The notes beneath the pieces were generated by a model that was not told the DNA's origin, made no database searches, and saw only the letters and a program-made list of their open reading frames with translations. DNA of 64,000 nucleotides. Source: Akkermansia biwaensis. Lineage in GTDB: Bacteria; Verrucomicrobiota; Verrucomicrobiia; Verrucomicrobiales; Akkermansiaceae. The translations under genes and the position numbers were made by a program. Positions 1 through 64,000 of the stretch are shown one piece after another (within the stretch, counting starts at the first letter, position 1; every line of letters starts with the position of its first letter). The DNA is taken from contig NZ_AP025943.1 of assembly GCF_026072915.1 (NCBI RefSeq), positions 2,666,001-2,730,000 of the forward strand. The letters run 5' to 3'.

Positions 1-228
1 GACGAACTGGTCGTGTGCGGCATGATGACCCACATGTGCATAGATACCACGGTCCGTGCGGCCTGGGATCACCAAATTCCCGTAACCTTGCTGTACGATG
101 CGTGCGCCACGAAGGACCTGTCCGTCATGGGACAGACCATACCGGCCCAAACCGTGCACAACGCCTACATGGCGGGACTGGACGGAATATTTGCACGCGT
201 CCTGACTGCCGGAGAACTGGAAATCTAG
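1..228 (+). CDS. Isochorismatase-family cysteine hydrolase (C-terminal part)
   Basis: The window opens inside this gene; 75 C-terminal residues are visible and the start lies upstream. The segment GMMTHMCIDTTVRAA is the signature of the isochorismatase-like hydrolase fold, where the cysteine is the nucleophile and the residues before it form the cis-peptide and oxyanion site. The rest (YDACATKD, then a helix ending LTAGELEI) matches the usual family C-terminus. Members hydrolyse small amides such as nicotinamide, or isochorismate. With only the C-terminus visible the substrate cannot be named. A GC-rich hairpin follows the stop. Confidence 0.85.
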   Translation, partial: DELVVCGMMTHMCIDTTVRAAWDHQIPVTLLYDACATKDLSVMGQTIPAQTVHNAYMAGLDGIFARVLTAGELEI

Positions 229-243
229 CCCCGGAACTCCTTC

Positions 244-270
244 GCGGGGACGGGGAAGGGCCGTCCCCGC
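244..270 (+). terminator. Possible stem-loop after the isochorismatase gene
   Basis: A perfect 10-bp stem (GCGGGGACGG pairing with CCGTCCCCGC) encloses a 7-nt loop, 16 bp after the stop codon. There is no T tract on either side, so intrinsic termination is uncertain. It sits between two convergent transcription units and could serve either one. Confidence 0.4.
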
Positions 271-442
271 AGCGCACATGCCGGAATAACCGGGATAAAT
301 GTGCAGGCATGTCCCTGCCGGCGCATGGCCCATGTGTTCGGATAATTCCCCGGTGGACTTCCCTCCATCCCGCCGGAGCCGTGCCCCCGGCGTTCCGAAA
401 AAACTGATCACGGCAGTTTGCGAGCCGGACGCCCGGAACGGC

Positions 443-814
443 TTATCGTCCCTCCGTATCCGCTCCCATGGGGAGGAGGTTTTCAACAGGCACCCATCCT
501 TGTTCCCCGGAAGCGGGGTTCCGGCACCATATCCAGCCGTTGAGCGCCTGGGAACCGGCCAGGACTTCCCCCTCCTCCGCATTCAATTCCCTGGCGGAAT
601 AATCTTCCAGCGCTTCTCCCACGCTGCCGCCCAGCCATTGGAGCACCTGTTTGGGAACCCAGCCCTTGTTCCGGTCTTCCGTCTCGCAGAAATACCAGTC
701 GTTCCAGGCTTCGTTCTCCTCGTACTTCTCTCCAATGACAAGTCTCTCGCCCCTGGAAATAATGACGGGATTCGGGAACTCGCTTTGGTGCCTTTTGATT
801 ACCTGATACTTCAT
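443..814 (-). CDS. Small protein with two SH3-like domains
   Basis: This 123-residue protein has no signal peptide or membrane segment. Two repeats resemble variant bacterial SH3 domains: residues about 10-60 end in GWVPKQVLQW, and residues about 65-115 end in GWVPVENL. The GWVP strand is the typical end of such domains, which bind peptides or cell-wall glycan stems. The gene lies 58 bp downstream of an NlpC/P60 lipoprotein on the same strand, so co-transcription is likely. A link to wall or periplasmic proteins is suggested by that neighbour only; without an export signal the protein would be cytoplasmic. Confidence 0.75.
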   Translation of the reverse strand: MKYQVIKRHQSEFPNPVIISRGERLVIGEKYEENEAWNDWYFCETEDRNKGWVPKQVLQWLGGSVGEALEDYSARELNAEEGEVLAGSQALNGWIWCRNPASGEQGWVPVENLLPMGADTEGR

Positions 815-872
815 ATCCGCTCTGTTCGTTTGGGTTCCTTTTTCCGGAAAAACCGGGCTGCTGCGGCATTAT

Positions 873-1631
873 TTACGGCTTAGCCGTTCCGGAATCCGTC
901 TCCTGTTCCCGCATGCCCTTGTACCTCATGGGACGGTAGCCCCCGCGCTCCAGAATGGCCCGGCTGAAAAAATGTTCCGCACATTTCCAGACCGGCAGAG
1001 GTCCGGCTTCACTGCCCAGAAAAACGTCCCGGCCGTCTCCGTGCCACTCAATGAACATGAGCACGTGCCGCCCCGGTACGATCAGGATGTCTCCCGTCCG
1101 CAATTCTTCCCAGTCCAGCGGCGTGCACAGGGAGGGAAGTTCGCGCGTGGACCAGGGCCGGGACAGGCGCCAGCACCGGGAGACGAAACCGGAACAATCT
1201 ACTCCGGCGGCAAACCTGCTGACCGCGTCGTCTCCCGCCGCCTGCTTTTCCGGGGTGCCCATGTCTCCGGCAGCGGCGGGGCGGCCTCCGTTTTCCGGGT
1301 CGCGGTTCAGGCGGCTGACGAATTGCCGCGGGGTATCGAACCCTCCCCACTTGTACGGCATGCCCGCGGACCGTGCGCCGGGCTTCCACCAGGCTCCCGC
1401 ATGGGCGCCGGATACGGAGGCGTCCGGAGTGTCTATCCTGATCCCGTCGGGATCCGTTCCATGCCGGACGTTGTGGCGGGTCCCTCTCCAGGCCAGGTTT
1501 GTATACGCGCGGCTGGTGCGCAGGGCCTCCGTCCTGGTGACCGTGGGCGCGGCTGGCGGAATATCCGGCACGGGCGGAGAACAGGAAAAAAGGGCTGCGG
1601 AAAGGAGCACGCCTGCGGTGCGGACATTCAT
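873..1631 (-). CDS. NlpC/P60-like cysteine peptidase lipoprotein
   Basis: The 252-residue product begins with a lipoprotein signal peptide whose lipobox LFSC puts the lipidated cysteine at residue 17. The C-terminal half fits the NlpC/P60 fold: the nucleophile Cys146 in GVDCSGFVSR and the general-base His189 in PGRHVLMFIEW. The family cleaves peptidoglycan stem peptides or related amide bonds at the cell envelope. The stretch between residues 40 and 130 is unassigned. An SH3-domain gene follows in the same direction; in many relatives SH3 and NlpC/P60 domains share one chain, so the two may work as a split pair, which is inference. The upstream 175 bp is shared with a divergent membrane-protein gene. 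Confidence 0.8.
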   Translation of the reverse strand: MNVRTAGVLLSAALFSCSPPVPDIPPAAPTVTRTEALRTSRAYTNLAWRGTRHNVRHGTDPDGIRIDTPDASVSGAHAGAWWKPGARSAGMPYKWGGFDTPRQFVSRLNRDPENGGRPAAAGDMGTPEKQAAGDDAVSRFAAGVDCSGFVSRCWRLSRPWSTRELPSLCTPLDWEELRTGDILIVPGRHVLMFIEWHGDGRDVFLGSEAGPLPVWKCAEHFFSRAILERGGYRPMRYKGMREQETDSGTAKP

Positions 1632-1806
1632 GGGGTAATGTTTATGGCATCCGGCGGAGCCTTGTCAAGCTCCGGAGCGCATGTCCCTTGCAGCGGTTTA
1701 AAATATTGACTTGGTAAGAAAGGGTATGAGAAAGTGCCGATAGTGGCGGGGTGAGGGAATTTTCCTGCATCCGCCATAGCAATTTAACCCCGTATCAAAC
1801 ACCATT

Positions 1807-2367
1807 ATGAATGAAACCAATCAATCATCCGAACCTGAAACGACTCAGGAACCCGTGATTCCTGCTCCTGTTCCAACCCCAACTCCCGTTCCCGCCCCCA
1901 CTCCTGTTCCGCCGCCGTCCCCCACGCCGGTTCCTCCCCCTTCCGCCGCTTCAGTTCCGCCTCCCCATCCCGGACCGCCTCCATCACCCGAACCGGGTGT
2001 TTCACCGCAGTCCAACAGTGATAATTTTGCGCTCGTTACGGCGATTTCTCCTCTGCTCTCCCTGTTTACGATGGCTATTCCCGGACCGAACGTCGTTGGC
2101 CCGCTCATCTGCTGGCTGATCTGGAAGCAGGACTACCCCCTGGTGGACCAGATAGGCAAGAACGTCATCAACGCGCAGATTTCCTGGGGAATTTACCTGC
2201 TGGTGTCCTGGGCGTTCTTCGGAGTTCTGACCCTGATCTTCATTGGTTTCCTGTTCATTTGGATCCTTCCTTTGGTGTGGATCATCCTGTCCGTCGTGTA
2301 CACGATCAAGATATCCAACAGGGAATACACGTACCAGATGCCTTTCACGATCACGTTCATCAAATAA
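1807..2367 (+). CDS. Proline-rich DUF4870/Tic20-like membrane protein
   Basis: The 186-residue product has a low-complexity N-terminus (about residues 18-66) built almost wholly of Pro, Val, Thr, Ala and Ser in a PVPTPTPVPAP-like pattern. It continues into a membrane domain with the DUF4870 pattern: a hydrophobic segment with GPNVVGPLICWLIWKQD, then KNVINAQISW, then two more hydrophobic helices and a short polar tail. Function of the family is unknown. The proline-rich head probably projects into the cytoplasm as a flexible adaptor. The gene is single, is divergent from the lipoprotein gene, and ends at a clear terminator. Confidence 0.8.
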   Translation: MNETNQSSEPETTQEPVIPAPVPTPTPVPAPTPVPPPSPTPVPPPSAASVPPPHPGPPPSPEPGVSPQSNSDNFALVTAISPLLSLFTMAIPGPNVVGPLICWLIWKQDYPLVDQIGKNVINAQISWGIYLLVSWAFFGVLTLIFIGFLFIWILPLVWIILSVVYTIKISNREYTYQMPFTITFIK

Positions 2368-2397
2368 TCTCCGAATTGACCGAGAACATTCAACAGG

Positions 2398-2435
2398 GGC
2401 CGTCCTGCGCAACAAGCGGGGCGGCCTCCTTTTTT
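2398..2435 (+). terminator. Rho-independent terminator of the DUF4870 gene
   Basis: An 8-bp stem (GGCCGTCC with GGGCGGCC, one G-T wobble) is followed by TCC and six T residues, starting about 30 bp after the stop codon. Confidence 0.75.
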
Positions 2436-2720
2436 GAATCCGGCCGTCTTGCCGGATAGGGTGTGTTCCGTTCCCTGAAAATCTGCCGCCGTCCGGGGAA
2501 GTTGTTTCCGGCCCCGGCTTGTCCGGGAAAGGAAAAACAGGCTCTTTTCCCTGCCGCGGGCCGATGAAAACCTGGCGCCGGGAAAGAAAATTTCCGCCTC
2601 ATTCCGGGAGAACAGAGCCATAAGTATCACCGGGCCGGAAACACTTGTCTTCGGGGAATCCGGCCGTGAAGGGGGCATGGCCGGAGGCCGGGCTGCCGCG
2701 GGATTGCGGCGGAGGACTAG

Positions 2721-2746
2721 AAAAAAGGAAAGCTTTCGCCTTTCCC
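2721..2746 (-). terminator. Terminator of the beta-helix protein gene
   Basis: Read on the minus strand, GGAAAG and CTTTCC form a 6-bp stem with a 7-nt loop, followed directly by six T residues. It lies about 100 bp beyond the stop codon of the minus-strand gene that ends at 2844. Confidence 0.6.
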
Positions 2747-2843
2747 GGTTAAAGGAAGATGCGGTACCCGGCGGAGGGGAATTCCTCTGCCTGCCTTCCG
2801 GCCAGGGGTTATTGGCCGGCCAGTCCCTCCTGAGCGCCTGTGT

Positions 2844-3791
2844 TCAGATGGGTATTTCCCGGTCGCTGCCGCCGTACATGAAGGTATGCAGCAGGCGCGT
2901 GACCTGGTTCTGGTCGGAATGAAGCTGTGCGGCGGGGCGCAGGGCGGCATAGGTCAGGCTGTCGTGCCCGGTAAATTCCCTCATGTGGAATCCCTGGAAA
3001 TTGGTCATGGGCTCGTTGTCGTGGTACAGCTTGCCTCTTCTCAGCAATTCGTCAAAGACGTGTTCCGCCTCCCGTGTGCGGGTCAGCGCCTTTTCCGGGT
3101 GCGGCACGCGGATGACCAGGGCGCCTCCGTCCCCGCGGAAATTGATGCCCGCGCCGGCCATGACGTCCGCGGAAGGCTGGCTGGTGATACTGCCGAGCAG
3201 CAGCACCCCGTTGTCCACCAAATGGATGCGGTCGCAATGGGCGTATTCCTTCACGTGAAGCACGCCTCCGTAAATGTGGGTGGAAACGCTGCCCGTCAGT
3301 TTTTTAATGCGGGCCAGTCCGTGCCTGATGATGAACTCCGAGCCGTCGCAGGGCAGGTCTATCTCCGAGGCAAAAAGCCAGCCGTCCGTCATCGTGATGC
3401 GCCCTTCGTGCTCCCTGGCTCCCTGAATGCACCCCTGTCCCATCAGCACGCGGCCGCCGTTGATCTCCAGGCTCCCGTTGGCCTTGTCCCCCAGGAACAT
3501 GGTCATGTGGTCCGGCAGGTTGCCGATGAGCGTCAGGGTACCCCCGTTGCGCACGGCCAGGTGGGCGGTGCCGTGGCCGTGGTCCGGCTGGTTGGGGCCG
3601 CCCACATAGACGGGGGCGTTGATGATGTAAAGGCTGCCTCCGGCGTCAATGGTCAGGGAATCCTGAACATCCGTCTGTCCCTGGACCACGTCATTGGTGA
3701 TGGTGACCGGGCACATGTAGGAAACGCGGTTCATGGATGACGCTGAAAGCGGCATCATTCCCGTCAGGATGAATGGGTTGATATTGCTCAT
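2844..3791 (-). CDS. Orphan protein with beta-helix-like repeats
   Basis: I do not recognise a named family for this 315-residue protein. Residues about 45-215 are rich in short strands of the kind LTIDAGGSLYI, AVRNGGTLTLIG and GSLEINGGRVLMG, which resembles the right-handed beta-helix passenger of autotransporter or adhesin proteins. No signal peptide, lipobox, membrane helix or C-terminal barrel is present, so it is either cytoplasmic or exported by an unseen route. The C-terminal 100 residues are more helical and charged. The gene stands alone, with a terminator behind it and a 10-bp tandem repeat array upstream. Confidence 0.6.
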   Translation of the reverse strand: MSNINPFILTGMMPLSASSMNRVSYMCPVTITNDVVQGQTDVQDSLTIDAGGSLYIINAPVYVGGPNQPDHGHGTAHLAVRNGGTLTLIGNLPDHMTMFLGDKANGSLEINGGRVLMGQGCIQGAREHEGRITMTDGWLFASEIDLPCDGSEFIIRHGLARIKKLTGSVSTHIYGGVLHVKEYAHCDRIHLVDNGVLLLGSITSQPSADVMAGAGINFRGDGGALVIRVPHPEKALTRTREAEHVFDELLRRGKLYHDNEPMTNFQGFHMREFTGHDSLTYAALRPAAQLHSDQNQVTRLLHTFMYGGSDREIPI

Positions 3792-3920
3792 GGTATTGGT
3801 TCTACAGCTGGGTTGGAATTTGCGGCGTAATAATAGTACGCCAATATGTTTGACCGTCCGGAAGTGAAAAATGTTCGGGTAAATTTCCTGATTTTTTCCG
3901 GGTGGGAGCGGAACGGAGAA

Positions 3921-4007
3921 AGGAGGAGAAAGGAGGAGAAAGGAGGAGAAAGGAGGAGAAAGGAGGAGAAAGGAGGAGAAAGGAGGAGAAAGGAGGAGAA
4001 AGGAGGA
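3921..4007. repeat. 10-bp tandem repeat (AGGAGGAGAA), 8 perfect units
   Basis: Eight identical units of AGGAGGAGAA run from 3921 to 4000, with a partial unit on each side. One strand is pure purine. The array starts 7 bp beyond the hypA stop codon and lies about 130 bp upstream of the beta-helix gene start. Each plus-strand unit contains AGGAGG, an ideal Shine-Dalgarno core, but no plus-strand gene follows it. Such perfect short repeats vary in copy number by slippage. Confidence 0.97.
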
Positions 4008-4014
4008 TCGGGGA

Positions 4015-4356
4015 TCATTCCCATTCCACGCGGGTAAGCTCCAGTTCCCGCCCCCGGAGGATGGCCAGGGCGGGCTCCCCGCAGCCGGGGCAGATGTAGC
4101 CGTGGTCCGTGAAGAGGAAATCCTCTTGGCAGTCGTCGCAGCGGCAGAGGGCCTCCACCCAGGTGACCTCCAGGGCGGCGTTCCCCGCCGCGTAGGCGTC
4201 TTTCAGGGCCAGAAAGGCGGATTGCAGGGCGTCCGGCACCACGCCGCTCAGGCTGCCGATGGTCATGTGCACGCGCACCAGCCGGGAGCCGCCGTTTTCT
4301 TCCAGGAGGCGGCGCGCCATGTCCAGCGCCCCTTCCATGATGCCTACTTCATGCAT
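4015..4356 (-). CDS. hypA: Hydrogenase nickel-insertion protein HypA
   Basis: HypA delivers nickel to the large subunit of [NiFe] hydrogenase. The 113-residue product begins MHEVGIMEG, with the nickel-binding His at position 2, and carries the structural zinc site as CDDC (73-76) and CPGC (89-92), the standard spacing. I chose the ATG at 4356 because it gives this exact N-terminus; a longer frame exists upstream but would bury His2. The start overlaps the end of the protease gene by 8 bp, so translation is probably coupled. It is the last gene of the hydrogenase operon; the other Hyp factors (HypB-F) are not in this window. Confidence 0.95.
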   Translation of the reverse strand: MHEVGIMEGALDMARRLLEENGGSRLVRVHMTIGSLSGVVPDALQSAFLALKDAYAAGNAALEVTWVEALCRCDDCQEDFLFTDHGYICPGCGEPALAILRGRELELTRVEWE

Positions 4357-4918
4357 GGGAGTTTTCCCGGTCCGCGCAGTCCTCCACCGCCCGGGCAATG
4401 AGGTTTTCAATCAGCTCCAGGGCCTGCGGCATGGCCGCCCGCACCTCTGCGGACATGGGCTGGCAGAACTCCGTGTGCGCGGCCTCCACCCCCACCAGCG
4501 TGATGGCGCGCGGCAGGGTGCCGCAGAGCTGGGCGGCGCCCAGCACCTCCTTCATGCCTATCTGGTGCGGGGAAATGACGCGGGAGAAATGGCGGGGGAG
4601 CTCCTCCTTGCTGCGCGTGACGAGCGTGCCCGGCGCGGCCCCCGTCTTCACGGCGTCCACCAGGATGACCGTGTCCGCGTCTTCCAGCAGGGGCAGCAGC
4701 GTCATGCCCAGGGTGCCTCCCTCCTCCACATGCACCAGCGGGCCGTAGTCCCGCTTCTGGAGCCGTTTCGCCAGCTCCACGCCCACTCCGTCGTCCCCCA
4801 TGAGCGGATTGCCCACGCACAGCACGAGCACGGGATAGGCGTTCCCCTTCACGGGGCAGCCGCGCAGGGCTTCCGTATATTCTTCAGCTTCCATGAACGT
4901 TGAACCGGTATTATTCAT
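4349..4918 (-). CDS. hyaD: Hydrogenase maturation endopeptidase (HyaD/HybD family)
   Basis: This protease removes the C-terminal peptide of the large subunit after nickel insertion. The 189-residue sequence has the family motif VGNPLMGDDGVG (about residues 35-46), a second acidic site in LVDAVKTG, and the histidine in SPHQIG; these residues bind the nickel used for substrate recognition. About 25 residues precede the usual N-terminus (YPVLVLCVGN), so a later start is possible, but the chosen ATG overlaps the cytochrome gene by 8 bp in the same style as the other junctions of the operon. Its likely substrate is the large subunit encoded two genes upstream. Confidence 0.93.
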   Translation of the reverse strand: MNNTGSTFMEAEEYTEALRGCPVKGNAYPVLVLCVGNPLMGDDGVGVELAKRLQKRDYGPLVHVEEGGTLGMTLLPLLEDADTVILVDAVKTGAAPGTLVTRSKEELPRHFSRVISPHQIGMKEVLGAAQLCGTLPRAITLVGVEAAHTEFCQPMSAEVRAAMPQALELIENLIARAVEDCADRENSHA

Positions 4919-6083
4919 CCCTGAACTTCACACCCTTGCGCAGCCAGCGGCCGCCGCTGAACATGGAGGAAATGGTGCCGTCCCGGTCCACGTTCCCGGA
5001 AAGAATGGACAGGTACACGTGGATCATGGCGAAAATGATGAAGCACCACATGCCGATCAGGTGGATCAGGCGCACGTACGGAACCCCGATCAGGTCGTTC
5101 AGCGGCATGAACCAGTGGTAGAACCAGTGGCGCGGCTCGTACAGCGCGTACAGGGCCAGCCCGGTGACGATCATGGTGGTGAACAGGACGTACACGCCCG
5201 TGTATGTCCACTGCTGGAGGGGATTGTGGCCGATGTAGCGCGGGCCGTCGTAGCTCCGCGCAAAAACGTAGTCCACCGCCGTGGCGTACAGGTCCTTCCA
5301 CTGTTGTCTGGAGACGGGGAACAGCGCCCGGAAGCTCTGGTACTTGTTGGACGCCATGAAAAAGCAGGAAAAGCGGAGCATCATCACCACCACCAGCGTC
5401 CAGCCCAGGGCGTAATGGACGAAGCGGAGCGTGCCGAACTGAAAAGCGCCGTGCAGGTCCCCCATTTTCAGGAACCAGCCTTCCGCGATGCAGATGCCCG
5501 TGGCGGCCAGGCCGATGATGCAGAACACCCATGTCCAGTGCAGCACCCGCAGCGGCCAGTCCCAGACGTGGAAGTAGCGGAAATTGGCCTTGGCCTTGGA
5601 AAGATGGCGCACGTCCCGCATGGCGTGCATGGGCACCACGCCCAGCAGGCGCCACGGGGCGCCGGAGCGGTGCACGGCAATCCCCACGGGCTGGAAGCCG
5701 GACGGATCGTAGGCTTCAAAAGCCTTGTTCATGCGTTCCTTTTCCAGATTGCTGACCTCGCACAGTTTTTCCAGGGCGTTCAGGTTGCCGCGGGCCACCA
5801 TGAAGGGGACGGCGTCTTCCTTGTCCGCGGCCTTCAGGATGGCGGTGCTGTAATGGCGTTCTCCGGACGGGGCCTCCCAGGAATCCGCCTGCTGGGCGTA
5901 ATTCAGCTGGATGCCGCGTTCCCGTGCCGCGTGCAGCAGGGCCAGGTCCCCCGGGTCCGTGCTCCCGTTGGGGGAGGCGCACACGGCCAGCGCCAGGATT
6001 TCCTCCGGAGAGTAAACGGTACTGGCCGGAATGGCATCCTCCACCACCAGGGTGAGGTCTTCATTGATGAGGGTCGTTTTCAC
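4911..6083 (-). CDS. hyaC: Ni/Fe-hydrogenase b-type cytochrome with an N-terminal P-type-ATPase-like domain
   Basis: Residues about 170-390 are a standard HyaC: four hydrophobic helices with candidate haem histidines in FHVWDWPLRVLHW, RFVHYALGW, RLIHLIGMW and MIHVYLSI. It anchors the hydrogenase and passes electrons to the quinone pool. HyaC proteins are normally about 220-240 residues; here 155-170 residues precede the first helix. That extension starts KTTLINEDLTL, continues YSPEEILALAVCAS, TDPGDLALLHAA and FMVARGNLNALEKLCE, and ends GFQPVGIAVHR and WRLLGVVP. In order and spacing this follows the nucleotide-binding domain of plasma-membrane-type H+-ATPases, from the KTGTLT motif (without its aspartate) to the LGVMP strand. 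The start overlaps the large-subunit gene by 4 bp (ATGA), which supports the long form. See findings. Confidence 0.88.
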   Translation of the reverse strand: MKTTLINEDLTLVVEDAIPASTVYSPEEILALAVCASPNGSTDPGDLALLHAARERGIQLNYAQQADSWEAPSGERHYSTAILKAADKEDAVPFMVARGNLNALEKLCEVSNLEKERMNKAFEAYDPSGFQPVGIAVHRSGAPWRLLGVVPMHAMRDVRHLSKAKANFRYFHVWDWPLRVLHWTWVFCIIGLAATGICIAEGWFLKMGDLHGAFQFGTLRFVHYALGWTLVVVMMLRFSCFFMASNKYQSFRALFPVSRQQWKDLYATAVDYVFARSYDGPRYIGHNPLQQWTYTGVYVLFTTMIVTGLALYALYEPRHWFYHWFMPLNDLIGVPYVRLIHLIGMWCFIIFAMIHVYLSILSGNVDRDGTISSMFSGGRWLRKGVKFRDE

Positions 6084-7837
6084 GGGTCCTGTCTGGTCAT
6101 AATGGCCTCTCCCTCTTCGTCAAACAGATGGACGGCGCAGGATTGGCACGGGTCATAGCTGTGAATGGTGCGCAGGGGCTCCACGGGTCGGGACGGGTCC
6201 ACCAGCGGATGCGTTCCGGTGTGGGCCAGGGAATACTCGTAAGGCCCCATCTGGCCTTCCGCGTCCCGTCCGGAACTGTTCCAGGTGCTGGGAACCACGG
6301 CCTGGTAATTCACCGTCTGGCCGTTTTCAATCCTTACCCAGTGGCTGAGGCTGCCGCGGGGGGCTTCCACCCAGCCCACACCCTTGCAGGAGGAGGGCCA
6401 TGTCTCGGGCTCCCATTTCTCCGGGTTGAAGGTGGCGGTTTCCCCGTTCTTGATGCGGTTCGTCATTTCCTGGAGCTGGTCCACCATCATGTCCACGTTG
6501 ATCATGGCGTCCAGGGCGCGGCCGTACACGCGGCCCAGCGTGGAATTCATGAAGGCGTTGTCGCGCGGCAATCCCAGCTTGTCGCAGGCGGCGTCCACCC
6601 GCTCCACGATGGCGGGAACGCCCTGGGCGTAGCCGATCATCATGCGGGCGTTCGGTCCCACGGCCATGGCGTGGCCGTCGTAGCGCGGAGCTTTCACCCA
6701 GGTGTACTGGGGCCGGTCGGAAAGCCATTTGTAGGGAGGCCTGGGCCCGTTGTAATCCGCGTCCGTCTGGCCGTCGTACGGGGCCAGTCCCGCGTCCCGG
6801 CCCTCCGTGTACTTGTACCACGCGCTGGTGACGAACTCCTTGATCTTGTCCTGGTCAAAGGGAAGGACATTCTTGTAATCCCCGTTCAGCAGCACGCCCG
6901 GCTTGATCATGCCTTTGCCGGCAGGAGCCCCGGTATTGATTTCAGACGGGTCCCCGGTGCAGAACAGGTTGGGGTTGGAAGCGCCGATATGGGCGTAATC
7001 CTTGTAAAAACCGGCAATGGCCACGATGTCCGGGTAATACACCTTGTGGATGAAATCGTGGCAGGTATCCACGAGCTGTTTCAGGTAGCTCAGGGAAAAC
7101 TGGTTGATGGCCTGGTCGTTGTTCATGTTGATGGCGCAGGCCATGCCGCCCACCAGGAAATTGGGGTGCGGGTTCTTGCCGCCCAGGATGGTGTGGATCT
7201 TGATCATGTCCCGCTGCCAGACGAGGGCCTGGAGGTAATGCGCCACGCCCAGCAGGTTCACTGCCGGCGGCAGCTTGTAGGCCGGGTGGCCCCAGTAGCC
7301 GTTCGTGAAGATGGAATACTGCCCGTGGGCGATGGAATCCTTCAGCTTCTTCTGCACCCCGGCAAAATACGTGGCGGAGGAAAGGGGCCAGTCGGAAAGG
7401 GACTTGGCAATCGCGGCGGTCTCATTCGGGTCCGCCTTCAGGGCGGAAACCACATCCACCCAGTCCATGGCCTGGAGCTGGTAGAAATGGATCACGTGGT
7501 CCTGAATGCCCAGGGCTCCGCTGACCAGGTCCCGCATAAGTTTGGCCTGGATGGGCACGGGATATTGCAGGGCGTCTTCCACCGCGGCCAGCGCGGCAAT
7601 GGCGTGGGTGCCCGTGCAGACGCCGCAGATGCGTTCCACAAAGGCCCACACGTCGCGCGGATCGCGCTTGCAGGCGATTACTTCAATGCCGCGGTACTGC
7701 GTGGTGGACGTCCAGGCGTTCTTGATCACGCCGTCTCCGGCCTCCATCTCCACCCGCAGGTGGCCTTCGATGCGCGTCACGGGGTCGATGACCACGCGGC
7801 TGGATTCCGGAACGGCCGCTGATGTGTAATTGCTCAT
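6080..7837 (-). CDS. hyaB: [NiFe] hydrogenase large subunit
   Basis: This 585-residue catalytic subunit oxidises H2 at the NiFe(CN)2CO centre. The N-terminal ligand motif is RICGVCTGTH (Cys71, Cys74), and the C-terminal motif is DPCQSCAVH (Cys564, Cys567). Cleavage after His570 by HyaD would release a 15-residue peptide ending RQDP. The N-terminus VVIDPVTRIEGHLRVE is typical of group 1 membrane-bound uptake enzymes. Partnership with a Tat-exported small subunit and a cytochrome b places the enzyme on the periplasmic face. It lies 23 bp after the small-subunit gene and overlaps the cytochrome gene by 4 bp. Confidence 0.97.
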   Translation of the reverse strand: MSNYTSAAVPESSRVVIDPVTRIEGHLRVEMEAGDGVIKNAWTSTTQYRGIEVIACKRDPRDVWAFVERICGVCTGTHAIAALAAVEDALQYPVPIQAKLMRDLVSGALGIQDHVIHFYQLQAMDWVDVVSALKADPNETAAIAKSLSDWPLSSATYFAGVQKKLKDSIAHGQYSIFTNGYWGHPAYKLPPAVNLLGVAHYLQALVWQRDMIKIHTILGGKNPHPNFLVGGMACAINMNNDQAINQFSLSYLKQLVDTCHDFIHKVYYPDIVAIAGFYKDYAHIGASNPNLFCTGDPSEINTGAPAGKGMIKPGVLLNGDYKNVLPFDQDKIKEFVTSAWYKYTEGRDAGLAPYDGQTDADYNGPRPPYKWLSDRPQYTWVKAPRYDGHAMAVGPNARMMIGYAQGVPAIVERVDAACDKLGLPRDNAFMNSTLGRVYGRALDAMINVDMMVDQLQEMTNRIKNGETATFNPEKWEPETWPSSCKGVGWVEAPRGSLSHWVRIENGQTVNYQAVVPSTWNSSGRDAEGQMGPYEYSLAHTGTHPLVDPSRPVEPLRTIHSYDPCQSCAVHLFDEEGEAIMTRQDP

Positions 7838-7860
7838 GGTAATCTGGTGTAAAAGGCTTC

Positions 7861-9081
7861 TTATTCTTCAGTTTCCTTGTCGGGGGAGCCGGGCGCGTCC
7901 CCGAAGGCGGGCAGGGAGACGTTCGCCTCCTCCTTCATGTGCTGCCGCTTGTAGTGAATGGCGGACCCCACCGCATGGGCGGCGATGGCCGTGCCCGCGG
8001 CGGCTACGCCCACGGCGCCGATCACGTTGGCGGAGGCCTCCACGCCGAAGCCGTTCACATTGGGCAGCGTCTTGTAGAAGGGAGTCATGCGGTCGAAGAA
8101 ATACAGCTCCGTGCAACCGATGCACGGATGCCCGGACTGGATGGGGAAGCTGACCCCGCCGTTCCACTTGACGATGGGGCAGGGGGAGAAAGTGTCCGGC
8201 CCCTTGCAGCCCACCTTGTACAGGCAGAAGCATTCGCGCGCGTTCTCGTCGTCAAACACGTTCACGAACTGGCCGGCGTCAAAATGGGCGCGGCGCGGGC
8301 AATTGTTGTGGATGCGCGTGCCGTACGCCATCAGGGGGCGCGTTTCCAGGTCGCACTCCGGTGCGCGGTCAAAAGTGAGAATGTACATGATCACGGCCGT
8401 GATCACGTCCCCGATGGGGGGGCAGCCCGGCACGTTGATGACCGTGCGGTCCGTCAGGATGTCCCGCACGCCCACGGCCCCCGTGGGATTGGGGCGGGCG
8501 GCCTGGATGGAGCCGAAGTAGGCGCAGGAGCCCACGGCCAGGATATAGGAGGCGTTCTCCGCGCAGCGGCGCAGCAGGTGTTCCACCGTTTCCCCGGCCA
8601 CGGTGCAGTAAATGCCGCCGTCGTTGACCGGAACGGACCCGTTGATAACCAGGATGTGGGGTTCCTTGATCGCCTCTTCCAGCGCCTGGTTGGCCGCCTC
8701 CCCGGAGGGGGCCATGAGCAATTCCACATACGGCATGGACACGGCGGAAAGCACCATGTCCCCGATCTCCTCATTATAGCTGCGGATGGTGCTTTCCAGG
8801 CACCCGGTGCATTCCTGAAGCTGGAGCCAGATAACCACGGGCCGTTTGAGATTCGCCATCTTGTCCGCGATTTCCTGGGCGTTGGAAACGCCGCCGCTCA
8901 CGGAGGCCACGCCCATCAGGGCGATCATTTTCAGGCACCATTTATTGAATTCCCGGCGGCTGACGCCGCGCCGCTCCATGTGTTCTCCCAGGGTTTCCCC
9001 GGGTCGCCAGGTGGTTAGAATCTCATGGTTCAGGGAGGCCTGTTCCGCCTCCTTCAGGGAAGATAGCTCAGTGCGCTTCAT
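7861..9081 (-). CDS. hyaA: [NiFe] hydrogenase small subunit with Tat signal
   Basis: The small subunit carries the Fe-S clusters that move electrons from the NiFe site to cytochrome b. A twin-arginine signal (SRREFNKW, followed by a hydrophobic stretch) exports the folded pair. Cluster ligands are visible in QECTGCLES, GSCAYFG, PGCPP, HNNCPRRAHF, the CFCLYKVGCKGP region and HPCIGCTE. A C-terminal hydrophobic helix (about residues 355-375) anchors it in the membrane. I placed the start at MKRTELSS (9081), giving 406 residues. The ATG at 8979 (MERRGVSRREF) has a better GGGAG ribosome site and matches the E. coli HyaA pattern near the Tat motif, so it is a real alternative; an open frame also extends up to 9150. 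Confidence 0.95.
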   Translation of the reverse strand: MKRTELSSLKEAEQASLNHEILTTWRPGETLGEHMERRGVSRREFNKWCLKMIALMGVASVSGGVSNAQEIADKMANLKRPVVIWLQLQECTGCLESTIRSYNEEIGDMVLSAVSMPYVELLMAPSGEAANQALEEAIKEPHILVINGSVPVNDGGIYCTVAGETVEHLLRRCAENASYILAVGSCAYFGSIQAARPNPTGAVGVRDILTDRTVINVPGCPPIGDVITAVIMYILTFDRAPECDLETRPLMAYGTRIHNNCPRRAHFDAGQFVNVFDDENARECFCLYKVGCKGPDTFSPCPIVKWNGGVSFPIQSGHPCIGCTELYFFDRMTPFYKTLPNVNGFGVEASANVIGAVGVAAAGTAIAAHAVGSAIHYKRQHMKEEANVSLPAFGDAPGSPDKETEE

Positions 9082-9138
9082 GTGCGTGGTCCGGGTAAAT
9101 ATGTTTCCATTTAGACACGATTTCCGGGAAATGCGATC

Positions 9139-9154
9139 AATATTTTCCAATATT
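9139..9154. promoter_or_regulatory. Inverted repeat upstream of hyaA
   Basis: AATATT, a 4-bp spacer and AATATT form a perfect inverted repeat 58 bp upstream of the hyaA start, in the gap after the porin gene. It could be an operator for the hydrogenase operon; AT-rich palindromes of this size also occur by chance. Confidence 0.3.
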
Positions 9155-9168
9155 TCCGGTGCGGCCCC

Positions 9169-10656
9169 TTACCAGGACCACACGTTCTGGATCTGGAAAA
9201 CCACGGCGGTCTGGCCCCGGCGGCCGTTGACGGGATTCTTCACGAGCTGAATGTCGGGCTGAAGCGTCATGGTGGGCGTTACCTGCATCACGTACGTCAG
9301 TTCAATGCCGTATTCATTCTTATTCACGTACGGTCCGTTCTTCCTGGCCCCCTGCTGCCAGAGGAAGCCCAGGCCCAGGTAGCCGTCATTGGACGCGCCC
9401 TTTCCGTAAAAGGGGGAAAGAAGCACCAGCCCCGTGGTGGCCGCGCAGCGTACGCCGGTCAGTGTGGCCGCGTCGTCGCTGGCCCAGCCGCCCCGGAAAA
9501 ACCAGCCCAGATGGCTGTGGCGGCCGAGCTGCTGCTGGAAGTTGACGCCCACGCCGCCCCCGTTCTCACTGTCACTGGTGGTGAAAAAGGGCTGGAGGCG
9601 GTACACGCCCGGCCCCCATCCGCAGAAATCCTCCGCCACGTAGCCGAACTCAAGCACGTTGGTCCAGTTATCCGAGTTCATATTCTTGAACGGATTGTGG
9701 TTGGCGGTCATGTTGTTGGCGGCGGTGGCGCCCATCACGTAAAAGGAGGTGGTGGGCTGCCAGGCAAAATGGAAACCCAGGGAATTATCCGTGAGCGGAA
9801 GCATGGGATTGTTGCCGAAAACGCTGTTGGTCAGGTTATTGTTGTGGGAATTGGCGTACGCGTTGTGGTCCATGTAATTGGTGGTGTCCAGCTGTCCCGC
9901 CATCAGCAGGAGCTTGCCGCCCGCGCCCACCCAGGCCAGGCTCAGGTTGCTCAGGTGCGGATCCGGCCCCTGGAAGGAACTGGTGGGATTCTGGAGGGAG
10001 CCTAGCGTGGTCTGGGGGCCCGCATTCCCCTCATTGAAATGAAAACCGTTGCCGAAGTCGAACTCGGAAGCCAGGTACATGCCGCTGCCCGTGGAATTGT
10101 TGCGGAACAGGGTGATGTTGGTCAGCAGGGAACCGTTGTGGGAGGCGAAATCCTTTCTGCCGTTCAGGCCGCCGCCCGTCAGACCCGTGTAATTGAAACC
10201 GTACTGGGCGGAATAGGTGATGCCGTATCTGGACAGGGCCGTTTTAATTTTTTGCGCTCCTGTGGAAATCATGTCCTCGCGGATCCAGGCGTTCGGTTCC
10301 ACGCAGGTATTGCCGAAAACGTAGGAACTGTCCAGATACGGCATCATCTTGAGGGGCTTGGGCGCAAAAAACTCAATGCCGGGCTTGGACGGGCGGGAAA
10401 GGTGCTGGAGAAGAATGCTCGGCTTGGTGGGCACGCCGGGCGTGCGCTTGGTGATCTGTTCCTCCGGCTTCAGCCCCTTGATCAAGCTGGGGCTTATTTC
10501 CCTGCCTTCCAGCGGTCTGACGCGCAGGCCGCGTTCCGTATTCAGGTAAACGCCCTCCGGGGACGGCTGGGGCTGGGGAATCTGCTGGGCCAGCACGGGA
10601 TCACAGGAAACAAGGGCGGCGACGGCAAAAAAAGGAGGAAGCAATACATGTTTCAT
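9169..10656 (-). CDS. OprB-type carbohydrate porin
   Basis: The 495-residue product has a Sec signal peptide (cleavage likely after VLA, before QQIP), a proline-rich spacer, and then an outer-membrane barrel of the OprB kind: SRYGITYSAQYGFNYTGLTGG, aromatic-rich strands, and a C-terminus ending QIQNVWSW. OprB porins allow sugars through the outer membrane. The start MKHVLLPPFF was chosen because it begins the signal peptide; the open frame extends 27 codons further without one. It lies 87 bp upstream of the hydrogenase genes on the same strand, so partial co-transcription is possible, although no functional link is obvious. Confidence 0.85.
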   Translation of the reverse strand: MKHVLLPPFFAVAALVSCDPVLAQQIPQPQPSPEGVYLNTERGLRVRPLEGREISPSLIKGLKPEEQITKRTPGVPTKPSILLQHLSRPSKPGIEFFAPKPLKMMPYLDSSYVFGNTCVEPNAWIREDMISTGAQKIKTALSRYGITYSAQYGFNYTGLTGGGLNGRKDFASHNGSLLTNITLFRNNSTGSGMYLASEFDFGNGFHFNEGNAGPQTTLGSLQNPTSSFQGPDPHLSNLSLAWVGAGGKLLLMAGQLDTTNYMDHNAYANSHNNNLTNSVFGNNPMLPLTDNSLGFHFAWQPTTSFYVMGATAANNMTANHNPFKNMNSDNWTNVLEFGYVAEDFCGWGPGVYRLQPFFTTSDSENGGGVGVNFQQQLGRHSHLGWFFRGGWASDDAATLTGVRCAATTGLVLLSPFYGKGASNDGYLGLGFLWQQGARKNGPYVNKNEYGIELTYVMQVTPTMTLQPDIQLVKNPVNGRRGQTAVVFQIQNVWSW

Positions 10657-10857
10657 ATGACAGTCAGACAAGGCCGTACCCGGAATTGTCATAACGAGGA
10701 TAGCATGCTGACACGAATACCCGGCAGACCCTCGCAAAAAGGGGCGCAGGCCGTCCTTTTCCCGTAAGGCCGGTAAATCCCGGAGCGGTTTCTCCTGCGG
10801 CGCACCGCCGGGACTGCCGGATAGGGCTGTCCGTGAGGAAATCCCGTAATTCCGGGG

Positions 10858-12444
10858 TCAGTCGTTCCCGTACAGGGGGGGAACGGGAGCCTTTGCCGGA
10901 AGCGTGTACAATTTTTCAATATCGTCCAGGTACCTGGCGATGGGCGTGTTGGCCGGAGCCTCCTGCTCCCGGATCAGCTTCATGGTTGCCGCGTAGGAAT
11001 CAAACGTTTTTCCGGAACCGGTCCGGGTGTTGATTTCATACCAGTCCATATAATCCCGTACGCGCCGGGCCGTTTTCATGGAAAGTTCCCGTATTTCCCG
11101 GAGCTGACTGATTTTCGGCGCGGCTTTCCTGCGGTCCAGTCTGTCCGTCTGCATCAGGGCGACGAGCTTGGCGTATTCCACGATGACGGGACGATAGGAG
11201 GGGAACGAGCGCCTGCTGAGGTTGAACAGGTTGCCGGATATGTTGGAAAGCTGTCTCTTCAGGTCCGTCAGGGAGGCGGCTTCCTCCAGATTGTCCACTG
11301 GAAAAGTGGAGGTGGTCCGCGTGTCCGGATCGTACTTGACCAGGGTGAGGGCTTCCTGCAAATGCCTCTCCGTCTCCATGATCGTGAGGGTTTCCGTCAC
11401 GGGTGGGGTAGCCATGCGGGAAAGCTGGAGCGTCCACCATTTGTGCAGGGAGGAGGGTGTCAGATTGAGCTGGGGAAAATGGCGCTTGATGAGGTTTTTG
11501 GGATCGTCCCCCCCCAGAATCGCCTGGTCCAGCAGTTGTTTCATCCCTTCCGGGCCGTTTTTCTGGTTCAGCAGGCAGAGCATCAGGGCGCCGCAGGAAG
11601 TCTGGTAGGCGGCGTAGGAGGTGGCGTCCAGTTCTTTCTCCGGCTCCCGGCTTTTCAGAATATCGTCCGGGCTCATGATCCCGTCCTGCTGGAACAGGGT
11701 GGAATACAGCGTGCGGTCCGCTTCATTGGTCTGCCACAGAACGGCCTGTTCCAGCCCGGTAATGAGCCAGGCAGGAAGGCTGACCTGTTCCGGCAGGCCC
11801 TCCGGATCGATGTTCCGCAGCATCATTTCATAAAGCAGGGTGGAAATGACCGCGTTCCGGAGCCTGTCCTGGTTGATGCCGCGGCCCAGGTGGATGTAAA
11901 TATTGTACGTGATGGCGTCCCCCAGGATCGTGGTCTGCATGCGGATGGGATTGGGCGGAACCGGGGTGCCCGGTTCCCCCAGCAGGCGGATGATGATCCG
12001 GTTCTTCCACTCGTTCGGTTGCTTGAGGATTTTCAGCAGCGCCGTACGCATGGAATCGGCGCGGGAGGCGATGGCTCCGGCTAGCAGGGCGTCCTGGCCG
12101 ATCACGTGGAACTGCTTGGAAGAGGAAATGCTGGTGAAAGGCTGCCGCCGTACCGGGGCTTCCGTGGCGGGAGCCGCCGCGGGCGGGACTGACATTTCTC
12201 CGGACGGAGCCGCAGGAGCGGGTACGGGCTCGGCAACGGGCGCAACGTTGGACCGGCCCTGCAGGACGGGGCGGTCGGAGGAATCGTCCAGATGGTCCGT
12301 GTCCGGAACGGGCAGGGGAACTGTTTCTTCATGCGCGGCGGCAGGCGGCGCGCTTTCTCCCCGTTCCGCCTCCTGTCCGCAAACGCAGGGAACAAGGAGC
12401 AGGAGGGGCAGAAGAAAGCTGGTGCATGTTCCTGCGGGAATCAT
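10858..12444 (-). CDS. Secreted protein of unknown function
   Basis: I do not recognise this 528-residue protein. It starts with a Sec signal peptide (MIPAGTCTSFLLPLLLLVPC, cleavage near GQEA). A Pro/Ala/Glu-rich linker follows to about residue 90, then a mostly helical globular part. A stretch reading AWLITGLEQAVLW resembles the gluzincin-like sequences of proteins in which a peptidase fold is kept, but no HEXXH motif is visible. The start was fixed at 12444 because the reading frame further upstream overlaps the dehydrogenase gene. It is 14 bp from that gene on the same strand and probably in one operon with it and with the coiled-coil/TPR gene. Confidence 0.7.
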   Translation of the reverse strand: MIPAGTCTSFLLPLLLLVPCVCGQEAERGESAPPAAAHEETVPLPVPDTDHLDDSSDRPVLQGRSNVAPVAEPVPAPAAPSGEMSVPPAAAPATEAPVRRQPFTSISSSKQFHVIGQDALLAGAIASRADSMRTALLKILKQPNEWKNRIIIRLLGEPGTPVPPNPIRMQTTILGDAITYNIYIHLGRGINQDRLRNAVISTLLYEMMLRNIDPEGLPEQVSLPAWLITGLEQAVLWQTNEADRTLYSTLFQQDGIMSPDDILKSREPEKELDATSYAAYQTSCGALMLCLLNQKNGPEGMKQLLDQAILGGDDPKNLIKRHFPQLNLTPSSLHKWWTLQLSRMATPPVTETLTIMETERHLQEALTLVKYDPDTRTTSTFPVDNLEEAASLTDLKRQLSNISGNLFNLSRRSFPSYRPVIVEYAKLVALMQTDRLDRRKAAPKISQLREIRELSMKTARRVRDYMDWYEINTRTGSGKTFDSYAATMKLIREQEAPANTPIARYLDDIEKLYTLPAKAPVPPLYGND

Positions 12445-12458
12445 CGGTCGGGATCGGG

Positions 12459-13292
12459 TTAATCGAATTGTTCCGCCAGGCAGCCGAAATCCTCTTCCGC
12501 ATGACCTTCGCGGCACAGGCGGTCCATGATGGAGGAGACGAGAGCCGCCACGGGAGGCTGGATGCCCTTTTCCGCCGCCAGTTCCTGGGCGTAAACGCCG
12601 TCTTTCCTCATATTGTCCAGGGAAAAGTGGGTGGAAAAATCGCGCTCCGCCATCAGGGGAAGCTTGAACGCCGCCAGCGGGGAGGCGATGACGTTCCGGG
12701 AAATGGCCTGCCCCAGCAGTTGCGGGGAAATGCCGTAGGCCTGGGTGATGGCCAGGGCTTCGCTGAGGCTCTGGACCATCGTGGCGGAAATCATGTTGGT
12801 GACCAGCTTCACGACGGTGCCGGCGCCCACGCCGCCCGCATGGAGAATATCCTTTGAGCTGTGTTCCAGAACGGGGCGCATGCGCTCCAGCGTGGAGGAA
12901 TCCGTTCCCGCGTAATAAACCAGTTCCCCCTTTTCCGCGGGCATGCGGGAACCGGTGAACGGGCAGTCCACATACGTGCAGCCGATCCCGGAGCACATCA
13001 GGGAAAGCTTGTCCACCGTGGCAAGGTCGATCGTGGAATGGTTCAGGATCACATGTTCCGGGGTGAGGGCTCCCCTCATCTGTTCAAACACCTCCAGGCA
13101 GGCGTCCCTGTCCTTGAGGTAAATCTGGATGATTCGGGAGGCGCGGACGGCGTCCGCCGGGCTTGCTGCCGTGCGGGGGTAACCTTCACGGGGTGTGCGG
13201 TTCCAGACGGTTACGTCGTCTCCCAGGGAGATCATGTGGCGGGCAATGCGCGAGCCGATGATCCCCAGGCCGAGGATGGAAACTTGATGCAT
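12459..13292 (-). CDS. NAD(P)-dependent 3-hydroxyisobutyrate-dehydrogenase-family oxidoreductase
   Basis: The 277-residue product shows the beta-hydroxyacid dehydrogenase plan. The N-terminal Rossmann motif is ILGLGIIGSRIARHM followed by VTVWNRTP, where the Arg after Asn suggests NADP(H). A substrate-binding segment is DCPFTGSRMPAEKGEL, and the catalytic Lys sits in GGVGAGTVVKLVTNM. The C-terminal half is all-helical. Family members reduce small semialdehydes such as glyoxylate or succinic semialdehyde; the exact substrate cannot be read. It lies 27 bp downstream of the coiled-coil/TPR gene. Confidence 0.85.
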   Translation of the reverse strand: MHQVSILGLGIIGSRIARHMISLGDDVTVWNRTPREGYPRTAASPADAVRASRIIQIYLKDRDACLEVFEQMRGALTPEHVILNHSTIDLATVDKLSLMCSGIGCTYVDCPFTGSRMPAEKGELVYYAGTDSSTLERMRPVLEHSSKDILHAGGVGAGTVVKLVTNMISATMVQSLSEALAITQAYGISPQLLGQAISRNVIASPLAAFKLPLMAERDFSTHFSLDNMRKDGVYAQELAAEKGIQPPVAALVSSIMDRLCREGHAEEDFGCLAEQFD

Positions 13293-13319
13293 AACGGGAT
13301 TCGGGAATGAAAAGGGGGA

Positions 13320-16067
13320 TCAGGAACCGATGCGGAAACGGCTTCTTCTGCGCGGTTTTTCCGCGGCTTCCGCCTGTGCCTGTTCCTTGGCGGGCGCGGT
13401 CTGCGCCTGCTGGTTGGCGGCAGTGTGCGCGGGGCCTGCCTCCTTCACCTGGGAGGCCAGGGAAGCGGGTTCCGGTTCCGTACGGAGGCTCACGGCGATG
13501 TGCCGGGATGCCGGAGCGGGGCGTTCCCGGGCGTTCGGATCTTCCGCAATGCTGGCGGGAACTTCCCCGGCTTCATGCGGAATGGCTTTCGGGTCGCTTA
13601 CTGCAACGGCCATGTGAGTGTCGGGAACGTCCGGAGCCGGTGCGGCTTCCTTCTCCGCCTGCTTGCGGCGCGGCAGCGTGCTGGTGCCGGTAATGGCCAG
13701 TTCCAGGTCGGAATCCGGCAATCCTCCGCAGCGGATGGCGGCGTCATAGCTCTTGCGGGCCTGCGCGGTACGGCCCAGCCGGGAATAGGTCCATGCCAAG
13801 TTGAAGTGGGCTTCGGAGGATTCCGGAAGGATCTTCAGCGCGTTTTCAAAATGGCCCACCGCCTTCTCGTAATTCCCGGCGCTGGTTTCCAGATTGCCCA
13901 GGTAAAGCATGGCCGGAGCGTTGGCGGGGTCCAGCCTGACGGTCTCCGTCAGGGAGGCCAGCGCCTGCTGGTCGAGCCCGGCGCGGTACTGCGCCACCCC
14001 CATCATGAACCATGCGGGGGAGGAGCGGGCATCCAGGTCGGTAGCCTTCTTAAGATATTCTATGGCCTTTTCCGCCTTGTTGCGCTGGAGCAGAATGGTT
14101 CCCAGGTTCACCAGGGCGGGGACGTGGTTGGGCTGCAAATCCAGAAGGGTACGGTAGAGCTGTTCGGCCGCCACGTAGCGCTTTTGGGCAAAGGCTTCCG
14201 CGGCTCCCTGGCCCAGGGCCTCTACCTTGAGTTGTTCGCGCACGGCGGTTTTTATGCCTCGGTCTGCCTGGTCCGGAACGGCGGAGGAAGCTGAAAGGGC
14301 GGCCAGTTTCGCCTGCTCATTGAACTGGCGCGTCAAATCCTTCAGTTTCCGGTTGAGTTCCTCCACCTGGCGGTTTTTCTGTTCCACCGCGTCCCTGGCT
14401 TTTGCCAGGGCTTGCGCCTGGGCCTTATTCGCCTTGCTGTTCTTGGACGCGTCATTCTTCATTTTGCTGCGCGCCAGTTCCAGTTCCTTGGAAAGCTGGG
14501 CAGCCTTTTCCCGTTCCGCAGAAAGGTCCCTGGCCAGCTTGTCCATTTCTTCCTTCTGCCGGTCCGTCAGGAAAAGTTTTAACTTGCTGTCCCCCTCAAG
14601 GGCGTTGACGATCTGCTGTTCGGCGGGCGTCAGCTTGATGATGTCCGTGTTATTCAGCAGGGCCGCAATGTCCTTTGTCGCCGGGTTTTGCTGGAACTCC
14701 CTCATGTAAGTGTTGATGAGCAGGGTGCGGCTCTGGTCCTGGATGGAAAGAATGCGGTTCTGCTTGGCGATGATGGAGCGCATCAGCGTAACTTCTTCCA
14801 TAAGCAGGGGGCTTTTTTCCGGATGCTCGGACAATTTGGAAAGTTCCACATCCGCATTGATCAGCTTGGTCATCATCTCCGTGATGCGCTTGCGGTAGCC
14901 GATATTCTCGTCGCGGAGGGCGATCAGCTTCTGCTTGAGCCCGGCGGACTCTGTACGGGCTTCTTCCAGAGCCTTCAGGTTGGCTTTGCGCTGCTCCTCG
15001 GAATCGGAATTGGCCGTTTCCAGCGCGGCGATCCTGTCCTGCGCATCCTTGAGCTGGGCCGTCAGGGTCATGTTGCGGTCCAGCAGGTTCCTGGTCTTGT
15101 CCGGATTGTTCAGTGCCACCAGAGCCGCCAGCTGGTCGCGTTCATTCTTCAGGGCGTCTCTGTCGTCCGTCATCTTCTTCAGGGCATCTTCATAATCCTG
15201 AACCTGCTGCTGGAGGGAAGCTATCAGTTCCAGATGCTGGTCTCTTTCCTTCGTCAGCGTGGCGACGGTCTGTTCCAGTTCCCGCACGCGCGGAATCAGG
15301 GTCTGGAGAAGCTTGTTATTCTCAGCTCTCTCGTCTTCCATCTGTTTCCTGACCTTGATCAGCTCGTCGCGGTAAACGGACTCTCCCGTGGCGGACACGG
15401 CCAGGTCTGACAGCGCTTTTTCCAATTGCCTGCGGGTGCGTTTCAGGGCATCGATCAGGGCCTTGTTTTCCATTCTGGACTTGTCCAGGGCGTTGCGGAT
15501 GCGGTCATAGCTGCTTTCCACGATTGCCGGAGGGGCGCCGGGAGACACGGACAGCCCCGGAACAGGATTGATGAGAGGTTCCCCTGGCGTTGTCGGGAAT
15601 TCCACGCCCTTGTACCCGGGGGGCAGGGCGATGTTGGGTTTGGGTCTGGGACGGTTTGCGGCAGGGACGGCGGCCGGCTGTTCCACGGCCAGAGCGGGCC
15701 CTGTCGGGCGCGCTGCCGCCTGCTGCTGCGCCAGTTTTTGCCATTGGTCCAGGTTTTCCCTGTTGATCTGGCGGCGCTGTGCGAGCAGGTTGGGCCTCCA
15801 TTGCGGATAGGCCTTGACCAGGCGCGCCAGTTGTTCCTCCGCCTGCTGGGTGAGGCGGATGGCTCCCACGTAATCCCGCTTCTCTGCCAGTCCGGCAGAC
15901 TTGTTGACCAAGCTGAGCGCCTCTACGTACATGTCCGAGGGATCCTGCCACGTTCCGGAGGCTGGGGGCATGGGGGCCGGCACATAGATACCCTCGGCCA
16001 TGAGCGGCAGGGCGCCGCAGGAAAGGGCCATAGCAAGGGTAACGCCAAGGGGGAGAGGAGTCATCAT
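13320..16067 (-). CDS. Exported coiled-coil and TPR protein
   Basis: The 915-residue protein has a signal peptide (MMTPLPLGVTLAMALSCGALPLMA). A proline-rich spacer follows, then a very long coiled coil (about residues 190-600) rich in Lys, Glu, Gln and Leu heptads such as LEQTVATLTKERDQHLELI. At about 620-770 there are tandem TPR repeats (AEQLYRTLLDLQPNHVPALVNLG, AIEYLKKATDLDARSSPAWF, and so on). The tail is Pro/Ala/Glu-rich and basic at the end (RRRSRFRIGS). Such proteins act as periplasmic scaffolds; I cannot assign a partner. It is the first gene of a three-gene minus-strand unit with the dehydrogenase and the unknown secreted protein. Confidence 0.75.
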   Translation of the reverse strand: MMTPLPLGVTLAMALSCGALPLMAEGIYVPAPMPPASGTWQDPSDMYVEALSLVNKSAGLAEKRDYVGAIRLTQQAEEQLARLVKAYPQWRPNLLAQRRQINRENLDQWQKLAQQQAAARPTGPALAVEQPAAVPAANRPRPKPNIALPPGYKGVEFPTTPGEPLINPVPGLSVSPGAPPAIVESSYDRIRNALDKSRMENKALIDALKRTRRQLEKALSDLAVSATGESVYRDELIKVRKQMEDERAENNKLLQTLIPRVRELEQTVATLTKERDQHLELIASLQQQVQDYEDALKKMTDDRDALKNERDQLAALVALNNPDKTRNLLDRNMTLTAQLKDAQDRIAALETANSDSEEQRKANLKALEEARTESAGLKQKLIALRDENIGYRKRITEMMTKLINADVELSKLSEHPEKSPLLMEEVTLMRSIIAKQNRILSIQDQSRTLLINTYMREFQQNPATKDIAALLNNTDIIKLTPAEQQIVNALEGDSKLKLFLTDRQKEEMDKLARDLSAEREKAAQLSKELELARSKMKNDASKNSKANKAQAQALAKARDAVEQKNRQVEELNRKLKDLTRQFNEQAKLAALSASSAVPDQADRGIKTAVREQLKVEALGQGAAEAFAQKRYVAAEQLYRTLLDLQPNHVPALVNLGTILLQRNKAEKAIEYLKKATDLDARSSPAWFMMGVAQYRAGLDQQALASLTETVRLDPANAPAMLYLGNLETSAGNYEKAVGHFENALKILPESSEAHFNLAWTYSRLGRTAQARKSYDAAIRCGGLPDSDLELAITGTSTLPRRKQAEKEAAPAPDVPDTHMAVAVSDPKAIPHEAGEVPASIAEDPNARERPAPASRHIAVSLRTEPEPASLASQVKEAGPAHTAANQQAQTAPAKEQAQAEAAEKPRRRSRFRIGS

Positions 16068-16185
16068 GGGGAGAAGCTCTGTTTACATACTTCAATCCGG
16101 ACTAAACTGCAAGGATAAACCGTGTCCTTGTGCTTGTGTTCGGAATACGGGGTGCTAGACTTTGCAGCAATCCTTGATTTTCCTG

Positions 16186-17418
16186 ATGAATATATCTGTT
16201 TTAGATCGTTTTTTGAGGTATGCGGGCGTGGGTACGCAATCGTCCCCGGACTCCGGAACCGTGCCGTCCACCCCCGGCCAGACCGTGCTGGCCCGAATGC
16301 TGGCCGCAGAACTGCGGGAAATGGGGGCGCAGGCGGAGCTTGATGAAGCTTCCGGCATCGTGTACGCCTCCATCCCTTCCAACATCCGGAAAAAGGTTCC
16401 CGCCATCGGCTGGGTGGCGCATGTGGACACGGCTCCCGGCGTGCCGGGCAGCGGCGTAAACCCTTCCGTCGTGCATTCCTATGACGGGGGTGACATTGTG
16501 CTGGACGGGGAGCGGGGCGTGATGCTTTCCCCGGCCGTCTTTCCGGAATTGGAGGAATATGCCGGCCAGGACCTGGTGGTGACGGACGGGAAAACCCTGC
16601 TTGGCGCGGACGACAAGGCGGGCATTGCGGAAATCATGGACATGGCCGCCTCCTTCCTGCTGCATCCGGAACGCCCCCACGGAGACATCAGGATCGCCTT
16701 CACCCCGGATGAGGAAATAGGGCGCGGCGCGGATAACTTTGACGTGGCACGCTTCGGCGCGGATTTTGCCTACACGGTGGACGGAGGACGGCTGGGAGAA
16801 ATCGAGTATGAAAACTTCAACGCCGCTTCCGCCGTGGTGACGGCGCACGGCAAAAGCATTCATCCCGGAAGCGCCAAGGGCAGGATGGTGAACGCCTCCC
16901 TCCTGCTCATGGAATTCCAGGCCATGCTGCCCGCGTTCCAGAATCCGGCGTGTACGGAAGGCTACGAAGGATTTTACCATCTGGACTCGTTCCGCGGGGA
17001 TGTGGAACAGGCCGCGGCGGAATACCTGATCCGGGACCACGGCTCCGCAGAATTCGAGCGCAAAAAGGAATTCATGCACGACTGCGCCGCCCTGCTGAAC
17101 CGGAAATACGGGGAGGGCTCCGTCGTGGTGGAAATCCAGGATTCCTACTACAACATGCGGGAAAAAATCCTGCCGCACATGCACCTGGTGGACCATGCCC
17201 GCCGGGCCATGGAAGCGGTGGGCGTGCGGCCGGAAATCGTCCCCGTGCGCGGCGGCACGGACGGCGCGCGCCTTTCCTTCATGGGGCTGCCCTGTCCCAA
17301 TCTGTGCGCGGGCGGCCACAACTTCCATGGAAGATACGAGTATGTCCCCGTGCAGTCCATGGAGAAAATCTCCGCCATCCTTCAGGAAATCGTTTCCGGA
17401 TACGCCCGCGGGGAATGA
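16186..17418 (+). CDS. pepT: Peptidase T (aminotripeptidase, M20B)
   Basis: PepT is a cytoplasmic dizinc aminopeptidase that removes the N-terminal residue from tripeptides. All metal and catalytic positions are visible in the 410-residue product: AHVDTAPG (His and catalytic Asp), LLGADDKAGI (bridging Asp), TPDEEIGRGAD (catalytic Glu and zinc Glu), TVDGGRLGEI (zinc Asp), and GGHNFHGRYE (last His). RGGTDGARLSFMGLPCPN is the usual C-terminal signature. I chose the ATG at 16186 (MNISVLDRFLRY) since it matches the normal N-terminus; another ATG lies 8 codons upstream. The gene is divergent from the coiled-coil/TPR gene. Confidence 0.93.
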   Translation: MNISVLDRFLRYAGVGTQSSPDSGTVPSTPGQTVLARMLAAELREMGAQAELDEASGIVYASIPSNIRKKVPAIGWVAHVDTAPGVPGSGVNPSVVHSYDGGDIVLDGERGVMLSPAVFPELEEYAGQDLVVTDGKTLLGADDKAGIAEIMDMAASFLLHPERPHGDIRIAFTPDEEIGRGADNFDVARFGADFAYTVDGGRLGEIEYENFNAASAVVTAHGKSIHPGSAKGRMVNASLLLMEFQAMLPAFQNPACTEGYEGFYHLDSFRGDVEQAAAEYLIRDHGSAEFERKKEFMHDCAALLNRKYGEGSVVVEIQDSYYNMREKILPHMHLVDHARRAMEAVGVRPEIVPVRGGTDGARLSFMGLPCPNLCAGGHNFHGRYEYVPVQSMEKISAILQEIVSGYARGE

Positions 17419-17739
17419 GCGTCCGCTGATGGACAAAGACGGCCCGGAGCTGTTTTCGCCGGGAATGCCGCAGAGGAGTTCCTTCCCGTGCGGTGTTCTT
17501 TCACGGATGGGGAAGGTGCCTTCCGCGTGGCTTCGGAAACTTTTTAACCGGGGAGGGCGGCAGTCCTCTTTCTCCCGGTTCCGGGACTGTGAATCCCCGG
17601 AAAACCGGGGCATTCCCCCTGTTGTTCATGACAGTGGGATGCCGGGCGCCCCCTTCTTTCTTCCGGTCCTTGAAAAAAAGAGGGGCCGGACTCATGGCGA
17701 GCCGGCCCCGGGAAATGGACGGTCCGTAACGGAAAGCCT
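17419..17739. other. 321-bp gap between convergent genes
   Basis: The gap holds the terminator of the DUF6288 gene (17673-17709, minus) and a small perfect hairpin CCCCGG-AAAA-CCGGGG at 17595-17610 without a T tract, which may end pepT transcription. I see no gene. Confidence 0.6.
17673..17709 (-). terminator. Rho-independent terminator of the DUF6288 gene
   Basis: On the minus strand GGGGCCGG pairs with CCGGCCCC across a 12-nt loop and is followed by TC and seven T residues, 31 bp after the stop codon. Confidence 0.88.
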
Positions 17740-20700
17740 CTATTTGACCGCCGCTACTGCCGTTTTGGGAGCGTTCTCCTTGTACACGTGCAATTCCGCC
17801 AGGCGGACCTTGCCGCCCTTCTGTGAAAATTTGACGCGCAGCCTGTTCGTGGTGACCGGGTCGAACGTCCTCATGCACTTGATGAAGCCGTTGCCGGGGG
17901 CCTGGAGCATCCGCAGGACTTCCGGCTCGTCGGCGTACATCGCCTTCTGGGCGTCGCTCACTCCGGCGGTGGCCGGACCTACGGAACCCCAGTGGACGGG
18001 AATCCATTTGCCGCCCTTGTAGGCTTCAATGACGATGCGGGAATTCCCCTTGTCCAGCTTGAGGTCCACCGCCCGCAGGGAGGCGGGCGACTTCAGGGTG
18101 AGTTCCAACACCAGGGGATTGTCTTTCCCGTTCGGCATATCCAGTTCTTCTACGGTGGTGACGTCGCGGTCCAGAAGTTTGGCCGTGTCCACGCTGCCGC
18201 CGGAGGAAGCCTTCAGCTTGTAATCCGCGACTTCCTCGGAGCCGTTGCTCAGCAGCTTGAGTTCGCGCACGCGGCATTCCAGGCCGTGCCAGTCCGTGGA
18301 AACGCGGAACAGGCAGCGGGAACCCTGGGTCAGGCAGGAATCGTTCGGGGAAACCCACGTCTTCTTATTCTTCTTGTCCGTTTCGTCGTACACCTCGATC
18401 TGGTTGCCCTGGGAGGCCGCGGAAATATAGGTGCCGTCCGGCAGGTGGAAGGAGCAACCCCAGTTCCCGTGGTCGCGTATCAGGATGCCCGGAACCCACA
18501 AGTGGTTGCAATTGGTGACGGGGCGCGCCTTCTCCCCGCTGCCCACTTCAAAGCCGCCGACGGCGATGGGGCGGTCGTACTCCACGTCCAGATCGTTCAC
18601 GCGCCATTTGATCCTGGCCGTCATCTTGGGCACGCCCGGCTGGGTGGGGCCGCTGAGGTCCTTGTTGTAATTGTAAACGTTCCATTGGCCGCCGAATTTG
18701 GTGCTGGGCGTCCAGGAGACGGTTTCCATCGGGGAAAAGGTGGTGGTGTCGCTGAACTGCACGGTGCCGGCAAAGTCGTACTTGTAAGCTTCGTTGGCCT
18801 TGCTCTCCAGTTCCTTGTTGCGTTGCAGGCCCAGGGCACGGCCCCCCAGGGGCTGCTGGATGTCCAGGTTCAGGGAATATTCCCCGGGCTGGAGCTTGTC
18901 GTCCTTGCGCTTGGGTTCAAAGAAAATGCGCACGTCCATGCCCAGGAGCATTTCCGCACAGGTGGCCTTGGTGAGCTGGTCCACGCCGGGAAGGGACATG
19001 ATGGCCTTGGAAATGGGAAGGGCCCGTGAATTGACCAGGTCCATGAGCTTGAAGCGGCAGCCCTGTTCCACGGGGATCTTCTTCATGTCCCGGATGGCGG
19101 ACTTGAGGGAGGCGGGGGCCTTGGAACCCAGCGCCGCGCTGACCATGCTCCAGTTGCGGATGTAGGTATTCAGGAAGCGGGATTCCGTATCGTTGATGGG
19201 GGGAACCTTGCGGAAGGTCTTGGCCTGGAACTCGGGCTTCCCGGTGATGGCCAGGTTCTGCCGTTCCGCGCACAGCGCCGTGATCCACACGCCGGTGCGG
19301 ATGTAGGTGCCTATCACGGGGTCCGCCGTCATCAGCTCCAGCCTGTTGGGATTCTGCATCATGCCTCCGTCAAACGGGCGCAGCAGAGTGAGCTTCCAGC
19401 GGAAAGCCTCCATGTTCTTGTAATAAACTTCCGGATTGACGCGCCAGTAGGAGGGGAGGGCCCACATGATGGAAAGCGTTTCGGAGGAGTGGCCCTGGTC
19501 GCAGCCGCCGATGGGGCCTTCACTGTACATGATGCGGCTGTTTTTGGTGTACAATTCCGGCCCTCCGCAAATGAGGGAGGCGATGAAATAGGGACCGTGG
19601 CGGCCCGAATAAGTGCCTCCGCAATTGCGGTTGGGTTCAAAGGAAAAGGATTCCGTCATGCGTCCGTAGGGCCCCATGCCCGTGGGGCAGAGTTCCTGGG
19701 CGCGGTCCATCATCTTGTCCAGCACACCGTCTTCCACCCGCGCCGGGGTCTTGCTGGCCAGCGCCAGGAACAGGCACATGTGGGAGCCGCCAATGCTGAC
19801 CCCCGTGCCCGCATAGCCGGGATGGATGCCGTGCCCGGTGACGAAGTCCCCGTAAAGCACTTCGTTCTTCATGCGCTGCACACCGTTGCGGATGGCGGGT
19901 AGCACGGAATTGTCCCGATAGCGCAGCCAGTACTCGCACAGGAAGATGCCCGCGGAAGCCTGGGGAACCGCCCACCAGCACTGGGAGCCGGAAAAAGCGA
20001 TGTAATAAGCGGCCTTCTTGATGACCGGATCATACTTGGGATTGCCGGTAGCCATCAGGGCCAGTCCGGCCCAGGCCGTATCGTAATGGTTGCCGCAGTA
20101 ACCGCCGGGGCGTTCCCAGGAGCCGTCCTCGCGCTGCTGGGCGGCGAGCCATTCGCTCATCATGTGGACCACGGCCTTGCTCTTGGCGCAATTTTTCGGG
20201 AATCCGGGCGCATAGGACCCCAGCTGGGGAATCTTGAACGTAACGTTCTTCACGTACTTCTTGACGGCGTCCGGCAGGGTGGAGGCCCCTCCCGTGTACA
20301 CGGTGACCCCTACGCTTGCGGCCCCTCCGGGGGTGCCGGTTCCTTTCAGCTTCCAGTTGCCTTTGGGGATGTCGAAAACGATGGAGGAGACGGCGTGCGC
20401 CAGCCAGACCTTGCGTTCGGGGTCGTACTTGGCGGCGCCGTAGCCCACGCTGTACTGCAAGGGCCTGAGCTTTGTCAACGGAATGGGGCCTCCGGCCCCT
20501 TCCAGCCTCAGGTCCGACCATTCGAAACCGTCGCTACCAATGCCATTGCCGCCGTCGTCAACGTGCAGCCGGATCTGCTGGCCGCCCTGGATGGAGATGG
20601 AAAGATTGACGGGCTTTTTCGCCTTTTCCTCCCTGAACACTTCCTTCCAGAGGGGCTGGAGGCCCTGGATTTTTTCCACGTTCTCCGCCGGAATCAGGTT

Positions 20701-22131
20701 CAGGGTGATCTTTCCGGCGCCTTCCGCCTTGTCCACCAGCAGGCCCGCATGCATGTCCAGGCCGCGGGAATCCTGGAACTGGTAGGGCCCGTACGGAACA
20801 TCCAGGCTCAGGGAAGTCTTGAAGGGATGGCCGTCGATGCCGAGGATCACATCCCCCTTGTTCACATATTTTTCAGCGGGGGAACCTTCGATCACCTGGG
20901 TGACCACGTACACGTTCGCCACGGGGTCGCCGTTGGGGTCCAGCAGGGATTTGGGAAACATTCCCCTGAAATTGGGATTGGGCCAGGACGTGTCCAGCCC
21001 CCGGGCGCGGAACCCGAGGGGGCCGAAAGTGGTGATCCAGCCTTCGGCTATCTCTTCCTTGTTGCCGAACCAGCTTGTGTAAAGCTGGGAGTACTGTTTT
21101 TTCCACTGGTTGAGGGGAAGCGCCTTGGCATACTTCTTGATGTACGCGTTGACGTCCCCCATATTGGTGGTTTGCCGATGCGCCGTTGCGCGGGGCCTGC
21201 CTGCGGAGGCGGTTGCGGCGGCAGGTGCGTTGCGGGAAGGAGCGGCCGCTCGGGCGGAGGCGGAAGACGGTTTTTCCTTTTCCACCGGAGCCGCTTCCTT
21301 GGCGTCGGCGGCATCATCCGTTTCTGCAGGTGCGGTTTCAGGCTCTTCCGCCGCTGGTTCGGAAACGGTTTCCTCGTCCCCTGCCGCTTCGGGAGCGTCC
21401 GCCTTATCTTCGGCAGGCTGGTCGGCTGCGGAGGATGGTTCCTGCGGAGGCTGTTCTTCCGCGGCTGCGGTTTCCTGTTCAAAGGGGTCTGCCATTTCCG
21501 GAGCAGGCTGTGCGTCCTTGTTCCCGGCTTCCGGCTTGGGGACCTTCCTCTTTTCCTGAGGCTTGGCCGGTTCCTGGGCCAGAGCGGCTTCCTCACTGCG
21601 GCTGTGGGTAGAATAATGATACGCTCCGTACCCTCCCCCCAGCAGAACCAGAAGCAGAATCCATATTCCCAGGGAACTCTTCTTCCGGCGCGGCTGGGGC
21701 ACGGCGACCGGGGAAATGGGGGCTCCCGCGCCAGGCGTGGCCAGGGCCCGCTGGTCGCGCTGGAGGGAAACGGGCTGGGCCTGGGGCTCCTCCGTCCCGG
21801 CAGCCGGATGGGCGCCGGGCATGGCGTAAACCAGATACAGCGTGCCCTGGGCCGGAATCTCCGCCAGGGCGCCGGTGCGGAACTGGGCTTCAAAATCGTT
21901 TTTGAGCGGAATCACCTCCTGCTCGATGTCGGTGCTTTCCGGATAGCGCAGCTTGCCGCTTTCCGGATCGCGCACGGCCAGGCCCTGCGGGCAGAACTCC
22001 CGGACCAGGTACTGGACATGGCTGGAATCCGCCGCAAAATAAACGTGGCAGAGGGGATCCGTCTGCTTCAGAGACTGGATAAGATAGCCGTTGATATTGA
22101 ATCCCGAGGGAAGGGGAGGGGTTGTTTCCAT
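17740..22131 (-). CDS. Giant DUF6288-type membrane-anchored protein with kinase-N-lobe-like head
   Basis: The 1463-residue protein (start METTPPLPSGF) has several parts. Residues about 10-110 read like the start of a eukaryotic-type kinase domain: NINGYLIQSLKQ, then HVYFAADSS, YLVREFCPQGLAVRDPESG, and TLYLVYAMPG. The C-lobe with HRD and DFG motifs is absent. One transmembrane helix follows (SLGIWILLLVLLGGGYGAY), then a 150-residue Ala/Glu/Pro linker. Next comes a PDZ-like region (VIEGSPAEKYVNKGDVILGI), then a galactose-binding-like sandwich. A long alpha/alpha-toroid section (QQREDGSW, GNHYDTAWAGLALMATG, GTGVSIGGSHM) resembles terpenoid-cyclase or pectate-lyase-like folds of DUF6288 proteins. 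The C-terminus has further sandwich domains. I infer a cytoplasmic head and a periplasmic body. Function is unknown; the gene is single and divergent from malic enzyme. Confidence 0.75.
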   Translation of the reverse strand: METTPPLPSGFNINGYLIQSLKQTDPLCHVYFAADSSHVQYLVREFCPQGLAVRDPESGKLRYPESTDIEQEVIPLKNDFEAQFRTGALAEIPAQGTLYLVYAMPGAHPAAGTEEPQAQPVSLQRDQRALATPGAGAPISPVAVPQPRRKKSSLGIWILLLVLLGGGYGAYHYSTHSRSEEAALAQEPAKPQEKRKVPKPEAGNKDAQPAPEMADPFEQETAAAEEQPPQEPSSAADQPAEDKADAPEAAGDEETVSEPAAEEPETAPAETDDAADAKEAAPVEKEKPSSASARAAAPSRNAPAAATASAGRPRATAHRQTTNMGDVNAYIKKYAKALPLNQWKKQYSQLYTSWFGNKEEIAEGWITTFGPLGFRARGLDTSWPNPNFRGMFPKSLLDPNGDPVANVYVVTQVIEGSPAEKYVNKGDVILGIDGHPFKTSLSLDVPYGPYQFQDSRGLDMHAGLLVDKAEGAGKITLNLIPAENVEKIQGLQPLWKEVFREEKAKKPVNLSISIQGGQQIRLHVDDGGNGIGSDGFEWSDLRLEGAGGPIPLTKLRPLQYSVGYGAAKYDPERKVWLAHAVSSIVFDIPKGNWKLKGTGTPGGAASVGVTVYTGGASTLPDAVKKYVKNVTFKIPQLGSYAPGFPKNCAKSKAVVHMMSEWLAAQQREDGSWERPGGYCGNHYDTAWAGLALMATGNPKYDPVIKKAAYYIAFSGSQCWWAVPQASAGIFLCEYWLRYRDNSVLPAIRNGVQRMKNEVLYGDFVTGHGIHPGYAGTGVSIGGSHMCLFLALASKTPARVEDGVLDKMMDRAQELCPTGMGPYGRMTESFSFEPNRNCGGTYSGRHGPYFIASLICGGPELYTKNSRIMYSEGPIGGCDQGHSSETLSIMWALPSYWRVNPEVYYKNMEAFRWKLTLLRPFDGGMMQNPNRLELMTADPVIGTYIRTGVWITALCAERQNLAITGKPEFQAKTFRKVPPINDTESRFLNTYIRNWSMVSAALGSKAPASLKSAIRDMKKIPVEQGCRFKLMDLVNSRALPISKAIMSLPGVDQLTKATCAEMLLGMDVRIFFEPKRKDDKLQPGEYSLNLDIQQPLGGRALGLQRNKELESKANEAYKYDFAGTVQFSDTTTFSPMETVSWTPSTKFGGQWNVYNYNKDLSGPTQPGVPKMTARIKWRVNDLDVEYDRPIAVGGFEVGSGEKARPVTNCNHLWVPGILIRDHGNWGCSFHLPDGTYISAASQGNQIEVYDETDKKNKKTWVSPNDSCLTQGSRCLFRVSTDWHGLECRVRELKLLSNGSEEVADYKLKASSGGSVDTAKLLDRDVTTVEELDMPNGKDNPLVLELTLKSPASLRAVDLKLDKGNSRIVIEAYKGGKWIPVHWGSVGPATAGVSDAQKAMYADEPEVLRMLQAPGNGFIKCMRTFDPVTTNRLRVKFSQKGGKVRLAELHVYKENAPKTAVAAVK

Positions 22132-22304
22132 GAACGAAGACGGTTGATATTCCGTAGACCCTTTACCATATTTCTGCGTCCCTTTCAATTTAAAAGAAAC
22201 GCCGTCCGGATATGGACCTTGTGACGCGATTAAAAGATTATTTGCTTGAATGCACGCTGATTATGTGGTGCAAGCAAGGCTCGATTTTCCGTTCCCCTAC
22301 GACC

Positions 22305-23615
22305 ATGAGTTCCGACATCAGACTAGACGCCTTGCAGTACCACTCCCAGCCCCGTCCCGGAAAGATGGAGACGCTGCCCTGCAAGCCCTGCTTTTCGCAA
22401 CGGGATTTAACGCTCGCCTATTCCCCGGGCGTTGCTGAACCCTGCCTCCGCATTAAGGAAGACCCCTCCCAGAGCGCCCTGTACACCGGCCGTTCCAACC
22501 TGGTGGGCGTCATTACCAACGGCACGGCCGTGCTCGGCCTGGGCAACATAGGTCCGGACGCCGCCAAGCCGGTGATGGAAGGCAAGGGGCTTTTATTCAA
22601 GGTGTTCGCGGATATCGACGTTTTCGATATCGAGCTGAACATCAAGGAGCCTGAAAAACTGATCGAGGTCATCAAGACCATGGAGCCCACCTTCGGCGCG
22701 ATCAACCTGGAAGACATCAAGGCGCCGGAATGCTTCATGGTGGAGGAACGCCTCCGCGAAGAAATGGACATTCCCGTGTTCCATGACGACCAGCACGGCA
22801 CGGCCGTGATCTCCGGCGCGGCCCTGCTGAACGCCGCGGAATTGACGGGGCGCAAGCTGGAAGACCTGAAAGTCGTCGTCGTCGGGGCAGGAGCCGCGGG
22901 CATTTCCTGCGCCAAATTCTACATGACCCTGGGTGTCCGCCGCGAGCATATTTACATGTTCGACTCCAAGGGGCTGATCCATACGGGCCGCATCGACTTG
23001 CACGCCACGAAGGCGCAATTCTCCCAGTCGGAAGACTGTACGCTGGAAGAAGCCCTGACCGGGGCGGACGTCTTCCTGGGCCTCTCCACCAAAGGGTTGC
23101 TGACCCAGGACATGGTGAAACTGATGGCCCCCTCTCCCATCATCTTCGCCTGTGCGAACCCGGACCCGGAAATCACCTACCAGGACGCCAAAAAGGCGCG
23201 CCCGGACTGCATCATGGGTTCCGGCCGTTCCGACTGGCCCAACCAGGTGAACAACGTCTCCTGCTTCCCGTTCATTTTCCGCGCCGCTCTGGATGTGCGC
23301 GCCTCCGTCATCAACGAACAGATGAAAATCGCCGCCGCGCGCGCTTTGGCGGACCTGGCGAAGGAACCCGTTCCCCAGGAAGTGGTGGACATGTACGGCG
23401 GCGCCCCACTCAGTTTCGGCATTGATTACGTGATTCCCAAGCCCATTGATCCCCGCATCATCGAATGGGAATGCCCGGCCGTGGCCCAGGCGGCCATGAT
23501 CTCCGGCGTGGCGCAGGCTCCCATTCGCGACATGGAAGCGTACAAGATGGAATTGAGCAAGCGCATTGCCGCCGTGCGGGAACGCGCCTCCGGAGTCGTG
23601 CGCAGTTATCTGTAA
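22305..23615 (+). CDS. maeB: NADP-dependent malic enzyme (short form)
   Basis: Malic enzyme decarboxylates malate to pyruvate with NAD(P)+ reduction. The 436-residue product carries the characteristic segments: the catalytic Tyr in LAYSPGVAEPC, GNIGPDAAKPVMEGKG with the catalytic Lys nearby, the metal-binding FHDDQHGTAV, and the Rossmann motif VVVGAGAAGISCAKF. It lacks the C-terminal phosphotransacetylase-like domain of long MaeB proteins. The start MSSDIRLDALQYH (22305) was chosen because the family begins near that point; the upstream 31 codons of open frame look non-coding. A strong terminator follows. Confidence 0.92.
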   Translation: MSSDIRLDALQYHSQPRPGKMETLPCKPCFSQRDLTLAYSPGVAEPCLRIKEDPSQSALYTGRSNLVGVITNGTAVLGLGNIGPDAAKPVMEGKGLLFKVFADIDVFDIELNIKEPEKLIEVIKTMEPTFGAINLEDIKAPECFMVEERLREEMDIPVFHDDQHGTAVISGAALLNAAELTGRKLEDLKVVVVGAGAAGISCAKFYMTLGVRREHIYMFDSKGLIHTGRIDLHATKAQFSQSEDCTLEEALTGADVFLGLSTKGLLTQDMVKLMAPSPIIFACANPDPEITYQDAKKARPDCIMGSGRSDWPNQVNNVSCFPFIFRAALDVRASVINEQMKIAAARALADLAKEPVPQEVVDMYGGAPLSFGIDYVIPKPIDPRIIEWECPAVAQAAMISGVAQAPIRDMEAYKMELSKRIAAVRERASGVVRSYL

Positions 23616-23661
23616 GGCCGGAACGGCGCCCATGCGGGCTCTTGACGGGAAAAATGTCCCG

Positions 23662-23698
23662 AACCGGAAGGTGCCGGATGTGCCTTCCGGTTTTTTTT
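23662..23698 (+). terminator. Rho-independent terminator of maeB
   Basis: A perfect 10-bp stem (AACCGGAAGG with CCTTCCGGTT) has an 11-nt loop and runs into eight T residues, 46 bp after the stop codon. Confidence 0.95.
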
Positions 23699-23927
23699 GG
23701 CAGGCTTTCGTTCTCTGTTCCTTCATTCCTCCATTCTGGACCGGAATGGGGAGAGAGTTTTTGGGTGTACGAAAAAGGTCTGGCTTTTAAAAAGCTTGAA
23801 CACAAACGGATCATGATGTATGCAGCATCAAGATGACCTACTATGGAATTTTTCAGCATGGAATGATTCTTGCCGCATGCGCGGCGGTGACATATGCGGA
23901 GCCCGTTGTCCCTCGGAACATTTGCCC

Positions 23928-24941
23928 ATGAAAAAGATGCTGGACGGACCGGCTCCGGTGACGGAAAACCTTCCTTCTTCCCGGGAGGCCTGCGACCGTT
24001 ATCTCGCATCGGGCCTTTTGTCCCGGGATCCGTGCATGCTGAAAACGGCAAGGGACGGTCTGGGGATGGTTCCGGACGCCGCATGGGAGGAGGAAGGCGG
24101 ATGGAAGGCCTTGAAAGTCCATCTGGACGGTTCCGTATCGTGGGTGTCTTTTGACGGCAGGGGGACGCCGGAAAACGGGGAATGGGGCTTTGGCCCGGTG
24201 GAGGTGGATCACCGTTCCGTGACGGTCTCCATCCGGGAATACGGAAATTGGAAGACGGGAACGACCAAGGTTCTTTCTGAAATGAACTACCTGTTTCACC
24301 CACGCGGAGAATGGATGAGGGAAGTGAGGAACCTCTCCTTTCCCGATGGAAGAAACTTCAATGACTGGTCGCTCTCCCATCGTCCGGACGGCCCGTTCAG
24401 GTGCAGGAATGACAACTGGGTTCTGGTAGGATGTCCGAATTATACCCTGCATTCCTGGAAAGTGGAGAATGAACGGCTGCTCTGGTGGAAAAATGAGGAA
24501 ATTCCCGTTTCTGAAAAGGAGAACGAAACAAGGCAGAGCCTGGACTGGCATGGAGACGCGTCTGCCCCGGCTCCAGAAAATGCCGCCGCCGTGTATGCCA
24601 CCACCATGTATTTCCCGGGTGGAGGAAGTTCTCATCCTTCCCGCAAAATCATGGAAGATATGAAGAAAAAGGAAATCGGGTGCCTTTATTACGACGCCTC
24701 CGGACATGAAACAGCCCTGCTGGTGTACCGGAACGGGAATCTGGATAAAAAACACTCCTGGTTCTTACAGCCGCGCATGGATGCCCGGGCCGTGGCGGAG
24801 AAGGAAAAAAAGGCGGGAAGTGACGAAGAAAGGCACCTGATAAAGTATCTCTACCGTTTCGCTCCGTATGCGGAAAGGGCGGAAGGACAGAAAACGGGCG
24901 GCTCCGCTTCACCGGAAGCCGGCGGCGCCCCGGTTCATTAA
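23928..24941 (+). CDS. Protein of unknown function
   Basis: I do not recognise this protein. From MKKMLDGPAP it has 337 residues; the same frame is open back to 23820. The middle (about residues 60-210) is rich in Trp, Gly, Arg and aromatic residues (GSVSWVSFDGRG, SIREYGNWKTGTTKVL, DGRNFNDWSLSHRPDG), which suggests a beta-rich fold. The C-terminus is helical and basic. No export signal is in frame, but a 32-codon frame ending in ATGA over this start reads like a signal peptide (see findings). The gene converges on menD and shares the four bases TTAA of both stop codons. Confidence 0.6.
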   Translation: MKKMLDGPAPVTENLPSSREACDRYLASGLLSRDPCMLKTARDGLGMVPDAAWEEEGGWKALKVHLDGSVSWVSFDGRGTPENGEWGFGPVEVDHRSVTVSIREYGNWKTGTTKVLSEMNYLFHPRGEWMREVRNLSFPDGRNFNDWSLSHRPDGPFRCRNDNWVLVGCPNYTLHSWKVENERLLWWKNEEIPVSEKENETRQSLDWHGDASAPAPENAAAVYATTMYFPGGGSSHPSRKIMEDMKKKEIGCLYYDASGHETALLVYRNGNLDKKHSWFLQPRMDARAVAEKEKKAGSDEERHLIKYLYRFAPYAERAEGQKTGGSASPEAGGAPVH

Positions 24942-26533
24942 CTTTGGGCCAGGGCGTTCCGTACCTGTTCCGTCTGCGCCGGGTCCGGAACAAGCTCCGC
25001 AAGAATGGCAGCGTCTTTTTCAAGCGCCTCAAGCTGGTCGAATTCATCCGCCGTGCGGATGCACACGTAGCGCATGCCCCACTGTTCCGCAATGGCCTTG
25101 AAGGAACGAGCGTGCGGCTGAATGAGCAATCTTTCCAGGGCTTCCGGATGTTTGTTCCCTCCCGGAAGGGCGCGGAAAATGCCGCCGCCTCCGTTGTTGA
25201 CGACGCCCAGGACGCGCGTTCCGGAATCCAGTTGCGGGAGCATGGCCAGGGCATTGGAATCATACAGGGCGGTCAGGTCCCCCAGCAGGGCCCAGGCGCG
25301 GGCACACCGGGCGGAAGCGCCCAGGAACGTGGAAATCTGGCCGTCAATGCCGTTGGCGCCGCGGTTGGCGCGCACATTTTCCGTGGGCACCGCCGTCTGG
25401 GCGAAGCTGTTCCAGTAGCGCACGGGCATGGAATTGCCCAGGTAAATGCAGTCGCCGTCCGCGGCAAAGCAGGAAAAGGCGCGCACCATGGCCTGTTCGC
25501 TGTCCGGGCAGGTAATGAGCAGCTCCTCCAATTGGGCCTTGCGGCGCTTGTTCATGGCGCGCAGGCCGTTGACGTCGCCGATGGAATCCACATCCCCCAA
25601 GGCGCGCAGGACGGCGTCCAGATCCCCCGTCACCACGGAGGAAGGTCGCGCCAGTCCGGAAAAGCCGGTGCGGGTAATGGAAAACACCTCCGTAGAGGGA
25701 ATATCCTCCAGGTCCCGCCAGAAGCGGGACACGGGAACGTCCCCGACTCTCAGCAGAACGGCGGGCGGATTCTGTTTCAGCAGCCGGTCCGCATCCGTCA
25801 GGGCCAGATGGTCCAGTTCCTCCCGGAGCCCGGAGGTGGCGTCTGCCACGACGGGAGCTTTCAATTCATTGGCCAGCCACAGGGCGGGGGCCTGTTCCGT
25901 GGGGTCCAGCCCGCCGAGCATCAGGACGAGGCCGTGGCGGGCCTTGAAGCGCAGGGCCTGGGCCAGGCCGGACAGGGAACCGCGGAACTTGTTCTCTTCC
26001 GGCGGTTCCGCCGGGTAAAGGTCGCAATGGCCCGGATTCCACGTGGGGTCCGGGTCCGGCAGGCACACGTTGATATGGAGGGGGGACGCGTAATCCCAGT
26101 CTTCCAGGATATCTTCCGGCAGGTCGTCCGGCGTCTGAAGATCAATCGTGGGAGCATAAATGCCGAACATGTCCGCCTGCTCGATAGCCTGTGGGGCGGC
26201 GGAACCGCGGTAGTCCGCCGGACGGTCCGCCGTGAGCAGGAGCAGGGGCCTGCGCTGGTAGTACGCTTCCACCACGGCGGGGAGCAATTCCGCCGCCGCC
26301 GTGCCGGACGTGGTCACTACGGCTGCGGGCAGCCCCATGTCCTGAATGCGCCCCAGCGCGAAAAACGCGGCGGAACGTTCGTCAAAATGAGTCCATTGCA
26401 CCAAATCCTCCGCGGCGGCCAGCACCTGCAGCAGCGCCATGTTGCGCGCGCCGGGGCAGACTACCCATTCACAAATGCCGCCCAGGCAGCACTGGGCCAG
26501 CAGGGACTTGACGAAGGACGTGGAGGCGTTCAC
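24938..26533 (-). CDS. menD: 2-succinyl-5-enolpyruvyl-6-hydroxy-3-cyclohexene-1-carboxylate synthase
   Basis: MenD is a thiamine-diphosphate enzyme that joins isochorismate and 2-oxoglutarate in menaquinone synthesis. The 531-residue product has the ThDP enzyme layout: VVCPGARNMAL and HFDERSAAFFALG with the cofactor-activating Glu early, then TTSGTAAAELLPAVVEA. The C-terminal ThDP/Mg motif runs from GDLTALYDSNAL to VVNNGGGGIF. The family normally has VCPGSRS in the first segment; here it reads CPGARNM. The menaquinone it helps make would be the acceptor for the hydrogenase encoded earlier in the window. It lies 6 bp after metG on the same strand, so the two are probably co-transcribed. Confidence 0.93.
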   Translation of the reverse strand: MNASTSFVKSLLAQCCLGGICEWVVCPGARNMALLQVLAAAEDLVQWTHFDERSAAFFALGRIQDMGLPAAVVTTSGTAAAELLPAVVEAYYQRRPLLLLTADRPADYRGSAAPQAIEQADMFGIYAPTIDLQTPDDLPEDILEDWDYASPLHINVCLPDPDPTWNPGHCDLYPAEPPEENKFRGSLSGLAQALRFKARHGLVLMLGGLDPTEQAPALWLANELKAPVVADATSGLREELDHLALTDADRLLKQNPPAVLLRVGDVPVSRFWRDLEDIPSTEVFSITRTGFSGLARPSSVVTGDLDAVLRALGDVDSIGDVNGLRAMNKRRKAQLEELLITCPDSEQAMVRAFSCFAADGDCIYLGNSMPVRYWNSFAQTAVPTENVRANRGANGIDGQISTFLGASARCARAWALLGDLTALYDSNALAMLPQLDSGTRVLGVVNNGGGGIFRALPGGNKHPEALERLLIQPHARSFKAIAEQWGMRYVCIRTADEFDQLEALEKDAAILAELVPDPAQTEQVRNALAQS

Positions 26534-26539
26534 GGGACC

Positions 26540-28153
26540 TTAGCCTTGTTTGTTGGCCGCCTTGGCCGCTTTTTCCGCCAGCTTGGCCTTCTCCTCTTCG
26601 GAAAGGATGCGGGGGAAAACGGGAGCGGGATCGTTGATGCGGTGGCCTGCGGGAAGAACCCCCCAGGAGAGCACGGACGGCGTCAGCCCCTGGAACAGGG
26701 AATCCGCGTTCAGTTGCTCCAGAATGCGGGAGGAAGCGCCGGGAAGCACGCAGCCGATGAGATAGCCCGTCTGGGCGCAGCATTCCAGCAGGTGGCGCAG
26801 CACGCAGCCCAGCCGCGGGGCGCTGGCCTCGTCCTTGGCAAGCTGCCAGGGCTGCTGCTGTTCAATGTAGGCGTTGCAGGCGGAAACCTGGGCGTTCAGG
26901 GCCGCCAGCGCGTCGGAGACCATGTTCTCGTCCATGAATCTGGAAAACTGGACCACCGCCTGGTCCATGGTTGCGCGCAGGGCCTTGGAAGCGTCATCGT
27001 CGTATTCGCCGGGGGCGGGCAGCACGGACTCGCAATAACGGCGGGTCATGTTGATGGAGCGGTTGCACAGGTTGCCCAGATCGTTGGCCAGTTCCGTATT
27101 ATACAGCATGACCAGGCGGTCTGCGTCAAAATTGGCGTCCTTTCCGGTGGTGATGTCGCGCACCAGGTAATAGCGCACGGGTTCCGGGCCGAATTCCTCC
27201 ACCAGCAGGTTGGGGTCCACCACATTGCCGATGGATTTCGACATCTTCTCCCCGTTGATATTCCACCAGCCGTGCACGAGCAGGGTGGGCATCTCCTCGT
27301 CGGAAAAGCCCATGGCGTGCAGCATGGCGGGCCAGTACACGCCGTGGGCGGGCACCAGGATATCCTTGCCGATCACCTCGCAGTCGGCGGGCCAGAGTTT
27401 GGAAAATTCCGGCAGTCCGCTTCCCGGTTCCGCCAGATAGCCGGCAAAGGAAACGTAATTGATCAGGGCGTCAAACCAGACGTAGGTGACGAAATCCGGG
27501 TCAAAAGGCAATTCAATGCCCCAGGAAAGGCGTTCCTTGGGGCGGGAAATGCAGAGGTCCGCGTCGAAGGAGCGTTCGATCGCGTTGAGCACCTCCGCCT
27601 TGCGGAAGGCGGGAAGGACAAAGGAACCGCTCTTTTCCACAAACTGCTTCATCCATTCCGCCTGGTCGGCCAGGCGGAAATACCAGTTCTCTTCCTCCAA
27701 TTCCACTACTTCCCCCCATTCCGGGCCGAAATTGCCGTTTTCATCCCGTTCCTTGTCCGTAAGGAACTGTTCCTGCCGGACGGAATAAAAGCCCCTGTAG
27801 GATTTTTTGTAAAGCTGTCCCTTGTCCTTCAGGCTGGTGAGAATCTTCTGCACGCACGCCTTGTGGCGCGGGTCCGTGGTGGCGGCCCAGCTGTCGTAGC
27901 TGATGCCCAGCCGTTCCCAGAGCGCCAGGAACCTGGCCGTGATATTGTCCACATGCTCCTGCGGCGTAATGCCCAGTTTCTCCGCCGTCTGCTGTACTTT
28001 CTGGCCGTGCTGGTCCACCCCGGTCAGGAAATAAACTTCCTCCCCCTTCATCCGGTGCCAGCGCGCGAGAACGTCCGCAAGGACTTTTTCATAAGCGTGC
28101 CCGATGTGGGGCGGTCCGTTGGTGTAATCAATGGCCGTGGTGATATAGTACAT
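26540..28153 (-). CDS. metG: Methionyl-tRNA synthetase
   Basis: MetRS charges tRNA-Met. The 537-residue product has the class I motifs PPHIGHAYE (HIGH at residues 16-19) and GEKMSKSIGN, and typical connecting segments (TGVDQHGQKV, WFDALINYVSF, VHGWWNINGEKMSKS). The zinc-knuckle cysteines of the long MetRS form are missing around YSVRQEQFLTDKE, so it belongs to the zinc-free short type, and there is no C-terminal tRNA-binding domain. I chose the ATG at 28153 (MYYITTAIDYTNG) because it matches the family N-terminus; 13 extra codons upstream look non-coding. menD follows after 6 bp. Confidence 0.95.
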   Translation of the reverse strand: MYYITTAIDYTNGPPHIGHAYEKVLADVLARWHRMKGEEVYFLTGVDQHGQKVQQTAEKLGITPQEHVDNITARFLALWERLGISYDSWAATTDPRHKACVQKILTSLKDKGQLYKKSYRGFYSVRQEQFLTDKERDENGNFGPEWGEVVELEEENWYFRLADQAEWMKQFVEKSGSFVLPAFRKAEVLNAIERSFDADLCISRPKERLSWGIELPFDPDFVTYVWFDALINYVSFAGYLAEPGSGLPEFSKLWPADCEVIGKDILVPAHGVYWPAMLHAMGFSDEEMPTLLVHGWWNINGEKMSKSIGNVVDPNLLVEEFGPEPVRYYLVRDITTGKDANFDADRLVMLYNTELANDLGNLCNRSINMTRRYCESVLPAPGEYDDDASKALRATMDQAVVQFSRFMDENMVSDALAALNAQVSACNAYIEQQQPWQLAKDEASAPRLGCVLRHLLECCAQTGYLIGCVLPGASSRILEQLNADSLFQGLTPSVLSWGVLPAGHRINDPAPVFPRILSEEEKAKLAEKAAKAANKQG

Positions 28154-28501
28154 GCGGCAAAAGATACCCCTTTCCGTCCATTTTGCAAGCAAAGTAACGT
28201 TTTACCGGAGCGGTGTTCGTGCATCTCCGGAAGAGGGAAGCGCGGGAAAGGCGCCGGAACGGGGCCGGGAATTTTCCGGCGGCGTCCGGAATAGGGAGGC
28301 TCCGCCCCGCCTTCCGCCCGGAATTGGACCGGGAAAGGCCCGGAAGCCCTGATTCCCCGGCAAAAAACCGGACGGCTGCGGGTCGGTTTCATGGCTCCCG
28401 CTTGATGGAGGCCCTGCCGTCCGGAAACTGGGATGAGGAAATTCACGGCACTCCCGGCTGGTAAGGAATGCCGTTCACATGACGCCGACCGGATTCGCGG
28501 A
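28154..28501. other. 348-bp gap upstream of metG
   Basis: Contains the terminator of the aminotransferase gene (28362-28424) and the metG promoter region, with several short GC-rich inverted repeats built on CCGGAA. I do not see a T-box, a SAM riboswitch or any gene. Confidence 0.55.
28362..28424 (-). terminator. Terminator of the PatB/MalY-like gene
   Basis: On the minus strand CCGGACGGC pairs with GCCGTCCGG across a 39-nt loop and is followed by six T residues, about 77 bp after the stop codon. Confidence 0.7.
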
Positions 28502-29683
28502 TCAGAAACCGCGCGACAGGTACGCTTCCTCCAGCTGGTTGAGAGCCCGGGCCAGCACGGAACGGGGGCAGCCCGCATTCAGGCGCATGAAACCCTCCCC
28601 TTCCTTGCCGAAGATAGCGCCGTTGTTCAGGGCCAGACGGGCGCCGTTCACGAAGAAATCCTCCAGTTCTTGCCGGGACAGGTTCAATTCCCGGCAGTCC
28701 AGGAACACCAGATAGGAGGCGTCTGGAAGAAGGGCCTTGATCCTGGGCATGCGGCGGCGCAATTCCGCGTCAAGGTAGCAGATGTTTTCCTGAATGTAGT
28801 CCAGCGCCTGGCGCAGCCATTCCTCTCCTCCCGGCTCCGTATAGGCGCTGATGAGCCCCGCATACGCAAAAACGTGGCCTTCCGCCATTTCCCGTCCGTT
28901 CACGAAATTCTGGTACTTCTCCAACAGGGCCGGATTTTGGCAGATCAGGTAGGAACTGGCCAGACCCGGCACGTTAAACGCCTTGCTGGCCGCCATGTAT
29001 GTGACGGAATTGTTGCGGGCTTTTTCCGAGACGGTGGCAAAAACGGTGTGCCGGCGGCCGGGGAGGGTGAGGTCCGCATGAATTTCGTCGGAAATGACCA
29101 GGGTTCCGCTTTCCGCGCAAATCTCCGCCACCTGTTCCAGTTCCTCCGGGTTCCAGACCCGGCCTCCCGGATTGTGGGGATTGCACAGGATGAACATGCC
29201 GCATCCGCGCACAGCCTTCCGCATATGCTCGAAATCCATCCGGTAGCGCCCGTTTTCCAGTACCAGCGGATTGTTTACGATTTCCCGCCCGTTTTCGCGG
29301 ATAATCATCGCAAAGGGATGGTACACCGGAGGCTGGATCATGATCCTGTCCCCCGGACCGGTGAAGCACTGGATGGCGCTGGAAATGCCCGGAACAATGC
29401 CGGGGGCGAACCCGATCTGGTCCGTTTCCACCTGCCAGCCGTGGCGGCGGCCCACCCAGCCCCGGATGGCCTCGAAAAAGGCGGGGGGCTTCACCGTGTA
29501 GCCCAGCAATTCGTGTTCACAGCGGCGGCGCAGGGCCTCCATGATGAACGGAGGCGTTTTGAAATCCATGTCTGCCACCCAAAGGGGCAGCAGGTCATCC
29601 CGGCCCCAGCGCGGCAGCAGGGCTTCATATTTCAGCGCGCCGGTGCCGCGGCGGTCGATGATTTCATCAAAATCGTATTGCAT
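28502..29683 (-). CDS. PatB/MalY-type PLP C-S lyase or aminotransferase
   Basis: The 393-residue product is a fold-type I PLP enzyme of the MalY/PatB branch. Visible are the N-terminal signature YDFDEIIDRRGTGALKYE, the PLWVADMDF loop, the cofactor-contacting CNPHNPGGRVW, ISDEIHADL, and the PLP lysine in YMAASKAFNVPGLASSY. Such enzymes cleave cystathionine or cysteine to pyruvate, ammonia and a thiol. I chose the ATG at 29683 because MQYDFDEI matches the family; an upstream TTG in frame is also possible. It lies about 20 bp after fucU on the same strand. Confidence 0.9.
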   Translation of the reverse strand: MQYDFDEIIDRRGTGALKYEALLPRWGRDDLLPLWVADMDFKTPPFIMEALRRRCEHELLGYTVKPPAFFEAIRGWVGRRHGWQVETDQIGFAPGIVPGISSAIQCFTGPGDRIMIQPPVYHPFAMIIRENGREIVNNPLVLENGRYRMDFEHMRKAVRGCGMFILCNPHNPGGRVWNPEELEQVAEICAESGTLVISDEIHADLTLPGRRHTVFATVSEKARNNSVTYMAASKAFNVPGLASSYLICQNPALLEKYQNFVNGREMAEGHVFAYAGLISAYTEPGGEEWLRQALDYIQENICYLDAELRRRMPRIKALLPDASYLVFLDCRELNLSRQELEDFFVNGARLALNNGAIFGKEGEGFMRLNAGCPRSVLARALNQLEEAYLSRGF

Positions 29684-29703
29684 GGGAATAGCGCTCAAAG
29701 CTC

Positions 29704-30123
29704 TCAGACCGCAGGAGTGACGCCTTTTTTCAGAATAATGTTGCCGTATTTGGCGGTTTCCCCGGTGATGACCACGGCATACGCTTTTTTGGCGCGTTCG
29801 TAAAACGCGTAGCGTTCCATTTGTTTGATCTCGCCGTCGTAGTCCAGCGCCTTGCGGTATCTGGCTTCCACGGCGGGGTCCAGGGAATCGCCGGGAACCG
29901 GGGCCATCATGATCACCGGGGTGGCGTAGGCGTCCAGTTCAAAAAGGGGAATGACGGCGCCCAGCAGGGCGTCCGCATTCAGGCCGTCCGCCCTGAGAAC
30001 GGTGTGGTTGAAGGTGTGGCCGGGGAAATGGGCGTCTGAAAAGACGATTTCATCTCCGTGGCCCATTTCCGCAAGAATTTTCAGCAGGGACGGGCTGATC
30101 AGGGGTGAAATATTTTTTAACAT
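29704..30123 (-). CDS. fucU: L-fucose mutarotase (FucU/RbsD family)
   Basis: FucU interconverts the alpha and beta anomers of L-fucose, feeding fucose catabolism. The 139-residue product has the family signature [16 protein letters not shown] with the catalytic His, [13 protein letters not shown], and [18 protein letters not shown] near the end. Length and the last motif fit FucU better than RbsD (ribose pyranase). In a mucin-degrading organism fucose is a major released sugar, which fits the sugar kinase gene immediately upstream in the transcription direction. Confidence 0.9.
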
Positions 30124-30204
30124 GCGCGGCAGTATAGCAAACCCGCAGAGGGGGAAGCCATCATAAAAATCAGCCAGCCGGGGACTGCCGCCAGCCGTTG
30201 AACA

Positions 30205-31353
30205 TCAGACCCTGACCGCCTTGAAAACATCCGCGCACAGCTTTTCCATTTCCGGCATTTGCTGTTCCATGCTTTTTACCAGCGCGAGCTGGGTGCGCGC
30301 CCGGTGCAGATTGTGCCGGTCTTTTTCCGTCTTGAAATAAACGTCTCCTTCCAGATAGTCCGTCAGGAAGCGGATGCCGGTTTCCAGCGTGATCAGTTTG
30401 CCGGAGAAGGGAAGCAGGGAAACTTCCAGAGGAGTGATAAAATCTTTGGCGGTTTCCAGATAGCCTTTCACGACCGCCTCGAACATGGGCATGCGCATGA
30501 AGGTCTTTTCAAGGTCTTCCTCGTCCTCCGCCGCCGGGGAGGTCATTGTGCGCACCATGTCTCCGAAGTCGTAAAGAACGCTGCCGGGCATCACCGTATC
30601 CAGGTCAATGACGCATACGGCCCGGTCCGTTTCCGCATCCAGCATGACATTGTTGATTTTCGTGTCGTTGTGCACGATTCTGATGGGGAGTTCCCCCTTT
30701 TCCTGGAGATTCAGGAGAAGGTCCACTTCCCGTTCACGTTTCCTGATGAATTCCAGCTCCTTCCGGCAGGAGGCCAGACGGCCGGAGGAATCCTTCCGCG
30801 CCGCTTCCATCAGGCGGTCGAACCGCTTGCGGGTGTGGTGGAAAAAGGGAATGGTTTCATGGATGTCCTCCGGATTCATGTCGCACAGAAGCTGCTGAAA
30901 GGCCCCGAAGGCTTTGGCGGCTTCATAGGCCTGGCGCGGGTGTTCCGCCACATCGCACGTGTAGGTATTTTCGATGCAGTTGTAGCAGCGCCAGTATCCC
31001 GACCCGTGGAGTTTCAGGTATTTGCGCCCTCCGCGGGCGGAATACAGGTTCAGCGTCTGGCGGAAGGGAGTTTTCAGCACCCGGAGCATTTTCCACCGAA
31101 TGTGGTTGGTCACCTTTTCCACATTATGCATCACATCCCTGGGGCATGGGAATACGGCGTCATTCACCCTCTGGAAAATGTAGCGGTCCGTGGTGCCGCC
31201 CTCCCGGCGGTAGGTTGCCCGGAACGTCAGGTTGATGTGGCCGCTGTTAATCGTGTCGCAATGGATAAATTCCCCGGCAATGGCGAATGCGTCACCGAGG
31301 GCGGCAACCTGTTCCTGCACGGAATGGGTATGGAAGACGGCGGACAGGGGCAT
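30205..31353 (-). CDS. APH-fold sugar kinase, N-acetylhexosamine-kinase-like
   Basis: The 382-residue product has an aminoglycoside-phosphotransferase fold. The catalytic loop is IVHNDTKINNVMLD, and the metal-binding DLDTVMPGSVLYDFGD replaces the DFG of protein kinases. This wording is close to N-acetylhexosamine 1-kinase (NahK) of bifidobacteria, which phosphorylates GlcNAc or GalNAc at C1 during mucin-sugar use; assignment to that activity is inference from motif memory. Placement next to fucU supports a role with host glycans. The N-terminal lobe (INSGHINLTFRATYR) is typical of the same branch. Confidence 0.8.
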   Translation of the reverse strand: MPLSAVFHTHSVQEQVAALGDAFAIAGEFIHCDTINSGHINLTFRATYRREGGTTDRYIFQRVNDAVFPCPRDVMHNVEKVTNHIRWKMLRVLKTPFRQTLNLYSARGGRKYLKLHGSGYWRCYNCIENTYTCDVAEHPRQAYEAAKAFGAFQQLLCDMNPEDIHETIPFFHHTRKRFDRLMEAARKDSSGRLASCRKELEFIRKREREVDLLLNLQEKGELPIRIVHNDTKINNVMLDAETDRAVCVIDLDTVMPGSVLYDFGDMVRTMTSPAAEDEEDLEKTFMRMPMFEAVVKGYLETAKDFITPLEVSLLPFSGKLITLETGIRFLTDYLEGDVYFKTEKDRHNLHRARTQLALVKSMEQQMPEMEKLCADVFKAVRV

Positions 31354-31370
31354 GGAAAAGGGGGAAGATG

Positions 31371-31408
31371 GCGGGCTCCGGCGTTTCTTATGGGCCGCCG
31401 GAGCCCGC
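31371..31408 (-). terminator. Stem-loop after the outer-membrane barrel gene
   Basis: A perfect 13-bp stem (GCGGGCTCCGGCG with its complement) has a 12-nt loop, 25 bp beyond the stop of the barrel gene and 18 bp before the kinase start. Only a weak T-rich tract follows, so it may attenuate transcription between the two genes. Confidence 0.6.
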
Positions 31409-31432
31409 TGGAAATGACGTAAGGATGGGTCT

Positions 31433-32350
31433 TTAGAAGGAATAGGCTACGCCCACCCCTGCAATGAAAGTGAAATTGCGGTACACCTTGGAAGGCGTTC
31501 TCCATGGGAACCGTTCGGAGGCGCCGCGATGATTGGCAGCCATACCGCCGTTGCCCAGCCAGACTGTGCCGGCAAAGGGGGTGACGATGAGACGTTCCAT
31601 GGCCTTGAAAGGAACGGCCACGGTCAGGGAAATGCCCTGCGTTCCGTTGGCATTGAGCGAATTGCGGTCAAAATACCCTGCGGTGGCGTTCCAGGTTCCG
31701 GACACAACCAGGGAGGTGGAGCGGTTGAAGTTGTATTTGTAGCCCAGCGTATTGGTGAACCACCAGCCGGACATCCAGCGGAACGTGTACTGCACGCGGC
31801 TATCCCAGAAGAAGTTTTCCAGCCCCTTGCCGAAGTCGTGATGGATGTCCAGCACGAAGCTGTGTTCTTCCGCGCGGCCGTGGTCGAAGGCCGGGAAGCC
31901 GGAGGCGTTGCCCTTGTGGATGTTGAGCGTGCCGGGAAGACCGCCGTGCACAAACTGGTAGCTCAGAGCTGCCGTGGTGGAGTCACTGAATTTGCGGCTG
32001 ACGCCCAGGATAGCGGAACCTTCGTCGCAAATGCCCGTGCTGTCGTGGTCCAGGCTGTTTTGGGTCAGCCACTGGTATTTCAGTCCGGCCAGAATGGAAT
32101 ATTTGCTGTTCAGGTCATAGGCGCCGATGGCTTCCACGGGAACGACATGGTCACTGCCGGACTGCTGGAAAGCCAGCCCGCGGCTGACGTATTTGGTGGC
32201 ATACCCCGTTCCCACGATGGCGGAGAACGGACGGGAGGATTTGTCAGCGGAATTCAGAGATCCGAGCGGAGGATTAATGTCCGCAGAAGCTATTCCGGAG
32301 AGAGAACCCATGAGGGTACATGCCGCTGTAATAATATTCTTGTATTGCAT
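31433..32350 (-). CDS. Outer-membrane beta-barrel protein
   Basis: The 305-residue product has a Sec signal peptide (cleavage near ASA, before DINPP), then alternating aromatic strands: GTGYATKYVSRGLAFQQ, KYSILAGLKYQW, RVQYTFRWMSGWWFTNTLGYKY, and a C-terminal strand ending AGVGVAYSF, the terminal aromatic used for BAM-dependent insertion. The first strand resembles the YVFRGVSQ-type pattern of a proteobacterial family of 8-12-stranded barrels of unknown role. A possible -10 box TATAAT lies about 22 bp upstream. Confidence 0.75.
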   Translation of the reverse strand: MQYKNIITAACTLMGSLSGIASADINPPLGSLNSADKSSRPFSAIVGTGYATKYVSRGLAFQQSGSDHVVPVEAIGAYDLNSKYSILAGLKYQWLTQNSLDHDSTGICDEGSAILGVSRKFSDSTTAALSYQFVHGGLPGTLNIHKGNASGFPAFDHGRAEEHSFVLDIHHDFGKGLENFFWDSRVQYTFRWMSGWWFTNTLGYKYNFNRSTSLVVSGTWNATAGYFDRNSLNANGTQGISLTVAVPFKAMERLIVTPFAGTVWLGNGGMAANHRGASERFPWRTPSKVYRNFTFIAGVGVAYSF

Positions 32351-32371
32351 GGTTGGTGATTTGTGGAGGTG

Positions 32372-32377
32372 ATTATA
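32372..32377 (-). promoter_or_regulatory. Possible -10 box of the barrel gene
   Basis: A perfect TATAAT on the minus strand, 22 bp upstream of the start codon, in an AT-rich region. No good -35 hexamer is present at 16-18 bp, so the call is weak. The surrounding gap (32351-32569) also contains a small hairpin with a T tract near 32446-32472 that could end the polysaccharide operon. Confidence 0.35.
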
Positions 32378-32569
32378 TTAACGTTCTTCAATAAAGAAAG
32401 TCTTTAAGAGAAAAATATGTTTATATTTAAAATGAATGCTTGTTTAAAAGAACGACGGAAGGAGAAACGTTCCTGTTTTAACGGAAAATATTCAATGAAC
32501 CATCTCCAGATTTAAAATTATAAATTATTGATTTTTAATGTGTTGTTGTTTTATTCAGAGTTGCCTGTC

Positions 32570-33823
32570 TTAACGGCGGACAAGACGGTGGTATACCTTG
32601 ATCAGTAGCCTTTTTCCTTTTCTTTTCATGAGCTGCCACCTCGTGGGGGGCTTTCTGGTTAATTTTTTCTCTGTGGAGCGGTTGTAGTGTTCCAGAGCTT
32701 CAGGACGTTTTTTGGAAAGCGCGTCCAGAAGCCATTGCCCGGATTGTTCCATGTGGGCCTGAAGTATCTGGTTTATGGTTTCGTAATTCATCTCCAGGCT
32801 TGTCCCGTCCGGAATCCTGTCCGCATGTTCAGGCAGCATGCGGTCCCTTAAATGGAGAAGCTCCAGAAGGGAGATGAAGCGGCCGGAACCCCGCAGGGGA
32901 TTGTCGATGCAGATAAATGGCTTGTTGAAAATCAATGCAAAGCAGACGCCGTGATAGGAATCTGTAATGAAATACTTGCAGTGGGCGATGTTGCCGAGCC
33001 AGTCGTTCAGCGTTGCCTCCTCCATCGTGCCGGGCAGATTGAGAAGTTCCCGGTTGTTGATCTCCTTCTTTTGAATGTCTACCATGTTCAGCAGCGGGGC
33101 TTCCAGCCTGGAAGATATGTCCAGAAGCAGTTTCCGCTTGGACTCCGTGGGGTCCAGGATGTAGGAGACGACGGAATTTCCGGCGCCTTCCGCCGGCTGC
33201 GCCAGTTTAAGCCACTGTTCCCGGCTGTGCAGGAATACGGGGTCCATGACCCAGGTGCTGTCGCAGCCGAAATACTTCCGCAGGTGGTCAACCATGCCCT
33301 GTTCCCGGACGGATATGGCGTCGAACCGTTTCAGCAGCCCGGAGATTTTCCGGAGGTAGCGCTCCGAAGGTTTGTCGTGCCGGGCCATGGACGGCCCGTA
33401 GGCGATTTTTCTCTTTTCCCCTTTCGCGAAGTCGAGGAAAAACAGGGACCCCAGGAATCCCGGATTCCAAACCTGGTCCGAGCCCACCATGAACGTGTCG
33501 AAATGGTCGTTCATGTAATACGCATGGTCCAGGTTGTGCATGGGAATGATGGAGAGCTTTTCCTGTGCCAGAAATTTTCTGAAAACCGTGCAGGCGTCCT
33601 TTTGCCGGTCGGTATAGGAAAAATCGAGCAGGGACACTTTCTTTCCCATCCGTTCCAGCGTGCGGTAGAGGGCATAGGAGGTCAGGACGGCTCCGTAATT
33701 GCAGGTCATCCACATCCCCAGCAGTCCGATGTTTGTGCATTCGGCCCCGCAATGAGCCGGAGCGGAGCCGGGGAGGGAGGAGGGGGAGGAAGAAGCGTTT
33801 TTCGGGAGAGGGTCAGCGTGCAT
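32570..33823 (-). CDS. Polysaccharide pyruvyl transferase family protein
   Basis: The 417-residue product resembles the family that adds pyruvyl ketals from phosphoenolpyruvate to capsule or S-layer sugars. It has the N-terminal NYGAVLTSYALYRTLE, the FMVGSDQVWN segment with the conserved SDQ, the ISVREQGMVDHLRKYFG helix, and KYFITDSYHGVCFALIFNKPF near the C-terminus; the HG of SYHG is a hallmark. The C-terminal tail is strongly basic. It is the last gene of the polysaccharide operon and overlaps the flippase gene by 11 bp. Related proteins can transfer other groups, so pyruvylation is a family-level inference. Confidence 0.9.
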   Translation of the reverse strand: MHADPLPKNASSSPSSLPGSAPAHCGAECTNIGLLGMWMTCNYGAVLTSYALYRTLERMGKKVSLLDFSYTDRQKDACTVFRKFLAQEKLSIIPMHNLDHAYYMNDHFDTFMVGSDQVWNPGFLGSLFFLDFAKGEKRKIAYGPSMARHDKPSERYLRKISGLLKRFDAISVREQGMVDHLRKYFGCDSTWVMDPVFLHSREQWLKLAQPAEGAGNSVVSYILDPTESKRKLLLDISSRLEAPLLNMVDIQKKEINNRELLNLPGTMEEATLNDWLGNIAHCKYFITDSYHGVCFALIFNKPFICIDNPLRGSGRFISLLELLHLRDRMLPEHADRIPDGTSLEMNYETINQILQAHMEQSGQWLLDALSKKRPEALEHYNRSTEKKLTRKPPTRWQLMKRKGKRLLIKVYHRLVRR

Positions 33824-35348
33824 GTTTCAGGAAATGGATCAATTTTTTCAGGGGAGCGGAAAAAAGTTCCCGTTCGGACTCGTTCAGATAGGCGCGCCAG
33901 AGAACGGCCGTGAACGCGACGGCATAACAGCAGGAGTATGCAATCAGGGAAGTCCAGCTGTCCAGTTTTATCAGGAAGGAGCCGGTGATGCCAGCCAGGA
34001 GGAGCAGGGGGACCGAATATAGCAGGGGGATGTAAACCTGCGCAAAGAATCGTTTGATGGAAAGCCCCGCCTTGCGCGAATAATAGCGGTTGATTAAAAA
34101 AATCTGGCCGAAGAACAGGGAAATGGCCGTTCCGGCAAACATACCGATGGCCCCGTAGCGCAGGGAAATCAGATATCCCAGGATAACGCACACGACGGAA
34201 GAGTAAAACAGGATGACGGCCCTTCCCTTGTGAATATTGAGCGCCTGCAGGATGGCGATGCCCGTATTCTGCGTCAGGGGGATCAGGAGGACGACCAGAA
34301 CCAGGGCGGCTCCGGCCCAGACGGTGGAAATTTCCGTCCCTATGGTCTTGCCTACCCACAAGTGCAGAAAATCATGCCCGCAGCAGAGGAAGACGGCCAG
34401 AATGAGGCATAACAGGGCTGCCTGGATGCGCCCGATGCGGATCATCAGGTCCGTCAGTTGTTCCTTCGTGCTTTCCTGGGCCACCATATGCATGATTTTC
34501 GGATAAATGACTCCGGAAATGGCCGTTGACGCCGTCATGAAGTACTGGGAGAAAGAGATGCCCAGGGAAAAAACGGTCACGGCCGCCGCTCCGGAAGTCC
34601 GCGCGATGATGGGAGTGCCTGCGCGCCAATAGAACAGGTCCATGATCTGGTTGAGCAGTATCCAGAAGGAAAATTGAAACATTTCCCGGTACAGGGGCCA
34701 GTCCAGCCTGCTGAAGACAAGGCGTACCCCCAGGCAGCGGAAGGCGTAATAAAGCCCCCACAGCATGGTCCCTATCCCGGTGGATACGCCGAGTATGGTC
34801 AGGGCGATGGCCTTGAATCCCCAGCAGAGCAGGAGAACTGTCAGCCCCGCATTCAGCAGGGAAATGGACAGTTCCACAACGCCCGGCGTGACGAATTTCA
34901 TGTAGGCGCTTGCGATGCCGGTCACAGGCCTCAGGGGAAAGGACAGAATGAGATTGCCCAGGGTGAGCAAATACAGTATTTCCAGCGTTTTGTGCTCTTC
35001 CCCCGTAAGGTTGGGGAAGAAATCGCCGAGGTAGAAATAGCAGACGATGCCGCATATGGCCGTGAATATGCCCAGGCAGGAAAACAGGACCATGGACTGC
35101 CCGAGGAAATGGGCCATTTGGGACGTTTCATTCCTTGCGTGGTACATGGCCACGTATTTGTTGACGGTCGCCTTGAGGCCGAAATCCGTCAGGGATAGCC
35201 AGACGATGACGGAATTGCTCAGCATGAAAATGCCGTATTCATCCTGTCCCAGGCTGGACAGGATGAAGGGAGTCAGGAAAAACTGCGTCGCAAGTCTGGT
35301 GGCGATCGATATGTAGTTGAGGAGGGCTCCTGCTTTTAATTCATTCAT
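33813..35348 (-). CDS. wzx: Wzx-type polysaccharide flippase
   Basis: The 511-residue membrane protein has about 12-14 hydrophobic segments in the layout of the MATE/MOP polysaccharide flippases. The N-terminus is typical (NYISIATRLATQFFLTPFILSSLGQDEYGIF). It would flip undecaprenyl-linked repeat units across the inner membrane. It lies between two-domain glycosyltransferases and the pyruvyl transferase, and is the only flippase in the cluster, which fits a Wzx/Wzy-dependent pathway. Confidence 0.9.
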   Translation of the reverse strand: MNELKAGALLNYISIATRLATQFFLTPFILSSLGQDEYGIFMLSNSVIVWLSLTDFGLKATVNKYVAMYHARNETSQMAHFLGQSMVLFSCLGIFTAICGIVCYFYLGDFFPNLTGEEHKTLEILYLLTLGNLILSFPLRPVTGIASAYMKFVTPGVVELSISLLNAGLTVLLLCWGFKAIALTILGVSTGIGTMLWGLYYAFRCLGVRLVFSRLDWPLYREMFQFSFWILLNQIMDLFYWRAGTPIIARTSGAAAVTVFSLGISFSQYFMTASTAISGVIYPKIMHMVAQESTKEQLTDLMIRIGRIQAALLCLILAVFLCCGHDFLHLWVGKTIGTEISTVWAGAALVLVVLLIPLTQNTGIAILQALNIHKGRAVILFYSSVVCVILGYLISLRYGAIGMFAGTAISLFFGQIFLINRYYSRKAGLSIKRFFAQVYIPLLYSVPLLLLAGITGSFLIKLDSWTSLIAYSCCYAVAFTAVLWRAYLNESERELFSAPLKKLIHFLKHAR

Positions 35349-35378
35349 GGTGCGGTCAAAATCCAGAATCGGGAAGCA

Positions 35379-36389
35379 TCAGCGGCGTTTTTGACGCAGG
35401 AATGTTCTCAAAGGGTTCTTAATGTAAAATTCCAAGAGGCTTTTCATGCTGGGCCGGAAAGATGACTTGAGCAGAAGGCGCGGCAGGGGAAAGTGTGACC
35501 GGCGCAGGAGCCTCCGCAATTGCTGGCCGGGCATGCCTTCCAGCAGTTCCTTCATGTAGGCGCGGTGCATAAGCACGGCTTGAAGGAGGCCTGCGTGAAA
35601 ATCGCGGCTCCGGCGTCCTTTCAGTTTTCCGGGGGTGGAGCCTGCCAGGCTGTCAAGGACATCCAGGGATTCCAGCAATTCCTGAAAAGAAAGCCTTTCC
35701 CACACGGGCCGCGTTTTGCCCGTAACCCCGGCGCCCGACCTGTAATGATAGAGGGGGCGGGCGAGGAAGGCGATGTTATGGCAGCACGACAGATATTCCA
35801 TGATGAATTTCATGTCTTCCCCTATCTTGAGGCCTGGCTGGAAGGCCAGTTGGAATTGTTCAATGATGCTTCTCCTGAATATCTTGTCCCAGACACAGAA
35901 CGTAATATTTCCGGTGACGCGGCTGTCAAGCCCGTGTACGCTGACGCTGTCCGGCCCGGCGGAAAATTTGTCCGGCATGCGCCGTCCCGTTTCCCCCGTG
36001 GCGGTGTGGTGATAAAAACAGCCGCAGACTCCCAGTTCTGCATGAGTGGACTCTATCATCCGGAGCAGGCGTTCCGTCATGTCCGGTTCCGCCCAGTCAT
36101 CCGGATCCAGCATTTGAATATAGGTTCCGCGGGCCAGCTTCAATCCCGTATTCCTGGCGTTGGAGACGCCTCCGTTTTTCTGGTGGACGACCTTGAATCT
36201 AGCGTCCCGGGCTGCGTATCTGTCCAGCATGGCCGGGCTTTCGTCGGAAGAGCCGTCGTCAATGCAGACGGCTTCCCAGTCCTGGAATGTCTGGGACAGC
36301 AGAGAATCCAGGCAGGTCTCCAGATACGGCGCAACGTTATGGACGGGAATGATGATGCTGACGGTTGGGATTGACATGGCCTTATTCAT
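35379..36389 (-). CDS. GT2 family glycosyltransferase (paralogue 1)
   Basis: This 336-residue GT-A enzyme begins TVSIIIPVHNVAPYLETCLDSLLSQ, with nucleotide-binding CIDDGSSDESP, GGVSNARNTGL, and the metal-binding LDPDDW (DXD). It lacks membrane helices and would act at the cytoplasmic membrane face. Its N-terminal third is nearly identical in DNA and protein to the next gene upstream, showing a tandem duplication, while the C-terminal halves differ. The start MNKAMSIP gives an 8-bp overlap with the upstream gene; MSIPTV 12 bp later is an alternative. Confidence 0.9.
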   Translation of the reverse strand: MNKAMSIPTVSIIIPVHNVAPYLETCLDSLLSQTFQDWEAVCIDDGSSDESPAMLDRYAARDARFKVVHQKNGGVSNARNTGLKLARGTYIQMLDPDDWAEPDMTERLLRMIESTHAELGVCGCFYHHTATGETGRRMPDKFSAGPDSVSVHGLDSRVTGNITFCVWDKIFRRSIIEQFQLAFQPGLKIGEDMKFIMEYLSCCHNIAFLARPLYHYRSGAGVTGKTRPVWERLSFQELLESLDVLDSLAGSTPGKLKGRRSRDFHAGLLQAVLMHRAYMKELLEGMPGQQLRRLLRRSHFPLPRLLLKSSFRPSMKSLLEFYIKNPLRTFLRQKRR

Positions 36390-37440
36390 GAATGGAGGCT
36401 GGGGCACGGCGCGCCAAACGGCAGGCGGCCGCCTTTGCTCGGACCAGGAATGCCCTGACCGGCTGCACGGCATAGTGGCGCAGGAGGACGGATGATGTGT
36501 GAACGGGGGAGGATTTCAGGAGCAGGGGCCACCAGGGAAGGCGGGACCGGGAAAGAATGGCGCGGCGCTCCTTCCGCGGCATGCAGTTGATGATGGAGCG
36601 CATGTATTTGCGGTGGCGCAGATTCCAGTAAAGCAGGGCGGACATTCCCTGACGCCTTGCAGCGGCGGAAAAACTGAGAGGAAGGGAGGCGCACAGGGGT
36701 GTCAGTGCATCCAGGGATTGCAGCAGGCCCTGAGGAGTCATTCTTTTCCAGATCGTCTGATGGGAGCCGGTGATGCCCGCTCCGTACCGGTAATGGTAAA
36801 AGGGCCTGTTGATGAAAAGGATGGTCTGGCTGTATCCCAGATATTCCAGAATGAATTTCAGGTCTTCACCTATACCGACCCCTTCCTGGAAGCGCATGCC
36901 CTGTTCCCGGATGATGGAACTGCGGAACAGCTTGTCGCATGCGTAGGAGGTGATGCGGGTCATGGAGCGGAAGCCGAGCGGCTCCTTCCTTTTTTCCGGT
37001 CCAGACGGGGAAAACCACGGCAGGCATGTGCGCGGCTCGGGGCGGTGGAATTCATGAAAGTAGTGGCCGAAAATGACCAGGTCTCCTCCATTTTCCCGGA
37101 TGGAGCCGTATAACTGTTCCAGAGCGTCCGCTTCCAGCCAGTCGTCTGAATCCACCAGAAGAAGGTAAGGCGCGCGGATATGTTCCAGTCCCCGGTTCCT
37201 GGCGTTGGAGACGCCTCCGTTTTGCTGGTGGACGACCTTGAATCTGGGGTCCATGGCCGCGCATTTGTCCAGCAGTGCCGGACTTTCGTCGGAAGAGCCG
37301 TCGTCAATGCAGATGGCCTCCCAGTCCTGGAAGGTCTGGGACAGGAGGGAATCCAGGCATTCCCCAAGATAGGGGCCTGCATTATAAACGGGAATGATGA
37401 TGCTGATGCAGGGGCATTCCGGCGGCTGGGACTGAAACAT
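36382..37440 (-). CDS. GT2 family glycosyltransferase (paralogue 2)
   Basis: The 352-residue product is the duplicate partner of the gene that follows it. The GT-A core reads ISIIIPVYNAGPYLGECLDSLLSQ, CIDDGSSDESP, GGVSNARNRGLEHI, and the DXD site in LLVDSDDWLE. The acceptor-side half (from about residue 110) diverges from its paralogue, which suggests that the two add different linkages after duplication. It is 123 bp downstream of a frameshifted acyltransferase gene. Confidence 0.9.
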   Translation of the reverse strand: MFQSQPPECPCISIIIPVYNAGPYLGECLDSLLSQTFQDWEAICIDDGSSDESPALLDKCAAMDPRFKVVHQQNGGVSNARNRGLEHIRAPYLLLVDSDDWLEADALEQLYGSIRENGGDLVIFGHYFHEFHRPEPRTCLPWFSPSGPEKRKEPLGFRSMTRITSYACDKLFRSSIIREQGMRFQEGVGIGEDLKFILEYLGYSQTILFINRPFYHYRYGAGITGSHQTIWKRMTPQGLLQSLDALTPLCASLPLSFSAAARRQGMSALLYWNLRHRKYMRSIINCMPRKERRAILSRSRLPWWPLLLKSSPVHTSSVLLRHYAVQPVRAFLVRAKAAACRLARRAPASIHE

Positions 37441-37563
37441 GGTATTGAGATTGAACGGCAGGGAATGGAGGAATGAATAATGGGGACTTTTCCCCTTGTC
37501 ACGGCTGAATGTTCAATGCCGGGAGACAGGGATGGGAACATGGAGTCGTGGGGGCCGGACTTT

Positions 37564-38596
37564 TCATATGCCTACGATGTACTTGCTTTTCGGAAGGAAA
37601 GTCAACAGTTTGATGGAAATGTAGCAGCAAAGATAGGTAATGACGGCCATCAGCGGGATGGCTGCATAAGGCGGAAGCGCCAGGGAGGATATTAGCGGCT
37701 GGGTAATGAAATGGATAATGAGGATGTGGGAAAGATAAATGCCGAAGGAATGTTTGGACAGTTCCGTAAACACGGGCTGAACGCGGGTGATGAACCTGGA
37801 AGCGTACTGGATGATGGTGAATATGGTGTAAACGTACACAATGGAGATGAAGCAGAGGTTGTCGTAAATGAAACCGGCCGGAAGAATGTGCAAGAAAGAC
37901 CTGAGCACGAAGAGAAGGGCGCTGAATAAAAGGACGGCTGCACAGCATGTCAAAAACCTGCTTCTGCTGACGGACGTCTGGTAGCGCTTCAGATAGGTAC
38001 CCAATACCATGTAGCCCAGAAAACCGCCGAAGCTGTTGAGAACAAAATAGTGACTGCCCTGGGAGTTGTAGAATCCGGGCGAAATGAGGTTGAGCAGGGG
38101 AAGAAAGGAAATGAACGTCCAAATAACCCAGATAGAACCTCATGGACGCTCTGTTGTCATCAAGGATCCATTTGGAGATGATGGGCGCGAACAGGTAGAG
38201 GCCGCAAATGACGTACATGAACCAGAATACGTCCAGTACCGGCGTAAATGGCAGCGCAAGCAGGGATTCGACGGCGGTTCTGTCTTTCGGACCGAGTCCG
38301 GCTGCGAGATAAATCAGTGACCAGATAAGAAGGGGAAACAGAACCTTGGAAAATCTTTTTTTGAAGAATTCCTTGTCGGGTATCCTGACGGGCAGAAGAA
38401 TAGCACCCGATATGGTCATGAAAAGTTCGGAAGAAGGTGAGGACATCAATCCGAACAGGGAAGGCCATATTCCTGCCTGGGTCAGGCCCTCCGGGGACAT
38501 GCCCGCCGCATATTCCGGATGGGAGTGGCCGAGGATGACGAGGAAGCTGGCGCAAAACCTGATGTTGTCCAGATAAAAAACGCGTTTCGTACTCAT
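37564..38596 (-). pseudogene. Frameshifted acyltransferase-3 family gene
   Basis: Two reading frames together encode one acyltransferase-3 membrane protein of about 343 residues. The first part (MSTKRVFYLDNIRFCASFLVILGHSH, with later hydrophobic helices to DDNRASMRFYL) lies upstream of about 38131. The second (VIWTFISFLPLLNLISPG through FTELSKHSFGIYLSHILII to KSKYIVGI) lies in another frame after it. One extra base near 38131 explains the shift; the first frame instead runs on into an unrelated His- and Pro-rich tail. The family O-acylates sugars or builds polymer repeat units. It may be inactive here, be phase variable, or reflect a sequencing error. Confidence 0.8.
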
Positions 38597-38604
38597 GAGG
38601 GAGG

Positions 38605-39507
38605 TCAGTCGAGAACCAGATCGTATTCCGTTTTCAGGAATGTTTTCATTTTTCCGGGGTCTTCCCCGCAGGCTTTTTTGATTTCCATGACCTTGGCGTC
38701 CACCAGGGTCCGGTACCACCAGCATTGCAGGAAATGCCACAGAAATCCTTCCTTTCCGTCAAGAAAGCCGAAGCGCAGGATGTAGCGGTAGCAGAAGTAG
38801 GCGAATCCGCGCCAGAAAAGGGGAAGCCGGGCGTACGTGCGTTTCATGGCCCGTTTTTTCAGCGTTTGCCCGCTCAGGGAACCGCATTGCTCTTTGGGCG
38901 AACTCAGGCCGTATTCCTGATCCAGCAATTGTGCGGCTTCCCGGATGGCGTAGCCGACGTGCTTCTGGGTCCACCAGCTCAGGTTGTTCAGGTTGTCATC
39001 CACGAAGTTGGCGTTCAGGTCCCATACGCGGCCTTTCAGAACCACCATGTGCTCGTCCATGGCGCGCACCTCGCACCTGGCTTTTCCTTTCCGGAAAATG
39101 CGGACCAGGCGGACGGGCGGCGTGCCGTGCCGGATGGGACGGCCCAGGAAATAACGGGAAAGGTCCAGAGAGAGTGCGGAGACATCCTCCTCCATGGAGG
39201 GAAGCATGCGCTCCAAATGGATTTTGGTGTCCGGCGGGAGGTATTCGTCCGCGTCCAGCCTCAGAATCCATTCCGTCCGGATCTGCAAATGATCAAGAGC
39301 CCAGTTCAGTTGCGCAGCCTGTGTGCCGGGCCATTCATGGTGGATGACATGCACGCGGTCATAGGAGGAACAGATGCGGACGGTTTCATCCGTGGAAAAA
39401 CAGTCGATGACGAAAACCTCCCGTACGAGCGGAAGGATGTTTTCCAAACAGCGGCGGATATGCACCTGTTCGTTCCTGGTCAGGATGATGGCGGAGAGAT
39501 CAATCAT
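38605..39507 (-). CDS. GT2 family glycosyltransferase (WaaE/KdtX-like)
   Basis: This 300-residue GT-A enzyme starts IDLSAIILTRNEQVHIRRCLE, with FVIDCFSTDET, and the metal site RLDADEYL. The later WWTQKHVGYAIREAAQ and LPLFWRGFAYFCYRYI segments are typical of the short, single-domain branch that includes WaaE-like lipopolysaccharide core glucosyltransferases. It overlaps the acetyltransferase gene by 8 bp and precedes the frameshifted acyltransferase. Confidence 0.9.
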   Translation of the reverse strand: MIDLSAIILTRNEQVHIRRCLENILPLVREVFVIDCFSTDETVRICSSYDRVHVIHHEWPGTQAAQLNWALDHLQIRTEWILRLDADEYLPPDTKIHLERMLPSMEEDVSALSLDLSRYFLGRPIRHGTPPVRLVRIFRKGKARCEVRAMDEHMVVLKGRVWDLNANFVDDNLNNLSWWTQKHVGYAIREAAQLLDQEYGLSSPKEQCGSLSGQTLKKRAMKRTYARLPLFWRGFAYFCYRYILRFGFLDGKEGFLWHFLQCWWYRTLVDAKVMEIKKACGEDPGKMKTFLKTEYDLVLD

Positions 39508-40057
39508 GGAGAGAACGATTTTTTATGAAGCGGGCCGGGTTGCCGCCCACGATTGTCCACGGGGCGACGTCGCGGAAAACGGCAGCCCTGGCGCCGACGA
39601 CAGCTCCCTGTCCGATGCGGACTCCCATGCCGACAAAGGCGTCTGCGGCAATCCATGCCTGGTCTTCAATGAAAACGGGCGCCGTGACAAGAGGGTGCCG
39701 GGGGTGGGTAACGTCGTGGGAAGCCGTGCAGATGTAGGATTTTTGAGAGACGGTGGTATGGGAGCCGACCACGACCTTGTCGACGTTGTAGCAGTCGACG
39801 TCTCCGGCCAGACAGCTGAATTCCCCCATTTCTAGATTCCAGGGAGCCCAGATGCGCACGGATGCATGGACTACCGCCCCTTTTCCCATTTTTGCGCCGA
39901 AAAAGCGTAAAACCAGGCGGCGCCACGGCATCAGGATGCCGGGAAAGAAAGGCCGGAAGAAAAACAGGCAGGCACAGCGCCAGAGCAGCCGCTGCATTTT
40001 GTTTTTCAGTCCCAGTTTATTTTGGTATTTGGAGAGGTCCACTTGCTGAGTATTCAT
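39500..40057 (-). CDS. WcaF-like sugar O-acetyltransferase
   Basis: The 185-residue product has the left-handed beta-helix hexapeptide repeats of acyl transferases (VVHASVRIWAPWNLEMG, GSHTTVSQKSYI, DAFVGMGVRIGQGAVVGARAAV). The YICTASHDVTHP segment carries the catalytic His, and the tail WTIVGGNPARFIKNR is standard. It resembles colanic-acid acetyltransferase WcaF and probably transfers acetyl from acetyl-CoA to a sugar of the repeat unit. It overlaps both neighbours (4 bp and 8 bp). Confidence 0.9.
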   Translation of the reverse strand: MNTQQVDLSKYQNKLGLKNKMQRLLWRCACLFFFRPFFPGILMPWRRLVLRFFGAKMGKGAVVHASVRIWAPWNLEMGEFSCLAGDVDCYNVDKVVVGSHTTVSQKSYICTASHDVTHPRHPLVTAPVFIEDQAWIAADAFVGMGVRIGQGAVVGARAAVFRDVAPWTIVGGNPARFIKNRSLHD

Positions 40058-41202
40058 GACTGGTAATAGAGAAAATCCGGCTGGTCCGGCCGCTGGCGCA
40101 GGAGGTATTCGTAAAGAAGGGTCATGTTTTTTGCCACGCGGGGAGCCGTGTATTGGTCAAGCACGAGCCGTCTTCCGGCGTCTCCCATGTTTTTCAGGTC
40201 CTCCCCGCTGAGCGCTGCCGCTTCCTCAATTGTCTGCGCCAGTGTGTCCGTATCGTTGGGCCTCCACCAGCCGCAGTTGTGCAGGGACAGGTCTTCCCAT
40301 GGCGTCCCGTGGGAGGCCATGACGGGAGTCCCCGCCAGCAGGGACTCCGGAACGGACATCCCGAAGTTTTCCGATTCGCTGGGGACGAACAGGGCTGTCA
40401 GGGAGGCAAGCGCCTCAAATTTGGCACGTCCTGTCAAAAACCCGGTAAAACGTACGTTCTCCAGGTGCAAGGTGCGGGCGAGATCACGCAGGTAGGAGAC
40501 GTATTCGGCAGGACCGTCCCCCACAAGCACCAGTTCTCCGTCCTGCGCGGCCTTTCCGGCAACGCTCCATGCACGGATCAGGCGGTCAATATTCTTAATG
40601 GGGTGGAAGCGGCCCAGGAAGCCGATTCTGAAACGGTCATTGGGGCGGTTCAGCTCCTCTAGAAAACCGGGGACGGCCACGGGATTGGGAATGACGGCCA
40701 TGGGGTTGAGAAGCCCGAGGGCGCGGCAATGTTTCATTTCCCGGAGGCATGTCACGTGGATGCAGTCGGCCCGCTCCAGGTCCCGGCGGTGCCCCAGGTT
40801 CAGCATCAGGCGTTTTTTCCACCTGCTGCGCAGAAGGGCTTCCGGATAAAGCATGCCATGCGGGGAAATGACGCAAGGCTTTCCTTTGGCGCGGGCGATG
40901 GCCGCCGTGGCATGGTTGACGTCCTGCCACAGTCCGTTGGTATGGTAGAGGTCGTACTCCGTTTCCCCATGCAGAAAGCCGCGCATGCCGCGGGAAAGGG
41001 ACAGGGGGGAAACGGCATCGTTCGGAAGGGCGTGGATGAAGGAATCCTGCCCGATCATTACGTCTGACGCGTCGGCGGGGGACAGCGTGAGGATGTCCGT
41101 GCGGCAACCGTTTCCGTTCAGGGCCTTCACCAGATCGTAGGTGCAGGTGCTTGTCCCTCCGGAACGGGTGTTGAGTGATGCAATGGTATGGAGAATGTTC
41201 AT
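40054..41202 (-). CDS. GT4 family glycosyltransferase
   Basis: This 382-residue GT-B enzyme starts MNILHTIASLNTRSGGTSTCTYDL, the pattern of donor-side loops in GT4 proteins, and has the EX7E-like site ENFGMSVPESLLAGTPVMA. Retaining transferases of this family use nucleotide sugars such as UDP-GlcNAc or GDP-mannose. I chose the ATG at 41202; a 30-codon in-frame extension upstream is rich in Arg and Lys and overlaps the neighbour. Confidence 0.9.
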   Translation of the reverse strand: MNILHTIASLNTRSGGTSTCTYDLVKALNGNGCRTDILTLSPADASDVMIGQDSFIHALPNDAVSPLSLSRGMRGFLHGETEYDLYHTNGLWQDVNHATAAIARAKGKPCVISPHGMLYPEALLRSRWKKRLMLNLGHRRDLERADCIHVTCLREMKHCRALGLLNPMAVIPNPVAVPGFLEELNRPNDRFRIGFLGRFHPIKNIDRLIRAWSVAGKAAQDGELVLVGDGPAEYVSYLRDLARTLHLENVRFTGFLTGRAKFEALASLTALFVPSESENFGMSVPESLLAGTPVMASHGTPWEDLSLHNCGWWRPNDTDTLAQTIEEAAALSGEDLKNMGDAGRRLVLDQYTAPRVAKNMTLLYEYLLRQRPDQPDFLYYQS

Positions 41203-41212
41203 GTTCCGTCTT

Positions 41213-42340
41213 TCAGTTCTCTGCCTTTTCCATCCACGGCGCTTCCGGCCGCTTTTCCCTTTCTCCGCGCAGGAAGCCGCAGATCTGTTCAAAATAGCGT
41301 GAGGCGGCCTCTCCGGAAATATGGTCCATGCTCCATTCGGAAATGGAGCGGCGCGTTTCAGGGGAGATTTTCCCTACGGCAATCCAGTGCCGGAGAGCTT
41401 CCCTCATGTTTTCACGGCTGGCGGCGGGGAAGGAGGCTCCCCGGACGCAGCCGTCCAGCAGGACGGAAGCTCCACAGGCGTCGGAACATAGAACCCGCAT
41501 GCCGTTTTGCAGAGCTTCGTTCACGACGGTGCCCCAGCCGTCATATAAACTGGGCAGGACGAGGAGGTCGCCGGTCCGCATCCGTTCCTGAACCTCCCGG
41601 TTTGTTTTTACGCCAAGGAAATGGAATTGGGCGCAGGCAGAGGCGCGCCGCTTCACTTCCGTTTCCAAAGGCCCTCTGCCGATGATGTCCAGGCGGGAAA
41701 AACCGTCCCGGAGCGGCATAAGTTCCTCCAGCAGGGGAAGAATCCTCTTGTTGCCGTCCAGCCTGCCGACAAAAAGGAGGCGGGGGAGGCCGCTGCCGTC
41801 TTCTTCATCATTCCGTTTTTCCCCGGATGAGGCGTCATCCGGGGGGACATCAGTAAAATATCCCCAGTCAAAAATGATTCCGGGGGAGAAGAAGGCCCGT
41901 TCATAGCAGATTTTTCCCCGGGAACCGGTGGTCAGGATGGCCCGGATGCTTTTTCCGTAACGCAGGCGGTGAACGGTGTATTTCACCCGCCGCAGGAATC
42001 CCTTCCAGCCGCGCCATTCATAGGGTTCCAGATAAAGAAGGGGGCGTATTCCCTGCGTGCAGGCCAGGCGGAAGGCGCGGTAAACCATGGGAAAAGCGTC
42101 TATTCCGGAAAAGCAGTGCAGGGAATCGCGGTATTTTTCAAGAAGACGGTTGATTTGCGCGGTGCCAGGTTCTGTGACAGTTCGCACGGCCCCCATGTCC
42201 GGGAGGTCCCAGCCTTCTTCCGCGCGCTCCCTGGTGAGAGGCTGTTCCGCGACGAGGATTACCTCATGGCGCTTCGCCAGCGCTTTCAGAAAGGCTGCCT
42301 GGTGGAGGCTGATGATGTTTTGCCAGAAAATGAATGTCAT
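41213..42340 (-). CDS. GT4 family glycosyltransferase
   Basis: The 375-residue product starts MTFIFWQNIISLHQAAFLKALA and has a GT-B C-terminal half: RLLFVGRLDGNKRI, LDIIGRGPLETEV, and the donor site DGWGTVVNEALQNGMRVLCSD. The start overlaps the end of the polymerase gene by 4 bp (ATGA). Its sugar specificity cannot be read. Confidence 0.9.
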   Translation of the reverse strand: MTFIFWQNIISLHQAAFLKALAKRHEVILVAEQPLTRERAEEGWDLPDMGAVRTVTEPGTAQINRLLEKYRDSLHCFSGIDAFPMVYRAFRLACTQGIRPLLYLEPYEWRGWKGFLRRVKYTVHRLRYGKSIRAILTTGSRGKICYERAFFSPGIIFDWGYFTDVPPDDASSGEKRNDEEDGSGLPRLLFVGRLDGNKRILPLLEELMPLRDGFSRLDIIGRGPLETEVKRRASACAQFHFLGVKTNREVQERMRTGDLLVLPSLYDGWGTVVNEALQNGMRVLCSDACGASVLLDGCVRGASFPAASRENMREALRHWIAVGKISPETRRSISEWSMDHISGEAASRYFEQICGFLRGEREKRPEAPWMEKAEN

Positions 42341-43563
42341 GGTATTTCCAGAGGGTGCGTGTGAATCTGGTGGCGGTAGGCGGCTGCGGCTCCCAGGGAG
42401 CACCAGAAAACGGCTCCCAGGGACGCACCGGCGGCAAAGGCATAACCTTCCGTTACCATATGCAGGGAAAAGAAGACGAGGGTGGCCTGGGCCGGAGAGA
42501 CAGGAGCGCCATACCGTCGCGGAAAAGGCCTTTTCAGGATATTGGTCAGGAGAATGTACATGAAGGGCAGGCCTCCCAACAGTCCTGTCATGGCGAAGAT
42601 GGCTCCGTAGGAGGTGCCTGGTTCAATGACCCCCGTACGCAGGGAAACGGCATAGGAAACAATGCGCTGGGAGGCGAATCCGACTCCGTAAACGGGGGAG
42701 TCCAGAAATTCACGTTTTCTGTCGTTCCATAAAATTTCCCGGGAGGAAAAGGTTCCGCCCGATTTTTCATTGGCCTCCTGCTTGGAGATCATGCCGGAGG
42801 CAAAATGCCCCATGAGCGGATAGGCGGCTCCCGATACAAGAAGCAGGCAGACGCCTGTTTTCAGCAACTGATGCGGCTTGTCCTTCAGGAACATGAAGAA
42901 TAGATAGCCCGAAGCGGCGGCCGTGGCCAGGAAGGCGCCCCGTGAGGCGGAAAGAAGAACGGAACACAGGCAGGCCAACATCATGAACAACCTGGGAAGT
43001 GACAAGGTTCCGTAAGTCATCATCTCCTTCAGCGTCCGGTACAGCAGATGAATGAAGCCGACGCCGGCCATGGGGCCCAGAAGCATGGACTGGACGGTCA
43101 GACCGCCGAAAAGCCCCGCAGTACCGGGAGAGGCCTTGTAAAAGGTGGTCATGTAGTTGATGCCTGCAAAGTAACAGAAAAAGGAGGCTACGCCGATGAA
43201 AACGCTCAGGCGCATGACCCATTCATAAAGCCGGATGCGGAATTCCTCCAATGTTGGGGAAGACAGCAGAGGACTCAGGACGATGAAGACGAGCAGGCTG
43301 TAGCATAGTCTCACCCAGGGTTGGAAAATGGGGAGCGGATTGGCCAGGATGATGCTTGCCGCGCAGGCTAGGACAAGGAAGGCCATGGGCAGGCTGATAC
43401 GAAGGTTTCTCGTCAGCAGCACGACGGCTGTTCCCGCCGCGAAGGCAAGCGGATAAAGAGGGGACAAGGCGGCCAGGGGCCCCAGAATGGGTGAGGCCAT
43501 GGCAATCATGAACGCAAAGGCCCAGGCGCCGTGGTTCCTGATATATTGCAGAATTTTTTTCAT
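42337..43563 (-). CDS. wzy: O-antigen ligase/Wzy-type polymerase
   Basis: The 408-residue membrane protein has about 10-12 hydrophobic segments and the Wzy/WaaL (O-antigen ligase family) layout. A large periplasmic loop holds LLSASRGAFLAT and the segment SSREILWNDRKREFLDSPVYGVGF, where Arg residues act on the lipid-linked donor. In a cluster with Wzx, Wza and Wzc the polymerase role is the most likely. Wzy sequences are poorly conserved, so the assignment rests on layout and context. It overlaps both neighbours by 4 bp. Confidence 0.8.
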   Translation of the reverse strand: MKKILQYIRNHGAWAFAFMIAMASPILGPLAALSPLYPLAFAAGTAVVLLTRNLRISLPMAFLVLACAASIILANPLPIFQPWVRLCYSLLVFIVLSPLLSSPTLEEFRIRLYEWVMRLSVFIGVASFFCYFAGINYMTTFYKASPGTAGLFGGLTVQSMLLGPMAGVGFIHLLYRTLKEMMTYGTLSLPRLFMMLACLCSVLLSASRGAFLATAAASGYLFFMFLKDKPHQLLKTGVCLLLVSGAAYPLMGHFASGMISKQEANEKSGGTFSSREILWNDRKREFLDSPVYGVGFASQRIVSYAVSLRTGVIEPGTSYGAIFAMTGLLGGLPFMYILLTNILKRPFPRRYGAPVSPAQATLVFFSLHMVTEGYAFAAGASLGAVFWCSLGAAAAYRHQIHTHPLEIP

Positions 43564-44822
43564 GGGCCGGTTTGTCCTCCGTTTCCGTTTTCCGTTCGTT
43601 CGCTTCCTGCCGGGTCGATCTGGTCCAGAAAACGGGTGATCAGGATGTTGATGTCATATTCATGGCAGACGCTCTGCGGATAGCGTTCCTTGTCAAACCG
43701 GCTGATGAGTGCGGCCAGGCCGTCATGGTCACGGGGTGCGAACAGCCATTTGTCTTTGTCTTCCGGGGGAATGTATTCCGCTCCCCCCTGACCGCAGCAT
43801 GTCATGAAGGGAACGCCGCAGGCGTGCGCCTCCAACAGAACGCAGCCGAAGCCCTCAAAGAAGGAAGGCAGCACGAAGAGGTCCAGGGAATGGTAAAAGG
43901 CGGCCAGTTCGGTGTGAGGAATTTCCGTCTGAAAAGTAATGCTGCTTTCCAGGCGGTGCTCCCGCACATAGGCGCGGCATTCTTCCAGGGTGGGGCCGGT
44001 TCCGATGAATTTCAGTAAAATGCCGGAGCCCTGTTCCCGCGCGAGAAGTTGTTCCACCGCCTTGACCAGGGTGATCTGGTCCTTGAGGTCCACGAAATTC
44101 CCCACACAACCTATCGTCAGCTTTTCGTTCTTCCGCTGGCGGGGTGAGGGATGAAATTGGCCGGTGTCCACCCCATTGTACAGGATGAGCGATTTTTTGG
44201 GAGTGATGGGAGGCAGGTTCTGCACCAGGGACAGGCTGTTACGGTAGGATTCGAAATAGTCTTGGGGGTTGACGGCCGGGAATTCAAGAAGATGGCGCTC
44301 CACGAATTTGCTGATGGAAACGTGGCAGTCCATTCTGTTGAAAAGTCTGATGTTCTTCTTCGCCCGGTAGCGCGCATTGAAGGCGCAGGAGGCAAATTTG
44401 CCGTTTCTGATGGTGTAGGGATCACCGTCATGATGCTGGACCAGTGCCACGGTCTGTGGAGAGGCGGCTTTCAGGGAAAGTGCGCACGCCGCAAATACGG
44501 AGGTGTGGGCGTGCGCCACGGCGATATGGTCCGGGGAAAAACCGGCGCGCCGGAAAGCTTTCAGGAACAGGGCTGAGTTGATCCCGTTAGTCAGGCCGTT
44601 CAGGATCAGGGAAGGCATTTGGAGGAAAGGGAAAAGGCGCACCGTGATACCTTTATAATCATAGGAGGTGCGGCGGTCGAAGGGGGAGGCCGGCTTGAAA
44701 ACGAGCACGTCCCGGTAGCGCCCCGTCTTTTTGATGGCCCGTACCTGGTCATAAATGAAGGGCCCCCGGAATGACGATTCCGTGGGAAAAAAGGGAGTGA
44801 TGACAAGGTAATACGGCTTCAT
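43560..44822 (-). CDS. GT4 family glycosyltransferase
   Basis: This 420-residue GT-B enzyme opens YYLVITPFFPTESSFRGPFI. The C-terminal domain has LTIGCVGNFVDLKDQITLVK, LKFIGTGPTLEECR, and the donor site EGFGCVLLEAHACGVPFMT. The C-terminus is short and polar. It is one of five GT4 enzymes of the operon and precedes the polymerase gene with a 4-bp overlap. Confidence 0.9.
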   Translation of the reverse strand: MKPYYLVITPFFPTESSFRGPFIYDQVRAIKKTGRYRDVLVFKPASPFDRRTSYDYKGITVRLFPFLQMPSLILNGLTNGINSALFLKAFRRAGFSPDHIAVAHAHTSVFAACALSLKAASPQTVALVQHHDGDPYTIRNGKFASCAFNARYRAKKNIRLFNRMDCHVSISKFVERHLLEFPAVNPQDYFESYRNSLSLVQNLPPITPKKSLILYNGVDTGQFHPSPRQRKNEKLTIGCVGNFVDLKDQITLVKAVEQLLAREQGSGILLKFIGTGPTLEECRAYVREHRLESSITFQTEIPHTELAAFYHSLDLFVLPSFFEGFGCVLLEAHACGVPFMTCCGQGGAEYIPPEDKDKWLFAPRDHDGLAALISRFDKERYPQSVCHEYDINILITRFLDQIDPAGSERTENGNGGQTGP

Positions 44823-44836
44823 GGAATGCAGCTCCG

Positions 44837-46156
44837 TTATTTGATGCTCCTTTTCAGTTTTTTAAGCCGCTGGAACAGGGCTTCCCCCCATCTGCGGAGC
44901 CGGGCCGCGGCGGACGTCCCCAGCATTTTTTCCAGGTTGTTCCAGAATTCGATCTTCCATAAGTCCTTTTCCATGCGGTAGCTCCATGCCCGGTACATTT
45001 CGGAGACGATCAGGCGCAGGTCTTCCTCAGCCTGTTGTCCCTCGCGGATGTCCTCCGGGGCGGCCTCCTGTCCGGCAAGGTCGGAGAAAATGGCGTTCCA
45101 GGTCTGGAAGACGGCTTCATCATTGAAAGGCAGAAGACTTTCTCTGGCCTGCTCACTCTGGCGGGCGTACAATTCTTCGTCCAGCATGAGGGCGGCTATC
45201 CTGTCCGCCATGCCGCGCCGGTCCCCATAAGGGAGGACGGACACTCCCCGGCGGTTGTGCAGGAGTTCCAGGTAGGGAATATCATACATGACCGTGGGGA
45301 TGCCGCGTGCCTTCGCCTCTGCCAGAACCAGGCAGAATGATTCCGCCTGAGAGGTCAGCAGATGGATGCCGCTTTCCGCATAAAGGGGTTCCACATCAGC
45401 CTGTTCGGGGATGAATGTCACGCTGGAGCTGATGCCCAGAGCTTTGGTTAATTGGAGGAGTTTTCCGGATTCCGCCCCGTGGCCTCCCGCCATGACCAGT
45501 CTGGCATCAGGCACGCGGGGCAATAGTTCCGCCATGATGTACAGGGCTTCTTCCGGCATTTTGGGTTCCATGGGGCGCCCAAGCCACAGCAGTGTGCGCC
45601 TGGAGCGCGGCGGAGTCGGAACAGGCGCGGAGGCCGCATGCCTGACGGGATTCTGAACGTAATGGGCGCGGCAGCCCAGAGCAGTCCAGAACCGGCGGTC
45701 TGTTCCGGAAACAACGGCTACGGCGTCGCAGAGGCGGGCGGTTTCCAGATGGGAATCATACATCCCTTCATCCCCCGTCAGGTAGAGGGGGGTAGGGAAG
45801 GAGAAATGGATATTGAGGATGGTTTTGACCGGAAGAGGGCGGAGGATGGCCGCCGTTTCCATGGCAGCGGCATAAAAGGCGCCGTGCAGAATGACCAGGG
45901 AGGGACGGTGTTCGCGGATGATTTTTTCCCACTGGTCCTTCCGGGAGGATTCCCGGCTGAGGCAGGCGAACCGGCAGTAGTTTTCCAGGGACGGGCGCAA
46001 TTTGCCTACGGGTTGTTCCGTGACGAGAAGGACGTGGATTCCGTGTTTGGCAAAGATGAGGGTTTGCGCCTCCACAACGCGTTCAATGCCCCCCAGGTTT
46101 TCCAGGGAGGGGAAGTAGATGGCCAGGGTAGGGATGTTTGTCGTCATGGCTTTCAT
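44837..46156 (-). CDS. GT4 family glycosyltransferase with C-terminal extension
   Basis: The 439-residue product has the GT4 layout: AIYFPSLENLGGIERVVEAQ at the N-terminus, LLWLGRPMEPKMPEEAL, RLVMAGGHGAESGK, and the donor site ESFCLVLAEAKARGIPTVMYD. About 100 residues extend beyond the usual end; they are charged and helical (EEDLRLIVSEMYRAWSYR) and end in a very basic tail. The start MKAMTTN overlaps the upstream acyltransferase gene by 4 bp. Confidence 0.88.
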   Translation of the reverse strand: MKAMTTNIPTLAIYFPSLENLGGIERVVEAQTLIFAKHGIHVLLVTEQPVGKLRPSLENYCRFACLSRESSRKDQWEKIIREHRPSLVILHGAFYAAAMETAAILRPLPVKTILNIHFSFPTPLYLTGDEGMYDSHLETARLCDAVAVVSGTDRRFWTALGCRAHYVQNPVRHAASAPVPTPPRSRRTLLWLGRPMEPKMPEEALYIMAELLPRVPDARLVMAGGHGAESGKLLQLTKALGISSSVTFIPEQADVEPLYAESGIHLLTSQAESFCLVLAEAKARGIPTVMYDIPYLELLHNRRGVSVLPYGDRRGMADRIAALMLDEELYARQSEQARESLLPFNDEAVFQTWNAIFSDLAGQEAAPEDIREGQQAEEDLRLIVSEMYRAWSYRMEKDLWKIEFWNNLEKMLGTSAAARLRRWGEALFQRLKKLKRSIK

Positions 46157-47169
46157 TGGGGACGTTTGCCGATCAGCCTGGGACAGCACCGGTTGAAGAA
46201 AAGGATCAGGAGGTACTCAATGCCGAGAAAGAGGATGAAAAAGCCGATTTTTCCGAATGTGTTCGTTTTAAACCAGGCGTGGTAGTACAGGCCGAAGATG
46301 GGCATGTGCGTGGCAAAGACGATCAGGGAGTTTTTCCCGTAAAAGCGCAGGGGGCGCAATAGTTTCACTCCGTCCAGGTATTTGGCGCACAAGAGGGAAA
46401 AGGCAATGAAACATGCGGAGCAAACCATTTGCCAGGCCATGTACGGGAGAAGGCGCATCCAGGGCAGAAGTCCGTAGCCGGCATTGATCAGCACGACGGG
46501 AATGATGCAGAGGAGCAGGAGAAATTTGCTGTGTCCGTTTTCAACCAGTTGCAGCAGTTTTTTACCGTACAGGGCCCCCAGCGTGAAATAAATCAGGAAA
46601 TACAGGATATGGGAAAGCGGGAAAAGAGGAGTGATGGGGTTGTATTCCGGACGCGCCCACAGGAACAGGCCCGCCAGGGAGCACGCCAGGCTGGCGCCCA
46701 CAGTCATGATGGGCGAAAGGAATTTTTTCAAAAACGCATAAAGGAGGGTGATGCAGAACAGGCCTATGAAGAACCAGAGCGCTCCGTTCAGAACCTGATA
46801 GGAATAAACGGCATGGGGGCCGAACAAGCTGTCCGTGAACGGACGGAAGCCGGTTTTCTGATGAAGCGCGAGGAGCAGTTCGTGCAGTTTGTACAGAAGC
46901 AGGGTGAACAGATAGAACGTGAGGAAGGGAACCAGAAGGGTTCTGGCCTTCGCCGCGATCAGTTCATGCCATGGTTTTTCCCTGAAAAAGACGCCGGAAA
47001 CGAAGCAGAAGATGGGCATGTAGTACGGCAGGGTGATCCATGACGGCATGCACCCCGGGTCATATTCGTAATGGACGTGCATCAGGACCACCCAGAGGAC
47101 CGAAAAGCCCTTGAGGAAGTCAAGATAGGAAATGCGCCCGGAAGCGGCATGGGGAAGGTCGGCATTCAT
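46153..47169 (-). CDS. Acyltransferase-3 family membrane protein
   Basis: The 338-residue protein has about 10 membrane helices and the family N-terminus RISYLDFLKGFSVLWVVLMHVHYEY, with the catalytic His in VLMHVH. Such enzymes O-acetylate sugars of surface polysaccharides on the periplasmic side or bring acetyl groups across the membrane. Unlike the second family member in this cluster it is intact. It overlaps the upstream glycosyltransferase gene by 4 bp. Confidence 0.9.
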   Translation of the reverse strand: MNADLPHAASGRISYLDFLKGFSVLWVVLMHVHYEYDPGCMPSWITLPYYMPIFCFVSGVFFREKPWHELIAAKARTLLVPFLTFYLFTLLLYKLHELLLALHQKTGFRPFTDSLFGPHAVYSYQVLNGALWFFIGLFCITLLYAFLKKFLSPIMTVGASLACSLAGLFLWARPEYNPITPLFPLSHILYFLIYFTLGALYGKKLLQLVENGHSKFLLLLCIIPVVLINAGYGLLPWMRLLPYMAWQMVCSACFIAFSLLCAKYLDGVKLLRPLRFYGKNSLIVFATHMPIFGLYYHAWFKTNTFGKIGFFILFLGIEYLLILFFNRCCPRLIGKRPQ

Positions 47170-48368
47170 GGCACCATCTGGTAAATGTGGTTGATTTCCC
47201 CCTCGTTTCCGTAATCGCGGGCGGCGCAGTTGCCGGAAAGTCTCCGCCTCAGTTCGGGATGGTCGATAAGCCGTGCCGCCGCCTGCGCCACTGCCTCCGC
47301 GCTCATGTCCGTGATAATGCCGTCAATGCCGTCTTCAATCTGGCTGGTGGCCGTGGGATATCTGGTGACAATGACGGGTTTCCCCAGGATTTGGGCCTCC
47401 CGGACGGAGACGGATTTTCCCTCCACATTGGAAGGCTGCACATAAATATCGCAATGGCGGAAGTAGGGATACGGATTGGCCGCGGCTCCCGCCAGAATGA
47501 AATGGTCCTGAAGGTTCAGCTTACTGATGCGCTCCCTTAAGACGGATTCCAGATGCCCTTCTCCAAGGACTGTCCATTTGATCCGGTAACCACTGTCAAG
47601 CAGGATGCGGCAGGCATCCATGGCCCGGTCATAGGCCTTTTCCTCGCAGAGACGCCCTACTGTCAGAAGTGATATGCCTTGTTCCGGGCCTGCGGGGGCG
47701 GGGAGGGAAGTTTGTGCCTGGCTTCTGATAAAGGCGGGAGACAGGATGTTTTCAATGACGCATGCCTTGGCCGCCAGGCCCGGATGGCTGCGGAGGAAGG
47801 ACTGCATGGCGCTTTCAGACACCAGGACGATTTTATCCAGCCGGTTCCACATTTTTCCGTCCATGCGCATGAATGGCCTGACGCTTCCGTAGTCCGTATG
47901 ATACCAGCCCAGCTTCACATCGGCTTTTACCTTGTCCGAGATGACGTCATGGAAGCCGAGGAAACTGATGCCGAGGTCATAATGCCTGTTGCTGATGTCC
48001 GGAAGCCACGGAAGCATGAGACGCTGGCAGTATTGCATGATGCCGTGTTCGTGGACCGGTCTGCCCATCATTTTATAACGGACCGCCGCCAGCAGAATGC
48101 CCAGTTTCTTCATCAGATAGAGGAAACGGTGCTTTCCATTCCGGAGGTTCAGGGGGGCGACAAGCGTCCTGTATGCGGAAATTTCCGGAAGAAGATTTAC
48201 CTGGGGAGGGATCATGTCCATGAATTCCCCTTCATGGCTGAACAGGAACAGGTCTACGTCGTACTGCGTGTAGTCGATGGCGTGCAGCAACCCCAGAAGG
48301 CTGCGTTCTGCTCCTCCTATATGCATGTAGGTCATCGTGATGATGATTTTTTTCCTGGCGGGGGTCAT
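47166..48368 (-). CDS. GT4 family glycosyltransferase
   Basis: The 400-residue product begins MTPARKKIIITMTYMHIGGAERSL, the glycine-rich loop of GT4 enzymes, with ISLLTVGRLCEEKAYDRAMD, IKWTVLGEGHLESVLRE and the donor site VEGKSVSVREAQILGKPV. The start at 48368 overlaps the upstream gene by 4 bp. The same frame stays open about 480 bp further upstream, but that part is antisense-like Arg/Gly/Pro sequence over the GT2 gene and was excluded. Confidence 0.9.
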   Translation of the reverse strand: MTPARKKIIITMTYMHIGGAERSLLGLLHAIDYTQYDVDLFLFSHEGEFMDMIPPQVNLLPEISAYRTLVAPLNLRNGKHRFLYLMKKLGILLAAVRYKMMGRPVHEHGIMQYCQRLMLPWLPDISNRHYDLGISFLGFHDVISDKVKADVKLGWYHTDYGSVRPFMRMDGKMWNRLDKIVLVSESAMQSFLRSHPGLAAKACVIENILSPAFIRSQAQTSLPAPAGPEQGISLLTVGRLCEEKAYDRAMDACRILLDSGYRIKWTVLGEGHLESVLRERISKLNLQDHFILAGAAANPYPYFRHCDIYVQPSNVEGKSVSVREAQILGKPVIVTRYPTATSQIEDGIDGIITDMSAEAVAQAAARLIDHPELRRRLSGNCAARDYGNEGEINHIYQMVP

Positions 48369-49336
48369 CTGTTGCTTTTGGCGTAAAGGGTGTGGGCGCA
48401 TGAAGCCAGGCGCTGGGATATCAGGGCCGCCGTCAGGAACAGCCTGTTGCTTCCCGGCAATTTCGCCAGGGCGTGCCGCCCTTCGTTCCGGTAATGGAGC
48501 AGAAGCTTCCAGACCAGGGAGCGGATGTCCTTCCTGTAATAGCCGGTTGTGCGGGTGTTCCGCAGATAGACGTCTGCCTGGACGGTTTCCCGGTCCAGAA
48601 GAAGCTGGCGGAACTGCGCGCCGTCCGGGAGGGCCCGGCAGTAGTCGCCGGTCAGGCGGACCGCCCTGTACCAGTCCTTGAAGGACCTGGCGCCCGGCGC
48701 ATGGGTAAAGGCCCCGGACCGTTTGATGTAATGGTAGAGGGGCCGGTCCAGCTTGGCGACGGTACGGGCCAGCGCCGCGAGCTGGACCATGCCGACCATG
48801 TCTTCCGTGTAATGGATGTCGTGCGGAATGGAAATTTCCCGGCAAAGGCTTGTACGGATCAGTTTTCCCCAGATGAAGTATTTCTCTTCCGTCAGCAGCG
48901 CCCGTAGAAAGGTTTTTCCGTCCAGTACGTCAAAGTGGTAGTCCGTACACATCTTTCTTCCGGAACCGTCTTCCATTTCCGAGAAGTAGTCGGATACGAC
49001 AATATCCGCGTCCGTTTCATGCTGGCGTCCGGCAAGCCCTTCAATTGCATCCGGTTCCAGATAATCATCCCCGTCCACATGGATGATGAATTCCCCGGAA
49101 GCCCGGTCAATGCCCGTTTTGCGGGCCATGGGCAGCCCTTCGTTCCGTTTGGCGATAACCTGGATGCGCTTGTCCTGCCGTGCCGCCTGTTCCAGGATGG
49201 CCGCGGAACCGTCCGTGGACCCGTCGTCAATGCAAATAATCTCCAGCTCTGCGTGCGTCTGGCGCACGAGAGAATCCAGGCACCGGCTGACGAGATGCTC
49301 AAGGTTGTAAACGGGAACGATGGCGGAAATCAGCAT
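48365..49336 (-). CDS. GT2 family glycosyltransferase
   Basis: This 323-residue GT-A enzyme starts MLISAIVPVYNLEHLVSRCLDSLV, with IICIDDGSTDGSA, NEGLPMARKTGIDRA, and the metal site HVDGDDYL. The C-terminal half is helical and has no membrane segment. It is followed by a GT4 gene with a 4-bp overlap. Confidence 0.9.
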   Translation of the reverse strand: MLISAIVPVYNLEHLVSRCLDSLVRQTHAELEIICIDDGSTDGSAAILEQAARQDKRIQVIAKRNEGLPMARKTGIDRASGEFIIHVDGDDYLEPDAIEGLAGRQHETDADIVVSDYFSEMEDGSGRKMCTDYHFDVLDGKTFLRALLTEEKYFIWGKLIRTSLCREISIPHDIHYTEDMVGMVQLAALARTVAKLDRPLYHYIKRSGAFTHAPGARSFKDWYRAVRLTGDYCRALPDGAQFRQLLLDRETVQADVYLRNTRTTGYYRKDIRSLVWKLLLHYRNEGRHALAKLPGSNRLFLTAALISQRLASCAHTLYAKSNR

Positions 49337-49388
49337 TGGAAAAAAGGCATGGACATGAAGTTTTCCGGATGAAGCAGAGGTTGGGGAA

Positions 49389-50174
49389 TCAGGATTTTTT
49401 CAGGGATTTGGCCAGGTAGAGAAAAGGGTGCTTGACGGAAAGGATTTTGGAAGCCAGACGGGAGATTCCGTAATGCCAGGGGCAGGGAATGCGGTTTTTC
49501 CTGAATGCCTGCTTGTTCTGCCTGGTATTGCGACGAACTGCCTTGAGGCCTGCCGTGCTGGAGCCTCCCGTGCGCATGAACACCATGAAACGGTCCAGGT
49601 AGTGCGTGGAAATATGGTGTTTTTCCACAAACCGGAGCATGAGCTCGAAGTCCGCCGCGCTGCCGATGGAGGGATCAAACAGGCCGTAGCGCTCAAAGCA
49701 TTCCCTGGTGCAGTAAAAGGTGGGGTGGGCCGGATTCCAGCCTCTCTGAAACGCTCCGGGGCGGTAGGGGGAGCCTTGCCAGGTGCGGACGACCTTCCGT
49801 TCGGAATTGATATAGGACAAGTTGCCATGTACGGCATCCGTACCGTTTTCGGAAAAGGCGCGTGCAATATCTTCCAGTACGCGGTTGTCCTGGTAATAAT
49901 CGTCTCCGTTGAGGAAGCCCACCACGTCCCCCGTAGCCATGAGGATGCCCTTGTTCATGGCGTCGTAAATCCCCTCGTCCGGCTCGGAAACCCACTTCAT
50001 CCTGCTGCGGAACAAGGGTTCCATTTCCCGGAGAATGGATACCGTCCCGTCCGTGCTGGCGCCGTCCACGACGATGTATTCCATATCCGGATGGGTTTGC
50101 CCCAGAACGCTGCGCATGGTGTCGCGCAAGGTGGAGGCATTGTTGAAGCAGACCGTGATGATGGAGATTTTCAT
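49389..50174 (-). CDS. GT2 family glycosyltransferase (WcaA-like)
   Basis: The 261-residue product starts MKISIITVCFNNASTLRDTMRSV and has YIVVDGASTDGTV, GIYDAMNKGI and the metal site FLNGDDYY, followed by a receptor-side segment HPTFYCTRECFERYG. This wording belongs to the WcaA-like branch. I chose the ATG at 50174 because it gives the family N-terminus; an in-frame ATG 11 codons upstream is possible. Confidence 0.9.
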   Translation of the reverse strand: MKISIITVCFNNASTLRDTMRSVLGQTHPDMEYIVVDGASTDGTVSILREMEPLFRSRMKWVSEPDEGIYDAMNKGILMATGDVVGFLNGDDYYQDNRVLEDIARAFSENGTDAVHGNLSYINSERKVVRTWQGSPYRPGAFQRGWNPAHPTFYCTRECFERYGLFDPSIGSAADFELMLRFVEKHHISTHYLDRFMVFMRTGGSSTAGLKAVRRNTRQNKQAFRKNRIPCPWHYGISRLASKILSVKHPFLYLAKSLKKS

Positions 50175-50214
50175 GAAAAGGGCCGTAAGTCGTTTTCCGT
50201 GCCGCATCCGCCTG

Positions 50215-50877
50215 TCAGAGGCGGAGCTTGTTGATCATGATGGCGTTGTGGGCGTCCGTCCCCCACCAGAAATAGAGGTTTTCCTGTTGGAATTTCCGCG
50301 CCAGTTCCCGGCATTTCTGCCCGTAGAATCCGCATAGTGAGCCTATGTTTCCCTGGAAAAGAATGCCTTGTGCGGCCAGGGCGGCGAGTTCCTCTGGAGT
50401 CAGGATTTTGCCGTAGCGTTCAGGATGGGCCAGCACGGGAACATATCCTCTGTCCTTAATGAGCAGGAGCATGTCCATCCACGCGTCCGGAAGGCGGTAT
50501 TGCGGGAGTTCCACAAGAATGTGCGTGCCGTCCGGGCTGAGAGGCTCCTCTTCCGTGAATTGCCGTTCAAAATGATCGTCCAGCATGTATTCCGCCGCCA
50601 GCCGGAGTTCAAAATCCTCGTCCGGCACGGCGTTCACAAGCTCCCGAAAGCGTACTTTTAAACTCGTTGCCGTATTCCAGGGATAGCGGCTGATGACATG
50701 GGGAGTGCAACAGGCTCCCCGGAATCCCCGTTTTTTCAGCAGGGAAATGAGTTCCAGGCTTTCCGCCTGCGTCCGCGCGCCGTCGTCCACACCCCAGAGC
50801 AGATGGCTGTGCATGTCCATTCCGTCCGGACAGAGGGTACAGAGCTTGAACTTTGGCTGGAACAGGGCGGAGAACAA
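50215..50877 (-). CDS. CpsB/CapC-type tyrosine-protein phosphatase (PHP fold)
   Basis: The 220-residue product is a metal-dependent phosphatase of the PHP superfamily that dephosphorylates the capsule BY-kinase. Motifs are MDMHSHLLWGVDDGART with the metal-binding His pair, CCTPHV, VLAHPERY, and FWWGTDAHN. Bacteroidota homologues often begin with a short segment before the HSH motif, which supports the TTG start at 50877; an ATG at 50820 is the alternative. It follows wzc by 8 bp, and the pair should set the phosphorylation level of the export complex. Confidence 0.92.
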   Translation of the reverse strand: MFSALFQPKFKLCTLCPDGMDMHSHLLWGVDDGARTQAESLELISLLKKRGFRGACCTPHVISRYPWNTATSLKVRFRELVNAVPDEDFELRLAAEYMLDDHFERQFTEEEPLSPDGTHILVELPQYRLPDAWMDMLLLIKDRGYVPVLAHPERYGKILTPEELAALAAQGILFQGNIGSLCGFYGQKCRELARKFQQENLYFWWGTDAHNAIMINKLRL

Positions 50878-50885
50878 GGCGGAAA

Positions 50886-53255
50886 TCAGGAATTGGTGGT
50901 GTTGTACCCGTAGTTGTAATGGTAGCCGTAACCGTAATAGTGATGGCCGGACGCCTTGAAGTCCACGGCATTGATGACAAATCCCATGTTGGGAAGCTTT
51001 CCTTCATTGGCAAGCTGCTGGATAGTGGCTATATAGCGCTTGTCTATCTTGTTGCTGCGGATGACGTACAGGGAAATGTCCGCCAGTTTGGCAAAAATGG
51101 CCGTATCCGCCAGAATGCCGTAGGGTGGCGCGTCAATGATAACGGCATCGTAAGATCGCTTGAAGGACTGGATAAGCTGTTCAATCTCGGGCCGGGAGAG
51201 CAGGGAAACGGGATTGGGAACATGGGGGCCTCCGTAGAGGATGTCCACCCCCGGATGATCCGGAAGGGAATGAATGACGGAGGAAAGGTCGGAAACCTTG
51301 TTGAGCAGGATGGTGCTCAGGCCCTTGCGGCCCTTGCCGCCAAGCTGGCTGGAGAGGGAGGTCTTGCGTAGATCGCCGTCAATCAGGAGCACGCGCTTTC
51401 CGATTTTGGAAAAAGCCTGGGCCAGATTGGCGGAAATGAAGGTTTTTCCTTCTCCCGGCGTGGTGGAAGCGAGCAGGATCACATGGCCCTGATGCTCGGA
51501 AAAGGGAAGCATGGAGTCCACATTGTGGCACATGATATGGAAATATTCCGCCATGACGGAATGTTCGTCAGGGAGCATCAGGGATACCTGTTTCTGTTCC
51601 TTTTTGCTCATGGCGGGAAGCTCTGCAATGACGGGAAGGGTGGTGATGGCATCCAGGTCATGCCTGTTTTTGACCTTGTTGTTGAGTATGGCCGCGCCCA
51701 TGAAAGCGAACAGGCAGAGGGCTGCGCCTCCGGCCGCCCCGCCGAGAACGAATTTCCTGGTATTGGGAGCAATCGGGGCGTTGGAGCCGTGCGCCGTTTC
51801 CAGAACGCGGGCGGAAGAAGGTGTGGTTTCCAGAGCCAGTTCGTTTTCCTGTTCCTTGGTCAGCAGCGTAAGGTAATATTCTTCCTTTACCCCGTGTTCG
51901 CGGTTCAGAGGGGTGAGTTTCCGCGCCTTTCCGGATGTGGCGGCCAGGCGCTTGGTAATGTCATCCCGCTTTCGGGTAAGCTCCTGGAGCCGTAAATTCA
52001 AGTTATCGCGCAAGTTGGACAGGGATCTGAAGGCGGCCGCGCGGGTAGCGTCCATCTTCTTGGTCAGGGAAACGACGATGGGGTTTTGCGAGCCCGCGCT
52101 GCCCGCGATTTTCTGGTATTCCAGATAGGCGGTGTTGTAGGCTTCAATTTGACGGGAAACCCCGGAGTCCGCGATGCCGGTGTCCAGGGAAATAAGTTCC
52201 GCTTTTTTACTGACGGCTTTCAAGTTGTTTTCCAAGTCATTGGCCAGCATGATCTGCGTCTGGAGCTCGAAAATGGAATTGTCCAGCGTTTGTGCGGTGC
52301 TGAAATCGGCGGACAGCGAGGCTTGCGTGTCGGCAATGATGTCGTTCTCGAATTTGATGTCGTCCCGTTTGCTGTCCAGTCTTTTCAATTCCTCGCCGAT
52401 CTGTTCGAGTTGCCGGCGAATGAATTCTTTCGTCTTGACGGCGATGGCGCGGCGTTCTTCTCTGGAATGTTCGTTATAGATTTCGATCAGTTTATTCAGC
52501 GTATCCGTTGCTTTATCGGGATTGGAGGAAGTGAGCGTCATCTGGAGGAGGCTGGATTCCTTGGCGTCCGGGCGCTTGACGGTGAAGTTGGCGAGGAGCT
52601 GGTCCGCAGCGGCGTTGATGGGAACGCGCCGTACGGTAATGGTGGTGCCTGGAATTGTCTCCGGCATATGGGAAGTGGGATAAACCGTGATGGTTGCAAA
52701 AGGGAGATGGACGGGCTTTTTCAGTTCCTCTTCCAACTGTACGGGTTTTCCGTCGCTGCCCTGGTAGGTCAGGGACAGGGCGCTGTCCCCTTTCAGGGTA
52801 ATATCGAAAGAACAGGACCTGTCGCTGGGGATGTTTTCAAAGATGACTTCCACAGGGCTTTCCCGGTACAGGTCTATCTGGCGCAGGTCCCGTTTTTTCC
52901 AGTAGGATACGTTCAGTTTCAGGTCTTCAACCGTATGCCGCATGACGGTGGAGGACCTGAGGATAAAGCTTTCATTGGCCAGATTGGCCGCTCCGGAATC
53001 CACCCCCAGTTCCACCATGATGCGGTCTGTGGAGGAATCCTTGCTGGCTTCCCTCATCATGACGCTGGCGGTCTTTTCAAATACGTAATTCTGCGTGGCC
53101 GCCATATAATAGGCTGCAGTTCCTCCCAAAAGGGCGCAGAACAGTATCCAGTACCAGCGCCTGCGGAGAATGATGGCGACAATGTCCAGAGACAGGGAGG
53201 AATCCGGTGTCTCGGGCGGGGGGGAAGATACAGGCGGAACGGTAGGTTGCGGCAT
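50886..53255 (-). CDS. wzc: Polysaccharide co-polymerase and BY-kinase Wzc
   Basis: The 789-residue inner-membrane protein controls chain length and export. Two hydrophobic segments (about 28-52 and 495-520) frame a large periplasmic coiled-coil domain of the Wzz type. The C-terminal cytoplasmic kinase has Walker A LASTTPGEGKTFISANLA, Walker A' VLLIDGDLRKTSL, and Walker B VIIDAPPYGILADT. The tail is a tyrosine cluster (GHHYYGYGYHYNYGYN), the substrate of trans-autophosphorylation. The N-terminus is a proline-rich segment. It is 62 bp after wza and 8 bp before the phosphatase gene. Confidence 0.95.
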   Translation of the reverse strand: MPQPTVPPVSSPPPETPDSSLSLDIVAIILRRRWYWILFCALLGGTAAYYMAATQNYVFEKTASVMMREASKDSSTDRIMVELGVDSGAANLANESFILRSSTVMRHTVEDLKLNVSYWKKRDLRQIDLYRESPVEVIFENIPSDRSCSFDITLKGDSALSLTYQGSDGKPVQLEEELKKPVHLPFATITVYPTSHMPETIPGTTITVRRVPINAAADQLLANFTVKRPDAKESSLLQMTLTSSNPDKATDTLNKLIEIYNEHSREERRAIAVKTKEFIRRQLEQIGEELKRLDSKRDDIKFENDIIADTQASLSADFSTAQTLDNSIFELQTQIMLANDLENNLKAVSKKAELISLDTGIADSGVSRQIEAYNTAYLEYQKIAGSAGSQNPIVVSLTKKMDATRAAAFRSLSNLRDNLNLRLQELTRKRDDITKRLAATSGKARKLTPLNREHGVKEEYYLTLLTKEQENELALETTPSSARVLETAHGSNAPIAPNTRKFVLGGAAGGAALCLFAFMGAAILNNKVKNRHDLDAITTLPVIAELPAMSKKEQKQVSLMLPDEHSVMAEYFHIMCHNVDSMLPFSEHQGHVILLASTTPGEGKTFISANLAQAFSKIGKRVLLIDGDLRKTSLSSQLGGKGRKGLSTILLNKVSDLSSVIHSLPDHPGVDILYGGPHVPNPVSLLSRPEIEQLIQSFKRSYDAVIIDAPPYGILADTAIFAKLADISLYVIRSNKIDKRYIATIQQLANEGKLPNMGFVINAVDFKASGHHYYGYGYHYNYGYNTTNS

Positions 53256-53317
53256 AAGGAAATGAAATACTTCACCGGCTTTCCACTTTCCGCGGAAAGC
53301 CGGCTACGGAAGAAGGG

Positions 53318-54103
53318 TCACAAGGCGCACAGGGCGATGATGCCGATGATCAGGCCCACGCCGGATGCCGTCCAGCCGATGTATTGGACGGTGTCACTGC
53401 GGGTATTGATTTTACGTTCGGCAGGGGTAACGTAAATGGTGTCGTTCTGCTGAATGTAGTAATAGGGGGACTGGAATAAATCCTTGCTGCGCAGATCGAT
53501 TTTGGCAATCTGGCGGTGGCCGTTCGTTTCACGGATCAGCGTGACGTCCCGGTTGCCGTCAATGCTCAAGTCGCCCGCACGGCTGATGGCTTCCAGAATG
53601 GTCAGGCGCTGGCCGTCAATGTTGTATGTTCCGGGGGAGGAAACTTCGCCCAGAATGGAGAACTTGAAATTGGTGATCTGCACGTTGACGGAAGCGTCGC
53701 TGATGTAGTCGTTGTTTTTCAGAGCGGCGGCAATGTCATCTCCCAGGGCGGAGCAGGTCTTGCCGGCCGCCTTGATTTTGCCGATAACCGGCAGGACGAT
53801 GTAGCCTCTGGCATCGACCAGGTAACCTTTGGACCGGGAGCTGGAGCTGGGGCCGGAGGTGCCGATTTCAGAGACGGCAAAAGGTGCGGTCAGTTCGGGC
53901 TGCTTGCTGCTGACAGTGATGGAAAGCTGGTCGTCCTTCTGAATCAGGGTTTGGTAGCTGCCCTGAATCTTTTCCTTGGAGTAGCCGGAGACGTCCTGGA
54001 TGTACAAGACTTCCTTGGGACTGACGCAGGAAGGAAGGAGGCTGGCTCCTGCCAGGGCTGCGGAACACAGGAGAGCTTTGCTGAGGAGATGGTGTTTATT
54101 CAT
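53318..54103 (-). CDS. wza: Outer-membrane polysaccharide export lipoprotein Wza
   Basis: The 261-residue product has a lipoprotein signal peptide (lipobox LPSC, Cys26) and the PES domain: EVLYIQDVSGY, DDQLSITVSSKQPELT, and a SLBB-type segment (SILGEVSSPGTYNIDGQ followed by TILEAISRAGDLS). It ends with a hydrophobic helix (WTASGVGLIIGIIALCAL), the kind that in Wza forms the outer-membrane pore. This layout is the short, Bacteroidota-like form. It lies 38 bp after the phosphoglycosyl transferase gene. Confidence 0.93.
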   Translation of the reverse strand: MNKHHLLSKALLCSAALAGASLLPSCVSPKEVLYIQDVSGYSKEKIQGSYQTLIQKDDQLSITVSSKQPELTAPFAVSEIGTSGPSSSSRSKGYLVDARGYIVLPVIGKIKAAGKTCSALGDDIAAALKNNDYISDASVNVQITNFKFSILGEVSSPGTYNIDGQRLTILEAISRAGDLSIDGNRDVTLIRETNGHRQIAKIDLRSKDLFQSPYYYIQQNDTIYVTPAERKINTRSDTVQYIGWTASGVGLIIGIIALCAL

Positions 54104-54141
54104 TAGTTGAAGTAATAAAGGGAAGGCTTGGTAACGGGGGA

Positions 54142-54801
54142 TTAGAAGGATCTGGTCGCCTCCGTGGTAGAGGGGAGGGAAAGATCGTTCTGAAGGAGGG
54201 TTTTCCCCAGTTTATTCTGGAAGGCCTCGTTGCATTGCTGGATGCCTTCCCGGACCAGGACTTTCCGGGCTGTCCGGAAGACCAGGGAAACATCCAGAAG
54301 GAAGGAAACGCGGCGCACGTAAAGCACATCGTAGCACAGTCGGCGGCAGAAGGGAATGCCGTTGCGGCCGTGGATCTGGGCCATGCCGGTGATGCCTGGC
54401 CGGACGGAATAGCGCTGGCGGCAATAATTGGGAGGAAGGGCTTCCATCTGGGAAGGAATCCAGGGGCGGGGGCCTACGATGACCATGTCCCCTTTCAGGA
54501 TATTGATCAGTTGCGGAAGCTCATCCAGGGAATTGGTGCGAAGGAAGTTGCCGAGAGGGAACAGTCTTTGGTTGTCCGGGAGCAGGCGCCCATGTTCGTC
54601 ACGCGCATCCGTCATCGTTTTGAATTTGATGATTTTGAACAGTTTTCCCTGATATCCAACGCGCGTTTGAAGAAAGAAGGGGGATTTCCGCGTAGATAGA
54701 AAAAGAAGCACAGATATCGTTAGCAGCAACGGGCTGAGAATGACGAGCGCCATCCCGGCGAGCAGGCTACTGATGACAGGTTTGCAGATATGCATGTACA
54801 T
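54142..54801 (-). CDS. Initiating sugar-phosphate (undecaprenyl) transferase
   Basis: The 219-residue protein is a monotopic phosphoglycosyl transferase of the PglC/WbaP C-terminal type that starts repeat-unit synthesis by moving a sugar phosphate to undecaprenyl phosphate. It has one N-terminal hydrophobic hairpin (VISSLLAGMALVILSPLLL), the segment PFFLQTRVGYQGKLFKIIKF, and the catalytic RTNSLDELPQ followed by GDMVIVGPRP. The start MYMHICKP (54801) was chosen over the upstream MTPDLQ because it sits just after the likely promoter; both are open. It heads the 20-gene operon. Confidence 0.88.
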   Translation of the reverse strand: MYMHICKPVISSLLAGMALVILSPLLLTISVLLFLSTRKSPFFLQTRVGYQGKLFKIIKFKTMTDARDEHGRLLPDNQRLFPLGNFLRTNSLDELPQLINILKGDMVIVGPRPWIPSQMEALPPNYCRQRYSVRPGITGMAQIHGRNGIPFCRRLCYDVLYVRRVSFLLDVSLVFRTARKVLVREGIQQCNEAFQNKLGKTLLQNDLSLPSTTEATRSF

Positions 54802-54814
54802 AAAGGCTAGGACG

Positions 54815-54843
54815 TGAGTAGCGGATTGCAAATCCGGTGTCAA
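54815..54843 (-). promoter_or_regulatory. Candidate promoter of the polysaccharide operon
   Basis: On the minus strand a perfect -35 hexamer TTGACA (54838-54843) is followed after exactly 17 bp by TACTCA (54815-54820). This would start transcription near 54808, only a few bases before the first start codon. The 17-bp spacer contains the 13-bp palindrome described in the next entry. The -10 hexamer is weak, and several TATAAT-like sequences upstream are competing candidates. Confidence 0.45.
54823..54835. promoter_or_regulatory. Putative operator, copy 1 (GGATTTGCAATCC)
   Basis: Minus-strand reading is GGATTTGCAATCC, an inverted repeat GGATT-N3-AATCC. It lies between the -35 and -10 boxes of the candidate operon promoter, where a bound repressor would block polymerase. 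The same 13 bases occur again on the other strand at 54991-55003. Confidence 0.6.
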
Positions 54844-54990
54844 TAGTAATCGTTAAAGAAAAAATACTTATTTGTCATATCCCGTAAAATTATAAGAACA
54901 AAATTATAAACGAATATGACTTTTATTTATAATAACAATTTGATATTTAATATATTATATATAGTTTTAATGTTCCCTATTATTTTGATA

Positions 54991-55003
54991 GGATTTGCAA
55001 TCC
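54991..55003. promoter_or_regulatory. Putative operator, copy 2 (GGATTTGCAATCC)
   Basis: Plus-strand GGATTTGCAATCC, identical to copy 1 read on the minus strand, about 170 bp further upstream. A related sequence, GAATTTGCAAAATC, follows at 55071-55084. A site repeated at this spacing fits a dimeric or looping regulator. Confidence 0.6.
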
Positions 55004-55070
55004 GTTGAATATTTTCTTATATTCGAATATGAATTACATATAATAATTTTTTTGTAGCAAAAGTTTTGTT

Positions 55071-55084
55071 GAATTTGCAAAATC
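55071..55084. promoter_or_regulatory. Degenerate third copy of the operator-like motif
   Basis: GAATTTGCAAAATC keeps the ATTTGCAA core of the other two copies and similar flanks. Given the AT-rich context a chance match is possible. Confidence 0.35.
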
Positions 55085-55223
55085 AATCGCATAAAAGAAG
55101 CGGAATGGGGAAATTTGAGGTTGTATTGTTTTTTAACGCGGTTGGGGTAATTTCACAGGAAAAAGAGTCCTGGCGGCCGTTGCCTGCCGGGAAGGGTTGT
55201 TCATTCCATTTTTTTCCATGATG

Positions 55224-55277
55224 AAGGGGGACTTGGCGGAAAAGAAATCTTCACGAGGAAGAGAACAGGTCCCCCTT
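55224..55277. repeat. Inverted repeat upstream of ftsK
   Basis: AAGGGGGAC (55224-55232) and GTCCCCCTT (55269-55277) are perfect complements separated by 36 bp, 40-94 bp upstream of the ftsK start. As RNA it could form a stem with a large loop, or it could be a protein-binding dyad. No T tract follows. Confidence 0.55.
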
Positions 55278-55286
55278 GGTTTGGCC

Positions 55287-55315
55287 TTGAGTTCGGCTCC
55301 CGGTGTTGTTAGTAT
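55287..55315 (+). promoter_or_regulatory. Promoter-like element at the ftsK start
   Basis: TTGAGT (55287-55292), a 17-bp spacer and TAGTAT (55310-55315) match a sigma70-type promoter in spacing. The -10 ends only 2 bp before the first ATG (55318), so a transcript from here would start near 55322 and the first usable ATG would be at 55327. This would give a leaderless or nearly leaderless mRNA. Chance occurrence cannot be ruled out. Confidence 0.4.
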
Positions 55316-55317
55316 AG

Positions 55318-57852
55318 ATGCCACGTATGGCATTGGATGCGCAGGAGCGTCATGTATTTGAGCATGAAGAGGACCATCCCCCCGTTTGGATGGGAATGGC
55401 GTGGGGCGCCGTTTCCGTACTGGCAGGAGCGGCTTTGCTGGCTTCCATGGTGACCTTTGACGTCCGGGAAATAGGCTGGAATTATCTCAACAAATCCGGC
55501 GAGGTGATGGAGGGGACGACCAATCTTCTGAACGTGGTGGGGCTGTATGGAGCCGGCATCGTTTACTGGGTGCTGGGAGGGATGGCCTGGATGCTGGTGA
55601 TTTTGCTGGCCTGGTGGGGATGTTACCGTTTTACCCACCGGGGACGGCTGACCCGCGGTGTGATCTATGGAGGCGTCTTCCTGCTGGTGAGCGGGTGCCT
55701 GTTCCTGACTGCCGGCCATGTTACGGGGGCGGAATGGGTGGAGCGTCATCAGGTGCTGGGCGCGGGCGGCCTTGTCGGCAACCTTCTCGGAACGCATCTT
55801 CTGGTTCCTTTGGCTGGGGTGTCCGCCATTCTGGCGGTTTCCGGGCTGGGATATATCATTGCCTTGATCTATGCGGCGGGCCTGCGGCCTCGTCCCCTTT
55901 TCCGCGCCGTTCTCCGGGAGTTCCGTTCATGGAGAATGAACAGGAAGGAAAAGAAGATGGAACGCCGTTCCTCCCAACTGGCCAGGGAAGTCGCCCGCGT
56001 GAGAGCCAGCATGGAGGACGCGGCCCTGTCTTCTCCCTCTCCCGCCAGACGGAGCCGGGAATCTTCTTCCCGCCTGCACCGTACCGGGGATGACCTGGAA
56101 GGGCTGTACAATGAAGTGGCCGCCGCTCCCTCTGTCCGGACGCCCGCACCCCCGAAAAAATCTTCCGCTCCGCGGACGCAGGGGAATCTGCCGCTGACGA
56201 CGACCCCGAAAATCACGGTGGCGGAGCCTGCGGAAATCAAGCCTGCTCCCAAGGTGCAGCCCTTTGCCAAAATAGCCACGCCGCCTACGGAGGAATTCAA
56301 GGACTACCAGCTTCCCGGCTTCGAACTGCTGCATTATGAGGAAAAGCCGGACGGCCCCACGGATGCGGACCGGGAGGAAATGCTGGAAATCCAGCAAAAA
56401 ATCATCGAGACGCTGACGACGTTCCGCGTGGACGTGACGCCGGGGGACATCACCCGCGGCCCGACCATCACCCGGTATGAGGTATATCCCGCGCGCGGCG
56501 TGCGCGTGAACACGTTTGACCAGTATTCCAAGGACATCGCGCTGGCGACCAGGGCGGAAAGCGTGAACATCGTGGCCCCCATTCCGGGCAAGGACACGGT
56601 GGGCATTGAAATCGTCAACCGCAAAAAAGTGGCCGTGCCGCTCCGGGAACTGCTCCAGGACCCCGAATTCTGTTCTCCCAAAAAGAAAATTCCGCTGGCC
56701 CTGGGCAAGGACGTGTATGGCCGCACCGTGATAGGAGACCTGGCCTCCATGCCCCACCTGCTGGTGGCGGGGGCTACGGGTTCCGGCAAATCCGTGTGCA
56801 TCAACAGCATTATCTCCTCCATGCTGTTGAAATTCAGGCCGGATGAACTCAGGCTGATTTTGGTGGATCCTAAGGTGGTGGAAATGCAGCCATACTCCAA
56901 GCTGCCTCATTTGATCGTTCCCGTGGTGACGGACCCTAAAAAGGTGCCGAATGCCCTGCGCTGGTGCGTGAATGAAATGGAACACCGCTACCACTGTTTT
57001 GCCAAGGTGGGCGTCCGCAACTTTGAAGCCTTCAACAAGCGGCCGCCTGAAATGCCCGCGGAAGAGGAAGAAGAGCCGGAGTCCGGAGAAGTGGACGAGG
57101 CGCTGGCGGAATCCATCGCCCGGGAGCTGGAATCCCAGGGGGAATGGCCTGCGGAAGAGGATGACGAACTGGATTTGGATGACGACGGCGTGATTCCCGA
57201 ACGCTTCCCCTACATCGTAATTATCATTGACGAGCTTGCCGACCTGATGCAGACGGTGGGCGCGGACATTGAAACCAACATCGGCCGCCTGACCCAGAAA
57301 GCCCGCGCTGCCGGGATTCACCTCATTGTCGCCACGCAAACGCCGCGGCGGCAGGTAGTGACGGGCACCATCAAGGCCAATATTCCCACGCGCATCGCCT
57401 TCCAGGTGGCCAGCGGCACGGACAGCCGCGTGATTTTGGACAGGCAGGGGGCGGAAAAGCTGGTGGGGAAGGGCGACCTTTTGTACCTGCCGCCCGGTTC
57501 CGCCCAGGTGGAACGCGCCCAGGGCGCATTCATTTCCGACGACGAGGTGGAAGCCCTGGTGGCCCATTGCGCGTCCCAGGCCAGGCAGAAATTCCATGAA
57601 GAGGTCCAGAAGACGCTGGACGAAGCCTCCCACGGCGGAGCGGACAGCCCGCTGGACGACGCGGAGGAGGAATGCTACGCCAAATGCCTGGAAGTGGCCG
57701 TCATCGAACGCAAGGTAAGCACGTCCCTCCTGCAGCGGCGTCTGAGCATCGGCTACGGTCGCGCCGCGCGCATGATGGATCTGCTGGAATCCCGCGGGAT
57801 CATCGCCCCTGCGGACAACACCAACCGCCCGCGCAAGGTGCTGGTGGAATGA
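55318..57852 (+). CDS. ftsK: DNA translocase FtsK/SpoIIIE
   Basis: FtsK is a hexameric ATPase that pumps chromosomal DNA through the closing septum and activates dimer resolution. The 844-residue product has four N-terminal membrane helices (about residues 23-185), a 140-residue basic, Ser/Pro-rich linker, and the alpha/beta motor. Motor motifs are ITRYEVYPARGVRV, Walker A GATGSGKSVCIN (near 485), and Walker B IIIDELADL (near 634), followed by THLIVATQTP-like HLIVATQTPRRQVV. The C-terminal gamma winged helix (STSLLQRRLSIGYGRAARMMD) reads polarity sequences. About 50 strongly acidic residues lie between FEAFNKR and FPYIVI (575-625). The ATG at 55327 (MALDAQER) is an alternative start. A small lipoprotein gene follows. 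Confidence 0.95.
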   Translation: MPRMALDAQERHVFEHEEDHPPVWMGMAWGAVSVLAGAALLASMVTFDVREIGWNYLNKSGEVMEGTTNLLNVVGLYGAGIVYWVLGGMAWMLVILLAWWGCYRFTHRGRLTRGVIYGGVFLLVSGCLFLTAGHVTGAEWVERHQVLGAGGLVGNLLGTHLLVPLAGVSAILAVSGLGYIIALIYAAGLRPRPLFRAVLREFRSWRMNRKEKKMERRSSQLAREVARVRASMEDAALSSPSPARRSRESSSRLHRTGDDLEGLYNEVAAAPSVRTPAPPKKSSAPRTQGNLPLTTTPKITVAEPAEIKPAPKVQPFAKIATPPTEEFKDYQLPGFELLHYEEKPDGPTDADREEMLEIQQKIIETLTTFRVDVTPGDITRGPTITRYEVYPARGVRVNTFDQYSKDIALATRAESVNIVAPIPGKDTVGIEIVNRKKVAVPLRELLQDPEFCSPKKKIPLALGKDVYGRTVIGDLASMPHLLVAGATGSGKSVCINSIISSMLLKFRPDELRLILVDPKVVEMQPYSKLPHLIVPVVTDPKKVPNALRWCVNEMEHRYHCFAKVGVRNFEAFNKRPPEMPAEEEEEPESGEVDEALAESIARELESQGEWPAEEDDELDLDDDGVIPERFPYIVIIIDELADLMQTVGADIETNIGRLTQKARAAGIHLIVATQTPRRQVVTGTIKANIPTRIAFQVASGTDSRVILDRQGAEKLVGKGDLLYLPPGSAQVERAQGAFISDDEVEALVAHCASQARQKFHEEVQKTLDEASHGGADSPLDDAEEECYAKCLEVAVIERKVSTSLLQRRLSIGYGRAARMMDLLESRGIIAPADNTNRPRKVLVE

Positions 57853-57883
57853 AACGGACAACCATCTTACTTTCCTCTCCGTC

Positions 57884-58495
57884 ATGAATAAAATCCTTCC
57901 CATGTCCGCCCTCCTGGGATGCGTGCTGCTGGCGGCTTCCTGTTCCCAGCAGGTGCAGCCCGTCAAAAAAGCAGGCAGAAGTCCGGTTTACGTGGGAAAA
58001 GTGGAACGGGTTTACCCCCGCCACAACTATGTGCTGATCGCCCTGGCCGGTACTGTGTATGAACCGGGAACGGTGCTTATCTCCCAATCCGCCGGCTCGG
58101 GGGAAAACCGGCGCGTCGCCAACCTCATCGTGACGGAAGAAAGAATGGGGCGCACGCGCATTCCGGCGGACATACGCAGCGGCACGGCGGAAGCGGGAGA
58201 CTTGGTGTTCCTGTACCAGAATCTGGCCGCGCCGGAAAGCTCCGGAAAAACGGGTGAAGAGCCCACGGACACTCCCGAACCCGGAAAGGAAATCACCCCC
58301 CCCGTATCTCCGGACGGCCTGCTGCCGCTGCCCGGCGAGCGCCCCGCAGAGCCGGAAGCCCCCGCGGACAAACCCTCCCGGTCCCCCGGTGCCCGCTCCA
58401 TTCAGGATGAAATCATGAAAGATCTGGATACCGTTCCGGGTACTTTGGAGGACTCCTTGAGAGCGGTAAGTCCGGAGAAAAAATCGGCAAGGTGA
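57884..58495 (+). CDS. Lipoprotein of unknown function
   Basis: The 203-residue product has a lipoprotein signal (lipobox AASC, Cys20). Residues 30-110 form a small beta-rich domain with the pattern VGKVERVYPRHNYVLIAL and GDLVFLYQ, which resembles an OB-like or barrel fold. A Pro/Glu/Ser-rich tail follows and ends with a charged helix. I do not recognise a family. It lies 31 bp after ftsK and is probably co-transcribed. Confidence 0.65.
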   Translation: MNKILPMSALLGCVLLAASCSQQVQPVKKAGRSPVYVGKVERVYPRHNYVLIALAGTVYEPGTVLISQSAGSGENRRVANLIVTEERMGRTRIPADIRSGTAEAGDLVFLYQNLAAPESSGKTGEEPTDTPEPGKEITPPVSPDGLLPLPGERPAEPEAPADKPSRSPGARSIQDEIMKDLDTVPGTLEDSLRAVSPEKKSAR

Positions 58496-58520
58496 TTTTT
58501 TAGATTCATTCAATAAATGC

Positions 58521-58548
58521 TTGTCTTTTGGCATTCCCCCGGTAGTAT
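58521..58548 (+). promoter_or_regulatory. Candidate promoter of the rubrerythrin gene
   Basis: TTGTCT (58521-58526), a 16-bp spacer and TAGTAT (58543-58548) are placed correctly upstream of the ATG at 58580. The same TAGTAT -10 box appears at the ftsK start, which supports the assignment weakly. Confidence 0.45.
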
Positions 58549-58579
58549 GAACCCACTTACACAAATTGGTGACTAGTTT

Positions 58580-59155
58580 ATGAAATCCATCAAAGGCACA
58601 GAAACAGAAAAAAATCTCCTCAAGGCGTTTGCCGGGGAGTCCGAAGCCCGCAACCGCTACACCTACTTTGCCGGTGTGGCCAAAAAAGCCGGTTACGAGC
58701 AGATCGCGGCCATTTTCCTGGAAACGGCCGACAATGAAAAGGAACACGCCAAAGTGTTCTTCAAACTGTTGAAAGACGCCTGCATTGAAGTGACGCACAC
58801 CGTTTGCACGGCCCCCCTGGAATCCACGGAGGAGTGCCTGCTGGCCGCCGCCGCCGGAGAACACGATGAGTGGTCGGAGATGTACCCCACCTTTGCCGAA
58901 GTGGCGGACAGGGAAGGCTTCCCCGCCATTGCGGAAACCTTCCGCAAGATCGCCACGGTGGAACAGCACCATGAAGCCCGTTACCGCAAACTGGCGGAAA
59001 ACGTGCGCGAAGGCACCGTATTCGCCAAGAAGCAGGAAACCCAGTGGAAGTGCCGCAACTGCGGTTACATCCACACCGGAGACACGGCTCCCAAGGTGTG
59101 CCCCGCCTGCGTGCATCCCCAGGCATTCTTTGAAGTGCTGGCGGACAACTTCTAA
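58580..59155 (+). CDS. Rubrerythrin
   Basis: Rubrerythrin reduces hydrogen peroxide in anaerobes using electrons from rubredoxin-like donors. The 191-residue product has the four-helix diiron domain with AFAGESEARNRY, ADNEKEHAKVF, and EVADREGFPAIAETFR followed by EQHHEARY. The C-terminal rubredoxin domain has WKCRNCGYIHTG and PKVCPACVHP, two CXXC pairs that bind one iron. The length matches the classical form. It is a single gene with its own promoter and terminator. Confidence 0.95.
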   Translation: MKSIKGTETEKNLLKAFAGESEARNRYTYFAGVAKKAGYEQIAAIFLETADNEKEHAKVFFKLLKDACIEVTHTVCTAPLESTEECLLAAAAGEHDEWSEMYPTFAEVADREGFPAIAETFRKIATVEQHHEARYRKLAENVREGTVFAKKQETQWKCRNCGYIHTGDTAPKVCPACVHPQAFFEVLADNF

Positions 59156-59180
59156 TCATTTTCCAGTCGGAAACATGATT

Positions 59181-59224
59181 GGGGCCGGTTTCACGATCTG
59201 ATCGTGTGATCGGCCCCCTTTTTT
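59181..59224 (+). terminator. Rho-independent terminator of the rubrerythrin gene
   Basis: A stem of GGGGCCG with CGGCCCC, extended by TCACGAT and ATCGTGTGA with minor mismatches, is followed by six T residues, 26 bp after the stop codon. Confidence 0.9.
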
Positions 59225-59246
59225 CCATCAGGGACAACCCCATATC

Positions 59247-61907
59247 ATGAACAGGCACAGGGAACATACGGAAGCGGCGTGGAGGAAATACGGCCGGAAA
59301 CTCTGGAAATTCGGCGGCAGCTACGGGCTGGGAATCGCCCTGATGCTCATCCTGCTGGTGCTGACATTTGCCGGTACCCTGCACCAGGTCCGGCTGGCTC
59401 CCTCCCTGGGATCGGAGGCGGCCATAGAATCCTTCTTCGGCGCTCCCTACGTGCTCATTCCCCTGGGCGGGGAGCACTCCCTCATTTCCCTGCCGCTGCC
59501 CGGCATGGGCATTACATGCGCCCTGCTGTTCGTCAACCTGCTCCTGGGCGGCATGTTCCGCGTGAGATGGACGTGGAGGCATGCGGGCATCCTGATTGCC
59601 CACGGCGGAATCCTCCTTCTGCTGGCCGGCATCATGCTGGGCAACAGAATGACCGTGGCCGTGGACCAGGTGGAACTGCCGCAGGGCGACCGCATGCATG
59701 AGCGGGAGCTTCCCTTTGACATCCGCCTCAACCGCTTTGTGCCGGAATTCTACCCCGGAACGTCCAAGCCTAAATCCTATGAATCCCAGGTGACCATTTT
59801 TCCGGAATCCGGCGGCCATTATGACGCCGTCATCCGGATGAACGAACCGCTGCGGGTATCCGGCTGGACCCTGTACCAGATGAGCTGGGGGCAGGACTCT
59901 TTGCATCCCGGCAGGCTGATATCCATTCTCCGCGCCTCCCACAATCCGCTGGAACAAATGCCCAAATGGTCTTCCTACATCATTGCCGTGGGGTTGTTGT
60001 GGCATTTTGCCCTGGTCTTCGGGAGGTACCTGCGCCGCAAGCCGGAACAAAAGCAGGAAAAGGAACCCGTTCCGGAACAATCCAGAGGAAACGCGGATGG
60101 TGCCGGGAAGGGGAAACGCTGGCGTCTGGTCGGCATTTGCGTGCTGGTGGCCGGAATCTTCGCCGTCGGCATGCTGGCGGCCAGGCCGTCCGTCCATACG
60201 GTCCGCGTGGAACGCTATACGCCCTGGTCCTCCTCCCTGGTGGAAAAGGTGGAGGGCATGGCCGTTCAGGATGGTGGCCGCGTCAAGCCCGCCTCCACGT
60301 ATGCCGGGTTCCATCTGCTCCGGACGCTGGGCAGGAGAAGCTTCTCCATAGAAACGCCGGACGGCGGGAAAAAACTCACTCCGGTGGAATGGATGCTGGA
60401 CTGCATGTTCAGGCCGGAATTTGCGGAGCAATACCCGGTATTCCTGGTCAACCGGGAGGAAGTGGTGCGCCGCCTGCACCTGCCGGACCAGGCGGACAAG
60501 CGGAAAAAATACTCCTATGCCCAGATTGCCGGACAGTGGGAGGAAATGTCCCGTGCCGTGAGGGAAATCCGGATGCTGGGGGAAACGCAGCTCACGGAGG
60601 CGCAGAAGGAAATCCTGGCGCTTTCCCGCAACTTTGACGTGGTGCGCGGCTGGATGCTCGGTTCCCGCATCATGCTGGAAGACCCCGCTGCCATGGAACG
60701 GATGGAATTCCCCCGCTGGTTCCCGGCATCCGGACGGGATGAAGAACAGGAGTGGACCGCCGTTCCGGGCAAGGGCGCCGGAGCTTTTCTGGCCATGGCT
60801 TCCCTGATGGAGCGCAAGGCCATTGAGGAAGAAGGGCCGAAAGGCGGAGAGCTGCGCGCCAAGGCGGAAAACCTGCTGATGGAACGGCTGGTACAGCCGA
60901 ATGAAGCCGCTTCCGCCGGGGAACGGAATGCCCTGAACCGGGAAATCTTCTATTACCGTCTTGACCCGCTGTATGTTTCCCTGGCTGTCTTTGTGGCCGC
61001 CTTTGTCTTCCTGGTGGTCTGCGCGCTGTTCCGCCCCATGCGGAATGCTCCGTTCTGGAGGCGTTTTCTGCGGCCCGGCGGTTTCAGCCCGGCGTGGATT
61101 TTGGGAGCGGCGGGCGCGGCCGTTCTGGTGGCCGCCCTGACCATACGCGTGCTGATCACCATGAGGTCCCCGGTAGGCAATACCTATGAAACCATCGCCT
61201 TCATCGCCTGCATGGGCGTGATCTGCGCGCTGGTAGCGGAACTCTTCAGCAAAAAGGGAATTGTGCTGGCGGCCGGGTTGATCCTGGGGGCGCTCTCCTG
61301 CCAGATGGGCATCATGTATGAATCTTCCCAGGCCGTGGACCACATGGACCCGCTCGTGGCCATCCTGCGTTCCAACTTCCTGCTTTCCACCCACGTCATC
61401 ACCATCGTCCTGGGGTATGCGGCCGGACTGCTGGCGGCGGTGCTTTCCCATGTATATCTGCTGGCCTCCCCCCTGCGCCTGATCGGCCGGAAAACGGAGC
61501 AATCCCTGGACCGCATGGCATACGGCATCCTGTGCTTCTCCCTGGTCTTCACGCTGGTGGGCACTGTCTTCGGCGGTATCTGGGGCAATGAATCCTGGGG
61601 GCGCTTCTGGGGATGGGACCCCAAGGAGAACGGAGCATTGATGATCGTGCTGTGGCAGTTGGTCGTGCTTCATGCCAGAAAGGCGGGGTGGCTTTCTCCG
61701 TGGCTTCTCCACTTCAGCAACGTGCTTGGCGGCGTCATCATCGCCTTTGCGTGGTGGGGCGTGAACATGCTGGGGGTGGGGCTGCATTCCTACGGCTTCA
61801 CATCCGGGCGGAATGCCCTGGACATCTTCTATTGGTCGGAAGCCGTGCTTTGCGTCCTCTTCATTATCCTGCATTACCGCGCCCTCCAGCAGGCGGAGAT
61901 GAGGTAA
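59247..61907 (+). CDS. Cytochrome c biogenesis protein, fused ResB/CcsA (CcsBA) type
   Basis: System II cytochrome c maturation exports haem and ligates it to apocytochrome. The 886-residue product joins both parts. Residues about 25-260 are ResB-like: a first helix (GLGIALMLILLVLTFAGTLHQ), then more helices and a periplasmic domain (EPLRVSGWTLYQMSWGQD). After a long soluble stretch (about 310-560) the CcsA part carries several helices and the haem-binding WWD-type motif SWGRFWGWDPKENGALM (near residue 788). Helix-flanking histidines (LLSTHVITIVLG, LLHFSNVLGG) fit haem ligands. A rubrerythrin terminator precedes it. It implies that c-type cytochromes are made. Confidence 0.9.
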   Translation: MNRHREHTEAAWRKYGRKLWKFGGSYGLGIALMLILLVLTFAGTLHQVRLAPSLGSEAAIESFFGAPYVLIPLGGEHSLISLPLPGMGITCALLFVNLLLGGMFRVRWTWRHAGILIAHGGILLLLAGIMLGNRMTVAVDQVELPQGDRMHERELPFDIRLNRFVPEFYPGTSKPKSYESQVTIFPESGGHYDAVIRMNEPLRVSGWTLYQMSWGQDSLHPGRLISILRASHNPLEQMPKWSSYIIAVGLLWHFALVFGRYLRRKPEQKQEKEPVPEQSRGNADGAGKGKRWRLVGICVLVAGIFAVGMLAARPSVHTVRVERYTPWSSSLVEKVEGMAVQDGGRVKPASTYAGFHLLRTLGRRSFSIETPDGGKKLTPVEWMLDCMFRPEFAEQYPVFLVNREEVVRRLHLPDQADKRKKYSYAQIAGQWEEMSRAVREIRMLGETQLTEAQKEILALSRNFDVVRGWMLGSRIMLEDPAAMERMEFPRWFPASGRDEEQEWTAVPGKGAGAFLAMASLMERKAIEEEGPKGGELRAKAENLLMERLVQPNEAASAGERNALNREIFYYRLDPLYVSLAVFVAAFVFLVVCALFRPMRNAPFWRRFLRPGGFSPAWILGAAGAAVLVAALTIRVLITMRSPVGNTYETIAFIACMGVICALVAELFSKKGIVLAAGLILGALSCQMGIMYESSQAVDHMDPLVAILRSNFLLSTHVITIVLGYAAGLLAAVLSHVYLLASPLRLIGRKTEQSLDRMAYGILCFSLVFTLVGTVFGGIWGNESWGRFWGWDPKENGALMIVLWQLVVLHARKAGWLSPWLLHFSNVLGGVIIAFAWWGVNMLGVGLHSYGFTSGRNALDIFYWSEAVLCVLFIILHYRALQQAEMR

Positions 61908-62004
61908 TTTTGTGACGGTTTTCCGTTGACCGACCGGGCGAAAGTGCGGACATGCGGTATTTTCGTTTTTGCAGGGAAGGGAAGCAAACGGTATCACAGA
62001 AGTA

Positions 62005-62035
62005 AAAATGGGAAAAGGCGTTCTTTCCCCATTTT
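62005..62035 (+). terminator. Probable terminator after the ccsBA gene
   Basis: AAAATGGG pairs perfectly with CCCATTTT, and AAAG with CTTT continues the stem inside. The 3' arm ends in a T-rich tract (ATTTTATCC). It lies about 97 bp after the stop codon. Confidence 0.55.
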
Positions 62036-62039
62036 ATCC

Positions 62040-62068
62040 TTGCTGTTTCAGCCCGTCCGGCATATACT
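62040..62068 (+). promoter_or_regulatory. Promoter of the tRNA-Val gene
   Basis: TTGCTG (62040-62045), a spacer of exactly 17 bp and TATACT (62063-62068) match a sigma70-type promoter. Transcription would start near 62075, a few bases before the mature tRNA 5' end at 62082. Confidence 0.7.
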
Positions 62069-62081
62069 TCCGCTACCTCAT

Positions 62082-62156
62082 GCAGGGATAGCTCAGTGGT
62101 AGAGCGGCTGTCTTACACACAGTTGGTCGGGGGTTCGAATCCCTCTCCCTGTACCA
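62082..62156 (+). tRNA. tRNA-Val(UAC)
   Basis: The 75-nt sequence folds into a standard cloverleaf: a 7-bp acceptor stem (GCAGGGA with TCCCTGT, G-U at the first pair), a D-arm with GCTCAGTGGTAGAGC, and an anticodon stem GCTGT/ACAGT enclosing loop CTTACAC with anticodon TAC. The T-arm GGGGG-TTCGAAT-CCCTC is next, and the 3' CCA is encoded. Confidence 0.95.
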
Positions 62157-62586
62157 TTAATAAACCCCACAAGTTATTAAACTTGCGGGGTTTACTTTTA
62201 AAGCAGTCTTGTATATCAGGTGATTCTGAACAGAGTTAACAAGAGGCCCTATCTTGTTGGATCAAGGACAGTCTCAATAAGAAATTGAGATGATCAGGAA
62301 ATCATGGTGTTTTGAAAAGGGATATTTAAACTTGGGTCTCTTTGTGTATAATTCCTTTTTTACATTTGTCTTGAAAATTTTCTTCCAATGTATTCAGGAT
62401 GAATATCCAGGTCATTCATATTAAATCAATAAACATTAATATGAAAAGATTCTTTCATAATACGAATTTTGTTTTTTCAGGGGGATTTAATGTCATTTCA
62501 TGAGAAGTAACTGAAGTCTTAACGTATCAGGCGTCTTTCATTGAGGGTGCCACAGGTTCTACATTGTCTGCAAATCATTTAACAAC
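62157..62586. other. AT-rich gap downstream of tRNA-Val
   Basis: The 430 bp after the tRNA hold its terminator and then AT-rich, non-coding sequence, in contrast with the GC-rich genes on both sides. I found no repeat of the tRNA 3' end and no integrase or transposase inside the window. A composition change next to a tRNA is often a sign of an inserted segment, but that is not shown here. Confidence 0.6.
62162..62193 (+). terminator. Hairpin terminator after the tRNA gene
   Basis: AAACCCCACAAGTT pairs with AACTTGCGGGGTTT (one A-C mismatch) around a 4-nt loop, directly after the tRNA. Only a short T-rich stretch (ACTTTTA) follows. Confidence 0.7.
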
Positions 62587-64000
62587 ATGATTTACAAGAC
62601 AATGAATAATACCCAAATTACCCTGGAACCCCGTTATCCCTTTGTTCCCATGTTCGCCAATGGCCTCCCGCAGGCCGATTTCTACGTCAACGGCATCACC
62701 GCCCCCGTTCTCATCTCCCCTCGCTCCGCTTCCGATGACACTCGCCATGAATGGACCGGGTACCTCAAGATCATGAAACGCGGTACCTATTTCCTTTCCC
62801 TGACCGCCGATTCCTCCATCTCCCTGTCCATTCCTTTTAAGAATGTGGAACTGACCAGCGAAGCAAAGGACCTTTCCGTGAAGCCGGAGAGTGTCCTCCT
62901 CGAACAGGGGTATTACTGGTGCCAAATCGTCCATGAACACCATGCCGCCCTGGGCTCCGGACAGGAGTTCTGCATTGCCGTTCTTTCCGACAAGGCGGAG
63001 GTGTCCGATATCAATTCCTACCTCGACCCCAATGTAACTCCTCCGGATAGGGAAGGGGAGGAAGTCATTACCCTGGTCAATCTTTATCGGGACGAGGAAG
63101 AAGAGACCACCTCCAGTAGCTCTTCGGAAGGGGGAGGGTTTGATTTTGGGTTTGATCCCAAGTCAAGCAGCTCCAGTTCCAGCTCCAGTTCTAGCTCCAG
63201 TTCTAGCTCCAGTTCTAGCTCCAGTTCTAGCTCCAGTTCTAGCTCCAGTTCCAGCTCCAGTTCTAGCTCCAGTTCTAGCTCCAGTTCCAGTTCCAGTTCC
63301 AGCTCCAGTTCCAGCTCCAGTTCCAGTTCCAGCTCCAGTTCTAGCTCCAGTTCCAGCTCCAGTTCTAGCTCCAGTTCTAGCTCCAGCAGCAACTCCTCTT
63401 TCTCCTCCAGCGAACCGCCCACTGAGGAAGAACCATGTCCATGTCCCTGTGAAGGGTGTGAAGAGGAAGGAGATGAAAACTGCGTCCAGCAGCAGCCCAC
63501 TCCGGGCGCCCCCGACGATGAACAGGACTGCCAGGGAAATGCATGCATCAATCCTTCCTCTCCAACAGGACCAACGCCCCCCGCTCCGGTCAGATTCATG
63601 CGCATGGCCCGTGCTTCCACTCCCGCTACCTCCGGCTCCAGCAGCGGATTTTCCATGCGCTACAACCACCCCATGGCATGGACCGCTTCCTTCTCCCAAG
63701 ACGAACGGCGCGTCACCGTCAAACGCCCCTCAGGCAGTCACATTTATTTCAAGGCGGAAACGGGAAGCTCCGACGCTTCCCCCATCGGCAGCTCCAGGAA
63801 ACTGGACTACCGGGTACGGCTGCTCAACCAAGACCTTACTCCCAATCAACAGGGTATGCCGTCCTACATGGATATGACGCTTCCTTCCGGCATGAGCCTG
63901 CGCTTCTCGGCAGCCACCGGAGAGGTCGTCTCCGTCACCAGTTCTTCAGGACACGTCATGACCGCCGAGGAGTATGCCCGCAAGGTCCAAGTGGCCTACA
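62587..64000 (+). CDS. Large protein with a 76-residue polyserine run (partial, N-terminal part)
   Basis: A single frame is open from the ATG at 62587 to the window end (471 residues). Residues 1-190 form a globular domain (YFLSLTADSSISLSIPFKNV, YYWCQIVHEHHAALG). Residues 193-268 are 76 consecutive serines, coded by alternating TCY and AGY codons. A Cys/Glu-rich segment (EEEPCPCPCEGC) follows. From about residue 345 a beta-rich part begins (FSMRYNHPMAWTASFSQ, SLRFSAATGEVVSVTSSSG) that resembles the start of RHS/YD-repeat shells. No signal peptide is visible. I suspect an RHS-type surface or toxin-delivery protein, but the diagnostic core lies beyond the window. An in-frame ATG at 62602 is an alternative start. 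Confidence 0.7.
   Translation, partial: MIYKTMNNTQITLEPRYPFVPMFANGLPQADFYVNGITAPVLISPRSASDDTRHEWTGYLKIMKRGTYFLSLTADSSISLSIPFKNVELTSEAKDLSVKPESVLLEQGYYWCQIVHEHHAALGSGQEFCIAVLSDKAEVSDINSYLDPNVTPPDREGEEVITLVNLYRDEEEETTSSSSSEGGGFDFGFDPKSSSSSSSSSSSSSSSSSSSSSSSSSSSSSSSSSSSSSSSSSSSSSSSSSSSSSSSSSSSSSSSSSSSSSSSSSSSSNSSFSSSEPPTEEEPCPCPCEGCEEEGDENCVQQQPTPGAPDDEQDCQGNACINPSSPTGPTPPAPVRFMRMARASTPATSGSSSGFSMRYNHPMAWTASFSQDERRVTVKRPSGSHIYFKAETGSSDASPIGSSRKLDYRVRLLNQDLTPNQQGMPSYMDMTLPSGMSLRFSAATGEVVSVTSSSGHVMTAEEYARKVQVAY
63163..63390 (+). repeat. Polyserine-coding microsatellite
   Basis: 228 bp of repeated 6- and 12-bp units (AGCTCCAGTTCT and variants) code for 76 serines without interruption. Codons alternate between the TCY and AGY families, which cannot interchange by single silent changes, so expansion by slippage or unequal crossover of a 6/12-bp unit is the likely origin. 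Confidence 0.97.

Follow-up and report, generated by a model that had tools for sequence, protein, structure and literature searches.

Hydrogen cross-feeding shapes the gut. On genome evidence Akkermansia is counted among the inferred hydrogen oxidisers, for which culture tests are still requested (PMC12911397). A described counterpart of the protein considered here is HyaC, the b-type cytochrome of Escherichia coli hydrogenase-1 (4gd3; family TIGR02125), a protein of 235 residues without an N-terminal domain. Akkermansia HyaC resembles it in its cytochrome b domain and in the gene order hyaA-hyaB-hyaC-hyaD, but carries approximately 165 extra residues at its front. These residues share an N-domain profile, a fold and a pair of adenine-contacting aspartates with the P3A plasma-membrane H+-ATPases (TIGR01647), such as yeast Pma1 and Arabidopsis AHA2; unlike these pumps, HyaC has no phospho-aspartate motif and lacks the P-domain, the A-domain and the membrane part of a pump, and the lysine of the KGAP motif, which we take to be Lys474 of Pma1, is replaced by arginine. 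Pma1 Lys474 is reported to be FITC-reactive (PMC3692421). In a re-refined AHA2 structure, two N-domain residues, Asp372 and Asp375, are possible contacts for adenine, the ribose contacts the Ser457 backbone, and the gamma-phosphate is held solely by P-domain residues and Mg (PMC5387105).

The window, that is, the whole 64,000-nucleotide stretch of Akkermansia biwaensis DNA that was analysed, contains the following features.

4911-6083, minus strand: hyaC, a fusion of an N-domain and a hydrogenase b-type cytochrome; GTG start, 390 aa, stop codon 4911-4913.
5619-6083, minus strand: P3A-type nucleotide-binding (N) domain, HyaC residues 1-155; the profile match, residues 11-152, lies at 5628-6053.
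5946-5957, minus strand: Asp43-x-x-Asp46 of HyaC, aligned with Asp372 and Asp375 of AHA2 (5ksd); invariant in 12/12.
5790-5792, minus strand: Arg98 of HyaC, at the KGAP lysine position of P3A pumps; Arg in 12/12.
4944-5576, minus strand: cytochrome b part, HyaC residues 170-380; PF01292, with a match to E. coli HyaC (4gd3_A) at E = 3.3e-20.
6080-6083, minus strand: GTGA overlap of the hyaC start and the hyaB stop; GTGA or ATGA in 12/12 homologues.
6080-7837, minus strand: hyaB, NiFe hydrogenase large subunit; NF007550, E = 3.3e-177, 590.5 bits, below the equivalog cut-off of 1101.
7861-9150, minus strand: hyaA, NiFe hydrogenase small subunit, start codon uncertain; TIGR00391, 398 bits, cut-off 179.5.
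4349-4918, minus strand: hyaD, hydrogenase maturation protease; TIGR00072, 143.7 bits, cut-off 47.45.
4015-4410, minus strand: hypA-like nickel metallochaperone gene; TIGR00100, 70.2 bits, below the cut-off of 88.1, with the match running from residue 19 of the listed ORF.

The genes thus follow one another on the minus strand as hyaA, hyaB, hyaC, hyaD and then the hypA-like gene, and a twin-arginine-like signal is visible in HyaA. At the proximal-cluster motif of HyaA, CTCC is presumably the mark of oxygen-tolerant hydrogenases; because the small subunit of the window (7861-9150) has CTGC there, not CTCC, its hydrogenase is probably of the oxygen-sensitive kind. Beside the hydrogenase cluster, a 315-residue protein encoded at 2844-3791 matched neither Pfam nor NCBIfam families at E <= 0.001.

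The PF01292 match of HyaC (residues 173-377) scores 92 bits against a cut-off of 30.1. With TIGR02125, residues 173-379 align to model positions 2-208 of 212 and score 118.8 bits, just below the curated cut-off of 121.5. Because this naming threshold is narrowly missed, we call the protein HyaC-type, a name taken from its cytochrome domain and the gene order. Against PDB sequences, the sole match of the full-length HyaC profile at E <= 1 was E. coli HyaC, with an alignment that starts at residue 170. The additional N-terminal residues that had been predicted ahead of the cytochrome are present. Four histidines (His182, His223, His341 and His355) are invariant and are candidate haem ligands in the membrane helices. 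A low-confidence full-length AlphaFold2 model places four long helices in the cytochrome part, where its quality is poor (pLDDT under 50 for residues 155-209 and 211-390), and it is uninformative on how the N-domain packs against the cytochrome.

Taken alone, residues 1-164 gave a single NCBIfam match, to TIGR01647 (ATPase-IIIA_H), in which residues 11-152 align with positions 301-439 of 755 at E = 5.7e-8, and the same model matches 12/12 rows of the alignment, window included (best 7.9e-11). At E <= 0.001 TIGR01647 also matches other P-type ATPases (31/32 genomes; 14/14 control genomes); being non-exclusive, the match therefore indicates a P-type N-domain, and the P3A assignment leans also on searches against P3A pumps. 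In one direction, from a set of 36 ATPase frames counted with duplicates, 13 (5 distinct) matched the HyaC N-domain profile, all of them pumps with TIGR01647 scores of at least 614 bits. In the other, a profile of four Verrucomicrobiota P3A N-domains gave 33.8-40.2 bits for the 12 real HyaC domains, and a best of 10.2 bits in a chance control in which 1508 of 2000 shuffles were reported. The predicted structure, compared with Pma1, has the fold of a P-type N-domain, in a comparison whose aligned ranges start at Pma1 220-233, beyond the N-domain, and are given by their first and last aligned residues only.

Profile, reverse profile and predicted fold together support the identification of the HyaC front as a P3A-type N-domain fused to HyaC, with arginine for the KGAP lysine, and neither phospho-aspartate nor P-domain. 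In this respect the original prediction stands: the resemblance to P3A N-domains recurs in the TIGR01647 match, in both directions of searching and in the predicted fold, and the phosphorylated aspartate of DKTGT and the P-domain are absent from all 390 residues, the TIGR01647 match being confined to the model segment given above. The motif pairings first proposed agree with the computed alignments, which set TDPGDLAL of HyaC against NDAIDLAI of the P3A pump, ARGNL against TKGAP, GFQPVGIA against GYRALGIA and WRLLGVVP against WRLLGIIP; the reading of KTT as a remnant of DKTGT is weak, as the most divergent pair of members have KTR (L009) and NAR (L010) in its place, and MAFFT does not set KTT on DKTGT. 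The domain ends at the P3A DPPR hinge that leads back to the P-domain (IPMFDPPRDD versus VPMH-AMRDVR), and in the full-length model the first long helix begins about 20 residues further on, so the module is an N-domain cleanly cut from the P-domain. This N-domain is joined directly, in one frame, to the membrane subunit that carries b haem in an uptake hydrogenase of HyaABC type.

Relative to the window, eight homologues with dS of 0.47-0.71 have dN/dS values of 0.17-0.33 in the N-domain and 0.02-0.06 in the cytochrome; for the nearly identical L002 the N-domain value is 0.07. For L009 and L010, whose identities to the window are 38% and 34% in the N-domain and 75% and 69% in the cytochrome, N-domain values of 0.35 and 0.59 were obtained, which are unreliable with synonymous sites near saturation. 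Because these ratios are low, the N-domain is under purifying selection, looser than that on the cytochrome.

The positions of SERCA Phe487, Lys492 and Arg560, presumably the usual ATP-site positions, were located in the HyaC N-domain. That of Phe487 holds Glu, Gln, Ile or Thr, next to an invariant Trp69; that of Lys492 holds Glu, Thr or Lys; and that of Arg560 holds Gln or Glu in 10/12, Arg also occurring. Elsewhere in the domain, Pro72, Arg76, Tyr78-Ser79-Thr80 and Trp144 are invariant, as is Arg98-Gly99, in which Arg98 occupies the KGAP lysine position in every one of the 12, as first noted for the window. Asp43 and Asp46, the equivalents of AHA2 Asp372 and Asp375, are likewise invariant (12/12); the AHA2 numbering was taken as chain index + 11, an inferred offset that lands on Asp-x-x-Asp, as the residue numbers of the structural report require (PMC5387105). 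Because the Asp pair is invariant and the other site positions vary, the adenine pocket may have been kept while the phosphate side changed. Hydrolysis by the usual mechanism is impossible because HyaC has no P-domain. Judging from these residues, we rate binding of an adenine nucleotide by the domain as slightly less likely than not.

The best explanation, to which we assign a probability of roughly 0.4, is that a cytoplasmic N-domain binds an adenine nucleotide without hydrolysing it and couples electron flow through HyaABC to the adenylate state. HyaAB, with the twin-arginine-like signal of HyaA, should sit outside, as in the rest of its family, whereas by the positive-inside rule the N-terminus of HyaC and its domain would be cytoplasmic. 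There, the Asp43/Asp46 pocket would hold the nucleotide, with Arg98 replacing the KGAP lysine; binding would shift the first membrane helix next to it or alter the dynamics of that helix, and the passage of electrons from HyaAB via the haems to quinone would then track the adenylate state of the cell. Against such a sensor stand the changed Phe487, Lys492 and Arg560 positions and the faster evolution of the domain compared with the cytochrome, so that the site may have been repurposed. In addition, 4/5 AlphaFold2 models of the domain reach a mean pLDDT of only 43-55, and homology does not imply regulation. That cytoplasmic adenine nucleotides gate this enzyme as a respiratory hydrogenase, a pump N-domain having been turned into a sensor on an electron-transfer subunit, is possible but rather doubtful.

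We know of no P-type ATPase N-domain that works outside a P-type ATPase. If the sensor reading is true, this would be, to our knowledge, the first to do so, and hydrogen oxidation in a common gut commensal would be under direct energy-charge control. The presence of a P-type N-domain in a hydrogenase cytochrome b suggests a direct tie of the cytoplasmic energy state to hydrogen oxidation that is testable on a domain of about 155 residues, and the fusion would show that such an N-domain can exist as an exchangeable module apart from the pump. A literature search over titles and abstract openings, mostly outside subscription journals, found no paper on an N-domain/HyaC fusion; within that scope the parts are known and their combination was not found as the subject of any paper, and automatic domain databases may already label it.

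There is also a substantial chance, short of even, that the N-domain has lost nucleotide binding and serves as a structural or docking module, holding HyaABC together, recruiting a partner at the cytoplasmic face or helping assembly. Of five SERCA ATP-site positions, 3 are unconserved, and the KGAP lysine is arginine; the invariant Trp69, Pro72, Arg76, Tyr78-Ser79-Thr80 and Trp144 suggest that fold and surface have been kept, and the domain is constrained, yet less than the cytochrome. However, both aspartates aligned with the adenine-contacting pair of AHA2 are invariant, a constraint with no purpose in a mere scaffold. On this evidence neither sensing nor partner docking is favoured.

It is improbable that the pocket of the N-domain has instead been remodelled to take some other small ligand, such as a different nucleotide or a metabolite bearing phosphate. 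The pocket changes are consistent rather than random, with Arg98-Gly99, Trp69 and Arg76 invariant even among members 34-38% identical to the window, but no result points to any ligand.

In all 12 sequences a GTG or ATG from which hyaC can be translated overlaps a TGA, giving GTGA or ATGA. This TGA was confirmed by frame as the hyaB stop in the window, L003, L009 and L010, and the overlap suggests translational coupling of hyaB and hyaC. AGGA lies 3 nt before the hyaC GTG, and the upstream start is not strongly marked. It is very unlikely that the domain is a functionless relic in a fusion that is made, or that translation also proceeds from Met152/Met155 to an ordinary HyaC of 236-239 residues. 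Starting at the ATG of codon 152 or 155, both in frame, would indeed yield about the usual HyaC length, and one or both of these methionines are present in each of the 12 members; but no Shine-Dalgarno-like sequence was seen ahead of either ATG in the window, Met152 corresponds to the methionine of the pump motif IPMFDPP, and the start at the hyaB stop has been kept throughout. A relic, one option in the original prediction, is an unlikely reading of a domain that is under purifying selection and is retained in 14/14 HyaC genes of the genus.

That the P-type resemblance is due to chance can practically be dismissed, even though Pfam, including the Cation_ATPase model first proposed as a check (PF13246), matched no family in the window domain and gave weak, unrelated matches only for other rows (best E 0.076), phmmer with the single window domain found no ATPase among PDB sequences (four matches, to MotX and ferredoxin, E 0.55-0.82), and the 12-row profile reached AHA2 only at E = 0.0079, adjacent to an ankyrin protein at 0.016 and ahead of Pma1 at 0.044-0.049: the PDB sequence evidence is weak by itself, and the identity is carried by the TIGR01647 match, by the P3A pumps of Verrucomicrobiota and by the predicted fold.

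With every candidate scored, HyaC was found in 14 of 76 genomes of the genus, and all 14 matches span model position 1 or 2 to 390. Its occurrence is patchy: all carriers have genomes of at least 2.7 Mb, none of the smaller genomes (many of them incomplete) has HyaC, and a few of 2.7-2.8 Mb are also without it. A class sample of 384 genomes, with at most four candidates scored per genome, gave at least 38 matching genomes. At least 13 of these are members of the genus with the full model; at least 14 match through the cytochrome only (E 2e-34 to 9e-11), in open frames of 234-278 residues except for one of 427 (G167); and at least 11 match through the N-domain only, their 15 frames being as long as complete pumps (776-1173 residues). 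An overlapping phylum sample of 387 genomes, scored in the same way, gave at least 25 (12 full, 9 cytochrome only, 4 pumps). In a further search with at most six candidates scored per genome, a genome of the same family and another genus (G531) had an ordinary-sized HyaC (open frame 251); genomes without a match in these capped samples may still carry HyaC. Scanning of genome contigs with two narrow patterns returned 5 loci, four from Akkermansia and one from Akkermansiaceae. Among the genomes searched, the fusion appears confined to Akkermansia, the whole-genome searches covering Verrucomicrobiota alone, with other phyla barely sampled.

Two sets of candidates were set aside. The 427-residue frame of G167 is an ordinary HyaC with an ATG after the hyaB stop, the frame running upstream over hyaB in another frame. 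Six E. coli plasmid matches over residues 1-379 are artefact-like; H1, the match looked at in detail, aligns at 1501-2562 of L084, from hyaC (1897-2604) back past the stop of hyaB and into that gene, and the HyaC annotated there has an ordinary length. Apart from these six, none of the other 34 among the best 40 of 78 records starts before residue 145.

As for the origin of the domain, the TIGR01647 cut-off was passed in 4/32 genomes and in 0/18 of the genus tested, and because of this absence of P3A pumps above the cut-off the domain does not seem to derive from a resident pump. The 915-923-residue P-type ATPases of the genus in the set gave no match to the HyaC N-domain profile. In G014, the best TIGR01647-matching P-type ATPase (G014:C1:518354-520113, L073) consists of two matches, one with an in-frame TAA. 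Other Verrucomicrobiae (L036-L041) have, like the window, a cytochrome match directly 3' of hyaB, but without the N-domain. The compared portion of their HyaB is 47-49% identical to that of the window, versus just 30-33% for the cytochrome; at about the time the N-domain was gained, the cytochrome may have evolved faster or have been swapped for another.
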